DNA from: Ceratodon purpureus
Taxonomy: Eukaryota; Streptophyta; Bryopsida; Pseudoditrichales; Ditrichaceae
Reading direction: 5' to 3'
Assembly (NCBI GenBank): GCA_014871385.1
Contig: CM026422.1
Coordinates: forward strand, 10,416,896-10,480,895
DNA: 64,000 bases
The first letter of the stretch is position 1. Each line of letters begins with the position of its first letter. The notes below the pieces were generated by a model. That model was not told the origin of the DNA and searched no databases. It worked only from the letters and a program-made list of their open reading frames with translations. A program made the translations under genes and the position numbers. Below, in pieces: positions 1 through 64,000 of the stretch.

Positions 1-37
1 AGCAGATAAGCCCAACAACATGGCCATGTAGTACAAC

Positions 38-3000
38 CTTCGAAAGTTGGTCATGAGACTTGCAAATCTGTGAAATCCATGTGGATCCGCACTTTTGTCG
101 TCCCACCTAAAATAATTGAGCTACAGCCAAACAGATATACCACGACAGTGAATTTTCGTACAAAAATTTATCATGACATCTTCCCATCACACTCGCAACA
201 TGTTGAAAACAAATTCAGAATAATATAAGAATTACAAAGATAATGTATATATTAGGACTGTAATCTAGTGATGGTGAGATTTCCGAAAAGGCGCACCATT
301 CTGCAGATGGGATGAAGAGTTTGTGTATGTGTCAGAAGACAGTAGCAAGTATCACAGAACTTACAAAGTTGTCATGACAGTAGGTGTTGTTATTGCCACC
401 TTTGGTATGCCCATATTCGTCACCCATGGTGATCATGGGCACTCCCTGCAATACCAGTCCACATTGATAAGATTTTAGTCATTTCGGAATACTAAAACCA
501 AACATGAACAAATTTACTCTTTAAATTAAGTACAATCTTGAAGCATAGGCTTCAGACTGTACTAAAGATATGTGCTGATATGGTTCGCAATCTGCTATGC
601 TGCTCTACAAATGCAATTCTTGAAGTAAATCGTTTTGAAGTCTTACTTGTGAAACCATAAGGGCTACAAAAAAGTTTCGAAGCTGCCGTTGTCGCAACCG
701 CTGAACTTGTATGCTCACATCCTCCCCTTCCTGCCATAAATGGCATTCACATGCAAGATATTACATCATAAGCATGGCAATGTGTTCTTATTCTGCTGAA
801 TTTTTTTAGAGTAAAGAGCATTGTACACAGACCCTGCGTCGTTTTTAGAAGTAACACTAAAAGAGCCTTCAAGAACAGTAAACACTTCAGTGTAATAAAA
901 CTACGGAGCATGTAGAATCTCCTACTCTTGGATTTGACATCCGTATCACATAAGAGTCAAAGGAAAATTTGATATGTTACAAAATATGATACATCAGTCA
1001 AGCCAGACAGACACTGCACATAAATAAGACGGCTGTATAGAAATGTACCTCTCCACAGTTCCAACTATTGTTATGATTTTCACCATCATTGTTGTCTTCT
1101 CCATTTGCCAAGTTGTGTTTTTCGTTATATGATACAAGATCCGCTAAAGTGAATCCATCATGAGCTGTTACAAAATTGACGCTATGCCAAGGTTTTCGGC
1201 CTCCTTCCTGCATTTAAATAAAGTAAAGAGAGCAAACATATCGAAGGCTTAATTTTACTTCAACAGAAACTTGACTTGATGGATGCAAATACGGTACTAT
1301 ATTTAGTTCGTTAATTTCTAGTAGCTTTCTCTGTTACAACTTTTCTCGAGACATCCAAATGATCGAGCAAATGATAGCATTCAAGGAGAGTATGGTTGTT
1401 TGACAGAATCGGGAACACTCAGTTTCGTCATCGGAGAATCTAAACATCTGTATCCTGGTCAAGCTTCTTATCTTACACTAGAACTTTGAGTTCAAATTCG
1501 AATGCCATCTAAAGAAAGGAATTGAAATACGGGAAATCAGAATTATCTGGATATAAAAGCCGAAGATACATTATCTAATCGCATTCATCAAAAAATAAAG
1601 CTCTGGATCAGATTCAAACCTGATATAGATGAGGAGACCCACAGAGACACCCAGCAAACATGCCCGCAACTCCTTCTGTTCCCTTGATAAACAAACGAAC
1701 TGCATCTCGAAACTGTAAATCGAACTTCATGTTAGTCAGAGAGAATATTCCATGTTCACAGTAGGACCGCATACCTAATACTCATACAAGAGCAAGCTTT
1801 TCAGGTTGCATGAATGTGCACAGAGATGCATACCTGGCCGTTCCACTCTGACCAAACACCCCAGTGTGGAAAGCTTCCCACTTGATAGAGGCCTCCTGAG
1901 TCCCATGCCTCCGCGATTAGCTGCCCACAAGCAAAACGGGCTGTAATGAATACCAGCAGCAAATCAGCTCCTCCCTAAAATCAGGTTAATACTGATATTT
2001 GCAAAAGAATCTCGTTGCCCAAAGACTCACCTTTACACCACGAAGAACAGGATCATTACTCATCATATCAATCAACGGGGGCTCCTTCAGTGGAGTCCCT
2101 GTTGTTACTGTGTCATCGACCAATAAATCTGATCGTCCAAAAACGTTGGCCTTGTCCCACAAACTGACATAACACCACACTAATTAGGAAAAATATTTAG
2201 ACACGGAGGGGCTTGTCTGTTTCACACAAGATCAGTTAAGATCAGCACTGAGTGAGTATTGGTAAAGAAGTAGCCTTTCCTTGCTATTAAAATTCAGATG
2301 CAGATTGCACCATTCAACGTGAATTTAGAGTACTTTTGAGAATTACAAACAGGAGAATGTAACAACATTATTGATGGTGACGGAGGAGCCAAAACCGTAC
2401 CACTTAGAGGAAAGTCCATGGTGAAAAAAGTCACTCACCTACTAGCTCGCGTCATAATGGAGGCCAAGTCAAAACGGAATCCATCCACATGCATCTCAGT
2501 GACCCAGTACCTGTACTTGCAGGTTCGACTAGATCTCAGTCTCACCTTTTAACAAAACAATATAACAGCAAAAGTTGTAGCATACCAAATTTCAAAAACA
2601 CGATCACGTATAGCAAGTCATGCACAAAAACTGTCTTCACTAACCCATGCATATACAAACATTTTACTAGATTCTCTGACTCTTCATAAACATCTATGGC
2701 TGAGAGCAGTGGATATAACATGGGCACCTGAGACAGTCGATTATGAAACGCCGCACAACGGGGTGGTTACAGTTGAAAGTATTTCCGCAGCCAGAATAGT
2801 TATAGAATTCTCCCTGACCAACAAACAGGTTCCAACGGCTTCAGAGCCAAGGACGACATGAGCCTGAAAATCACCTAATGACAGCAAGATTAAAAGTAGC
2901 AAGTTCTGAATGATCACTGCAAATGTGTCGCATCATATGCACTTACAAAAAACTACTCCACATATTACTAGCAAAACGAGCATACGCTACGTTGTTTCTG

Positions 3001-6000
3001 ACAAGAAAGCGTACTCAAATATCCAAAATATCAGTAGACAGTGAGACGATAGGTTCAATCAGATGCTTGCATACAAAAGGTCCATGTTGGAGCTAAGTTT
3101 CTTTCACTTATAATCTGCATATCTATGAAGAGACAAGGATTGAGTATGCACCTTTGGGGCAATCATATAGTAGACATGGTTATCAAAACCTCTGAATGAG
3201 ATGGTAGGGCCCATTTGATTGCCTTCGGCAGTGTGGTTGAACACAACATCCATCAGTACCTATTTTGGATATGATATGCGAAAGACAGGAAAGTAATTGA
3301 AAATTAGTGGTAAAATAACAACAGGAATTATGAATTATATGAAACTAACATAGGTGAATTAAACAAAATATCGCTTAGTTCAACAAAAAAATTGGATTTA
3401 ACAGGTAGATGTACATTATCCAGGTGAAAAAGTCGTAGGCCTTACTTCCATGCCAAGTTTATGAGCCTCTCTTACGAGAGTCTTAAATTCTTTAATGGCT
3501 TCTCTGCCACAATTTTTACTGCCAGCTGCTGCATACCGTGTCATGGGTGAAAAGAAATTTATGGTTGAGTAGCCCCAGAAGTTCATCCTGCCATTCACGC
3601 GATCATATACATCAACGAGGATTGGCCTACCAAAATAGATTTCTATTGCAAACGCTCAAGTAAGAAAAAGGATAATGCATTCGGAAGGCAGATTAATTTT
3701 TGCATTTCTGTTGATCACAACAAGAATTCAGAGTCATACTTGTAATCACCCATGACGGAATTGTATGCATGGTACTCCAGCTCATTGAATTCGTGGCTCG
3801 GCATGAGCTCAATTGCATTGATGCCTAGGTCCTGCAAGTCGCAAGTAGTTCTCAAATTGAATTCTATACATGTCACAACAGCACTGCATTCAAAAATTAA
3901 GGACACTCAAAATCTTTGGATTTTAATCACAACAATCACGATGAGACTAAAGGCAACGGTGTAGGGTTTTTATTGAAGGAAGAACTAGATTTGCTTAGTA
4001 CTACACCCTCTGCTTGAGATCGCATACTACTTGACTTATACGAATCAACGATGCGCTTAAGGCGCGTGGTGAGAAGTTCAGAAGACACTTCGTAAGAATC
4101 ATTATAACGAAGGAGTACACATAAAGTCACCATACGAGAGTAGTAGGAAAATCACCTTGAGATAAGACAGCTTCTCGACCATACCAATGTAAGTTCCTGG
4201 CTGTTCCACCTTGCTAGAAGGGTGCTTGGTAAACCCGCGAACATGCATTTCATATATTACCAGGTCTTTCTGGGGTATACGAGGAGGAAAATCACCATCC
4301 CAATCGAACTGCAAGCATTCACGCAAGAATTACTAGCCATATATCCGGATAAAAAGCAAAGTTGAAAGAGAAAAACATGCAACAGATCCAGTGTTCATTC
4401 CGGTTCAAGCACAGCAAGATTAAGAATGCATATCTCCTATACCAACGGGCCCACGCTTATGACCACCAAAGAGGATGAAGCAAGTAGAGATGAAAATTGC
4501 AAAAACATTTACAGGAAGATTCTTATCTTTACTATGTGAATGAACTACGCTACCTTTCTAGCTTTTGACTCACTCGGTAGACAAGCATCTTCAATAACAG
4601 ATAAGGCTAGCTGTACTTCAAATTATCGGCGAGCACAAGTAGTACCTCGTCATCGAGATCTGGGACCATACCAGCCATTTGAGGCCAACAGTTACTGCCT
4701 TCTCCCATCGTTCCATAAGTCTCCCGACTGATCACTGCCTACAAGCCCACATTCAGCTCAGCATGCTCTGCTCACAGGACTCAAGCTTCAATTAGAACCA
4801 GCAGCTTGTATGAAGGAAGATTGAGGGACGAGCTTCACCTTCGCGTAAGGATCCACAAGAATCTGTCTCGAGTCATAGCAGGCACCCTCCTCGAAGATGT
4901 AAGGACCATCAACACGGTATCCATACAGCAGGTTGGACTGTAAATCTGGCAAGAATATATGCCACACGTTTCCAGTCCGATTAAAGATTGGATGCAGAGG
5001 CACCTCTTCCGTCACAAGACCCTGTAAGAACAGCATAATCATCAGTATAAACTAAACACATCCTATAAGAAATCGACAATACAATGAAAACTCTAAGTTA
5101 CAAATTAGATAATCCGGCTCATGAAGACCTAACGCCTCGTAAACTCTGGAGAGCTGGAGTTCTCAGACATCGAAACGTTTTAAAATCGCTAACAGATGAC
5201 AAGCGCACAGAGTGCATGTCACGCTGGATGTGCAACGTAAGATGTTTCCCTAGGGAATAAGTATTCGAAGGAATAGCATCCAATTGACTTAAGGTCTAGC
5301 ATGTTCAACATACACGTGGCCTCTGAAGAACTTAAACAGTGAGTTGTTCGATAATGGAGCATTTTGTCAATAGTCCTTCGTCTCATTGAGAATGATAAGC
5401 CGTCAGTGCCAACGATGACATGTGAAACTCAGACGCAGCACCAAAAAGTGCATCCATACGTAAGACCCTATTCAGAGCCCTACAAAATTTAATCTAGAAC
5501 AGACATATTTCACAGCGAAAGACGGAAGGCCGTTGAGAAACCCTAAAGCTCGTGGAACGACTGCATACCGTGGACATGCGTACATGATTCTTAGAAGGTC
5601 AGTCAGTGAAACGAGCCAGAGGAGCAAGAGTTTCAATTCTCGTAAAACGTCATTCAGTCGTTGTCGATTTTGATCAACGTTTACAGAATTTTCAAAGTAG
5701 AATTGCAACGTGATGTTCCGAAGGTGATTCAAGACAGAAGAAAAATATGAATCATAAAATGCAAGCTCAAACATCAGAAAGCGAGAGAGAAGTAGAGAGA
5801 GCGCACCTGCTGTAAGTCTGATTCCGTAAACAAACACAACGACACAGCCTTAGCGCCACTCGAATGCACCACAAAATTGACGCCCTCCTCGCAAGCAGTG
5901 GCTCCAAACGGGAGAGGCTTGCCTCTCAAAGGAGGCCCGCACAGGCGACGGCCGCTCTCCTCCTTCGCCTGTATCTCCGCATTGGCACTGTCAGAGCTCA

Positions 6001-6238
6001 CGCCCGCCACATTACAGACCGTGAGCGACCTCACGGCCGAATGCGCCAATTCCCTGCCTAGAATCCCTCCTCTCGTCACATCGCCACTTCCGGCCTCCAT
6101 CTTCACCGCCTCCACCACCGGAATTCCCCGCAGTCTCGCTCTCACTTCGCCGCCTCTCGACCACACCTGAGAAGCGCAGAACGCACCAGAACTTAAGCTC
6201 CGATGTCCTCCCACGCCGATTGCCATAGCCATCGCCAT
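38..6238 (-). CDS. ISA3: Isoamylase-type starch debranching enzyme, ISA3-like (3' end beyond window)
   Basis: Sixteen coding exons are visible on the minus strand (6238-5807, 5021-4839, 4738-4646, 4308-4156, 3831-3740, 3587-3446, 3259-3152, 2813-2728, 2510-2439, 2163-2031, 1920-1834, 1712-1620, 1207-1049, 730-647, 445-365, 120-about 38), all with GT-AG borders. The product is a GH13 alpha-1,6-glucan debranching enzyme of plastid starch breakdown. Visible landmarks are VVFNHTAEG, the nucleophile region DGFRFDLAS, the acid region [21 protein letters not shown] and [15 protein letters not shown]. Wording such as [19 protein letters not shown] and [15 protein letters not shown] favours ISA3 over ISA1 or ISA2. 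The first ATG is at 6238; the frame is open further upstream only without an ATG. The first ~60 residues are rich in A, G, S and R, consistent with a chloroplast transit peptide. All catalytic motifs in view are intact. The last exons lie outside the window. Confidence 0.93.
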
Positions 6239-8884
6239 AGCCTTCTTCTCGTCAGGTCTCTCGTCCAATGGTCTCCTCCGCTCCACACATCAGGCAGACC
6301 ATCCTACTGTCCGAATTCAATCAAAAAGCCATTACATTAAACTATCTCTCAACAAAACTCTCCTGTTCATCACCTCTACTCCAAAAAATTCCGATTCCCT
6401 CAAAACTTCCAGTCCGCGCTTCGATGACCATCGCTCCTCCGATCATCCACGGAATTCACTCGCGAAAACTGCAATCGAGGTTTGCCAGCGAGATGAACGC
6501 TCTAACTCCAGAGCCAACACTCCAGAGTGACGGAACAACCGGTCCGCTCCGAGACGGCAACCGCGATTTGCAGAAACAAATGTCGCCTCTCCCCCTCACG
6601 GCTGCGTCTTTCCTTCATCTCCTTCCAACACGAAAAATCTTTGTCTGTTTTCCGAGTATACACCGGGTATCACCAGGGTGTACATACAATATCATAAGAG
6701 TATTACCAGGGTATACGTAATAATATCACTCATGTATCATAGTAGCATCATCAGAGTATTGGAAGAGTGTCATGCAGGTATCGATGGTGTGAGTCCGCTT
6801 CCCATTTCCATCGCCAATAAAGAACGTCGCGTCAACTCCGGTTTCAAGTTCTCCATCTCACGGCGGCTGTCACTCGTCGAGGTGCAAAATAAACGGATGA
6901 GAAGCGTCACTCTACCAAAAACCAACAGAATATAACGTACATTCACGCTCCGTCCGTCGATCGACAGCGTGGAGTGTCGCCTTCTGGTTATTCCGTTGCA
7001 GTGTGAACGGAACTCAATATTCACATGGTCTTCGTGTCAGAAACGCACACCCAAAACCATCATTGAGCCTAAGACAAACCAATTAACTACTTCGAAAGGA
7101 CATTTATCTCTAAAATCTACGATTATCTTCGAAATAATAGATCGATATTGCACGGCGTTGCGCGGCGAGAGTTCCCCAGTCGCTTTGTGAACAGAAACTC
7201 GGTTGTCCCGTGGCTTCTGTCCAGTACAAAACACAAATACCCAAAACCGTCACTGAACCGAAAACCAATAAAAATGTACGCGTCAGAAACATTCTGCTGA
7301 TGAAATTCTACAAAATTCATAGATGGTTTCAATCTCTTTTCTGTGTGTTGGCCTAAGGTTGGTTGGTTGCAGTGAACCCGGCGGCAGCGTTGAACGTGAA
7401 GACTGCGCCATGCATGCGAGAGCATATTTTCACGGATCTTATGATTCCATCCCTGGAAGAGACGACAACCAATTTGTGTGCAACTCAATCTGTTTTTGCG
7501 CCTTAATTCGTACCTCTAGGTATGCATGTGAGTTTTATCAGAGCGATTCCAACGGCGTCGATCGATTTGATAACAAGTAATCCACAATGACAGATGCTGG
7601 AGTGAGTGTTTCGGGGAAAAGTGAGTTGTACATATAGTTTTCCAAACCAAGAGACTCAGTGCAAGTGGTAAGGCAGACTACCGGAAGAATTTTGTACTAT
7701 GCAGGAATCCAGTTTCGCCGCCGATTTTCTAATGTGATCTTTTCTGTATGTAGCACTGGCAGTTGATATGGAGGATGGGAGATTGATGAGACAGATCAAT
7801 GGATGGGAGAGTCAGGAGAAGAATATTGCGTTCAGGATGCGGAAACATGATTCTGAAGTATTATCTAAACCAGAAGAGTCACATGCATGTGTTCTTGTGG
7901 TTTTCCAAGCTTCGTTTAGGGAGATGGCATGACATGAGCAGGGGAAGAGGACTTTGAATAAACGTCAATGGTTTGGATTTTTAGGAGTTTTGAATCACTT
8001 TAATTAGGGATGCAGATTGTGTCTGGAACACGACTTGATATCAAATAGTTATGCCGCTTTCCGGCGTACGCTTCGCAATTTCCCGGGAGCATGAAACATG
8101 AATGGACGTCTCTAAAGTCGTGAGACAGAGTGGGCATGTTAGACAGCATGAATTCCGCGAAATGTAGGAACCGCAGATGGAGTCAAGGGTTGTTCAAGCT
8201 TTTCAGCTCCCGCGAAGAGACATTGACTTCAAGAGCGAAGGCGAAGCTCCTCCGAGCCGGCATAAACCGAGAAGAAATCCTCGTTCTGCTCTTCGTCTCT
8301 TCAAGTATAAACTCTGTTGACTCTTTCGAAAGCAACTGAGCATCGGTCTTTTTGATCATTGTGTACATCCTCATTATCACATCTGGACTTGCTCAGGGTG
8401 TGTAGCGTTTTGTCCAGAGTGAGCTACCAGATACAGAGAGGAACAGAACTCCCGGAGATAATCCGTGTCATTTCAGAAATGACGCATAATCATGCATAGC
8501 ATGTAGTCTCGAATTCAATCTCCCTACAAAGAGGTCCGTAATTTCTTTTGACTCTGCTCATGAGCTAACTAACTTTGAATGCTGAACACCGATCGTCTCT
8601 TCTTATTGCTGTCTAAGAGGCAGTGAAGGTATGATCAATTCAGACGTAAAATGCAGACTGAACAGAGGATCTGCTTCTTAGCATGCAAGTCACTAATACA
8701 ATTACAATTGACTATGCAATACGTAGGAGCACAGCTTGCTTGTCTCTTGGTCAAGGAGTAATTAAAATCTGAGTCCATCTCGAGCAAAATAATTGCGCGT
8801 CGATCTAACTTCGAGTGTGTTTGTTTTCGTGTTCAGGAACTAAGCTCGTCAACATTTTGAAACTGTTGTAATCCTGTGGCAACC
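6239..8884. other. Intergenic region between divergent genes, with degenerate repeats
   Basis: This 2.6-kb spacer separates the divergent isoamylase and coiled-coil genes and should contain both promoters. No convincing gene was seen. Around 6655-6770 a degenerate motif resembling TACCAGGGTATAC recurs several times. Between about 6860 and 7270 three diverged copies of a ~100-bp stretch occur, each containing a version of ACCAAAAACCAA preceded by GTCACT or ATCATT. Open frames here (for example 7123-7488 minus and 8130-8339 plus) show no recognisable domain and are treated as chance or leader sequence. Confidence 0.5.
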
Positions 8885-11817
8885 ATGAGTCAGGTACTTT
8901 CGTGTGCTTTCTTGCTACTATTTGATCATCTTGTATTCGTTGTGTTCAGAATCTATTTGGTGTCGATATATATGGAGTCTGGTGGAGCAAAGTAGTAATC
9001 CTTTTCATTTGTTTGATCCTAGAAAATGAGATCCTCCACTCACCGAGCGGCGGAGGCCGAAATGATGGCAAAGTCTCTGCAACAGGAGAACGATATCCTT
9101 CGTTTTCAGCTCAATGACCTAATCAACCGTGAGAAAAATCAAGTGAGTGTTCTGGACATTGAAAAGTAAGTCTTGAACTAACATTGTTCTTCGCACGCAT
9201 TCCTTGTGATTAAGCTTCTGTTCATATAATGCTGACAACACATTCTTCGTTCTCGTTGCTTTGTTTTTTAAAACTCAGAGAATGGAGCTCCAAAGACTGC
9301 GGGCACATCGTGATGTGGAAGTGTCTACTCTGGTGAATGCAACCACACAAAAGCTGAAGGGAGAGGTAGAGCGATTGAAGGGTATGTTGGAACCTGCAGC
9401 TTCAACTCTTGCTGCGGCTGTCTCGGAAAAGGATAAGGCTCTCAATGATAAGATGCAGCTTATGGCCGAGATAGAGTCAATGAAGAAGGCAAGTGACGGT
9501 GAAGAAACGGAATTTGGTGGACGAATGCGAAGCCTAGAATCTGCCATCTACAACAGCACTGCCATGGCAAGCAGCATCTTACAGTCTGTAGAAGCTTTTC
9601 AGAAGCACGTACTCCCGAATTTCAAGATCGTTAACACTCAAATCGACAAATCACAAAAACCATGTGACAATGATGGACCAGACAAATTGGTAGACGAGGT
9701 GCGCATCTAAGCTAAAGGACAGTCATGCGTATACTTACGCTGTATTCTTAATCCACGTTTTGGAACATGACGACGTACTCGGAATGCATATAAGCTCCAT
9801 GGCTATTCTTACAATTAACCACGGAACGTGTGGATCCTCAGTTGCAAAAGCTGGAGGCCGCTGTTGCAATGCTACGTGTGATTGTGGATGCAAAGAACGA
9901 CACCCTTGTTCTTATTCGTGGCAAGGTTAGTGACCTAGACTGCTTTCCATGCTCATTGCCTGCTACTTTAGCAAGCGTGCCGAAGCCTGAATATACCTCT
10001 CACAATTGATAAAATTGTCGTGCGGTGTGGCGCAGTTGAAGCAAGAGAATGACGAGCTACGAGCGGAGTTGGCAGACGCAAGAGAGCGGCCTCCGGTCAT
10101 TGAGGAGCCACAAGCAGCAGAGAAGCAGAAAACTTGTGCCGATGAGGTTGGCATTGAAAGGAATATCCTAAGACAAGAAATCCACTCACTGCAGGTACTG
10201 ATTATCTCTCTAGTCTTGCTGATCAACCAATTTGTATCGATAATCATAAGATGCCCATTGCTTTGCATGTGCGCGCTTCGCAGTCCCCGTCGCAGTCATC
10301 CTAAAACATTGACAAACACTGCTACAGGACCTCTATTCAGCGAAATTTAAGCAATTGCAGACGAAGTTGAAAGCGCATGAGCAAGCGGAAACTGTTCACC
10401 AGACCAGGTATAGCGAGCTCCGTCAAGAGTGCCAATCGTTGCAGTCACAGCTTACCACTATTGAAGCCTCGCGACGTCAGCTCGAAGATAGTCTCAAAGA
10501 CGAGACCTCGGCCCGTGCTCAACTTGTAACAGATATCTATCACATGCGAAAGGTTGTTCTTCAAGCACGCTAGAAGCTAAAAAGATTTTCCTGACAGAGA
10601 TCAATGCTCACAACCAGAAATATGTTAATCATATGTTGTGGGACATGATGGCTACAGGAGAATGAATCGTTACAGTCCGAACTGGAGATGGTGAAAGTGA
10701 ATCAGAAGGTGACCTAATCTCATTGCCGCCACATAACATCCAGTTTCATCATGCAAAGTAAAGTCCTTGGGTTTCCACTTACACTGAGGTAAATACAAGT
10801 TAAAAGAATGATTGTGTTTACAGTTCTTCGGAGGGCACGCAAGGAAAGGCCGTCTCCCAATGGAGAAAATGGATTTGATAAACACGGTGAATCAACTCCT
10901 GTCAGAGAACAGCAAATTGAGAAGTGACAAGACAGCCATTGAGGAGGAGATGAGGAAACAACGACGAACAAGTGTGCTTGAACGAGTTAGGAGTGTTATT
11001 ACGTCCCGTGATGTGGACATGTGTGCAAGCAACAAGGTGGCACGCTACGTACCTTGGTCTAAAACATCCCGTTTGGAAGTACAAAACGTTAGATCTTGAG
11101 ACTTGGATGGAGTCATCTGAAGGACGTTATCTTCTTTGCAGGTGGGTGATTCTGAATTAGCAAGCAAGTTAGCAAGGGCCCGACTACAAACTCTTGGCCA
11201 GAGCTCACCCACACAATTTGCACTCACTGATGGAAGCCCTGGCTTGAGCATGGCTGTGGTGTCTAACCCTTTCATAAAAGCAGCTGACCCAGATACATCT
11301 GACCCATCAACAGAAGTTTCATCTACTAGGTAGTCATTTTTCCCTTCCCAATCTCCTGTTTTCTAACGCATCCCAAGTAGCCACTTGGGGTTGCTGATAA
11401 TCTTCCTGTCGACGTGCACGCTCGTGACTTCCTCACATACTTGATAACAAGTACAACGCGTGCTGCTCTGGTGTGTAATCTCCAGTCTCGCCACTATCTC
11501 ACATAATCATGGGTCCTCTGCAGGAATTCATTCACACCGGTTTCAAGGCCCAAAAAGATGTCTGATATTTACGAAGCGGGACAGATGGGTTTGGCACAAC
11601 TTGCTGGCCTACGAGAACGTGGGATTACAGTAGGTAGCGTTTTGAGTTGATGAATTGACAAGTTGACACACAACCAGGTCAAATGCAGGGGCTCGATCAT
11701 TTGGGCTTCAATCCTGTTTCAAACGCATCACCTGCTACCAGCAAGTTTGGTAAAATTTCATCAGTTCACAGAAATTTCTAACGTGTTTTCCAGGCTGCTG
11801 ACAAAATGCTGCTCTGA
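8885..11817 (+). CDS. Uncharacterised coiled-coil protein, 11 exons, about 515 aa
   Basis: Eleven exons were assembled by splice phase: 8885-8893, 9023-9142, 9279-9698, 9842-9925, 10036-10194, 10328-10552, 10658-10708, about 10824-10985, 11142-11329, 11524-11629, 11794-11817. The start is the ATG in AACCATGAGTC; the first exon codes only MSQ. The protein is almost wholly helical and coiled coil, rich in E, K, Q and L, with heptad-like segments such as ENDILRFQLNDL, LKQENDELRAELADA, YSELRQECQSLQSQL and NTVNQLLSENSKLRSD. A small conserved-looking tail reads YEAGQMGLAQLAGLRERG. No enzymatic motif, signal peptide or membrane segment is visible. I do not recognise the family; a structural role is only a guess. 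One exon boundary (10824) is uncertain by one base. The gene converges on the Nudix gene with 208 bp between stop codons. Confidence 0.8.
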
Positions 11818-12025
11818 GGTAAGAAATGAAACCCCGTCATTGTTTTATATAAGGCCTCAGCATTTGAAGATCTCATGTTGAGCTCCAGGTGAATATTTGC
11901 AAGAAGCAACGAGACTTATACTAGAAGCTCCGTTCTATAATCTGCCCTCTTATCGAAGAATACCTTCCAGATTTCACATTCACATTGGTCTATGATTCAG
12001 CGTCAACTCATTGAGTCACAATTGA

Positions 12026-15000
12026 CTATCCTCCCCACGCCAGAGTAATACTATGTAATGGATACCATTGCCTAAGGATTGCACAAGTGATAGTATGGTT
12101 TGCCAAACCAAATCCTTGCGAGGAACTAAAAACATGAAGCTTGCGCTCTTTGGCATTATGATCAATCCGTCCTCCACCTAATTGGGATACCTGCAACGTA
12201 GAATCCCGTCTCTAGTTAATTTTTCGAGCAGTTGTCCCACAACATAGATGATGAAAGTAAGCTCATCACGTAAAAGAGATAGGAGTACGAAAGAAAAAAC
12301 AACCCACCTGGAGTCCCACATCCTTGACTTCTTCCTCAGTTGCTTTCAAAATGTCGGAATGATATGCGAGTTTGCCGTTGCCCCTGACAATCTGTCCAAT
12401 TCAGGCAACCCATTAGTCCAAGAAACTGCTGGCCTAAGTAACATGAAGCTGGGGAAACAGATATTCATACAATCAGAGCTGGAAAACTAGAATATGTCAA
12501 GCAAAACTGAAAGTAAAGTACAGTATGAAAGAAGATGTTGTTTGTGGATGTTCGAAAATTCACCAGTTTCTCACGACCCACTTCATCACGGATACACATC
12601 AATACATACTTGAAAACTCCTGAAACCATTACAACAAACAGCCAGTTTTAAGACATTACTTAGGGATATCATGGAAAAATAGTATAGATTTGCGTTATTT
12701 TTCTTATGATCCATGCAAGGAGAAGAACGTTGTCTAGAATTCATTACCCCAAGAAGCAACTATTCCAAAATATTGCCAGGTCCCTGTAGCTTCGAGCATC
12801 GAAAGCATGCCTCTTCGAAAAACTTAACAAGGAAAATGAAACATGCACTAGATACTGAAGAACTCAGAGTAAGAAAGCATTGTTTACCTTCATCAATCTC
12901 AACAGATTTGACATCGTCGCCAACCCACAAAGAGTCACTTCCACTCTCTGCCCACCGGCTCAGAAGGATGTTGGCAATGGCATAGCTTCCTGGAATACTA
13001 AATTCGATGCCGTGTGGTAAGGTGTTTCCTTTGAGAATCCACCTCAATAAATCCTTGTGGACCCATCTTGCATCCTACAGCTTGATTTAGAACATACCCA
13101 TCATGTTTGAAAGAACATTAAAACATCTTAAAAACTAGAAAATTCGACACCGAAAGAACGTTAATTATCTCTGTCATCGTTTTTAATATTGGTAAAATTG
13201 GTCCAATCTCAATCATCAGAGGTTTCAAATCAGGTACAGAGATAGCTTCTGTTCAAATACCTCAAGTTCAATTTTGTCAGCAGAAGTTTGAGGTAGTGCA
13301 CGGACTTCATCCACAATGCTGAGTTTATCAGGACTGACGGCTATAGCATTATCGTTCTCCGAATCGGCACTGTAAGGCTCACTTGGGTTCTTCATTGCCG
13401 AGGCACTGAAACCCACCATCAGTGAGGAGGGAAAGGGCCATGGCTGGCTGGCAGTGTAGCTGGTCATGACCAACAGCAGACGTCAGAATGCATTATCTAA
13501 CAAGCTAACTGTCAAAATTTAACTGAATTATGTGAACAACTCATGTTTCCCATAACCAGCACAATTCATTTCAGGAGCAAGAGCAGCACGAATATGTGAA
13601 TATAAAAGCATGTACAAATGAAGGATACAGTGACAAAGAGACGGAAGTGGGAAGGGGGAGAGGCACCTCACACTAGTTCGGTCAATGTCTATCCCAGATT
13701 CCTCTTTCACTTCCCTTGCAACAGCCATTTCAAAAGTTTCCCCAATCTCCACAAAGCCTGCTAATAAGGAATATCGGCCAGGGTTCCATCTACTCTGCGA
13801 ACATTTCAAAGAATGTGATCTTCACTTTTCTAATTCCCTTAGTTTAGTCACTCTTCTTCTTGGAGCAGTAACCTGCTGCTTTTGTCCACACTCCATTATG
13901 ACAATAGAAACTTGGAAATTCTATAATTTCATTCTATATCGATGTGAGAAATCCATTTTTCAAACATAGGGTAACTCACATAAGATTTCAGAAGAAAATC
14001 ATCTCAAAAGATCAGAATACAGAAAAATGCTTACTTGTCGTCCAAGGAGCACGTAATTACCACAAGCTACCAGCATTATGACAGCCGGGTCCTGGGAGTA
14101 GGATACAAAAATATTAATAAAATAGCTACCATTGCAGAGCAATAGCTCAGTCTGAAGAGCACCTATACTAAAAGGCAAGCTGCAGTGGCCGGCCACCATA
14201 AAATGGTTCAATAGACGAAACATAAATATATCTATATCATGACCGTCAAGCTGAAGAGTGGAGAGATTTACCAGTCTCGGATAAGCAGAGGTTTTACAGG
14301 AATCTGAAGAGCAATGCAACGAGTGACCGCCATCTTTAGCAACCATCGGTTGACCACAACTTCCACAATACTTCTGCAAAATTTCAACGGCAACGACAAC
14401 TTCGTTCACCAACAAGTCCAAATATTAAGGTACAGGTCTCCCTTTTAATGTTATACATTTACGAGCGCATTCTAAGGAAGTACTTTCAGAAGATGTCCTA
14501 ACCTATAAGTCTTTCGTTTTAAGGACTAAACTGTTTCGCTCGATAGAAATCACTATGCTTCTTCCACAATACAAACCGAACGAAAAATCATTAAATAGCC
14601 ACAATAGGAGGAAAAAGAAACATACATTACGAGATTGCCATTCCACCATCCCTCGAGCATACGCCAAGAGGCCTGCATCTGATGCCTGGAGTTGGGGACC
14701 ATATCGGCGCACATCAACCCACTCACCACCATCTTCCCATGCTGGCCTTTCACCACCTGCACTGCTACAGTGGGCTTGCCTTTACTTCATATGGCCTCAT
14801 AAACCACTTCTTATCCTTGTCGTCTAAAACACTCAAGCCAATCAGGAGCTTGTATTAAAAAACGTCATAATAAAAAGGTACCTGGGCTGTTTCTCCAAAT
14901 TTACAGCAAATACCGGAGCTTTGGTGGAGTTCGATAGCCCTAAAAACACCGGGTACCCAGCACATGCATGATCTGCATCTTTCAATTTCAAGTCTGAAGC

Positions 15001-15320
15001 AGCCACTAGAACAGGCTTTCCTTCCTTCACCAGGTTTTTCACTTCCATCAATGGGACTACCTGTTCGAGAAAACAACTGATCAAACAGAATGACAATCAA
15101 GAGTCGTACAAATATGACAAAGACACATAATATGTCTACTGCTTTTCCACATCTTGGCACAGTCGGGGCATGTCCTCTTTGAAAATACGGAAAATTTGTT
15201 ACAAAACACTTTGTCACGGGGTTAAGTCTGACAGTCATACCAGAGCTTCGGGGCTCTCGAATGCATCCGACAGCTTGGTTTTATCAACTCTTATCTCCGC
15301 TGCTCGATTAAGTCCAGCAT
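12026..15320 (-). CDS. Nudix NADH pyrophosphatase (NUDT19/NudC-like) fused to a Janus/PHPT1-type phosphohistidine phosphatase domain
   Basis: Supported exons on the minus strand: 15320-15241, 15060-14882, 14761-14626, 14373-14272, 14091-14035, 13794-13667, 13459-13261, 13074-12888, 12619-12564, 12391-12308, 12190-12026; all junctions keep phase. In order the protein shows the NUDT19 segment RRYGPQLQASDAGLLAYARG, a zinc ribbon (YCGSCG and CSSDSC), a complete Nudix box (G-x5-E-x7-REV-x-EE-x-GI), the NudC-type motif SQPWPFPSSLM and the tail motif SIPGSYAIANILLSRW. In the same exon this passes into VEIDEGVFKYVLM, then IVRGNGKLAYHSDI, LGGGRIDHN and KLHVFSSSQGFG, the signature series of PHPT1/Janus proteins, with the catalytic His in YHSDI. 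The first domain would hydrolyse NADH or NAD caps; the second would remove phosphate from histidine. The 5' exon(s) are unresolved: a possible upstream exon at 15956-15859 does not join in phase. Confidence 0.88.
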
Positions 15321-17438
15321 CTGAAAAGAAAATCGTTTGCTGCATTGCAACAAAATCGACTCTTTAACTGGAATACAATTGAGAGGTATCCTTGCTCATC
15401 GATGTTGCAGTTGGCACCAGACCATATTAATAGAATCCAAAGGTTGGTAACAGGAGACAAAGTATTGAATTCAGGTCTGCGGATCAGAGTTTCATCAGCA
15501 CAACACACATGTTTTTTAAATCATCTTCTTACTTATTTTCTTTCAAAAGTTGCACCTGTAAAGCTCCCCACTTTGATGCTCTCTAGAGAAGTTCGATTCT
15601 CCACGTTGATTCTCTCGATCTCAATATATGGTGTCTTTCATATCTCAACCTCACCCATTAGCCATCACCGTGTAACCCTTCATCTACCACTCACTAGAAT
15701 ACCCAACGTTGTGAAGAAGGTTGGATTAGGCTGGCCTCCACGGGTTACAACCATGAGTTTCGTTCACAACGTAAACAGAAAGCTTTGATACTTAAATGGT
15801 CGAAGGAGATATAAATGAACCTTATGACAGAGATATGTACGAGGAGAAAACAACTTACCGAGGGGTTGGACTCCTGACTCTTTGTTGCGGTAGCAACAAT
15901 AGTGACATGCCGATGAAATGAGGGTCCCGTCCATCTTCTAACAGCCACAGAACTGTCTGTAATAAAAACAGTTCCACCTACATCAAACTTATAAGAAATC
16001 AAGCACCTCAAAAAAAATCTCTAGAAGTTTTTTAAGTCAGTGCACAATTTGACTCTCATGTTACGTCCACTTCCAGCCTTTCATGCACATTGTGACATAC
16101 TTGCAAGAGTATTCACAACTCCTGCTGGTATCACCATTGAAGTAAAATTCGGTCCACCATCCCACATTTCATCAGAACATTCCAGTTTCGATCAGGAACC
16201 AAAAAGAGCTACTGCAGGAACGCTAACGAAATTCACATTCAGAGCAGACGGTCACCCAGTCCAAACCGCTTTGAGATTTCGAACCACAGCTGGTGCCAAC
16301 AGAAAAATCCTCCAACTCCTTCCAATTACAAGAAAGCATTCAATCCAAGAATGCACCGAAGTGGTAGTAGAAGAAGGACTGACCTAATTTCAACACCACT
16401 CGGGTGGAGCCCGACGCTTGCCTGCCCCACAACGAACTCGAGAGCAGCGGAACATGCCACCCACGAGCAGCCGAAACATGGGCGAAGGCTCTCACGCACA
16501 TCGTATCTGCTTCCGTCTGCTCCTCTCCTCTTCACAGCCTACTGAACTGGCATCAATCCCAAGTCACAGTCTGCGCAGAAAATATATCCAGCCATCTCCA
16601 TCAATACTTCAACTTTGCCCACAAGCAACAAACCCCTGACAACTTTTACCCAAATGCAAGACACATACAATCTTCAGCTGAATCACAATCCCAAATCCCC
16701 TAAATTCTACACCCCAGCTCGGCAATTCCAGAAAAGCCCTAATTGCAAAAAAACGGAATGTGCACTCAAAAACCAACACAATCCTGCAACAAAAAATGCA
16801 ACAAACCAAATCCCATATCATCAAAACTGCACCATTTAGCCACGACAAGTGCAATTGCCCAACACATCATACCACAAACCAGCATTGCCTTCACTACATG
16901 AATCTCATAACGCTAATGAAACATATCCGACAGTGAACTCCAGTGGAAGTGCTTAACTTGGGTTAACTAGGAGTTCGGGTGTTTGGACAGAAACTTGGAC
17001 AGCAGCCTTATTCTGCTGGGATGGGTCATGTCGAAGTCGCTCTCCTTGCTGCTTTTCTTCCGACAACCAGCTTATGTGGTCAGGCGTCTTATGATGAGTC
17101 TCTTTTTCTGGGATGAACGTCATCCTCTTTGCTTTCCATGCAAAGTTTGGCTAACTTCAGAGCTAGGTTGTGAAGCAATTGCGTTTGTTTCAGTGCCGGG
17201 AGAGCTAGTAGGCCGTGGTGGCGTGATTGAGTCCGCTGCGGAGGAGTTTTCGATAAGTTGTTGCGCCGAGGAGGCTTTTGTTGCGTGATTTTATGCTTGC
17301 GTGGTTTGGTGCAATGGGGAGGATGTTGTAGGATCATGAAGTAGTTCATTACGAGGGCATGTTGGTTTTAATACTTTTGAAATTGATTGAAGTTGAGCTT
17401 TTGCAATCCGGGCTTGGAGGTGAGGAGGTTGGTGTTTC
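15321..17438. other. Unresolved 5' region of the Nudix gene and intergenic DNA
   Basis: The N-terminal exon(s) of the Nudix gene should lie here on the minus strand. A stretch with good splice borders at 15956-15859 and an open frame at 16535-16326 are candidates, but neither gives a recognisable NUDT19 N-terminus nor joins in phase. No typical AGNPLxR motif was found. The remainder up to 17.4 kb holds no gene I can support. Confidence 0.35.
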
Positions 17439-17690
17439 ATGGTTGATATGAAGGACATGGGGATCATGAGGAGCCATGGTGAAAGCAGCGGGGGTATGGA
17501 CGTGAGGCTTTGGGGCGAGCTACAGAACCACATCGACCTGGCGATGGCGTATGCCAAGTTCCTGGCAGTTCGGGATTTCTGCTGGCTTGGCCTCGTGTGC
17601 AAGGATTGGAACCGGTTGGCATCCGATCGAAGGTTTCTGGAAGAGACCTTTGGAGAGCCCCTCGACGAGACTATATATTTTGCTACCTTA
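17439..17690 (+). pseudogene. Truncated F-box protein N-terminus
   Basis: An ATG at 17439 opens a frame whose residues 20-70 read like an F-box: LWGELQNHIDL, then FLAVRDFCWLGLVCKDWNRLASDRRFLEE. This is the usual pattern of an L-x-E-L start and a V-C-K-x-W-x-R-L-x-x-D-x-x-F end. F-box proteins link substrates to SCF ubiquitin ligases. Homology stops near 17690, where sequence resembling a Copia gag begins, and no kelch or LRR repeats follow. I infer a gene cut by an ancient retroelement insertion or a captured fragment. It could still be a short expressed F-box gene. Confidence 0.55.
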
Positions 17691-17712
17691 GTAACAAAGC
17701 TATTATTCTTAC

Positions 17713-18130
17713 TTGGTATACCGCAATGGTAATCACACTGAGGCAGGTCATATTCAAGCATTCAACGGTGACAACTACCACATCAAGTCATTCCATATAC
17801 AAGCCTTGTCTCTAGGAAAAAAAATTACAGGTGTTGTCAACAATTCTAAAAAGAGGCCGGATGTTGTAGATGTTGCATTTCTTGCACATGGACATAGAAT
17901 GATAGACAAGGCTTCTATCTCTTATCTCAAGCATTAGACATCAAGCGCCTTGAACTAGTAATGAGTTGCACATCGTCGAATAAAATTTGGGAGGCCTTGA
18001 AAAGAGCTCATGATCAGTAGGCAAATGAGAATGTTCATAACCTAACCGTAAAATTCTTTGCAGCCAAGGTGGGGAACGGTGACACCATTGTATCAAGAGC
18101 CTCTTGGTCTTGTCTAGAATCGTGCTGATA
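17713..18130 (+). mobile_element. Decayed Ty1/Copia retrotransposon gag fragment
   Basis: Translation across 17722-18100 gives FNGDNYHIKSFHIQALSLG, then KRLELVMSCTSSNKIWEALK in another frame, and HNLTVKFFAAKV. This resembles the UBN2-type gag of Copia elements (F-x-G-x-N-Y, then I-W-x-x-L). Stop codons and frame changes show it is dead. No LTRs, protease, integrase or reverse transcriptase were recognised nearby. Confidence 0.5.
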
Positions 18131-18665
18131 GTTCCCTCACATATTTGATTTGTGTATGATTCTAGGTGCATTATTATTGCGGTGTGGCAGGTGTGCATTA
18201 TATATGAGCAAGTATTAGGGTGATTTAGAGAAGCTCGCAAATTTTAGAACTCCACACAACACCAACCAATGCCCACCTTTTGCCCACCTTTGCCCGTCAC
18301 AACATTTTTATCCTTTGGTGACATTGTTGAAGAGATGTTGGCATCTGCTCACACTCGCCACGGCTAGTGAGGTCAACCAACAAGGTGGATAGTGCAGGTC
18401 CTCATAGCAATGAATCTAACTCTGCTTAAAAAATGTGCACAAGCAGCAATATCATTCCAACTCTGTTGAGAAAGGCAAGATCCTCCCAGCTAAGAACCCG
18501 AAATCAGATTGATGCATGGCTTGATGTCAAGCCTGATCCGGACAGACATAGACAGATCTAGTAAACGAGCATGGTGAGTTGGACTCGATCAGCATGATCA
18601 CTTCAACACAGGCATGTTGTCAATTCAATTTTAAATAGAATGATAACAGCGACAAGGTGCATTAC

Positions 18666-19031
18666 TAGCATCCACATCCTGCGAGCATCCGCACAGGCCG
18701 TCATGCTGTCTTCATAGTCTTCAAGTGAGGCTTCCCTCACAGTTGCAATCAGCTGCACAACAAACTCCACTTCCATCACAAAAGTCCAAACCCCGCTCAG
18801 ATCTGTACCTAAACATATCACAGAAGTGCACTACCAATACACATCCAAAACCCAAAGAAAGAACATGCAGAATTGGAGCCACAAACGTACCTCATTATCA
18901 GATGGATTGACAGACGTAACGGTGGGCCTTTTCGCTCGCCACACACCACCTCCATAGCAACCCAGATTCTCAGGAGCAAGGCCCAATTCCGTCAGAAACT
19001 GATAATCTTCTCTCTCAAACTCAACCCCCAT
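18666..19031 (-). pseudogene. ALDH7 (antiquitin) gene fragment, first two coding exons only
   Basis: Two exons on the minus strand, 19031-18891 (47 codons) and 18752-18666 (29 codons), join in phase 0. They read YQFLTELGLAPENLG, VNPSDNE and IATVREASLEDYEDSMTACADARRMWML, the start of aldehyde dehydrogenase family 7 (alpha-aminoadipic semialdehyde dehydrogenase). The next expected motif (PAPKRGE) and the whole catalytic part are missing; the sequence runs into the decayed Copia region. An AG acceptor just before the ATG suggests the original 5' leader intron is retained. A long downstream intron cannot be fully excluded, but no further ALDH exon was found in the window. Confidence 0.7.
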
Positions 19032-19055
19032 CGTCTTCACACCTGCAGCACCCAA

Positions 19056-22000
19056 TCGAATTTACTGATAAATTCCAATCTATCATTCACCTTCTCCCCC
19101 ACTCTTGACAAAATCCACTCCACTTAACCCAATTAAACACCAATACTCGAGAAATGCCAAAACACCACGATGACACAAAACACCACCATCCACAAACTCC
19201 CAGGATCAATCCAACATAAAAGAAAACCAAACCACTCCATCCACATAATTCTGAAAATTGCATCATTCCTACCAAGCCAACAAACTCCCACATGCTTGCA
19301 ACCAAATTACAAACCTCGATCGGCTCAACTCCAAAACGGAAATCCTAAATCTTCCATTCAATTCACAAACACAACCACACCATCCACATAATTCCCGAAA
19401 TTGCTTTTTTAACTCCAAAACCTCCAAAAACACAAAACTCAGTCAACTCAATTCCTTTAAAAACAAAAACAGAAACCCTCAACCAAAATCCATCCAACAA
19501 CTTCCAACTACAAAAAAAAACTTCCCTACCCCTAAGGGTGGGTGGGCAGGACATCCCTTTACAGGGCAGCTTTTATCACCTTCCTCACCAAATTTCATTC
19601 TCAATCAGCCCATTATCAATTCAAACCTAATCAAATTTGTACACTCTCTTGTAATTCCAAAGTACCAGTATAGACACATAGTGCTTTTCACCAGAGAATT
19701 CTCAATCAACACACTACTTACAATATAGTAGTGTATGACAAAACAATCCAAATAGTAGAGAAAAGTTTGTCTTAAAACTGACAATACAAGATCAAACACA
19801 AAATAGTTTGAGTCTCCAGAAATCTTCTCATCCCTTGAATGTTGGTGTAGTAAAGTAGGAAGAATCCAGAGGTAAAGGACCTCACTTGTCCCCATAAATA
19901 CAACCAAAACCACAGTTAGGATTATGTTTGTAGACAAGGTGTCAACAGTCCTTTACAGCTTGTTATTGCAGTCACAAGAAAAATCAAACCCCACACCAAA
20001 CATACAAATCAAAGGGAGAGATGAAAGAATCTAATTGCAAACATAAATTAGAGGACCTGACTAGTAGTTCCACCAGTCTCAGCCATGTTGCACTTTGCTT
20101 CAGCTCCACACCACCATATACAAAAACTTCACAAGCTCTAAAAATCTGTCACACACATGTAGCAAACTATAATTACTTTCGAAGCAGACAAGTAAATAGA
20201 TGCATATGGCCAAGAAACTCCCATGGTTTTATACCCTCAAAGAAGTCTCTAGAGATTCACTTGTTTGTTATATGGACAGGAATAGCCTTGCTGGTCCAAT
20301 CATCTCTGACCCTTAGATGAAGGTTAACCTAGATCAAATGGTCATAAATTAGTGACTTGCTAGAGTAAAGTTCAAGCTTGTAGTAAACCCAAGTAAAGTA
20401 AGCCCCAAGTAAAGTAAGCGCCAAGTAAAGTAAGCTTCAAGTTTGGAGTAACTACCAGTAAGCCATGTGTAAGGGAGGTGGGTGGGTTTCACTAATTTAC
20501 ACCTTATTCAGCATATCATGCCATAATAAAGTGACTATGTAATTGCTTGCAAAGTTTTACAAGTAATGTGCAAATTTATTTTGCAAGCCTACATAACTGA
20601 AGAATGCAACTTCTATCTGAATCATTGTAATAAAAATCTTATTAAGAAAATAAATTCTAAATTAAATACGTGTATAAGATCTTCCCAATATTTTTTTTTA
20701 AAAAAAATTTAAAAAAATAAATAAATAAAAGAAAAAGAAAAAAAAGTGGATTACTTTATCTAGGATGGAAACAAATCAACAACGGTTACTGTCTGATCAA
20801 TGGAATTGAACTCCACTTAACCCAACTGGGTCATTCAAAAAACGCTCCCGGTGTCCTGCAGATCACAGCACGGAACTCAGAAACAATCCACGCTGCATGT
20901 GAACTGGGATACTGATCCACAGATTCTCTCTCCACTCCACCAAATTGTGCAGCATCACTCACAAGCGCCAATTGTGTTCACTCTGGTGGCCTAATTGAAG
21001 CTTTGAGACGGCACACAAGCAGATGATTCTGGCAACATGGGTTGGTTTCATGCGATGCTTCGAAGTGTGATGTGGTTCGTGATGGTGAAGTGCAACTTGG
21101 GCCATGGGGCGTTTCGGAGCCTGCAGCAACGAAGGCCAATATCCCAAAACCGGCAGTTGTAATCTTCCTGTGGGCAAGATATGGTTGTGTGGAGTCTATG
21201 TAAGTGTAGATGGTGTTAGTGTTTCTGTGTTGTGAGGGTTTTTGGATATGCGGTTTTTGTTCACGTGATCCGGCGATTTGCTGATGAGGCTGGTGACGAT
21301 GCGCCAGCTCTGCTACATTTTAAAATATTTAAAATTTTAAAAATTATGACGGCAAATACATAAAAATAATTTCAAAATAACTTTTTAAAGTATTTGGTTA
21401 TTTCTAAGCCATTTAAGGTCATGTAATATGCTTTTTTTCTATATAATATTTAAGAAATTTTATTTTTAGAAAGCATTTTATTTTTCTTTTGGGAAAAAAC
21501 CAAATATTTGTGGAATAAGTGAGAAACTTGTAATGGTGCTAAAGAATTACACTTTGCTTGTAGAAAAAAACATGTTGGGAGGACATGAACGGGGGTGATA
21601 ACCCATGCCTTGTGACCATTTGTTGTTTTCTCTTTTCTTCTACCTACTTACTCACTTTCAAAATTAGCCATTGTTTTTAGCGTATCATCTCTATGTGCGC
21701 ATTGCATTAGAAGGTTGTTGCTCATTGTCTCTCCGCTTGCATCGTTTGTCACAAACTACTCGCTTGTATATTTTGGCGCAAAATCTCTTAGCAACAAAAT
21801 ATTTATCATTGCGAGGTAACGACGTAGTTGCAAAGTTCTTTGCACTTCTAATGCTTATTGTTTCTTAAGTATCTGCGTTGTAAGTCTAGGGATTGCAAGA
21901 ATATCACTACAATGGCTATTGTAGGCTTCACAACCTAGCTATGGATTTTTTTACGTTAAATTGTATTATTGGTGGTGGTTTCTCTAAACCTAACGTCTAC

Positions 22001-23253
22001 TTTGTTTCTTTTGTATTTAATGTTGACGTAGAACCTTCACTCTTCTATACATCGATAGGGACTGCGTGGAAAAGGCCGGCGTGTGAAATTTCTCCAAGAC
22101 AACGATGTTTTGCTTCAAGATATCAAAAATTCTTTTGGAACCACAATTTGACAAGAACGGATGGAAAATCACAAGGAATTTGTCACTAGAGGTGCAGCGG
22201 CATATCAAGGACCTTTGTCGCTGAGTATTTGGAAGAAAATCGGTGTTAAATGACAATATTTTTTTTAGAATATACTCGATGTGTTGTTGCTGAGATTAAG
22301 AAGATTCAAGTGAATTGAGTCGCATATGTTGTCGCTGCCTACAATAGACATTGATTTCTAAAAGAGAACATGTGAGCAATTTTGTAAAAATCTCATAAAT
22401 AGCTAGTGAAACGAAGTACTTTGGTGGTTTAAAATTAAAACACTTTGTGTTGCTGTAGACAAACAAATTCTAAATATTGGACACCGACAAATTTAGAAAG
22501 TGAAAGAATCAGACATTTCGATCTGATCTAAGCAACAAAAATTCCAGTTCTGCTTTCGGAAGATCTGCCTCAACTCATGAGCGATGCTATTGATCATTTC
22601 CGAAGCCAATTCCACGGCCGCTCGATTCGTTCGCCCACCGTTCTGCAATCTCCATCATCTCAGTCTGCAACAGATTTTTTCTTCTTCTCGTCTTTCTTCT
22701 TTCTACTAGAAATCTTACCGATCTCAATATCACTATGGTCGAGACACCCATAGCCGACCGGGTCCCCATGACCATACAGTAGGGTACCATGATGCCTGTC
22801 ACAAGCATGATCTGTAACCAAGAATGGACTGCGTCAGCTGATTTTCAGCGACTTGGAATTCATGCATACTATTCACGGCATGGTGCATGGGGACTTCTCA
22901 GAATAGAGTTGCGGCGTAGTTGGCAATTGGGTTATTTATTGCTCATGGAAGGGTATGAATGTTGGCTGAATTAAATGTGCATGCAAGTGCAATTCCAAGT
23001 TTAGGAACACAGGATTAGGTGGCTGCACATTTGTTTTTGCAGATGTAGATTAACATGATCGGAGTCCTCAATTATCGGTTTCTAGGTTCTTTTGTGTCAG
23101 ATTACAAGCCACTGAGGCCAGCACTTCTTGATGATTCACTATAAAATCAGCCTTGGCTAGAAGCCATCTCACATTTGATCAAGATCAGCAAGATTAGTAC
23201 TCTAAGTCTTAGACTTGATCAGCAGGAACACATCTACCCATTTAGCTTCAGTC
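19056..23253. other. AT-rich intergenic region without supported genes
   Basis: No protein family was recognised in the open frames here. A short tandem repeat of AAGTAAAGTAAGC units lies at 20389-20440. Poly(A)- and poly(T)-rich tracts occur at 20690-20750 and 21320-21500. Just before 23254 a TATA-like sequence CACTATAAAATC sits at about 23137-23148, a plausible core promoter for the following ORF. Confidence 0.4.
20389..20440. repeat. Short tandem repeat, about 3 x 17 bp
   Basis: Three copies of a CCAAGTAAAGTAAGC-type unit follow one another, differing in the last bases. The function is unknown and slippage is the likely origin. Confidence 0.7.
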
Positions 23254-23886
23254 ATGGCGGAGGAGGTCTCTGGTCGTGGAAGCCGCCGCAACCATCACGG
23301 GTTGAACGATGAGGATGTGTTTCCCCTGCATTATGACGATCCACACTGCTTCCTCGAACTGCCCTATGATTCTTCCGAAAACTCCGAAGAGGAATTTGGC
23401 AGTGGAGATGATGGGACTCCTATCGGGACGCAACTCATGGATTACAGCGACCTGCAGGCTCTGCAGCAACATCGGGCGGACGGGAGAAGGAGTCGGCAAC
23501 GAAGTTCTGCAGAAGGTGGAGTAGGGAGTGGACCTGCAGTACCATCGCAATTCAGGGCCGGCCGATTTGTAGAAGGCGGGGCAGCTGCAGTTCATGGAAC
23601 TGCAGTGGCTACAGCACCACTAGAGTTAAGTGCCAATCGATCTTTAGAAGGCGGGGCAGCTACAAGGAGTGGACCTGCAGTAGCAGCACCACCGGAGTTG
23701 AGGGCTGGCCGAAGGCTCATCCACCGTAGCAGTCAATCCATTGGATCAGCGTTCAACTCCCCTCGGGTGCGCCACTACTCTAACACACAAGAAACTACTG
23801 CTGGACGCCGCATATCGCCGAGAAATCACAGACGGAGTCGGCCTTCTGGATACATCGCAGGTATCTCCCCTTTCCCCTTTGGCTGA
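23254..23886 (+). CDS. Hypothetical protein with internal Gly/Ala repeats, possibly accessory ORF of the downstream transposase locus
   Basis: The ATG in GTCATGGCGG (23254) has a good plant initiation context and lies ~110 bp after a TATA-like box. The 210-residue product has an acidic N-terminal part (DEDVFPLHYDD, SSENSEEEFGSGDD) and a middle with three imperfect repeats around EGGAA..SGPAV followed by ELRAGR. The C-terminus is Arg/Ser rich. No domain was recognised. It lies 840 bp before the pogo-like transposase on the same strand. A donor-like GCAG|GTATCT near 23862 does not join the transposase frame in phase with the obvious acceptors. It may be an accessory ORF, a relic or chance. Confidence 0.4.
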   Translation: MAEEVSGRGSRRNHHGLNDEDVFPLHYDDPHCFLELPYDSSENSEEEFGSGDDGTPIGTQLMDYSDLQALQQHRADGRRSRQRSSAEGGVGSGPAVPSQFRAGRFVEGGAAAVHGTAVATAPLELSANRSLEGGAATRSGPAVAAPPELRAGRRLIHRSSQSIGSAFNSPRVRHYSNTQETTAGRRISPRNHRRSRPSGYIAGISPFPFG

Positions 23887-24726
23887 TGTCAATACTACAT
23901 GATCACATGTTCTTATTAGATAGAGCCTGATAGTGAATGAAAAACTTTGAATTTCAATATTAAAGCCTGGTGTGAATATCTCGTTCGATTGGTCATGATT
24001 CATTTGAATATGAAAGCGGTAGGTCTTTTTCATGTAAGCAAACTAAATATTAACCTCTAATGTCGAAATCGACCAGATCACTATTCATCTGCAGTGAAAG
24101 TTTTTATAAAACTTGGAACTTTGACTGAATATATCTCATGATCCGTACGGTCAAAATTAATAAAACTTGCAGGTTAGACTAATTGGATGGCTCTGAACAA
24201 GATCCTACGGTTGGATTTCTGAAAATCAAGTTTAAAAAAACGTTGTGCAACAATTTCAGAAAGGGTCGATTCAAGCAGATAAACAGTTATGTGGTCGATT
24301 TTGACATTAGGGGTTATAGTGTTACTTAGCATGTGTATTTTCATATAAGGTCAGAGTATGCATTCAAGTTTGAGTCAACATGGTAGTCACAAGTGCATAC
24401 CTGCTATTTTTTGCAATGTCTACTTTTGAGGATTGCATCTGCCGATAGTTTAGCATTTGCTGTGCAGTCAACAATAGCTTAGATTTGATCTGGTGCAATA
24501 GAGCCCTCATAGCTAACATTCAGTGGATCGATCCCATCTGCAACCACACTTCAATGTGAATACTTTGCTGAAAACCAAATATAATAATGAATGCAAAACA
24601 CTTTCTTTCATATGGAAGACAAACGTCCAACAATGCTGCTAAAATCATAGAATCTAAACCTCTAGAAAATAGGAAAATAATAGGAGTATATGCATCATCA
24701 CCATCATCTAAATTGCTTCTTACAGT

Positions 24727-27081
24727 ATGTTGATCTTTGATGTAGGGACTGTAGATCAGGGGATGCAACAAAGGGGATCACAAAGGCGAACAACATCAGC
24801 TAGAGCACACCGCAAGACTGGGTTGTGGAGCACTGAAGAACTGCAGCAAGCACTAGCGGCCGTTGACGAAGGACATAGCATGAGGAGGGCTGCGGTAATG
24901 TACAACATACCTTACTCAAGTTTCCGCGAATGGTGTTATGGAGTTCGTACGAGTAGAAAGAAGGGCCCACCAAGCGTTTTGAGTCCTGCTGAAGAGGAGG
25001 AGTTGGTGACCTATTTGATGGAGATGTGTGATCGGGGATACGGCTTAACACCGACTGCTCTTCGAATGAAGGTCTACGAAATAACGCAGTCAAGGTGGAC
25101 ACCTTTTCGGAATGGGATCCCGGGCAATGGCTGGATGCGCTGGTGGAAGCGAAGGCACCCCGAATTGACGCTGCGAGTTTCACAAGCATTAGAAGCAGCA
25201 CGTGCAAAAGGACTATGTGAGGACAACGTTCGAAGTTTCTATGAGAACCTACAGCAACTCTATGATTTGCACAAATATACGCCTGACAAGATATGGAACT
25301 GCGATGAGACTGGGGCACAAGCCGGGAGGAATGGTGGGGCAATTGTCATTGCTAGAAGAGGGGCACGTCGAGTTCAGAGCATCGTGCCAAACCAGCGAGA
25401 GTGGTTGTCTGTTCTAGTGTGCATCAATGCATCCGGGTCCGCTATCCCAGCCTTCTACATTTTTCGTGGTAGACGTTTCCGACAGAACTACATAGAGAAG
25501 TGTGAGGCTGGAGCTACAATGGCTATGCAACAAAGAGCATGGATGACATCTTACCTCTTCTCGGCGTGGATATCACATTTCATTGCGAGTGTGAGAAGAA
25601 AATGTGGTATTTCCCCCGAAAATCGCCACTTGTTAATCTTAGATGGACACAATAGTCATGTCGTGACCTTAGATGTTGTCATGGAAGCAAGAGTTGCAGG
25701 CTTGGATTTGTTAACTCTTCCTGCACACACATCACACGCACTTCAGCCGTTAGATGTGGGAGTTTTCAAATCATTCAAGCAATACTTTAGAGAGTACCGC
25801 GACTTCTGGAGTAGCCGGCACCTCAATGAAGCAGCTTCTAAAGATACGTTAGCTCAATGGGTGTCACTAGCTCTAAGGAGAGCTCTAAATCCTAACAACA
25901 TCAAGAAAGGATTTAGTGCTACTGGAATTGTTCCTTTGAATTTCAATGCGGTACAGGAGCACATACGTCCATCTCAGACCTACCGGTACACCGAAGTGCG
26001 GGAGCCACAGCAAGGAGAAGGCCCGCCAGAAGCAAGTCATGAACCACCAACTTCTGGAACTGTCGCAGGCTCTGCTCGAGAGGAGCCCGAAGACAATGAG
26101 CATGAGGAGCGAAACGTACCAGAGATACAGTCTGCCGATATCGAGGCTGAGCTCGCTGAGGTCCCTGACTCAAGCGTCGTCCATTTCTTTGTTGATGCAG
26201 ACCTCACTGACTCTACAATTGCAGACGAGGTTGTTGGTTTAGAGCAAAACGCTGATGCTGTGGGCTTAATTACTCAATTTCTGACTCTGCCGACCGTTGC
26301 AGCAAGGATTAATCCACGGAAACGAGATCCAATACTGGACTTCAGCAAGTCAATTATGCTAACGTCTGAGCAATATATTAATGCAGCAGCGCAAATGAAG
26401 GAGGCGAAAGTAACGGCCGCAAGACAAAAAGAACAAGCACGAGTTGAGAAGGAGGAGCGCAAGAAAAGGAAGGAAACTGAACGCGAGGAAGAGCGACTTG
26501 CAAAAGAAGCCCGCGCTTCCGAAATCGCAGAGGCCCGCGCGCAGAAGGCGGCAGAGCGTGAAGAAGCCCGTGCGGTGAAGGCAGCTCGAGCTGCGGAGGC
26601 TGCAGCACTGAAAGCGACAAAGGCTGCTGAGCGAGAAGAAGCGCAACGGCAGAAGGCCGAACGAGCTATTCAAGCTTCGGAGGAGCGGGCTTGTAAAGAG
26701 GCAGACAAGGCGCATGCAGCAGCGGAACGTGCTCACCGGCAATCTGTGAAGGCTGCAGAAATGGCACACGTGAGACAATTCCATCACAACTCAACAGACT
26801 CCTACTCTCAGGAAAGGAGTAGCAATTTTGCTACTTGGAACCTACAGCTTGAGGATCCCAATCCGTCATTCCCAGGATTTGCCACTCTCTCGTCTGCGTT
26901 GCACTCGCCAGTACTGGACCCCCTCTACAGGCGCACGCAACAATTTCCTGCTAGAGGTCTTCTCCGCCCCTGTCCGACGTTGCCGCAAGCGCAGCCCTCC
27001 TCTTCCTCTCGACCCGAAGTCGAACTGGACAGGCACTCGACAATTCCTACGCATCTGCATCCAGAACAGTCAAACCACTAG
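24727..27081 (+). CDS. Pogo/Tigger-like (Tc1/mariner superfamily) transposase, intact 784-aa ORF
   Basis: A single uninterrupted frame encodes, in order, a psq-type helix-turn-helix (WSTEELQQALAAVDEG, about residues 35-85), a CENP-B-type DNA-binding region (about 100-165), and a DDE_1 catalytic domain. Catalytic motifs are WNCDETG (Asp near 192), LLILDGHNSH (Asp near 305) and LQPLDVGVF (Asp near 342). The C-terminus holds a long charged coiled coil (about 550-690, many AEREEARA-type repeats) and a Pro/Ser-rich tail. An internal ATG at 24763 may be the true start. Terminal inverted repeats and TA target duplications were not identified, so it may be an active element with ends I missed or a domesticated gene. 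Confidence 0.85.
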   Translation: MLIFDVGTVDQGMQQRGSQRRTTSARAHRKTGLWSTEELQQALAAVDEGHSMRRAAVMYNIPYSSFREWCYGVRTSRKKGPPSVLSPAEEEELVTYLMEMCDRGYGLTPTALRMKVYEITQSRWTPFRNGIPGNGWMRWWKRRHPELTLRVSQALEAARAKGLCEDNVRSFYENLQQLYDLHKYTPDKIWNCDETGAQAGRNGGAIVIARRGARRVQSIVPNQREWLSVLVCINASGSAIPAFYIFRGRRFRQNYIEKCEAGATMAMQQRAWMTSYLFSAWISHFIASVRRKCGISPENRHLLILDGHNSHVVTLDVVMEARVAGLDLLTLPAHTSHALQPLDVGVFKSFKQYFREYRDFWSSRHLNEAASKDTLAQWVSLALRRALNPNNIKKGFSATGIVPLNFNAVQEHIRPSQTYRYTEVREPQQGEGPPEASHEPPTSGTVAGSAREEPEDNEHEERNVPEIQSADIEAELAEVPDSSVVHFFVDADLTDSTIADEVVGLEQNADAVGLITQFLTLPTVAARINPRKRDPILDFSKSIMLTSEQYINAAAQMKEAKVTAARQKEQARVEKEERKKRKETEREEERLAKEARASEIAEARAQKAAEREEARAVKAARAAEAAALKATKAAEREEAQRQKAERAIQASEERACKEADKAHAAAERAHRQSVKAAEMAHVRQFHHNSTDSYSQERSSNFATWNLQLEDPNPSFPGFATLSSALHSPVLDPLYRRTQQFPARGLLRPCPTLPQAQPSSSSRPEVELDRHSTIPTHLHPEQSNH

Positions 27082-28346
27082 TAGCATTCAGTTTTAGAGA
27101 ACACTAGTCAAATTACACCTGCCGCACTATCATATTGAGAATGAGAGTTCCAGATCGAGTTGATTCGGCATATAAATTAGTACCCTTATCAATAGAATCG
27201 GCGGCGGCATTATCTGATGATTTACACACAAAAGAGAATCTGAGTTCTTAAGCATGTTATTGAAGAAGCTTGCTTTGTTTTGAGGTGATTGAAGGGATAT
27301 TTTACATACCCGGGTGAATCTGAACTCGTAAGTTCCAGTTGTTCTGGTGACGCTCTCGAGGTCAGTGGTACTAAAACAATAGACGCCTCTCAAAATTTCT
27401 TTTGTGCATGCTGCAGTTTTTGCCTGGTAAAGCTTCTCAGCTTCTGATCAGAGAAAGTATTAATTATATGCAGTAGCACTTAAAAGTTTTAGAGCCTGCC
27501 TGTGTAGAATAAGGTTACTTACATGTCTGTTCGAGGCATCTTCTTTAAGACTTGTTGGTGAAGAGAATTTCCATGGGAAAAGCGGTTTAACGATTGAGCC
27601 CCATTCTTCAGGATGGGGTTATCAGTAACCTCGCATTTCGCAACGCAATGGCTACAGAATAAGTAAAAGGCTTCGCCGTTTAGGGCAGAATAGCCATTTC
27701 TGTGCGCCCGTAAGCATATCTAAGGACATCCTCAGCTACAAGATGAGAGAGACGAACCATGATATGAGCCATGAACATATCAGAGGTCAGAACGTAGTCT
27801 CCCAAAGAGTCTGGGGTTTCGACAGAATCTGAGACTTAGAGCAGATGATGTATGCGATGCTTGAACAAGAAGGTCGAGGGTTTGGGCTTTTGCAGAATAT
27901 AAGACCTAAGACAGTAAGAAGGATTCAAAGCCCTAAGATCAAAGAGTCGCCTACAGCAGCAGTAGAAATTGAGCATTTGCGGCAATAATCGAGCAAGCAG
28001 TAAAGACCCTTCCAGGATTAAATGGAATAAGCAAGAAGCAAACCTGTGCGACGTCGTTGGAACCTTCACAAGCTCGAACAAGCTGCTCTCTGTCTCTGTG
28101 ACCTAACAAGCTAGCGAAATTCAATGCAATCATTTCCCAATCCAAGCAGAAAAGCAGTATCCCGCCCACCACATCAAACTGCTGAGAAGAAACTGATGAG
28201 ATCAGATACACAATCACATCACAATTTCTGGCTCTGTAATAGAACACAATCTTGTGTCTGTAAAAGAACACAATCTTGTGTCTGTAAAAGAACACAATCT
28301 TGTGTCTAGAATAGAACACAAATCTTGTGTCTGTGATAGGACAAAA
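27082..28346. other. Region with unidentified exon-like stretches on the minus strand
   Basis: Several minus-strand stretches look coding but could not be joined into a gene. They are an ATG frame at about 28132 reading LNFASLLGHRDREQLVRACE; a stretch around 27820-27700 reading FMAHIMVRLSHLVAEDVLR; one at about 27650-27520 with HCVAKCEVTDNPILKNGAQ; and one at about 27405-27310 reading LRGVYCFSTTDLESVTRTT. Some have splice-like borders. I do not recognise the family; a decayed multi-exon gene is one reading. Confidence 0.35.
28241..28335. repeat. Tandem repeat of a palindromic 24-bp unit (about 4 copies)
   Basis: Units of AGAACACAATCTTGTGTCTGTA follow one another four times with minor changes. 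Each contains an inverted core ACACAA-TC-TTGTGT, so every unit can form a small hairpin. It lies just downstream of the beta-lactamase-like fragment. Confidence 0.8.
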
Positions 28347-29005
28347 TCACATCAGGAACTCCACAGAATGGTACGTTCCCAAATTACCACCTTTGGTAAC
28401 AATAGTGGTTGTTTGGTTGTTGTCCAGGGGTAGCGTTTTAAGCTCCCATGCCAGAGCGAAGCCGCTTAGGATGCTTTGCTGCTGGATATCGACCGGAAAG
28501 TTGGTGGTGACTTCGGTCCACTCACGGACAGCGGCGGCAGAGAGCAGCTCCTCGTCCGAGTGAAGGAGAAACTTGAGGAGTTCTGCGAGGTCCATGGCAG
28601 TAGAGAACCTGAACCAGGCAATCATGAATGAGTACATGGTGATTGTGCTATCAAGCTGCAGCTTGAATTGGGGGGTGCAGAGTTTGGGTAATAGAAGTGT
28701 AGACTCACATGTCACTTGCAGGTGCAAGCCATTCAGTGTGTTTGCTGGAAGCACGTCGACGAGCATGACGCTGCCGGGCGCAAGCTTGACGTTGGTAAAA
28801 TTGGCTCCCGTGTCGTGCATACCAAAGGGATTCAAGATTTCACTTTCGACGAAGTCGCCCCAAGTCTGTGGTGGCAACGTCGCCTTCTCCCATGCATGAC
28901 CCAGGAGAGCAAAGCCGAGGTTGGAGTGGTTGGGAATGCGGCACCACGGAGGACGCACCAGCTGCATCTGTGCATCACCATTTGCGGTTCTGACCGTTAA
29001 GAGTG
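28347..29005 (-). pseudogene. Truncated class C beta-lactamase-like (serine hydrolase) fragment
   Basis: Minus-strand translation gives RIPNHSNLGFALLGHAWEK (the position of the Y-x-N motif; here HSN replaces YSN), WGDFVESEILNPFGMHDTGANFT, then after a probable intron (about 28710-28610) STAMDLAELLKFLLHSDEE and KGGNLGTYHS. This fits the beta-lactamase/LACTB-like serine hydrolase family of plants. The N-terminal S-x-x-K active site and the C-terminal part are absent on both sides, and the key Tyr is changed. I call it a truncated, probably inactive gene copy. Frame continuity through the putative intron means transcription cannot be judged from sequence. Confidence 0.6.
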
Positions 29006-30512
29006 GGCGGGAGTTTTGAGTTTTAGGGGTGACGATGTCACAAATAGGGTTGGGAACGAACGGTGTTATGGAGTTGGGAACGCACGAGTTTGGTGCCTCC
29101 AGCTGCCATTTTTTCGGATATGCAGGAGCGGCTTCTGGGTCACACTTAAATCAGTTACAGACAAAATTTATTGAGGGTTTTGACCTATTTTCATTCACGG
29201 TTTCATGTGAGCCTACTGGTTGGTTTCTAGTTTTTGAACACTTTTTGGTTCAAAAATTCACAGTTATTTGCACACTCGATAAAAAAATTTGAAAAAATTT
29301 CCAAACCTCAAGAACCCTATTTCTCTGCGGAGGAAAAATTACTTTGCAACAATCCAGCTCTATATTGCATGCATAATCTCTTAAATGATTGGTTTTAGGT
29401 GTCTTGACCTTATCTTGTATCCCGATGTACTTCAAACCAAAAAAAATCTCTGTACTACTACATACGCTAATTGCAACCCTAGCTCCCAAAATCGCCCATT
29501 CTATATCCATGATTAGTAAAAGAGCAACTTAGAGCACATCATAGCCAGACAATTCGACCTCTAAGAACAAACGACGATATCTCTGATGAAGAATTCTTTA
29601 ATCTTCCATTGTCGGTGGGTGAATTGTTTTTTTCATTAAAAGAAAGTATTGCGACATGTAAAGTAATAAGTTCACTCTTGATTCAATATTATATGATTGA
29701 TTGTTGACAACAACTAAATTAAATTATGCCCACAAACTACTTCATTTGATACAAAATATTCTTTACATCTCAATTTTTTTGATCCATATGTCCACTTGGG
29801 CCTTGTGGATGCGTTTTTTTTTTATATATCATTTGACTTCACTCTAAATGTATATTTTCTCCAAGCCTGTATATATATAATAATAATAATAATCATGTTT
29901 ATAAAAATTGGTTTTCATTTTTTTCAACTTTTTTTACTTTTATTAATAATAAACTACCACTTTGTTTGATTTAAATTTATGTTTTTGCATATTTAAATCA
30001 ATATGAAAATTTTACATAAAATTGATATTAAAGCTTTTCAATGTTGTATTCCACCACTGATAATAGCATGATGTAGATTTCTATGTTCTTTAAATAATGT
30101 ATATGTAAGGCTAGTACTTAAATAAAAAAAATATTTTGCTAAGAAAAAAAAAAATTTACCCTTAACAACAAAGAAACATGCATAAGTGAATGAGACACAA
30201 GAAACATTCATAAGAACCTTAATAGGATCCATCTTATTGCGAAGCTAAAGAAAGATATATAAGGCTCTCGGAAACCCGCAAATATATATTAAGAGAAGTC
30301 CCTCGCAATTCATCCGCTATGAAGTGCGAGTGGACCCCATAGATCACAGGCAAGAGTGCGAGTAGAAAAAATGAGTTCAAAAAATTATTTGAAATCCATT
30401 TCATAGAGCTCATATAATACAATGTATTGTATGAGTGTAGAGTTGTACATAAAATTTTGATTTGGAAGTATATCACCATAAATCTTGTTAAATACACACG
30501 ATGGCAAAGTAA

Positions 30513-30641
30513 TAATATTGACATCATGCTTGCATTTTGACTTATTAGTTTAAGAAGAATGTGCTTGCTGATTTGTTCAAAGCAAAGCATATTTTGCCGT
30601 AAAATCATATATTTATGATAATTCTACATACATTTGGCAAA
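30513..30641. repeat. Inverted repeat segment A, left copy
   Basis: This segment matches the reverse complement of about 32388-32516 with only a few differences, starting near ATATTGACATCATGC and ending at CATTTGGCAAA. The match stops sharply at the edge of the SANT-like gene. Confidence 0.85.
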
Positions 30642-31442
30642 AAACATTTCACTTTAAATGATTTGAATAAAATTTGAAAATGTTAAATGTATATGAGTTG
30701 AAGTTTGGCGTGAAAATTGTTATCACTTTTAGAATGAGAACCAAATATAGTGCATATCTTTAAATCAATTTTTTTCAACAATGAAAGAAAAAATATACTA
30801 GAAACATTCTTTCACTCTATATAATTGGATTGGTAACTAGAATATAAATAAAAAATATGTGACTTGAAATGAAGGTTGTTTTTTTAATTCAAATTAGATA
30901 ATGCACTAGCTTAATAAATCTTTGGCATCAATAAAGTTGATACATTATTGACTACATAGGCCATTATTAATCCATAGGTTTTTTTTTTTACATTTATTTT
31001 TTTATGCTATTCTTACAACTACAAAGTCCTTACAAGTTTCAAATAAATCACTTTATTACCAGTTTTCAATTTTTAAAATGTTTTTATGCAACAACTTATT
31101 GGCTACTGCAAATCATCATCGCCTTCATCAATAATGCACATTATTTTTAAAATATTTATAAATTTATATAATTAAAAAAATTATACATCACTATGGAAAG
31201 GTATTTTCCAAGAAGAAAGCATTTATAGCTTTCAATTAATCTAAAATATAATAAAATTATGAGATTTATATATTTTTTATTAAGGATTATTATGATTTGA
31301 AGAAAAATCTTGAATGCATGTTGAATTATTTCGAACTAACATGAGATTCAATAAGTATTGAATGAAAATTGAATTACTGTATCCAAATATATATTTTTCA
31401 CACAATGTGATTTCTCCAACGCTTTCTTATTTGTGTATTTTA

Positions 31443-31733
31443 GTTTTCAAAGATTTAAAGATATTATAAATGCATTTATAATGTGCATTGTATGAAGATA
31501 TACAAAAGCATGTTATAAGAAAATCATGTTAAAAATACATTCAAAATATATGAAGAGTTTTAAACAATATATAAATAATTCTTTAAGTAGTCAAAAGGTT
31601 GCATTTTTGAAAAAACGTTTCAGGAAAGGTGTCTTGTAGAATTATGGATAATGAAACACTTAGTAGAAATTGAACATTTTTTTGAAAACCTTTTATTATT
31701 AAAACTTGAACGCACATTAAAAAACCACTTATA
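31443..31733. repeat. Inverted repeat segment B, left copy
   Basis: This segment matches the reverse complement of about 32517-32825 with small indels. It ends at CGCACATTAAAAAACCACTT, directly before the 3' flank of the SANT-like gene. Confidence 0.85.
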
Positions 31734-31989
31734 AAAAAAGTCAAATTAGGGAGTGTGGATCTCTGCAAATTCTTCATCCTCATAGATTGCTACACCGCTG
31801 CGCTTCTGCACAATGGACAACCATTAGCATATCTTCGACAGAGGCAATTGTGATAAGAGGTACTTGTGATGAATTGCACAAAAAGTAGAATGTAGGACTT
31901 CAATGAAAGAGAAGGTGAGTCAGGACTTACAGCTTGGTTCTTTAAATGAAGACTCCCTCATTCTTTGCTGGTTCTCCTTCACGAGGCCC

Positions 31990-32373
31990 TCAGAATTTGG
32001 CGATCGCATCGTACCACCAATTAACAACTATCCCATTTGCTTTGCGCCACTCAACCTCAGACCAACCAACTTTCTTCTCTTTCTTACATCTATTAAAGTA
32101 CCCATTTAGAGTCTTCATTCGATGACTGCACCGTTTCGCGTTGATTGCGGAATCAGAATCTACTCGATTCTCTCTAGTCCGAATTTGCTGAGCGATGGCT
32201 TCCCACTTGGTACAATATTGGTTCCTCTTCTTCTTTTGAAATCGGGGTGAATTCACACACTGAAGGAGAACCGAGGTCTCTGCCTCCTCCCAGTCCCTCT
32301 GTCTTGTCCACTTTCGTTTTCCAGATTTTGGCGGAACAGGGGCTGAACCTGAAGGTTGCTCAAGCTGATCCAT
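31990..32373 (-). CDS. Small SANT/trihelix-like DNA-binding protein, probably transposon-derived
   Basis: The frame from the ATG at 32373 codes 127 residues. After a Pro/Ser start comes a basic KRKWTRQRDWEEAETS segment, then WEAIAQQIRTRE, RCSHRMKTLNGYFNRCKK and VEWRKANGIVVNWWYD. The spaced tryptophans fit a Myb/SANT-like trihelix of the kind found in plant GT factors and in the second ORF of PIF/Harbinger transposons. An acceptor-like CTTGCAG lies just before the ATG, so an upstream exon is possible. The gene sits exactly between the inverted repeat copies, which suggests it belongs to a mobile unit; no transposase was seen with it. Confidence 0.6.
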   Translation of the reverse strand: MDQLEQPSGSAPVPPKSGKRKWTRQRDWEEAETSVLLQCVNSPRFQKKKRNQYCTKWEAIAQQIRTRENRVDSDSAINAKRCSHRMKTLNGYFNRCKKEKKVGWSEVEWRKANGIVVNWWYDAIAKF

Positions 32374-32387
32374 AATTTCTGCAAGAT

Positions 32388-32516
32388 TTGCCAAATGTAT
32401 GTAGAATTATCATAAGTATATGATTTTACGGCAAAATATGCTTTGCTTTGAACAAACCAACAAGCACATTCTTCTTAAACTAATAAGTCAAAATGCAAGC
32501 ATGATGTCAATATTAT
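32388..32516. repeat. Inverted repeat segment A, right copy
   Basis: This is the reverse complement of 30513-30641 and here directly abuts segment B, unlike the left side where ~800 bp separate them. Confidence 0.85.
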
Positions 32517-32825
32517 AAGTGGTTTTTTAATGTGCGTTCAAGTTTTAATAATAAAAGGTTTTCAAAAAAATGTTCAATTTCTACTAAGTGTTTAATTGTC
32601 CATAATTCTACAAGACACCTTTCCTGAAAAGTCTTTTAAAAAATGCAACCTTTTGACTACTTAAAGAATTATTTATATATTGTTTAAAACTCTTCATATA
32701 TTTTGAATGTATTTTTAACATGATTTTCTTATAACATGCTTTTGTATATCTTCATACAATGCACATTACAAATGCATTTATAATATCTTTTTAAGAATCT
32801 TTAAATCTTTGAAAATTAAAAAATC
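32517..32825. repeat. Inverted repeat segment B, right copy
   Basis: This is the reverse complement of 31443-31733, with short insertions such as an extra TTCTTAAAA-like stretch. Together the two sides have the order A-spacer-B and, reverse-complemented, B-A. Confidence 0.85.
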
Positions 32826-34952
32826 ACTTAATTTTTTAATATTTTTTCAAAATTGTGTGTATTTTCACAAAATGTACATTTTAACTGGCACTTATGATTT
32901 TTTCTAAATCACTAAAATTTCATATCAAATAAAATAGATCATGAAGTTTTACTGTTTTATAATAATATAAATTATTTGGAATGTATAATTATTCTGACGA
33001 TGCAAAAATATCTCAACAGAATAATTGTACAAGTATTTTTAGAAGCTTGTTGTTATAAGCTTGGTAACATTTTACATTTCTTTCACTTCAAGTAGTGCTT
33101 AGAGTACAAAATCTATGAAAGGAGTGAATGTTGTATTGTTTTCTTCTCCACGATGGACCACACTTTGGCCTTGTACATATCAAACTTGGATGAAGAAGGT
33201 TCCCTTGAGGATATTCTAGTCACAAGATGTACCCTTATGCTTTTATTTTATGTCTTTAAACTTGTCTTCAATTGTTGTTTAAAATGTGCGAGTTCATTAT
33301 ATTGGGTTTCTCATACTCAAAGAGGCATGGACTCTGCAATAGTTAAGAGGATGGAGCAAATGACGAAGAAGTACAACAATGGACGCCTTCGATTGTTTGA
33401 TTCTCCTAGGTCTATAAAGGATAGACATGTCTCTTCTAGTTCTTATAGTCGTGAATGGACAAAAGTGCAGATCCAAGCTATATGGAATGGCTTCTTTGAA
33501 GGATTGTGTGAAAAAGGGATAAACAACCTAGAGAATGCGATAAAGTGTTAGTTTGTTGTGGCTTTAATGCAAAGCCTTTGGATAGAATTTTGCAAGAACA
33601 GTGTTCTATAACCTTATGTATAAAAATAATTATCAAATAACATTGTAGTTATGTGCATTTGTAAATAGAATCTGGTCTAGTTGATTGATGTGTGCACTTG
33701 TAAATAGGTTCTGGTTTGGGTCAAAAAGGGGGAAGGGGTATCAATAGGTTTGGGCAACACCTCCATTGCCCCAAAGTATAACACTTCTTTTAAAGTCCAA
33801 ATGGAGCAAGTCCATCATTTACTATAAAACATGATGGACTCGGGTATCATCCCAAATCCTTGACTCTTGCTTGATCTCAAACATGCACTAAGTATAAGTT
33901 ATTTCCTTTACATATAAAAATTAACATATAAATTCTCCTCAAGCCTAAATTCGCATGGATCACCATCCCACCCAGACATATAGAACTACCCACAATACAA
34001 AAAACAATGAACACACTTCAATGATCTACATGATGCACTTGCTCCACCATGACCACCATGATTCCGGATTCTCCACTTCCTTCCTCTCTCTTTTTAGCTT
34101 CAGTTCTATGACTTTCATTTACACGAAAGAAGGGCGCTACACTTAGGCATTGTTACTGTTACGGCATCAAGAGAAGAACAAAAAAAATCGCTAGAGACAA
34201 AGAGATTAGAACAAAAAAAAAAAAAAAGGAACTATGAGGGCAACGTAGACGCCAACCTTTAAGAAGGCTAGGGCCAAACCTCTCCAACCGAGGTTTGGCA
34301 CGCAATTGTTGTCGTGTGCTTCTTGGGAATCTTGTCTTGACATGAACATAACTTAAACTCTGGCAAAAGTTGACAATGTACAAAAATACCTTAATATCAA
34401 CACCCGATTAATATCAAACTAATTTTTTTTTTAAAAAAATCCATTTTCAATAAGAAAGTTCTCGCAAATTTTAACATAGAAGGAATGACAAATTTACCCA
34501 CTACAATGTCTTTTTAATGATTTTTTTAAAAAAAAATTTAGACTTTTTTATCTTTTAGAATACTATATGAAGCCAAAAACAACATAATTTTTTTGAGTTT
34601 ATAACGTATATCTACAAATTTCCAATTTTTTCATATACATACCACAATTTTAATTTTTTTTAATTTTTATTTAATTCTTCTCCTTTTGGTCGCATTCCTA
34701 AATCTAAATATAAAACACATGGATGAAGATTATACATACACATAGATGAAAAACAATTTAGTTAGGCACCAATGAAAGACACTCACTACAATACTCAAAA
34801 TCAAAAATTTAAAGCAATGATACATGTATATAAAGCAGGAATGGGCCTTTGCTCATTTGTAACCCTAATCCTGTGAAGGCTATCCACCTCTCTTGGAGCT
34901 CTCTTCCAATCACAAGAATAGTCAACCTTCTTTTCATCTCCAAATGCACCAA
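32826..34952. other. AT-rich spacer with one unassigned ORF and a possible orphan promoter
   Basis: An ORF at 33153-33551 (132 codons, ATG in ACGATGGACC) shows no recognisable domain and may be a relic. A run of A at 34215-34228 and T/A tracts around 34425-34690 mark low-complexity DNA. A TATATAAA sequence lies at about 34829-34836, ~120 bp before the transposon insertion site, and could be a promoter now cut off from its gene. Confidence 0.4.
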
Positions 34953-34961
34953 CACCCAGGC
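34953..34961. repeat. 9-bp target site duplication, left copy
   Basis: CACCCAGGC directly precedes the left inverted repeat and is repeated perfectly after the right one. Nine base pairs is the characteristic Mutator-superfamily duplication length. Confidence 0.95.
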
Positions 34962-35194
34962 GGAGAAGGCTAAATCCTCTGTAGTGAAGCCTAGCTGGCA
35001 CGCACGCGCGGCCGCGGCAGCCGCGACTTTCACCCCTGGCCGCCGCCGCCGTGGTAACTTGGTAACTCCTGGACTCGGTAACTTCCCCGTCCCTCGGAAC
35101 ACTGACCAGTGTTACAACGAATTCCCGCCGAGACACTAACCCGCACATACCATCCATCCCACTGCATGCCATGGCCATGGCCATGACCATGGCC
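34962..35194 (+). repeat. Left terminal inverted repeat of the MULE (about 233 bp)
   Basis: It begins GGAGAAGGCTAAATCC and ends in an ATGGCC/ATGACC array. Inside are three direct GGTAACTY repeats (35053, 35061, 35077), a GCCGCCGCC tract, a CG-rich GCGGCCGCGGCAGCCGC stretch, and a palindrome AACACTG-AC-CAGTGTT at 35098-35113. The left copy has one more ATGACCATGGCC unit just inside the shared part. Confidence 0.95.
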
Positions 35195-35672
35195 ATGACC
35201 ATGGCCCATAGTGACACAGCCGCCCATTTCGAAGGGTACTGTAATTATTGCGCAGTGTTTTCATGTCTGTGTTTAGGGTTCATTGTGAAGAGCTGTTTAG
35301 GGTTTAGGGATGCAAGAAATGGTTGTCTCTTTGATGCAGCACTGTCTAGAGCGTCGTCTCCTGCTCCTACCGTGTTTGAGACTGCTGAGATTGACGCCTG
35401 CCTTCTAAACCCTAAAACCTCTCTGTCATCCGCTCTTTAGATCTGATAGTGTTTCACGCCACCGTTTCTAGCTTCCGAACCGTGCCCGAGGAAGCCCGAA
35501 GCAGTATGTAAACCGTAAACCTTAGTCACGGACGATGTCTACGCCTTAGTCTGTGTGTTGCAATGTGGACGTCGTTGCTAGGCACAAACTAGGTTTTCCG
35601 TAGTCTTACTCGTGACACTCGCGGAGAGCCGGTTCGGGTGCGACTGAGGTGCTGCATAACCAGATCGCCTCC
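35195..35672 (+). promoter_or_regulatory. Subterminal leader/promoter region of the MULE transposase gene, with telobox motifs
   Basis: This segment separates the left inverted repeat from the transposase ATG. It contains one GTGACAC motif (35211) and telobox-type sequences TTTAGGG at about 35272 and 35296-35308 and AAACCCTAAAA at 35407. No clear TATA box was seen. The role as promoter and leader is inferred from position. Confidence 0.5.
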
Positions 35673-38600
35673 ATGGCCACGCCGAAGAGTATGACCCCGC
35701 CAACTTCTGAATTTGATTCCCAGTCCTCAAAGGCCGGGAGTACACAGAATCCAGAGAAACCCAGGCTCTCGGAAGTCGATGTCCAGATACTTGCAAACAT
35801 CGAAAGATCGGTTCAAAATCCACCCGAGGGTCCATTTGGGACAAGAGATCTGACATGGACGCCGGAATTCAGAGCACGCCGTGGGAAGCATGGTCGTGAT
35901 TGTGTTGTTCAGCAATGTTACATCCCTGCAACACGTATACAAGATTTCATTGCTGGAGTTCAGAGCGGGAAAGAGGGGACCCAATGCGTGTTCCGGGAGA
36001 CGAAGGAAAATCATAAGCGGGGGGAGGATGCGAAGGAGGGACCGCGAACTCCTCTCGATTTTGCAAGGTAAGCTCATAACAGACAGCACTGACTCTTGGG
36101 TTTAGGGTTCCCTCATTGAGTGTCACAGGCTAATGTGCTTCATTTCTATGTAGATGGCATTGCGAGTATGGTCCCGAAGATTATTCTGGGATAGTGAAAA
36201 CTATATCCTTAGAACTCCTACCCAGAGCTCGCAAAAAGTTGACTATTGTAAAGGTCACCTCAGCAACTGAGGAAGGACTTGCGAAGAAGTCCCCCGCAAT
36301 GAAGCGGCCGAAGAGGAAGGCGCCACGGAAGTTCAAGCCGAAGCCTACTGTTCCTCTTGACCTGAATGCTATCCCAGAAGTAGAGGAGGAGGAGGGAATC
36401 CCGCAAAAACCGACTCGGAAGCGAGCCCCGCGCAAAAAAATCACACTGTCACGGGACGAAGGTCAGTGTTCCGAGCACGTCACTACGTCGAACGGTGTGC
36501 ATTCCGCTCTTGAGGCCGGCGTATCTGCAGTAGTCCATGACAAATCGATGTGGAATACGACGGGATGTTTGACTGATACCGGCGATGTGGTAGACGCTGC
36601 GGCCCCTTCCGTACTTCTTGCAGATGTCGCAGAATTCCCAGGGCTCACGATGACGGGGTGTCACGGGGAAATAGCAAAATCAACACGCAAGAGAGGCCCT
36701 CGTAAGAAGACCGGAGAGATTCTTCTTCCCTCTCAGTGTTCCAGTGACTCCGTCGGTGACTCCGAAGGTCCTGTACCCTCCACGAAAGTATCGCGAAGAA
36801 GGGCTCCTAGGAAGAAGAAACTTGAGGTCCCACGTGATGTCCCGAATACAGAACCAGTAGTCCATAGCGATGCCGTGGCAAGTGCGGAAGTTTCTCCAAG
36901 TAGGAGGCCTACGTTGCTTGAGCCGCAGCCAAAGGTGGTTCGACAACGTGCCCCTTGGAGGAAGGTTGGGAGCCATACTCATGTCAACGACGGTTCTGAG
37001 ACGAGTGACTGTATTCACAATTCAGAATCTGACTCTGTGCAGCATTCCCAGGTCACTGCTGAGGAAACAGTAGCCAAACCACCCCGTAAACGCGCCCCTA
37101 AAAAGAAGCCGCTCCTTGACCTCAATGAACCACTGCCTGATCCTACGTCCCCCAAGAAGACAGTGAGGAGGAAGTATGTCAAGAAAACCATTGGGAAGAG
37201 TAGTCCCCAGAAAAACAAGGTTTCTGTGTTCCAAGGTATAGGCCCACTACTCACTGCTCTTTGCGCGTCGGCGGAAAGGGAGCCACGCAACGCTAACAGT
37301 GTCACGGAGGAAACACAGGTTATCGACGTAACCGCCCGTACGGGAAACGTAATCGACGGAAGTCTCCTTCCTAGCGAGCGAACGGGGGAACTGGAGAACG
37401 CCGGGCGGGAGACGACCACCACGGCTGGTATGACCGCTCCAATTCCTGGAAGAGAAGATGCCAGTGTCACAGCAGCTACAGCGGCCGAAATTGCTGTATC
37501 AAAAAGTACTGTTCCGGAGGGAGTTGATACAAAGAACGCCAATGCCGGGAATGACCAGAACTCTAAACCTGATCTAGCAGGGCATGACCATAAGGAAGGC
37601 GGCGAGGGAGGGAAAGTGAAGAGGAAGAAAAAGGACCCTCGGGATATCAAGCCTAGAGATTCCAGGAAGAAGTGGGGAATGTCCATCAAGAGAGGCTGTA
37701 CGGCACGTTTCACCGTGAAAGTTCTGTTACACGCACCTCACATAGCTGAAGTGTGCGTCATAGAGGCCCAGCATGTAAACAAAGACGGGGTGGTTGTGCA
37801 CGGCGGTATGAAATTCGGTGATCGTGGTTGCTTCGCCGCGCGACTCTCTCCGACAATTCGGAAATTTGTTGATGACTGCTTGCACGAGGGCTACACGGTT
37901 CACCAAATCATGAAGAAGCACCTGAAGTTTTTGCGCAAATGGGAGTCAGAGGGTGGGGTTATCACTCGGGACTTGTTGATAACACCGAAGGACGTTCGGA
38001 ACATTGCACGGAAGCATGCTAAGGAAACATACATGCTAGACTCGAACGACGCACAAAGTGTGCGTATGTGGGTTCAGAGAAATCCTGATAAGGTTTTCCA
38101 TTACACGGAGACTAATCAGGCAAGCCCCGTGCAAGTCGAAGGCCTGTTAAACGGTGACAATATCCCCTTCACTATCGGAATACAGACGCCATGGCAAAGG
38201 AAGATGATGGCCCAGTATGGTCATGGTGGCGGTATCTCCATTGACGCCACTTTCGGGACAAACGATAAAAAGGTATTCCAGTCCCCTGTAACATTGTTGT
38301 ATATGAGACTATCACTTCGTACATTGATAGGAGTACCTCGTGACACTGTAAATGCTTTAGTGTCTCACAGGAAGTATGGCTGTGCAGTTTCCCTTATACA
38401 CCTTGATGGTCTTCGACGAATGGCATCAGGGCATCCCCGTGGCGTGGGTCCTAACATCGCGTTGCGCTGAGCCGGACTTGACCCCGTGGATGGGATCGCT
38501 GAACACTCGGATGAGACAAGAATGTCCTCACTGGAGTCCTTCTGCGTTTATTGTGGACTGCGCACAGGGCGAAATCAACGCAATCACGTACGTCCTATAC

Positions 38601-39904
38601 CATTACTGTATAAAATTCCTGTTTGGATGACTGTCACCATGACCCAGTAATATGTGCCTGTGTCACGACGTGAACCTTTTACGGAACACTGATTAATCTA
38701 ATATGTACGCGGTTTCTCTGGCATGCACAGGGAGGTTTGGCCCCGAATTCCTATCTTCTTATGTCTCTGGCATGTTAGACGTGCATGGCAAAAGCACTCC
38801 TGTTATAAAATTAAGGACACAACGCGGAGGGCTGAAGTTCTGCGTGAATTAGGGCTCATGATGTACGACCGCACCTCACCGTCGGGGTCCGCATGTGGAA
38901 CTTGGGCGAAAGATAAACTGGAAGCTCTGAGTAAGAAATATCCAAGGGAGAAAGACTTCTGGAATTACATGGAGACTCAGTGGCTAAACAAGGTCCACAT
39001 GTGGGTCGTGGGGTACCGGAACCTGCCCTACGCTGGCCAGGATACTAATGCGGCTATCGAAGGTTACCATGGGTTCCTTAAAGCAGTTCTGAAGTCCGAG
39101 AGGAGTCGCATGGTTGGTAGGCGTGTCGACTGGAGCATTACATGTCTGACTGAAGATGTCCATGACCACTTTTGGTACAAGGGCCTACGTAAGGAGAGTG
39201 GGTTCGTTGATAATAAAAAAATGCAGGACTTTGCCGTCTCTGCAATTACGAAGGCCCGATTGATTCCGGACTCCGACGTGTTGCTGAATCAGTCACCGGG
39301 CAATTGTGCACTTGTAACATCAACATCAGACAGGGATGTTCGATATGTGGTTCATAACCCCGGGGAGGAGTGGGCCGGTTGCAGTTGCCCATGGGCAGCA
39401 TGCGGCAATATTTGTAAACACTTGGTGAAGGTTCTATTAATGATTCGTCCTGATATTGCAGAGGGAACGATAGCTCGTTTCTGTGGCAGGCAGGTTGGAA
39501 ATGTACAAGGAGGTATGCAGCACGTTTTGGATCCAAGTATGGTCAGTGATCATACCGACTACTTTCCTTCGCCGGCATCCACTCCGAAGCCCACTCCTGT
39601 CAAGAAATCGGTACATGTTAAGGACGTCGCTGATACTCTGCGGCAGTTGGTGGTTGACTTGACTGAAGACGTTTCAGGAGACCCCGTGCTTATGGATCAT
39701 CTTGTCGCGGAACTCAACCTGGTTGTAGGGAGAATTCGATCGCTGAAGGCAGAACTTCGCACCGGAACTGTGCATCCTTTGGTGGATTCACCAGTGTTAC
39801 GAACTGTTAACGACGGAAGGGGTTTCAGTTTAATCCGGGATAAGGATTTCCTAGAGCGTGGAGGAAAGAGGGTTTCAAGATGCTTGAGGATGTCTGGGTT
39901 CTAG
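35673..39904 (+). CDS. MULE transposase with basic RAPRKK repeats and SWIM zinc finger, about 1295 aa
   Basis: Exons 35673-36067, 36154-38272, 38388-38587 and 38731-39904 join in phase. The ATG at 35673 has context TCCATGGCC. The N-terminus carries Cys/His pairs (RDCVVQQCYIP, RWHCEYGPED). Residues ~150-480 hold at least six basic motifs such as KRAPRKK, KRGPRKK, RRAPRKK, RQRAPWRK and KRAPKKK, spaced ~35-60 residues apart in acidic, Ser-rich linkers, reminiscent of AT-hook arrays. A GCTARF...QHVN segment precedes the MULE catalytic core: D near 828 (SIDATFGTN), D near 895 (FIVDCAQGEINAI), E near 1015 (AIEGYHGFLK). The SWIM finger is CSC...GNICKH (about 1121-1135). All catalytic residues are present. 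The product should bind element ends and catalyse cut-and-paste transposition in the nucleus. Confidence 0.92.
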
Positions 39905-40142
39905 TGAAATGACAGAGGCAGATCAATCCTGACCTGCCAATTACTATCATCAAGTTAACATAACATCGGATTAATACTATCGTATGTGTAACGATACTAT
40001 AGTGACACTGCCTCGTGACACTAGGTACAGATACCGGGTATCGGATTTATGAGGGTACCTCAATCGTTCCACTAACGGACTATATAAGTCATACAGTATT
40101 TCGGTGTTTGGCACTCTGATAGACTCGTTAGTGTGTGCCGTC

Positions 40143-40556
40143 ATGGTCGCCGATAGTGTAGTCGATCTTGAGAGAGAGGTTGAAGAATTCCTCCTAACCT
40201 GGAGTTCCTCTACACCGACGGAAGAGGGGATTGTGCCAAGGGATCCAGGTACACCGTGTTCCGCGCAAGGGGGTGATTCTTCACAGCAGATCATAGACAT
40301 GGTGGAGCAGCTCCATCCTGACGATGTGGAGGTACGTCCGGAGCACCGCATGGGAAGACGTCACCGACGAGGTGGAGCACTACAGCGAGACACTGGAAGA
40401 GCGAGTCACCCATTTAGGGTCAGAGAACGTAGTGTGGTTCGTGCTTCTGCCTTAAGAGCATATGCCGGTTCTTATGCTGCAGAACTGAAGGCCACATGGC
40501 CTGCAAGGTACTGGAAGGTGAAAGAAAGCATGGACAGACTCTGGAGACGTCTTTAG
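40143..40556 (+). CDS. Small MULE accessory ORF of unknown function, 137 aa
   Basis: The ATG in GTCATGGTCG (40143) opens a frame lying 238 bp after the transposase stop. The product starts with an acidic helix (VVDLEREVEEFL), continues with a Ser/Thr/Pro linker, and ends basic (RMGRRHRRGG, then YWKVKESMDRLWRRL). No domain is recognised. Two GTGACAC motifs lie just upstream (40002, 40015). A DNA- or nucleic-acid-binding accessory role is possible from the charge but not shown. Confidence 0.5.
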   Translation: MVADSVVDLEREVEEFLLTWSSSTPTEEGIVPRDPGTPCSAQGGDSSQQIIDMVEQLHPDDVEVRPEHRMGRRHRRGGALQRDTGRASHPFRVRERSVVRASALRAYAGSYAAELKATWPARYWKVKESMDRLWRRL

Positions 40557-41029
40557 TTTAGGTTTTCGTAATCCTCTTGTATCACGGTTTATGAGGACAT
40601 GGAATAAAGTTGTTCCCTTTTTCTCCATTTCCTTTTGGTGTACTAGGTCCTGACTAGACTGGGCACATGAAAGTATATGTAGTGTCACGAAATCACTGAA
40701 CAGTAAGGGGGAAACATTTATAAAAAATGTATATACCTTGTCAAAGCCCGTAGGTGACGATCTGCCCTGACCATCCGATTCCCTTGAATTCACGACAGTG
40801 AGGAGATGTGTCGTGGAGTTCACTGTCGCGAGAATGAGTGAGTGACTCTGACACAGTCAGTGTCACGGCAGATGGGACGTTCCGATCAAGTCCTTCTTAC
40901 GTTCGATTACGCCTGTGATGCGGTTTTAGGTACCTTCGTGGTGACGCCACGTACTGCGTTCTCATAAAGGAAGCTGGGGTTTGCGTCTTTCTCCCTTTCT
41001 TTCCCGAGTTCTTACTTCATTGCGCCGCG

Positions 41030-41428
41030 ATGGAGTCTACTGATGATACGCCTTCGTTACGAGTTACCGCATTGTCGATGTTGTGGTTTCCGGTAGTCAT
41101 AGGCTGGACATTTCTTCTCCTGAAGATCACAGTGTGGGTTCTACATTTCCTTGAGCGTCGGCAAGGTGAAGAGGTCCCGTCTGTGACGGCTATGGTTATT
41201 GCAGGGAGAGAACATGATTCGGGGGGCGTCCCAGTGACACTAACTGAGGTCAGACTGTGTCGAGGTCCGGGTTCTTCCACGACGGCTTTGGATGACGATG
41301 GTGGATCAGATGGCGTGGGTGAGATTGAATTATGGGACAACGCGACGACAAACAGCATCTGGGAGGAGTTCTACGGGGGCATGGGCGAAGAAGCTCTCGA
41401 CAATTTGAGCGACTACAGCCCTAGGTAG
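41030..41428 (+). CDS. Small MULE ORF with one predicted transmembrane segment, 132 aa
   Basis: The ATG in GCGATGGAGTC has a strong initiation context. Residues ~13-38 are hydrophobic and aromatic (ALSMLWFPVVIGWTFLLLK and on), followed by ERR, fitting a signal-anchor or single-pass membrane protein with the C-terminus possibly cytosolic. The rest is acidic and Ser/Gly rich (DDDGGSDGVGEIELWDN, EEALDNLSDYS). I do not recognise it. A membrane protein is unexpected cargo for a DNA transposon; it may be a captured host fragment or a fortuitous frame. Confidence 0.5.
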   Translation: MESTDDTPSLRVTALSMLWFPVVIGWTFLLLKITVWVLHFLERRQGEEVPSVTAMVIAGREHDSGGVPVTLTEVRLCRGPGSSTTALDDDGGSDGVGEIELWDNATTNSIWEEFYGGMGEEALDNLSDYSPR

Positions 41429-44016
41429 GATTTAGGGCTGCTTCTGCAGCGGTCGTCGGGACTATATGTTTTTACAGAGGATTATGTAGTTCAGGATTAT
41501 GTAGTTGAGGATCGTAAACATTTCAGTGAAACTCCCTATGTTTTACACTTTCAGTGGTCTCCACTGGAATACCGTGACGCTGCTGTGTGCAAGTGTATAT
41601 AAGAATAGTTATTTTCCGATGGATGTTAGCGGGGATATACTGCAGGTAGAAAGTATGTGGAAGGAGGCCATGAGTACTATGTTATGATCAGTGTACATTG
41701 AAGTGTCACTGAGGAACAATATTTTCATAAATTTTGAACTTTTTATTTCCGCCTTTTCAATATAGGAGGGAGAGGAACATTCAATATTTCAAAGCAAAAA
41801 TTTATCAAATGGGAGAGTATGTATAGGATGTGGGCATTACTTAGTTTAGAATCGTTTCTTTATATTATTTATATTATATATAGATGAATGTTTAAAGATT
41901 ACATTGTTCAGTAGAAAGCCCTTGTTCATTCTAGGCTCGTTATGGACTCAGAAGTAAACATGGACACATCATAGTGTTAACAACACTTAATATAGTACGT
42001 CGTCTACATTTTAGTACATCAAAATCAAATTTCGCCTGTGACGGGAAAATGGACTTCTTTACGTCTTCAACTCTATAATTAAATGCATTCGTAAAAATGA
42101 TTATTATGTTAAAGTTAAAAAGACAAATCCATACGGACGGGAAATATATGATTGAAACGGAGACGGACTGGATGGTTTTAATACATTAGAGAGAACGGTT
42201 GTTAATCCTAAGGGAACAATATGGAAGGGGTAATTTATGAAAATTCAATTTTAAAAACATTGGAAAAGGGCATTTATTATAATAATAACTGGAACAAGTT
42301 GTATACGTATATAAAAAATATAAGGGGTACTGAAATGGTGATACTGATGTAAATAAGTTCCGTACCTTAAGTAGAAAGAAGGAGGGATTCAGGTACATGG
42401 TCCGTAAGTCCTTAAAAATTAGACAATAATTAGAATGCAAAACAAATGCGTTTGTAGAAGCGAAGAATTAGGATAAGGTTAGTATGCGTAAAAGAAAATC
42501 ATAATCGGCATAAACTACGTTTTATACATTAAATAAAAATTTCTTGAGTAGAAGTTGGGTTTCAAATTTAATTTCAGGTTTTCAATAATTCATCTTCTAC
42601 TTTGTCTTGACTCTTTTGCTTAATTTCACCTGAGTCAAACGAATACAGCACCTATGACTTCACAGAGTATTACCCAGTACAATATTTTTTGAATTCATAA
42701 CGAGTTTTTCTTGCATTTAATAAAGTAATAGGATTCAATTTTTTTAATTTTTTCACGAGAAACGACCTTGGTTTACCTCTGACGAATGACGTATTTTTTT
42801 TTTGGGGATAATTGAAAGGCATATAAGACCTCCAAAATAGTACGGATTATATAAATTTTTCTCTTCAAATATTCTTATGCAACAACTATATGGTTGAAGA
42901 TATGGCAAGGCCAAAATTAAATTGTAAAACGAATGTGTTTGTTGAAGGGACTAATTCGAAGACGGGTATCATTCGGAAAGAAATTGTGTAAAGGGCACGA
43001 ACTAAGGAGGACGTTACATGAGAAAGGAAGTCAAGAATAAATAAATTAATATAAAATGCATTTATAAGAATTACGAGGAGAGATTGCGCTCCATTCGTTG
43101 GTTGATAAAAACATAAGAATGTTTAAAAATGGCAATCAGACATGACTTGTTTTCAAAATGAGTAATACATATTCAATCTTCTGGGATTATGGTACTTTAT
43201 TTTCTGTACAAAATTAATATGGATTAATTTAAATTGAAATGAGTCTTAGGTGAAAAAGATGATGACATAAATTATTCTGCCCGAAATTGATATACAGTTG
43301 AACCTACCAGTGCAATGTATATTGTGCATTTCGTATTCTATAGCACTGTAGTCAAGATCGGCGCTGAATTATTACTTGGTGTTACATGTCATGGACCTAA
43401 TGCCTTTGTTTCGGTTCATTCCATACTGAACTCAGAAAATCCGCAAAGTATACAAAAAACGTTCTTATGCAAAAGAGCTAAGTGCCGGGGAATTCATAGA
43501 AGTCCAACCCGGAAATATAAAGAAATACAACTGCGGTAGAAAGGGCATACGGGAGTGGAAGGCATGCTTTAAATCACTTTGGATGCAATTCTGGAATTAT
43601 ACTACAATATTTTCTAAAGCAACACAAACAGCTTGTGAGATGGTAGTACTTGATGCACTGCCTACTGAGAACTGCCTCAATCCCAGTATCACAGTACGCT
43701 TTCTCTTATAATTCCGTTGTACTACGAGGCTGCGGAATCCATGTTCTGTTTCTTAGAGTCTTATGAGTAACATGCAGTCGTTTCTGGTTGCCACAGTAGA
43801 GTTCCAAAATAAAATCTAACAATGTCACTGGGTTCAGCGAGATATGTTAAACCCTGCCTACGTCCTCTGTTCTGTACCATAAGAGGATGGAACCATGATC
43901 CCTTAACACCCTCTACGTGTTCAGACTATTGTAATTAACACAACCCTGTACAGAGTGGCTGGTGCAGCCGCACATCGTTCTGCATTCCATCCGTGGTGAC
44001 TGCTGTGACACTGAAT
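41429..44016. other. AT-rich centre of the MULE between convergent genes
   Basis: No supported gene lies here; base composition falls sharply compared with the flanking element genes. The two main genes converge on this stretch, so it should contain their 3' ends and polyadenylation signals. One GTGTCAC motif is at 41703 and one GTGACAC at 44005; the stretch between has none, in contrast to the rest of the element. It may be a nested insertion or filler DNA. Confidence 0.55.
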
Positions 44017-47000
44017 TCACGATTCGTCGCTGGAGACTTCCGGAGCCACAGCCCTCTTAGATGCTCGAGTGACCCTCGGCACAGGGGGGGGAGCTCCGTC
44101 CATCAGTAAGCCACTGTCATCGCCGTCTGATGCATTTTTAGGTAGCAGCTGGCAAAATGGGGCCGCGTAACGAGTATCCCTGCTTGTGGGGTCGAGCTCC
44201 CGAGCGAACAAGACCAGCATCTCCTTGTTCATCTGCACCGCTGTGTGTGGTTTGAGGAATTCACCGGTCTGTTGTACTCCTCCAGCTGCAGAGTCCCCTG
44301 TACGGAACTGTCGTGACACACAAGACACGGAAACTATTAGATCCAAAACAGTGTCACGAGACGCGTGTTCATGAAGATCGACCAAACCGTTAGAATGGGG
44401 GGCAACTTCTGCACACCTTAAGATATAAAAGGATGTTACGAATGCACACGTGACCACACTCGTTGTTTCCAAGTTGCTGAAACACTGTGATGGGGGAAAG
44501 GTCCTCAACTGGATACTCCTCGACGCCTCGGAGACACTGCCAAGCTGCAGACATCCACCTCACGAACTCCGAGTGTTTGCCTTTTGGGTGGTGCGCAACT
44601 CCGGTGGCTGAATCCAAGTGAAAGACTCGATTTGACTGGAATATCAATACGGACCAATGACCCTCACAGACCCAGGGTATAATGATCTCCTTCACCTCAT
44701 CGACCTCCACTCCGGGCGGTGGCTGAAAGTAATCCTTCGCAAGCTTCTGTAGAGTCTTCGTACCAGAGATGACTGCCTCAAGGAGGGCACTTACCCGGGA
44801 ACTCACTATATGAATCTCACGACGCCTCTGCTCTGGATACGCCATGTATACTCTAGAGAATACAAAGTCCACAATGTCGTTCCCCAGTCGGGATTTAGCC
44901 TTTGTCAGTTCGCGAATGGCCTTGTGCCTCACTTCAACCTCTTTGCCACAGTGGTTGTAGAAGACTGTCTCTGGCCTACGGGATGAACCCTCGCCCACAG
45001 TAGGCACAGCTTTCAGTAGTGTATCAAGTCGAAGGTCGTCGTACACCTGTGGGAGACTATGCTGACTGAATCTCGAAGCATCTAGAATGCTACAATCCCC
45101 AGATGCACTGTCAAGTGTCCCTTCCGAGTGCTCTCCCTGCCCTGATGGCAGTACTGTCCCCTGCCCTTTCAGCACGACAGTGTTACAGAGGTCGTGGACG
45201 GGTCGAGACAGCCTGACTAACTGGTGGACCGTCTCCATGTCGCTCTCCATATCGAAGAGAGCAACCAAATTCTTCGATGTAGAGTCTGGTCCATCACGAG
45301 CATGGTCCCCCCCTGCACTTGATCCGCTTTCAGGCAACACCCCCCTAGGAGGTGTTTTTGACGTCATCGAACCACTACCGTCCATCCACTGAGACAAGCT
45401 GTAGACGAACTGTGACTCCTGTGGTGGAATGTCGTCCACTACATGCGCCCCCCTAACAACCTGCGTGACAGTTATCAGAGGTTCAGTGTCCTTCGTTGTT
45501 ACCTCACTCTCCAACACTTCCATGATTTCGGGAAAAATCGGAGTCGCGCCATGTCCCTCCTCCTGGCCCCTGTCCGTTGAAGCTCCTGGAGCCGCTGTTC
45601 CATCCTCCGGTCCATGCAGTGTCACCGCCGAAGTTCCACTGTGTGGGCCCTCTGAAGAGTGTAGAGTGTTTTCCGGTTTCAGAGCAACGTATCCAGTCTT
45701 GATGGGACTGACCAGGGCATACGGGTTGTCCTCCACATTCCCCCCCGCAACTATGCTTTCCTCCTTCGGACTACTCTCCTCGAGAGCACTCGTGACACTG
45801 CATACCATGTGAGCAGGTTGAGCTCGCTGTGCCTCCGTCGGTGGATCTGCAGTAGGTAAGCCTTGAGCTCTCTCATCTTCCTGATGTTGTTCCTTGCCCC
45901 CTGCAATCGCTTTGGCACCCGGTGACAGACACATTGGATTCTCGAAGCCCTCATCGGAGTCGCTGCCCTCGTTCCGTTCTTCAGGGGAGCCCTTAACAAC
46001 CCCCCCGATGACTGAATCCGCTTGCGACGCGGACATGGCGAAGGCCACTGACTGCCCCCCATGAACATGATGTCCGGAACATGTTAGGCCGGAGCCCTCA
46101 ATCCTACTCACAGAAGAGATCCACTGGTCTCTGTCTTCCACCTCGACGGCTCCCCCAATGTCACAAGAGGCCTTTAGAATATCTGCCCTCAACTTCGCTA
46201 CGCCCGTACTCCAGGTTGGCGTACTTAGAGACGGGACCCATCCAATATCTCTGTCCTCTCTATATTGTAAAGTCCTGCTCCAATGCTTAGACAGTGACCC
46301 CCACTCCCAATAGTGCACTGTGCACCATGCTTCCTGAAACCGATGCGGATGCTCCGCAGCCAGATCTTGAAGAGCACGCAATTGCACTGATCGGACCCAC
46401 TCCAGGAGCCCTTCCACCAAGGCATCTCCCCTTCCCTGTCTAATTTGGTCGATATCAAGCATTAGCCTGCGATCCAGGGCTGCACCAGTCTCTTCGATCT
46501 CTGCAAAGAGAAAAGGACCTTGTGCCACTAATGTAGACAAGGCCTTTCTTATTTTCGTGTCCTGCGAGCAACTGTCTCGGATGTTGGAGGCTGTAAGACC
46601 GTACATGGGACACGACATCTGCCGGAAAAGTCCATACTCTTGCCAGAAGTAAACCCTCATCAACTGGACCAGGGGACTCGGTTTTCTGCCTTCCACGCGA
46701 TTTAGGGTTAACTTCCATCGCACAACCTTAGATTCGCACTCTGCAATTGGCATACCCCGATGATCAGAACCAGTGTTACAGATTAAACTCATCGTATGTA
46801 TAGGTGAATTAGCAAACATCAACCAATACTTACTGTCGTGGTTCCATGGCAATGCGGGAAGTTCCTCGAAGAAGTGCCTCCGGTCCGCCAATATCCTCCA
46901 GATAGGACACCAATCCCAAATAATCCTCTCCCTCAGACCTGCGTGTTTTTCTCGAAACTCCTCCCTGGCCCTGATTACCTTGGCATTGATTTCCGCCTTC

Positions 47001-49320
47001 CTTGTCTTTATGTAATCCCTACTAGTTTCGAGGTAACGGGCATAATCCCTTGTCCATTGTAGGTAGGCACAGACCTTGTCTAACTCCGGGTAAGGCTCGT
47101 TGGCACCTCTGCTCGCCACCAGTAGATCCATCGCCGCTGTAATCGAGTGACGCACTGATTTGACATCCTCCCGCAAGTTCTTGTCGGCCTACAAATCACA
47201 GAATCATTCTGTTAGTGGCGGAATAATATCACATTCTCTGAAATACTGAGTGCAGTGTCACGAGAACAGTGTAATCGGCTGAAATACTGCAATTGAAGGA
47301 TGTGTTGCTCACCTTTTTTGACGTCCACCACCACAGACATCCCATCAGTCGTTCTTGAAACTCCGGCTTCTCGTATGAGTCCTCCCAAGCTTTGCGAAAA
47401 CTTTCGCCACTCTCATGATCCCAGGACCATGGAAGAGTCACAGAGTCGTCAAAAGTCTGGAGGTGGATCAGACCTGGCACGGCCGGTTTCTCTGGTGCAA
47501 GGGGGATCGTCAACGCCTGTAGGGCTTCGTCTGCCCTTCTTTGCTCCAGCGCCACGTAAGACCTCTCGTGCCGTTGAAACTCCTCCTCTCGAGCCAGAAA
47601 CTTATTCTCCATATCGGGATGATACTTGAATGGCTCCGGGAAGCCTTTGCCCTCCGCCCAGTACCTCTGCAATTCCGCGTTGTCCGTATATGTGTCGTCC
47701 CAGACCACCATCTCCGAAATAGCGGCCTCAACTGTCGTAGCCGAACTCTGTATCTCCGTAAAGTCTGGTTCCTCGCGATGGTCACCTGCTTGGATCTGCC
47801 ATCCTCCATCCCCGTTGAAGTCACTATGTTCCTGCACAGACCCGTCTTCATTTCTTTGGTCTTCGGCGTTCATCACCGCTGCATTAGTCACACATTGCCC
47901 CTCTAATAGTGTCCCACGTGTCACCTGGTCGATTCCAACATCAGGTGGTGAGAGATACAACGTCACTGAAGAGTTAGTTTCCTGACAACTCTTATTCTTC
48001 TCTTGTAATGCTCTCAGTGCCCCTGAACTGGCCGCTAATACGAAACTCTCTTCTACGGTATGAAACTCTTTCCTAGCAATGTATAACATATCCTCAGCCC
48101 ACACGCTTACCGGGTATCTAGACTTAGATGGGAGTCTGAGCTCCTTCTTCTGTTTAGATGACTCCGGTTTTCTGGTCTTCACGTGAAATATCTGGTCTCC
48201 CTTATCGTCTGTCGCTGGAATCTCTGTTTGTATCCCGTGGCGCGATTGCGGACGCCGTGACACAGGTGGTTGCGCTTGACACTGTGCTTCTTGGAGTGGG
48301 GGTGCTTGTTCAGACCCGGAACCCCGAAACTCTGGCACTGCGCTTAGCCGGTCGGTCCTTCTCTTCTTTTTGTCTTGGGCATTATCCAGATTCTCAGCAG
48401 CATGTCGTTCTAACCTCTTACCCCGGTCGTCTCTCTCCGTTTTTGCCTTCCCTTGAGCAACTGTCTGCGCAGCCTCCGCCGCAGCGTGATCCGTCGATGT
48501 CCCTGCCAACACTTTCATCAACCCCCGTCCAGTCCCCCCAGCTTGTTTCATCTTCTTCGGGGCGGTTGCGTTTTCCACCTTCCCTCCTCTCTCAGCCTCG
48601 GCGTCCTCTGTGGCATCTGCATTTCTCTTCAGCCTCCGCGGCCTCGATGGAGCCTTATGAGACCTCGGCGGTGCTGCCCCATAGAATAGGTCGGCTGCGG
48701 GAGTCAGAACATTCCCTGGCCCGTATGCCTCAGCATCCGTGACACTGATGCTCTGTCTCCGCAGAGGTGGTGGCCCTTGGAACTCTTCGTCCCACTCCTC
48801 GTCCTGGACTCCAATATCTTCAACTCCACCTGCATCTCCGCCTGCTTCTCCGCCTGTGGCCCCTTTGAGCGTCTTGCTCCCCACAGTCTTCCCACCCCCG
48901 TGCTTCCCCATAACCTCCACCATCTTCCCCTGCCCCGGTAGGAAGTCTGGGTAGGGGAGTAACAGCGCCTTGGTCCCATCTTCATATACTGCACCTGGGC
49001 ACCCTTGTTCAAACCTATGAACGTTGAGCATTAGCTTGTTACTAAAATCAGACTTACCGCAATGTATGCACACGAAAAACCTGCGCGCACACCCTGGCTT
49101 CACAGCCCCCTTACAGTGAGTGGCAAACTCGCGCATCAAGTCTATCACCCGCTGCTCGCTTGGGTACCTAACATTGTATGCTCGTTCATAGATTTTGACC
49201 ACCAGAGTCACGGGTTTGAACTCCATCATGTTAGACGCGCACTGCCCAGTTGGATGCTCGAATTTACAAAGCTCCAGACCTTTGTCACCCAGGAACCCCG
49301 AAACGGAATACTTCAAGCAT
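44017..49320 (-). CDS. MULE-encoded zinc-finger protein fused to an Ulp1/C48 SUMO-protease-like domain, >1680 aa
   Basis: Exons 49320-47313, 47188-44417 and 44307-44017 join in phase. The frame is open upstream of 49320 without an ATG, and an acceptor CACCAG lies at that point, so a 5' exon is probably missing from this model. The N-terminal ~100 residues carry a C2H2-like finger (FVCIHCGKSDF...NVHRFEQGC). A long low-complexity region with acidic and basic patches follows. Near the C-terminus the C48 triad is intact: His in CEGHWSVLIF (about 1511), Asp in FHLDSATG (about 1528), and Gln/Cys in QQLGNNECGH (about 1577). Ulp1 enzymes cleave SUMO or related isopeptide bonds. The last exon adds a 97-residue tail (PVPRVTRASKR, SSDES end). 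Ulp-like genes in MULEs are known; fusion to a zinc finger in one giant protein is unusual. Confidence 0.88.
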
Positions 49321-50934
49321 ACTGGTGAATTTGCCCCTGTTCATTTTCAATAGAATAGCACAGTCAGAGAATCAGTGGAGACGATTAACTCTGCCTGCAA
49401 AGATTGCATGGAAATGAAGAGGAGATTTCATCCCGCAACAACTATTTTCTCTCCAATCATCTTCAGTGGAAACATCACATTAGAACCCCTACGTACTGAT
49501 CCATGACTGTAAACGAGAGCGATGTCTGCACACAATCCGGAGAGAAATCCTTCGCACGACGAGAAATTACACCCCTGCTAAACTGGACTAAGCCTAAACC
49601 TACTATTCCGGGTATTCTCTACCCGCCTTGATTCATCTCCTCAAGGTGACACCGTTTCCCCTAATGCGCAAAGTGGAAATTCACTCACGAAGACCCTGGA
49701 AACAAAACACCTTCCTCCCAATTCTGTTGAAGCACCATCTCCATCCCTACTGACCGGACTTGTACACATTTCAAGCGAGGGGACGGTTCTATGAAATAGT
49801 GTCACAGATTTGACGAAGTACCTGTGATCTGCGTGTTGAGCGCTGAGGAGGTTGCGCCAAACAGAATACGACGGATACGAGATATGAAACCTGAGGCAGA
49901 GCAATGGCACGTAAACGCCCGCAACCTAAACCTTCACTCCAATGGAAAGGCACGGTTCTGACCTTCCTGCGAACCCTAATCCGGCTTCTTGCAATTACGA
50001 GGTCTGCATGCAAGAGGTCTTGTCAGCAATAAATCTAGTGACCTAGCATTAAAATGCACAATTAATGTAAACATTAGAACCCTAAACCTCAGACTCCGAA
50101 TGTCAATCATAAACGTCAAACCTAAAACCCTAAACCTCTCGAGACACTGATGTGACGTTTGTGGCACTGAATTAAAACGCAGAACCCTAAAAAAAAAAAA
50201 AAAAAACAAAAAATTATAACTGTCTTCGCGTCCAAAACTGCATCGTTTGCGACCTCAGCATGAAATAAAGGAAACAGATGAGGCCCACACCGAGTACTGA
50301 TGAAGGAACCCAAAACGAGACAGAGGAAACAATGCAAAACGACAAAGGCGGGATATTGAAGGGAGTTGCTGGATAAACGAAATAGGTCGCAAGAGGGCAC
50401 AATCTCCTGTCAACGAAGACGCAGATGGAGCAAAGAAATAGAACGCGACGAAATCCGGAGACGACATCGAGAGGAAGGTTTAGAATAGGAGTACACGGTG
50501 GTGGGAAAGGACGTCCTTCTGATCCGCCGGTGGTAGACCAAGCGCGTCCACCCCCTTCCTCCGCGATTCTTCAACAACGCGCATTGTGCTCCCGAGAAGC
50601 AATATGTGCACTACTAGAGTTTAGGGAGTCGCACGCCCCCAATTTCGTCGCGCTGGGCGGAGAGATGCGCATATCAGGCGGTCTCCATAGCCCCAATTTC
50701 AGATTTGCATGTTCACGTCGAGCCCTGCATCAAGAAGTAATACCCCGAACGTTCCGACAGCATTGGGCAATCGCGGAAATCGAAGTAATCGCCACGTTCA
50801 TGTTCCGCCCTAAACCCTAATCGTCGGAGGAGCTTCAGCACTCTCAGAACACTATTCGGAAATGAACGAAGCTCGTGACACAAAGAATGCACAGGATGCA
50901 GTGAGGCTGACGTCAGTGTGGGCCCCACAGTGTC
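49321..50934 (-). promoter_or_regulatory. Right subterminal region of the MULE: probable leader, 5' exon and promoter of the Ulp1-like gene
   Basis: This 1.6-kb stretch lies between the Ulp1 gene and the right inverted repeat. It should contain the missing 5' exon and promoter, but no exon could be chosen with confidence. It holds three GTGTCAC-type motifs (49646, 49799, 50875), several telobox motifs (about 50080, 50125, 50171, 50811), and an A18-type homopolymer near 50189. Confidence 0.45.
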
Positions 50935-51166
50935 GGCCATGGTCATGGCCATGGCCATGGCATGCAGTGGGATGGATGGTATGTGCGGGTTAGTGTCTCG
51001 GCGGGAATTCGTTGTAACACTGGTCAGTGTTCCGAGGGACGGGGAAGTTACCGAGTCCAGGAGTTACCAAGTTACCACGGCGGCGGCGGCCAGGGGTGAA
51101 AGTCGCGGCTGCCGCGGCCGCGCGTGCGTGCCAGCTAGGCTCACTACAGGGGATTTAGCCTTCTCC
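50935..51166 (-). repeat. Right terminal inverted repeat of the MULE (about 232 bp)
   Basis: It mirrors the left repeat with one single-base gap (GAGCC against GAAGCC) and one substitution in the first 40 bases. The palindrome AACACTGGTCAGTGTT is at 51016-51031, and the three GGTAACTY repeats are conserved. Confidence 0.95.
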
Positions 51167-51175
51167 CACCCAGGC
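51167..51175. repeat. 9-bp target site duplication, right copy
   Basis: CACCCAGGC is identical to 34953-34961. Confidence 0.95.
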
Positions 51176-51956
51176 TACCTCGAATGTCCACGGTCTTAGA
51201 CCCCAGACTTCCAGTTTAAAAAATAAATGACTGACCCACCACCGTCCATGGCCACTTGCTCCACACTCCACACACACAGGAATCCAATCAAGGGAATCCA
51301 ACACAATCCAAACAATCCTCCCAAATTTAACGCCCACCAACTCACCGCAACAATCATAAACTAATCCAAGCTTCACCATCTCTTGACGTGCATGTCACGC
51401 ACCCTAACTCAACGCAACGCAATCCGAGCAACACATCACGATCGCATAATGCCTCATCACAGCATCTCCGAACAGCATATCATTCACCCTCACTTCGGAC
51501 ACAACCCACTCTCATTTTCATCATCCTGCCATGGCATCTTGATCCCCAGATTTTGCACAGATGCTGATCAGAAACCACAACAATCCTGCCTCGGGAATCA
51601 CCATCTGGGATCGTATTTCATGTCGTGAATTTTTAGTTCTGTGTTGAGATTAGTGAGGTGGTGGATCTTGGAGTGGTTGGATTGTTGGGATTGTAACAGC
51701 AGTGTTGGTGCTGAGCTGTGGATTGAATTGGGTTAGGAAGGATTTTCCTGTGGGGATTTGTGTTTGGAATTTTATTTTTTGAAGATTTTTGTTTGGGTTT
51801 TTTTTGGGTTGGTTGGGATTTGTAGGATTCGTGAGTGATTGGAAGGATTTGTGAGTGTTTGTGAGGATTTGGAGGTGGGTGAGCTGGGAGGTGGGTTGAT
51901 GAGATTTTAGGGTTGGGAGCGGGGGAAGTGGTTTGGGGTTTTGGGGGTTTGGGAAG
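51176..51956 (+). promoter_or_regulatory. Proximal 5' flank of the vacuolar processing enzyme gene
   Basis: These 781 bp lie between the MULE target duplication and the VPE start codon. The last 300 bp are G/T-rich with many GGGTTT and TTGTGAG-like words. No obvious TATA box was found, so the promoter may have been interrupted or pushed away by the transposon. Confidence 0.4.
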
Positions 51957-54900
51957 ATGGGGAGGGTTTTGGGGGTTGTTTTGTTGTTTTTCTTGGGGAG
52001 TGTTGGAGTTGTGTCTGGATGGGATGGGAGGATTGTGATGCCGACGGAGGAGAGGGTGAAAGAGCCGGAGCCCGCGGAGGAAGGGCAGAGGTGGGCGGTT
52101 CTTGTTGCTGGGTCAGCTGGTTACGGGAATTATCGCCATCAGGTTGGTTGGGATTCTCATACTGGATTGCTGTTCTTGTTGTCAACCTGTTGGATCTGAT
52201 GTATTTACTTGGTTTATGATGTAATTTGTACTTATCATGCATTATATGCTCTAATGAGTTCGTATGCCACAGTCGGCATGAAACTATTATGTTACTGGGT
52301 TTAGGTTTTATCTCCGGATTGTGATTGAGATCTTATGAAACATAATCAACTTAATGATCTGCAATGACCACGAAACTTTCCGTGACCAATGTGCAGGCTG
52401 ATGTTTGTCATGCGTACCAAGTGCTGAAAAAGGGAGGAATGAAAGATGAAAATATTGTTGTATTTATGTATGATGACATTGCACACAACCATATTAACCC
52501 AAGACAGGGCGTCATCATCAACCATCCAGATGGTGCAGATGTTTACAATGGAGTTCCCAAGGTCGGTTTCTATTTATCGTTATTCTTTCTCTCTTTCGTT
52601 CATCGTCTTGTCAACCATTCTTTTGGATTGCAGAGGATCCGCTTTACCTTGTTGGTCACGTGATCCTTTTAAATCAGTTGTTTTGAAAAGGGCGGGAATT
52701 CTCGGATTGTTAATCTTGGATGCGTGGATCTCATGCAATCATTTAACACTTTGATTTCAGGACTATACTGGCAAAAATGTGACTGTGAACAATTTGTTTG
52801 CGGTGCTTTTGGGAGACAAGGAGGCTCTCAAGGGTGGCAGTGGAAAGGTGGTTAACAGTGGTCCAAATGACCATATTTTTGTATACTACAGTGATCATGG
52901 TGGTCCGGGTGTTCTTGGTGAGTCTCTTATACCGTGTTTGCTTCTGAACTCATCCTAGTCACTCTGATCTATTTTCAATGCAGCATCTTTATGATGCTGG
53001 CGAGAGTTGCAATTCAGTTTTAGTCATGAATAGTTAATGGGATTTTTTTATTTTTTTTGCATTTTTACAGTGCGATTTGCAATTGTTGGGGCATGTTCTG
53101 TCCGTACTGTAGAATTCATCCAGTTTTTTAAGATCGGATAGTGGCAGTAATGTATGTAGACCTTTCTTGACAAATGTTGATTGATGCGTGACAGGTATGC
53201 CTACAACCCCAAATCTATATGCGGATGACCTCATAAGTACATTCAAGAAGATGCATGAGGCCAAGAGATACAAAGAAATGGTAGGAGCCTCTATCTTGTT
53301 AGTGTATGATCACGTCGTTGGCAGTGGACTTTGAAGATGATTTCTTATCTTTCTCTCTACAAGAGATTGAGTAATTTGAATTTGAGATTCAGTCACAGAA
53401 TGTCAACGCATCGATCATTTGAGAATGTGAGTTTACTTTTTCGTTATGCAGGTGATATATATTGAAGCTTGCGAAAGTGGAAGTATCTTCGAGGGGCTTC
53501 TGCCGGAGGGACTGAACATTTATGCTACCACCGCAGCTAATGCTGTTGAGAGCAGCTGGGGAACTTATTGCCCTGGCATGTTTCCAGCTCCACCTGAAGA
53601 ATTCGACACTTGTCTCGGTGATCTTTACAGCGTTGCCTGGATGGAGGACGCGTAAGTCTCGCTTGATTGCTAAGCCACTCTACTGCATTATGATAAACAA
53701 GAATAAATCATTTCCTAGCAAGTGTTTGCATGTTTTGCTGAAGAGAGCCTTTCATTCGTCACTTACCATATTAGTGATCTGACTAGCCTTTTGAATAATC
53801 TTTTTATTTCCTTAAAAGTTATATGTGCATAGTGTTATTGTGGTAATGGTATCAAGACTTTTCTCGGTTTCAAATGCTTTATTCTAGTCAAAGCATTCAT
53901 GAAGTCATTTTTTGGTGGCAGTGAGATTGAAAATTTGAAGAAGGAAACCGTGCGTGACCAATATCTAATTGTGAGCTCTCTCTCCCGCTTTTACTCTCCA
54001 GCTTTCTCTGGTTCTCATTTTGAGCAGAGCGATTGAAAAGAAATCATCTCCACATTTTTAGAAATCTTATTTAGGCTTTTTGACTTTTTTGCTGATCGTA
54101 ACTAAGTCCTGGTTCCCTCCTCTTATAGATTAAAAATACATGGTTAAGTTTTGTAGAAAGGATTTGTTTTAGAACGACCATGCTTTTTTCAGGTCATTCT
54201 TGTCAACCTTGGCACGGACACCTCTAATTGACTTTGGTTTTGCAGGTTAAATCGAGGACCTCAAACCATAACACATACAAAACCGGGTCACACGTTATGG
54301 AGTTTGGCGATCTCAAGATTAATACTGAGGAACTAGATTGGTATCTGGGCTTTGACCCTGCAAACGAAAATGTGACTGGGCCAATAATACCTCGGGAAAA
54401 TTTCGCCAACAGTTTGGGAGATCCGAAAGAGCGCCACGTTAACCAGCGAGATGCTGACCTCATTCATTACTGGCACAGGGTATTGTGTCCTGACCTCTTT
54501 TTCCCCTTTTAGTATTGAATCACAATGCAAGAGAGTTATATCAATGTGAATAAGGTTGCGATATTTTTGATATTGAAATGTGCTAAACAACATTGATTTA
54601 GCTCTCAGAAGTGTCGATCATTGACACGTGCTTGTCATTTTGCAGTACCACAAATCTAAAGAGGGTTCCACGGCAAAGGCTGAAGCAGGATTGGATTTGA
54701 CGAGGGCAGTGAGCCACCGGATGCATATTGATAATAGTGTGGAGCTTGTGGGAAAACTGCTCTTCGGAGTTGATGCTGGCCCTACTATACTAGCAGCTGT
54801 GCGTCCACGAGGCCTGCCTCTTGTTGATGACTGGAGTTGCCTCAAGAGGATGGTGAGTAGCATTACACTTTTGCATGGGCTTTACCTATAATTAATGAAC

Positions 54901-55195
54901 ACATCTTTATATTTGTTTTATCTCCACATGATGTTATTTAACACTTCTAATTTCTTCAAAAGTATACACAGGTACAGAATCTTATTACTTGCCTGTGTGT
55001 CTCTAGGTGCGTGCATTTGAGTCAAGCTGTGGAGAGTTGACACAATACGGCATGAAGCACATGCGTGCCTTCGCAAACATTTGCAATGCTGGAGTAGACT
55101 CCTCGAAAATGGGCACTGTGACCGCTGAAGCCTGTGCTCTCAGTGCCTTTGGATCTCAAACTTGGAAGCCTCTAACAACAGGTTTTAGTGCCTAG
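51957..55195 (+). CDS. VPE: Vacuolar processing enzyme (legumain, peptidase C13), 490 aa
   Basis: Nine exons (51957-52142, 52397-52561, 52761-52917, 53195-53280, 53452-53651, 53922-53970, 54246-54479, 54646-54852, 55007-55195) sum to exactly 491 codons. The start at 51957 gives a signal peptide ([20 protein letters not shown]). The C13 core follows: [20 protein letters not shown], the catalytic His in [10 protein letters not shown] (about 162), the catalytic Cys in [13 protein letters not shown] (about 204), and SSWGTYCPG. The C-terminal prodomain ends in the family's usual GFSA. Legumains cut after Asn or Asp, mature seed and vacuolar proteins, and take part in vacuole-mediated cell death. 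The protein enters the secretory pathway and is activated in the acidic vacuole. Length and motifs are normal for plants. Confidence 0.96.
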
Positions 55196-55669
55196 GAAAA
55201 TTAAGGAGTCTCTGAAGATAGAGATTGTGGAATGTGTTTTCTGGGTCTACATCACAGGTGTAACTAGTTTCACTTGTTTTCCTGTACATATATATTTAAT
55301 TGTGTACTTGTAATAGGTTGGAGGAGATTTAAGACAATTATGTAGAATGCTGTAGATATGGGACTCGAGTAGCTCCTCGATTCCGTATCAGCATGTTATT
55401 GTTTCACTAGTCACTGTACAGTACAGACGCTGGATTGATACTAAATTTTCAAAAGATGGGACAGACATGTTCCAAATTGTTACAAGGATATTCATGCACG
55501 TGACAACAATGATACAACTATGCAACGTCGAAAGTGTAGCCTGGCTAAATTTCCTGACAGTGAACGCCTTGAGATCATTTCCTAAATTGATTAGCCGTAA
55601 GATTTACATGCGTGCGACTACCTATAAGTATTTTGATACTGATTTCTCAGCTTGTTAATATTTTCGGTG

Positions 55670-55738
55670 GATTTTGAATGTAAATAAGTGTAATAAAAAC
55701 AGGATTTTGAATGTAAATAAGTATAATAAAAACAGAAT
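55670..55738. repeat. Tandem repeat, 2 x about 33 bp, just upstream of the tRNA gene
   Basis: Two adjacent copies of a unit beginning GATTTTGAATGTAAATAAGT differ at one position (GTGT against GTAT). They end ~15 bp before the tRNA 5' end and may affect its upstream promoter context. Confidence 0.8.
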
Positions 55739-55753
55739 TTTGCTTCATGCCCA

Positions 55754-55825
55754 ATCAGAGTGGCGCAGCGGAAGCGTGGTGGGCCCATAACCCACAGGTC
55801 CGAGGATCGAAACCTCGCTCTGATA
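55754..55825 (+). tRNA. tRNA-iMet: Initiator tRNA-Met (anticodon CAU)
   Basis: The 72-nt sequence folds into a full cloverleaf: acceptor ATCAGAG with CTCTGAT, anticodon stem GTGGG with CCCAC around loop CCCATAA (CAU at 55786-55788), and T stem CGAGG with CCTCG around loop ATCGAAA. The A at the first T-loop position and three G:C pairs in the anticodon stem mark a eukaryotic initiator rather than elongator tRNA. There is no intron. The B box is GGATCGAAACC. Confidence 0.97.
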
Positions 55826-55855
55826 TAACAGAGACAAAGAGCTTCCTGAGTAGAC

Positions 55856-55862
55856 TTTTTTT
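55856..55862 (+). terminator. RNA polymerase III terminator of the tRNA gene
   Basis: A run of seven T residues begins 31 bp after the tRNA 3' end, typical of Pol III termination. Confidence 0.75.
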
Positions 55863-58800
55863 CCCCATCGGTATACTGGCTTTGAGAGTTGGTCACACTT
55901 TCACTATTTCGAAGACCCCAAGTATTGCGTGGAACATAAGGTTTGAAGATCAATGCATGTAAAGTTGTAATATTATGATAAAAATTGAATCAATTATGAA
56001 TTTTTAAAGGATGCTCAAATGAATACTAATGAATACTACTAGACTAGCCCATTATCAACCTTTCAACATTCAACCATCACTATTTGCTCTATGTAAAATC
56101 AACTTAATTTCATTCAAATATCCCCATGCACTAAACCTATTATCACCACATGATTTTTTTCAAAAATTAATAGCATTGGTTTTTTTTTTTTTTTTCTTTC
56201 TTTCTTTCTTTCTCACTATCACCATTGTTTCAAATTGATCGTCCTAAAATTTTATTCAATCACCACCGCTTGCCACCAACGACTTGAATTTGGTGGTTAA
56301 TGAATGTGTTCCTCATAGTTGTAGGCAATGTTTTTTTAGAAAGCAAAACAAAAACAGTGATTGGTTACATCTGGCTTCAAGGTTCTAAAATCACCGATTA
56401 GTCGAAACCAGAAGTTACCTAATCTGGAATGGAGCCATTGTTTCCCCCAACAAGTTGGCCTTGTTGCCAACTTTTAAGGCGTCCAGTTACATAATACTAT
56501 ATAATGCTCAAAATTGGTGAAAAAAAAAACAAGGATTGCCAAAGGACTTCTCCATAAAAAATTAAATGAAGCCAAAAATTTACTTCCAGTGTGTTCTTTG
56601 TGGCCACCCTAGCACCAAATCTAAAATCCTAGGATTTACATTGATTATAGGCGTTTATGTAATTGATACCCATAGGCAAGTAATGGTTATAAGAAGGCTT
56701 ACTTTACAGGAAGAACAAAATAAACACATAAGATTAGTGTTTCACATGGAAATGGACTATCTCTTTTATCAGTTGGCACTATTGGTCTTATTGTTTATCG
56801 ATGATGCATTGCAAAATTAAACTTCATCAAAGGTTACTACAAGATAAGCACTTCATTTTGACAAAGGTTCCTACAAGATCTAATATTCTTTACAAGTATA
56901 TATTTTTGGAATTTTGTAGAAATTCCAAATAATAGTTTCTATTTTTTTTGGTCAATTTAGTAGTTTATTCAATTTAATAATAGTACACTTTGGGAAAGGA
57001 TGATTTCTTTGTAGACGAAACAACCTATGTTGCATTTCTAGTAAAGAGCTAAGCTCAAGAGAGAGAGAGAAACATCGGTCTCCGAAGGAGACCGACGTGA
57101 ATGAAGTGTCTGTTCGATCCACCCGAGCTAAGCTCAATTTTATGGGGAGCTTGAAACATTTGCAGAGGTTGAGGAATTGATAGGATATCTCTTTAAAAGA
57201 GATTTTTTTTGCATGTCATCCAAACACTTATTGAGTCAAGACTTCATTAAAAGTTGATCAGGCTTATGTTTGTTAGAAGTAAATTGACCCAACAACTATT
57301 ATTTAGTGGATTGAAAAAGAGATGGAGAAATACATTAGAAGCCTCTAAAGAGACAAGATGCAGTCTTTTGGATTGTTTGGATGAATTGAAAGAAACATGT
57401 GCAGCTGAAATTTTGGATTTTCCTTTTGATATACTTGGACCAGAGGATGCGTCACAATGCTTTCATCAGGCTTTTGCTAGAGTATCTTGAGGACAAGATT
57501 CATTACCAGACCACTATTTGTCACGGCTTAGACTTGTGTGGTTTGACCAAGACGTCTCTCTTCAAATTCATTTTTCGGACAACTTTTCTGTGATTTTAAT
57601 CTTGAGGGAAGGATAACATTATCAGCCAGAGAAACCTTTTTAAAAAGCTACTATTTGTAACTTCAAAGACATGGAGGAGTAAAAAGAAACAAATTTCCTA
57701 TGGTATTTGCCAAAACATTTTGTCTCTCAAGGAAGTAATTTGTGTATTCACATTCTCTGTGAATACCATAGGTTACTAGCAACTTAGGCAGAAAATAATT
57801 AATTACAAGGTTGCCTAAATTTTTTGGAAATGCTTAACTCTATTTGTCCAAAAAATAAAAAAATAATTTATAATCCTGATAGTAGAATGTGATGGTTTTG
57901 AAGAGTACACTGGATAGTGTAAATTAAAACTACCCAACTTTGAGATATTATATCTCGAGCCACCTAATCACTTTTTACATTTTAATGAATTATCAAGCAA
58001 AACAGTGCCCAAGCTGCTAGTAACCTACAGTATCTTAGTACAGAATCAGCAGCTGGTATCATGATCATGACGAGCTACCTTCTGAAGCTGTACAAAAATT
58101 TCAATGACTCGGATTCTAAGTAGCCCTTCATCCACTTATCAGTGAATATTATAAACATTCTCAAGGGTGTGGAATCCTAGAAACAATTGTAAGGCCCAAG
58201 TGCAAATGATGCTCACAACAGAATTCTGTTTCAGTACTGTTGTGGTTCCAAAGGTGACGCTACGTTAAGTTACAGACAGTCTCCTTCAACAGTGACACAC
58301 ACAGCCTCCAAATGTTTGGTGAATCGAAGATGATCTCCGTGTGATCTCTCAGTTGCCGGGACTGATATTTTGGGCCCTTTCTTCTTTCTTCAGAACTCCA
58401 GACTTGTTGTCCCTGGTGACTTACAATATAAAATTCCAGATAGAAAGTTCATTGAGCAGTGTGTCCGGTGCCTAGAAGAATGAGAACACCTGATCATATC
58501 ACTGCAAGCCCTGGGGATGCATGATTTGAGGACGTTAACTGCACATTTCTGAGACATTTCTTTAATTGTCTCTGTCAATTCCCTGTTAGTTGCATTCGTC
58601 AATGAATTACTGAATCTGATGCATGGCAGAGAGACTGCAGCAACTTTACAAGAAGTTCTCAGAAAGCATAAGATACTAACTGTTGAGAAGCGGCTGGTGT
58701 GCATTCAGGTTTTCGAGAGTCAGGCAATCAGTGCATGGCAGAAAAAACGCAACTTGGGAAAAGCAGGCAAGAAAAGTGGAAGCACAAAAGTACAAAAGGA

Positions 58801-59410
58801 TGCGAACAAGTACCGTTTCCCCTGACTTGAAATTCATAAAAGCAAATAAACGAAGAACTCGTGCAGTTAGTTACCTCTCTTAATTTAACACAAGTGGGTC
58901 AGAAGTTATAACGGAGAAAGCGAGCCTAGTGAACATTGACATCCACGAAGAAAGAGATAATATGAAAATCCAGCAGTACATCACATCGAAGACCAGAGCA
59001 GTGACTCAGAAGTTGATAAATAGCTGAATGCTTCTCAAATTCTTCCTACTAAATAAATATTACAACAAAGTCTATTTACAAGAGAGGAGGAATCCTGTAT
59101 GTACCCGGCCAGTTGCTCAATCACTACTATCACAGATCAACAACGGTTCTGAATGCTGTGTCTCTAAGATTTTGATCACTAAACTACAAACTCAATCTCA
59201 ATTCGCCGGGAAAATGAGTGAGGAAAATTTGCTTACTAAGTCTAAGCAGCTCATGTACAAGAGATGACCCAATCCTTGCTCTAAAATGTGACATACAGTC
59301 TTCATTAGCTCAACTTGAGGAAGGAGGTTTCTGGATATGAATCGCAATCCATGTTGATGCAAGACTTTGATGCGATGAATTGAAACGAAGAGTAATATGG
59401 TCCTACGAAA
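55863..59410. other. AT-rich spacer with microsatellite, hairpin and unassigned coding-like relics
   Basis: A T-run followed by (CTTT)n lies at about 56178-56212. A perfect 8-bp stem with a GAA loop (CGGTCTCC/GGAGACCG) sits at about 57075-57093 between two direct copies of GAGCTAAGCTCAA. A frame at 57254-57490 (KLTQQLLFSGLKKRWRNTLE) and one at 58619-58825 look partly coding but show no recognisable domain. No complete gene was found. Confidence 0.5.
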
Positions 59411-62349
59411 TCATGCAGCTCGGGATCGGACCATGGGAGATGCGCGTGCAGAGAAGGCTCTTGAATACTGCGGGGGGTGGCACCCTCTCTTGTGCACTTG
59501 TAATGAATCTGGCTTGAACGTCCTTCCGCAAGTCCTGCAGTTACACCACGTTTATCAAAAGTTAGACTTCAGATTCAAGTGCAAAAACGCTTCCAAGCAC
59601 CTGTCCAATATGATTGATTTAGAGACTTACGAGCACCGTTGAAGTATGTCTCCAAAGTTCGGTGGTGGCAAACAGTTACTAACAGCTTCTTGAAGAGCTT
59701 TCTCCCAATCTAAATTGGTCAATCCAGGTTGAAGGGGCCTGCGTGAAGCAAACAGAATTCAAGTCAGATTCAGCAAGACAACACTTATTATAGAATTGAT
59801 CCAGTTCACTTCTGAGTTGAACTAGGATTGTGAGATACGGTTCAATTACCTCTCATCTCGTTCACGAAAGTTGATGCACTTCTTCACAGGTGGGCTCTCC
59901 GGGGAAGGAGTCCAGGTGACGGAGTCTTTGGACTCTGGTGATGCAGCGGGAGTAATACTAGCGCCTCGGTCGCCTAGGCTCCTTATTGCATCTCTGCTCA
60001 AGGACCGCATTAGCGGCGGTGGCGAGGTAAGAGGAGTTGAGTAGTTCCTGAGGTTATTTCTCCTCGGAGTCTGTACTGGTTTTGTGTCGTTGGTGCCTTT
60101 GTGAAAGCCTGGCGGAAGCGGCTTCGGTGATGTGGTTGTCCTCACCCTCGGAAGACCATAGCCCGTCTTCACTCTACACAATTTCAGAAGAAGGAAAATG
60201 AATCAATCTCAATTAACACAAGATGCGGAACTTGCAACAAAATTTCCACTCCAGAACATATAGAATTGGTCTTTTTATGAGAGATTAGTACCTGGCTATG
60301 GCGGGTTTTGGAGTATCAATTTCGGCCTCAGGAGGCCCCCCTTGTGTATCAGATGATGGACTGTCCGGCACATCAACTTCCAGGTTGGGTATCTCCACAG
60401 ACAGCACTACTTTCTCCTTTTTCAACTCACCGGGTTGCGGGAACTGCGGCTCTGGAGCCTGTGAATTTACAGCGGTCTTCACAGCAGCAATATCTTCATC
60501 TAGCTTCGGCTCTGAAGGCTTCGGGTCTGTGATTGCAGCGACGCTTGCAGCAGGCTCTGGGATGATTGGACTTTGTGTGACAGGCGAGTCCTCTTGCAAG
60601 GAGACGGAATCATTGATGCTCTTGCTCTCTACTGTAATGAGTTGATGGGATTGCTCAACGTGGGGTGATCGTCGACTCTTCTCCTTGCCAGGGGACTTGG
60701 TGCGAGACCGGGGCTGTTGCTTGGATTGTGGAGGGGTTGAACGCTTCCCCTTGCCGCTTCCTCCAGTCCAGCGAGCCCAGAGTGATCTGATCACCTGCGA
60801 AGTGGAGTGCGACTCAGTCTCCTCTTTCTCCTCCTCCTTCAATTCGTGAGGGGTGGAGGGACTCATGCTTTTTGATCGGCCATGTCTCCAGAGCAATGCA
60901 TTTTCATGTCCCCTGCAATTTGCAATAGGTGCAGGTGTCTCCGCATGCAATGTAGCCTCACTCTCGGCAGCAGAGACAGGACTCTCTGTAGCCGTGACGT
61001 TTCGTGAGGTAGTTCGGAAGAGACTCTTCCGGATTTCTCTCTTCCACATTCTCGTGGTGCGACCTGGAGAGAAGGGCAGCTCTGTCGGTGATGGAAGAGA
61101 CGAATGAGGTGGAGTCTGAAGACCTTGCACTGTTGGAGACCTTGTGATGGCAACCAGAGCTTGGTCTTTCACAGGTTTGGTATTGATGTCGGCCATTTTG
61201 GGACGCGGAGAGATTTCGTTGTCAGAGGACGATAAGCAGAAGTCCGACTTCTCGACATCAATTGTGTCTTGGTCCACGGACAGAGTCGGTAATTTCTTGC
61301 TTTCGTTCTCCAAACTGCTCAAACTATCAGCTCCCGAATGCGGAGCATCCTTCATCACAGCATTCTCTGACGACGTCGTTCTGAAGTCTTTCTTTTTTTC
61401 AATCTGGTACTTACTGACGGGCTCAGCTGGCTTGCCTGTAGGGCGACAAGTAATCAGCAGGCTGTTAGATATGATATTCTATAGAGGAGAACTATAAAAA
61501 TCCACGATAAAAACTTGCTCCAAAAAGATTATGAATGCATTGTCAAATCCTCACTTGCGAAAGGGTCCATCAGCTCGGAAGCTTTCAGAAGGTATTCTCC
61601 AGACCCGCGCAGAGGATGGATCACATCGTCATCGCACAAGTCATTCCAGATAAATGTGTTCCTGTAATTTCTGCAAACAGAAATTTTCTAAGTCAGGCCG
61701 CAAAATACTTATTAGTAGCAATCGGTGCTCTGGAATCATGGAGAACACAGAGTGTGACCAAAGATGAATTTCAGTTGTGAGCTCAGTTGATAAACTCAAC
61801 AGCTGCATCTGCAATAGAACCAGCCTGAAACTCAGAGAGAAGCTCCGGAAACAAACCTCTTGTAGGACCAGGAAAACGATTGACCAATGCCATGTCCTCG
61901 CAATGTGGTGAGCCGTTTCTTCACATCTGCAAACAGCTATATTCTTAGAATTCCATTTCTTCTCTGTAACTGGTCGCTTGAAGTCTGGAGAAGTTTAAGA
62001 ACTAAGGGAAACAGAGGGCGGTACACCGTCGCATCAATGACAGACGGCTATGTCGAAGAATTCAAGTATTAAGCTAGATGATAGCTGCATTGCAACCTAC
62101 AAGCAAGCCAGTAAATTTTAAAAGCTCTGCAGAGGAAAACAACCAAGTCACTTGTTCTGGTCCTATCTACAAGAGGTTTGTTTCTGGCTTACAAGCCTTG
62201 AGCGTGAGGAATTTTGTACCTTTCAGGCGCAGGCCGCCTTGGTTAGACGGATACTGAACTTCGATCATGTGAGGGTGCTCAAGTTTACCATGATCCCAAC
62301 TGAGCTGGTATAGAACTTGCACGCTCGAGAAATCCTTCATGGAAGCCAT
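59411..62349 (-). CDS. SOK: SOSEKI polarity protein (DIX-like domain, DUF966) with C-terminal C2HC zinc finger, 671 aa
   Basis: Seven minus-strand exons (62349-62220, 61926-61857, 61670-61555, 61435-60292, 60173-about 59850, 59738-59631, 59534-59411) sum to 672 codons. The N-terminal DIX-like domain reads VQVLYQLSWDHGKLEHPHMIEV, then VKKRLTTLRGHGIGQSFSWSYKR and NYRNTFIWNDLCDDDVIHP, ending YLLKASELMD, all diagnostic of SOSEKI. The large fourth exon codes a disordered Ser/Pro/Lys region. The C-terminus has GYGLPRV, DWEKALQEAV and a C2HC finger CSTCGRTFKPDSLQVHKRGC. SOSEKI proteins polymerise through the DIX-like domain and mark cell edges in plant polarity. The ATG at 62349 directly precedes the domain. 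Intact and normal for the family; bryophytes usually carry few copies. Confidence 0.93.
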
Positions 62350-64000
62350 GCTTTCTGCGTTTCGATACAGCGTCTTCCGATTATGGAATTAAGAAAGTCG
62401 AAGTTGAGCAGCAGATCAGCTATCGTCTTCGGTAGGCTAGAGATACTAAAGAAAACTGCACAAGCACAGAATGTGTCATTCAGAAGTACCCCAACCAAAC
62501 AGAGCTCGACTTATACCGCAGTTTTATCCTGAACCAGCTGTGCTGCCATAGCTAGAGAAAATAACATGCTCCAATTATGTTGCGGAATGCGGGAGTTATA
62601 ATTAACCAAATAATTGGAGTCAGCACCTTCCAGAACTACTAAAGAGACCAACATGCTCGCATCAATAGCAAATCACTCGACTCATTGAATGGAATGTGGC
62701 TAATGACAAGGTGCAAGTTGACGCGTGCAGTGCAGAGTCAGTGTCAGAATGCAATCTAGCGCTTGCAAGAGCACCTATATTGCAACACGCGCGGAGCTTG
62801 AGAGACTGAATCACCAAGCCCGAAGCACCCAATGAATTAATGCACTGATCATGCAAAAGAAGATAGATAGACCATCACATTCAAGCTAAAGCCTGCAAGT
62901 TGCAACAGCACTAGCAATCACCCACATTCGGCAAATTCTCATCATACACACCACACGACGTGACTCTTGAATAAGAATGATGTCGTACCGTGGGCTGTCT
63001 TGATTGTGATGCTCAACGCATATATATCAAACGCTCACTAATAACATAAGAACAAGAGCCTAAGACAAGGCGTGGAGCGCTATCATGAACCAAGCCTCGA
63101 GTGCAAATTGGAAAAAGATGGGAAAAATTAAAGACCCACTCCAACACTCAAAGCTTTTGGCCTTCAAGGAATCACAAGTGCACTCAAGACATGCGAACAC
63201 ACAGACGCTACAGAATTCAGAAAGCCGAGAAGCACTCGGTGCACTGGCCGAAAGCTACCAAGTTCTCAACTTTGCCAATCTATCTACCGCAGCTTTACAA
63301 TGGCATCACTTGCATGCAGGAAGAGCACTCAACATGAGCATGACCAGAATTGGCAGCCACGAGAATGAAGAGCTCTTGCTGAATGTTGTTCATCAGCTGC
63401 TACAAACATACTCCAAGTGTGGCTTCCTGGAGCAGCCTTATAAGCTGAGTAGCACCAGGAATCTTATCATCATCACCGCAGGCCTGCGACAGATTTATGG
63501 CGCCAGCCGTCAACTTTTTCCTCCTCGAAACTGTAACCTGAGTTGGGCCCAAATTTCACCGAAGTTTTACCGAATTTTTTACCGAATTTCACAGGCGTTT
63601 CAGACGTGAGGGAGGAGTGCTCATGATCATGGCCAGTGTTTGGGGGTGTACATGCAGGTGACGTGGGGGAGGTGTTGGGAGTGAGGACAAAAGTGGGGGC
63701 TAAGCTAACTTAACTTAAGGTAGAAACACCTTAAACCGGGCGGCCCCCAGAAGCGCAGGGTAGACCGCCCCTGTGCCGCCCATGGCATGAACCTTATTGC
63801 GTGCACAGCAATTTCATAAATAGTTCATGAATAGTGACTCGATATGGACACGTGTAGGGAGGTGGTTGGTTCATAGATTCATGGTTCATTAACTCTATTT
63901 GCACGGTTTTAGCTACATGCGTGAGCGCCACAAAAGGAGAGTCTACTGATCACTTTAAGGTCATGTACACTTTTGACTTCAAAAATTTGTAGTAAATTCA
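62350..64000. other. 5' flank of the SOSEKI gene
   Basis: This stretch should contain the SOSEKI promoter and leader. An open frame of 174 codons at 63085-63609 shows no known domain and is not supported. Three ACCGAA(A/T)TTT-like repeats lie at about 63557-63590. No other gene was seen. Confidence 0.45.

Follow-up and report, generated by a model that had tools for sequence, protein, structure and literature searches.

The 64,000-nucleotide window of the Ceratodon purpureus genome analyzed here harbors a 16.2-kb element, designated E1, that together with its relatives elsewhere in the genome almost certainly constitutes a complete MULE family encoding a transposase, a zinc-finger/Ulp1-like protein and two smaller proteins, D and E. 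A short word dispersed along these elements, AGTGTCAC, is very probably a DNA-level recognition site maintained by selection. The best explanation for these observations, which we put forward tentatively and with less than even confidence, is that of an autonomous giant MULE relying on motif-guided self-recognition and on anti-silencing resembling that of VANC proteins.

The anatomy of E1 supports an autonomous, TIR-bounded giant MULE moved by a DDE transposase (Table 1). A first-pass annotation of the window, made from the sequence alone, had proposed a complete giant MULE with intact genes, exact 9-bp target duplications and near-identical TIRs of about 233 bp in what looked like an early plant, and all of these proposals were borne out, the genome being moss-like. 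The same 9-mer, CACCCAGGC, abuts both ends of the element, and the two TIRs (233 and 232 bp) differ by one mismatch and two gap columns over 234 columns (99% identity across 233 bp). Inspection by eye of the 5' TIR revealed a palindrome, AACACTGACCAGTGTT, at 35098-35113, built from motif half-sites. By its transposase, TIRs and target duplication, the family is a MULE. Target duplications in the MULE superfamily are about 9-11 bp long, and a duplication of that length (9 bp) was present in the ten elements examined, being exact in nine of them and matching at 8 of 9 positions in the other.

Table 1. Features of E1 in the analyzed window (Ceratodon purpureus CM026422.1); positions are relative to the first nucleotide of the window.
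Feature	Position	Strand	Remarks
E1, complete element	34962-51166		16.2 kb
Left target-site duplication	34953-34961	.	CACCCAGGC
Right target-site duplication	51167-51175	.	CACCCAGGC
5' TIR	34962-35194	+	233 bp
3' TIR	50935-51166	-	232 bp
Transposase exon 1	35673-36067	+	
Transposase exon 2	36154-38272	+	basic KRAPRKK-type repeats (by eye); first catalytic D, residue 829, in SIDATF
Transposase exon 3	38388-38587	+	second catalytic D, in IVDCAQGE
Transposase exon 4	38731-39904	+	catalytic E in NAAIEGYH; SWIM zinc finger
Gene D	40143-40556	+	137-aa basic protein; conserved ends DSVVDLEREVEE..., GSYAAELKATWPARYWK
Gene E (membrane gene)	41030-41428	+	132 aa; one N-terminal hydrophobic segment; near-invariant acidic tail WEEFYGAMGEEELDNLSDYSPR
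AT-rich spacer	41440-43660	.	between the two convergent gene sets; aligns poorly across lineages
Zinc-finger/Ulp1-like gene exon 4	44017-44307	-	
Zinc-finger/Ulp1-like gene exon 3	44417-46740	-	C48-type catalytic H (GHW), D (HLDS), Q and C (QQLGNNECG)
Zinc-finger/Ulp1-like gene exon 2	46834-47188	-	
Zinc-finger/Ulp1-like gene exon 1	47313-49226	-	residues 1-110 hold the C2HC finger
Dispersed AGTGTCAC/GTGACACT sites	span 35612-49805	.	18 sites
Site starts 1-9	35612, 36119, 37298, 37463, 38340, 40002, 40015, 40681, 40859		
Site starts 10-18	41234, 41702, 44005, 44350, 45618, 45792, 47254, 48739, 49798		

The first-pass annotation had also predicted that the empty site would contain a single copy of the 9-mer. 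A 346-nt query joining both E1 flanks through one 9-mer was searched in the genome and, among the matches listed (40 of 883 candidates), it identified 38 places and three secondary pieces besides the two real flanks. The 38 places present 76-83% identity to the query, and in 37 of them the match crosses the junction. Eight of these copies were fetched and contain one 9-mer-sized segment at that point (e.g. CACCCAAGG or CACCTAGGT), with a 2-base gap there in one of the eight. The predicted join hence aligns unbroken to old repeat copies elsewhere, and the single-segment sites in these copies indicate that E1 inserted into a dispersed repeat of ~200 bp, duplicating 9 bp.

Both giant genes of E1 can be read through in their entirety, with splice sites set by eye and viewed in the ten-copy alignment. 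The transposase is open through four spliced exons (1295 aa), its exact start being uncertain because the start codon varies among lineages. In Pfam, the full protein matches the MULE family PF10551 (1.6e-13) and ZSWIM1-3_RNaseH-like (3.2e-8), and the SWIM family PF04434 scores 21 bits on exon 4 alone (cut-off 19.6) and 19.0 bits, slightly under the cut-off, in the full protein; the earlier call of an intact DDE transposase is thus confirmed by the four open exons and the PF10551 match. Of the 14 elements examined, 13 (all but E14) contain the motifs holding the three catalytic residues. The zinc-finger/Ulp1-like gene comprises four open exons on the minus strand that encode 1627 aa. Between E1 and E11, a copy from another lineage, dN/dS is 0.18 for the transposase (79% amino acid identity) and 0.22 for the zinc-finger/Ulp1-like gene (67.5%), indicating selection on both genes.

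The protease assignment of the second giant gene, also put forward by the first-pass annotation, stands in part. Its reading frame is indeed intact. A Pfam search with the full 1627-aa protein returned zero families at E<=1, and a PDB search with the single-sequence Ulp1-like domain gave no meaningful match, so that the label derives from diverged copies and profiles, with weak scores. A set of five domains (E1, F1, two from the F3 stretch and F4, leaving aside F2, which has a stop in the domain, and the other copies) was assembled from E1 and a group of more distant elements, F1-F4. PF02902 matches four of the five members, the best at 3.5e-4, and the E1 member at 0.0092, under the Pfam cut-off. 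In a PDB profile search an Ulp1-like SUMO protease ranks first at a weak 0.0057 with the catalytic H, D and C aligned, and these three residues are unchanged across the five aligned sequences. At the opposite end of the protein, residues 1-100 are 62-82% identical between E1 and F1-F4 and contain a CxxC...H...C arrangement, spaced as in classical zinc fingers, whose four residues are identical in eight sequences (E1, E8, E9, E11 and F1-F4). In the most distant relatives, F3 and F4, the finger is the best-conserved part of the protein: residues 1-100 of E1 are 72% identical to F3, against 32-55% for other segments, and 62% identical to F4, against 26-49% for the other confidently matched 100-aa segments (E <1e-5). 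For F1 and F2 the finger (82% and 80%) and the protease domain (80% and 81%) are conserved to a similar degree, and residues 601-700 reach 85% in F2.

E1 is not a single oddity but one of many copies in the genome. A genome-wide TIR search, in which at least 40 matches were scored among 79 candidates, placed 32 of these 40 in 16 facing pairs and left eight unpaired. Ten TIR-bounded elements, E1 and nine fetched copies, were examined, and six further pairs, 20-43 kb apart, were set aside. All ten carry GGAGAAGGCTAAATCC as the terminal sequence at each end, and nine measure 15.8-17.8 kb. The tenth, E2, reaches 33.2 kb through a 4.9-kb and a 13-kb nested insert, which have 8-bp duplications and CAGGGTTGT ends and look hAT-like. 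The possibility that TIR pairs 33-43 kb apart delimit still larger elements was rejected on the evidence of E2, the one such pair fetched, which is a normal element plus its nested inserts. The ten elements fall into lineages A (E1, E2, E3 and E6, 95.6-98.9% identical to E1), B1 (E7, E9 and E15, with E8 at about 79% to these three) and B2 (E11 and E14), with identities of about 69-72% among lineages. The two giant genes are open together in two of the ten copies, E1 and E11, which differ by about 29%; in each of the other eight, one giant gene or both are disrupted by stops, frameshifts or an insert, with counts that depend on the E1 gene model. The earlier description of E1 as young holds in a relative sense only: its nearest fetched copy is 98.9% identical and its genes are intact.

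The convergent arrangement of the giant genes, another proposal of the first-pass annotation, is supported in E1 and across the family. At least 106 matches to the last transposase exon were identified in the 362.5-Mb genome (among 829 candidates), those listed comprising 26 full-length matches at 83-100%, one partial match at 91%, eight at 64-70% and the rest at 57-63%, and at least 150 matches to the zinc-finger domain were identified at 58% identity or more (among 403 candidates). For 84 of the 106 listed transposases a convergent zinc-finger domain lies 3-45 kb away (within 20 kb for 77), against a mean of 1.3 and a maximum of 6 convergent pairs in 200 random placements that used guessed lengths for contigs C4 and C12; some of the pairs at larger distances may represent nested or neighboring copies. 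The same gene order was observed in the four further elements F1-F4. The last transposase exons of F3 and F4 are 68% and 61% identical to that of E1, and both elements retain a small protein that has a hydrophobic segment and a matching tail motif. Gene D was identified in F1-F3 and not in F4, and the stretch fetched for F3 revealed no TIR pair. Contig C6 (110.5 Mb) holds 88 of the 150 zinc-finger and 53 of the 106 transposase matches listed, versus 30.5% expected by length. From its size C6 is probably a sex chromosome, and transposons commonly build up on chromosomes that do not recombine. The C. purpureus genome is described, in the passages of PMC8000587 consulted, as ~360 Mb in size with U and V sex chromosomes of over 100 Mb each (~30% of the genome).

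The two further ORFs noted in the first-pass annotation, here genes D and E, are conserved across copies. Gene E is open in nine of the ten copies, with dN/dS of 0.27-0.40 across lineages (0.27 between E1 and E11, at 60% amino acid identity) and of 0.44-0.63 inside lineage A, where changes are few. Gene D, with dN/dS of 0.30-0.62, is the weakest case among the E1 genes; it is free of stops in seven of the ten copies, one of which lacks the start codon. The product of gene E had no relative in Pfam and no match at E<=1 in a PDB search with its alignment. It matches 46 places in the genome, of which 30 lie beside a same-strand transposase, ten more face a zinc-finger domain and six are unexplained, as assessed against the best 35 of the 106 transposase matches and 12 of the 150 zinc-finger matches picked by eye. 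A host origin of gene E is accordingly disfavored, 40 of its 46 matches being near a transposase or zinc-finger partner and six having no such partner. The extra genes are common to lineages ~30% apart and, gene D excepted, to the clade with ~60% identical transposases; they thus probably represent the family's own gene set, contrary to the earlier description of them as multigene cargo. Gene E is an example of a small membrane protein conserved within a DNA transposon family.

The 8-mer AGTGTCAC occurs 18 times in the window, always within E1, and none of 100 shuffles reached that number (largest, 5). The ten elements contain 15-22 instances each on either strand, compared to 0.6-0.8 per element expected under an order-2 model (computed for six). 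Seven elements hold 142 instances in 111.6 kb, versus one in 83.7 kb of outside DNA comprising the rest of the window, 1-kb flanks and the E2 inserts, the latter with none in 17.9 kb. The stretches of 19-20 kb fetched for F1, F2, F3 and F4 contain 22, 19, 16 and 27 instances, with zero sites beyond the TIRs in the three whose ends are known (F1, F2 and F4), and L045, a 7-kb piece from another ~60% relative, contains 14. The word is hence present in two members, F4 and L045, of the clade with ~60% identical transposases. Sites are single rather than tandem, occur roughly once per 0.5-1.1 kb over the whole element, and show an extended preference of the form (C)AGTGTCAC(G/A), a C preceding the word and a G or A following it. 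Regular spacing was unsupported and lacked significance in two of the three elements tested, simulations being as even or more so with frequencies of 0.26 (E1), 0.04 (E8) and 0.27 (E11). When orientation is assigned approximately from position, about 33 sites in four elements are sense and about 41 are antisense; there is no clear preference, and this balance points to double-stranded DNA, not RNA, as the form recognized. Two sites are strand-flipped between lineages by few changes, a consequence of the near-palindromic core.

The conservation of these sites was assessed by comparing E1 with copies of the other lineages. Eight of the 12 noncoding E1 sites are intact in E11, against a background of 3.2% for the remaining noncoding 8-mers (p=4.9e-10). 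Four of the six exon sites are likewise intact, against 16.8% (p=0.009). The corresponding numbers are 7/12 noncoding and 4/6 exon sites in E8, and 8/12 and 3/6 in E7. All six exon copies in E1 (of 18 sites) fall in one codon phase, so protein constraint could explain part of the exon signal. Across the alignment, with E8 treated as a group separate from B1 and E2 omitted, 33 motif positions were identified, of which 12 are shared by all four groups and 11 are present in a single group (one of these, 36657, also occurs in E2).

The distribution of AGTGTCAC suggests that a protein encoded by the element binds a word repeated along it, and the likeliest binder would be the zinc-finger/Ulp1-like product, with its N-terminal C2HC finger and C-terminal Ulp1-like protease. 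The fixed word and the conserved finger may fit each other, as a correlation between sequences. Under the proposed mechanism, the N-terminal zinc-finger domain would bind CAGTGTCACG, the protein would coat the element, and its Ulp1-like (SUMO/ubiquitin-like) protease would cleave SUMO, or some comparable tag, from the silencing proteins located there. Removal of the tag would leave the genes of the element open to expression, in analogy to VANC anti-silencing, and the small membrane and basic proteins could act as partners in the system. That the zinc-finger/Ulp1 protein reads the motif, and that the effect is anti-silencing, is a possibility raised by analogy that we regard as somewhat less than evenly probable. 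The transposase is strongly conserved too and is an alternative candidate reader.

A transposase that reads the motif, either in transposition (compacting 16 kb and joining the ends) or in demethylation led by the transposase itself, is unlikely on balance, but several observations speak for it. The palindrome in the E1 TIR contains related half-sites, both TIRs of F4 include the exact motif, the E1 transposase is 41-76% identical to that of F4 in the segments with a confident match, and synapsis is plausibly a problem at giant size. Known subterminal transposase-binding sites cluster near element ends, whereas the sites described here extend through spacers, introns and exons alike, and exact copies of AGTGTCAC are absent from the E1 TIR. 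In addition, a MULE with a 30-36% identical transposase, taken as one small control, contains neither the motif nor a match to the partner genes in 3.8 kb. In favor of the demethylation variant, MURA and Spm TnpA have been linked to demethylating their own elements in the sections of PMC10398659 cited here. A second alternative is that the word is the site of a host transcription or chromatin factor exploited for expression of the family, for example in gametes or from the sex chromosome. Transposon use of host factors is common, and telobox-like AACCCTAA words are enriched as well, mainly near both ends, where the genes begin. The AGTGTCAC sites, however, run along the element, including around the convergent 3' gene ends, instead of concentrating at promoters, and the word is almost missing from the flanking and nested-insert DNA, a small sample of the host genome, which together make a host-factor site rather improbable. 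Least probable by far is a motif devoid of function, arising from a family-wide composition quirk or as a relic of ancestral internal repeats: one-mismatch neighbors are also enriched, more weakly (e.g. 28, 28 and 27 inside versus 2-3 outside), as expected of decaying repeats, and the E1 exon copies share a codon phase, but sites are strongly conserved amid poorly alignable noncoding DNA, lie in different places in different lineages and are kept in ~60% identical relatives.

Several known systems resemble the family in part. Maize MuDR has TIRs of about 200 bp, 9-bp target duplications, a SWIM transposase and a convergent second gene, and is thus like E1 in all four respects; it is about 5 kb long, and its second gene is unrelated to Ulp1 proteases. 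The Arabidopsis VANDALs (VANDAL21/Hiun and Kaonashi/KIU) are alike in having a MULE transposase and further genes, and Kaonashi/KIU copies have an Ulp1-type domain (PMC13317346), of which the E1 family carries a putative counterpart. As described in the parts of PMC5735166 and PMC10398659 consulted, VANC proteins act by binding to short motifs carried by VANDAL MULEs and removing methylation; the motif bound by VANC21 is YAGTATTAY, which lies in noncoding VANDAL21 DNA, and methylation is lost over the whole element (PMC5735166). A short word repeated within the element is thus common to VANDALs and the E1 family, which looks, by analogy, to work in a manner similar to the VANC system. VANDAL TIRs are degenerate in the account given in PMC10398659, whereas those of E1 are long and near-perfect. 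According to the relevant part of PMC5735166, VANC target motifs are noncoding tandem repeats, and the VANC6 motif (AGTTGTCC/AGTTGTAC) differs from that of VANC21; in the E1 family, in contrast, sites are single, also occur in exons, and present an identical word in every lineage examined, including the deep ones. The VANC domain DUF1985 was not detected in the 1627-aa protein by Pfam at E<=1, a search in which a diverged domain could be missed. Since degenerate TIRs, DUF1985 and tandem, variable motifs were not observed, the E1 family is not filed as a VANDAL, and its status as a distinct MULE lineage is plausible.

Some VANC genes carry an Ulp1 domain, the capture of which is dated in the cited part of PMC13317346 to near the monocot-eudicot split. 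The same part describes melon, rice and grapevine MULEs with an Ulp1-like protease, likened here to the E1 family by description, and mentions for them no dispersed motif or membrane protein. The main text of a MULE survey (PMC6446971) contained neither moss nor Ulp1 in a word search, and no earlier paper on the E1 family or its motif stood out among the matches listed from the open-licence literature. The broader reading of these comparisons, that of an ancient self-address system in which a superfamily of giant MULEs uses one fixed 8-10-bp word and a zinc-finger/Ulp1-like reader to strip silencing from its own DNA, perhaps with a membrane partner at the nuclear envelope, is conceivable and on the whole doubtful. 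If it were true, Ulp1-linked motif-guided anti-silencing would be far older than the angiosperm VANDALs, or would have had two origins. The many copies of this moss family, its intact TIRs, its fixed word and its candidate reader make the origin of the anti-silencing strategy directly testable.

The E1 family also represents a cut-and-paste element far over the usual MULE size. None of the Pack-MULEs of Jiang et al. 2004 exceeds 7 kb, as reported in the portion of PMC6431247 cited here, which also describes enlarged En/Spm elements of 16-20 kb with 4-5 ORFs in the red alga Chondrus; these are giant DNA transposons like the E1 family, but belong to another superfamily.

The 16.2-kb element in the window (E1) was inserted into one copy of a dispersed repeat of approximately 200 bp, reconstituted by joining window positions 34801-34961 to 51176-51360, of which dozens of copies with 76-83% identity were identified across many contigs among the best 40 of 883 candidates. 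Telobox-like words (AACCCTAA/TTAGGGTT) are enriched within the element, and 9 of the 10 instances lie close to its two ends (35273-36109 and 49972-50820), upstream of, or early within, both gene sets. Within transposase exon 2, positions 36290-37200 encode repeated basic blocks of the KRAPRKK type, which resemble AT-hook-like or nuclear-targeting repeats. This portion of the protein is among its faster-evolving ones.

Among the zinc-finger matches listed, four presented equal scores: C1:51721, roughly 0.05 Mb away from the end of its contig, C3:24844850, roughly 0.3 Mb away from the end of its own, and those on contigs C68 and C87. The identical scores and these locations suggest one duplicated segment, perhaps subtelomeric, carrying one element. 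At C10:16867820-16890499 (sequence pieces L033, L034 and beyond), two elements seem to be arranged in tandem or nested, since two zinc-finger/Ulp1 genes were found on the same strand, ~9 kb apart. A TIR pair was sought in the stretch covered for F3, the family element of the C10 locus, and none was found. Six membrane-gene matches had no transposase or zinc-finger partner among the matches listed, the comparison covering the best 35 of 106 transposase matches and 12 of 150 zinc-finger matches chosen by eye.

Membrane-gene matches without a partner
Contig	Position	Observation
C6	55570198	within a TIR pair (TIR search)
C6	58121548	good match (1.2e-20)
C6	99974120	weak match
C6	79443496	weak match
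C6	51398104	weak match
C6	63998187	weak match

Family copies also harbor inserts. Copy E2 (C2:5185609-5218797; L009-L012) contains two nested inserts, of 4.9 kb and 13 kb, both with CAGGGTTGT termini and 8-bp duplications; they are apparently hAT-like, and the 13-kb insert would be unusually large. Copy E15 (L027) carries a ~1.9-kb insert within transposase intron 2.
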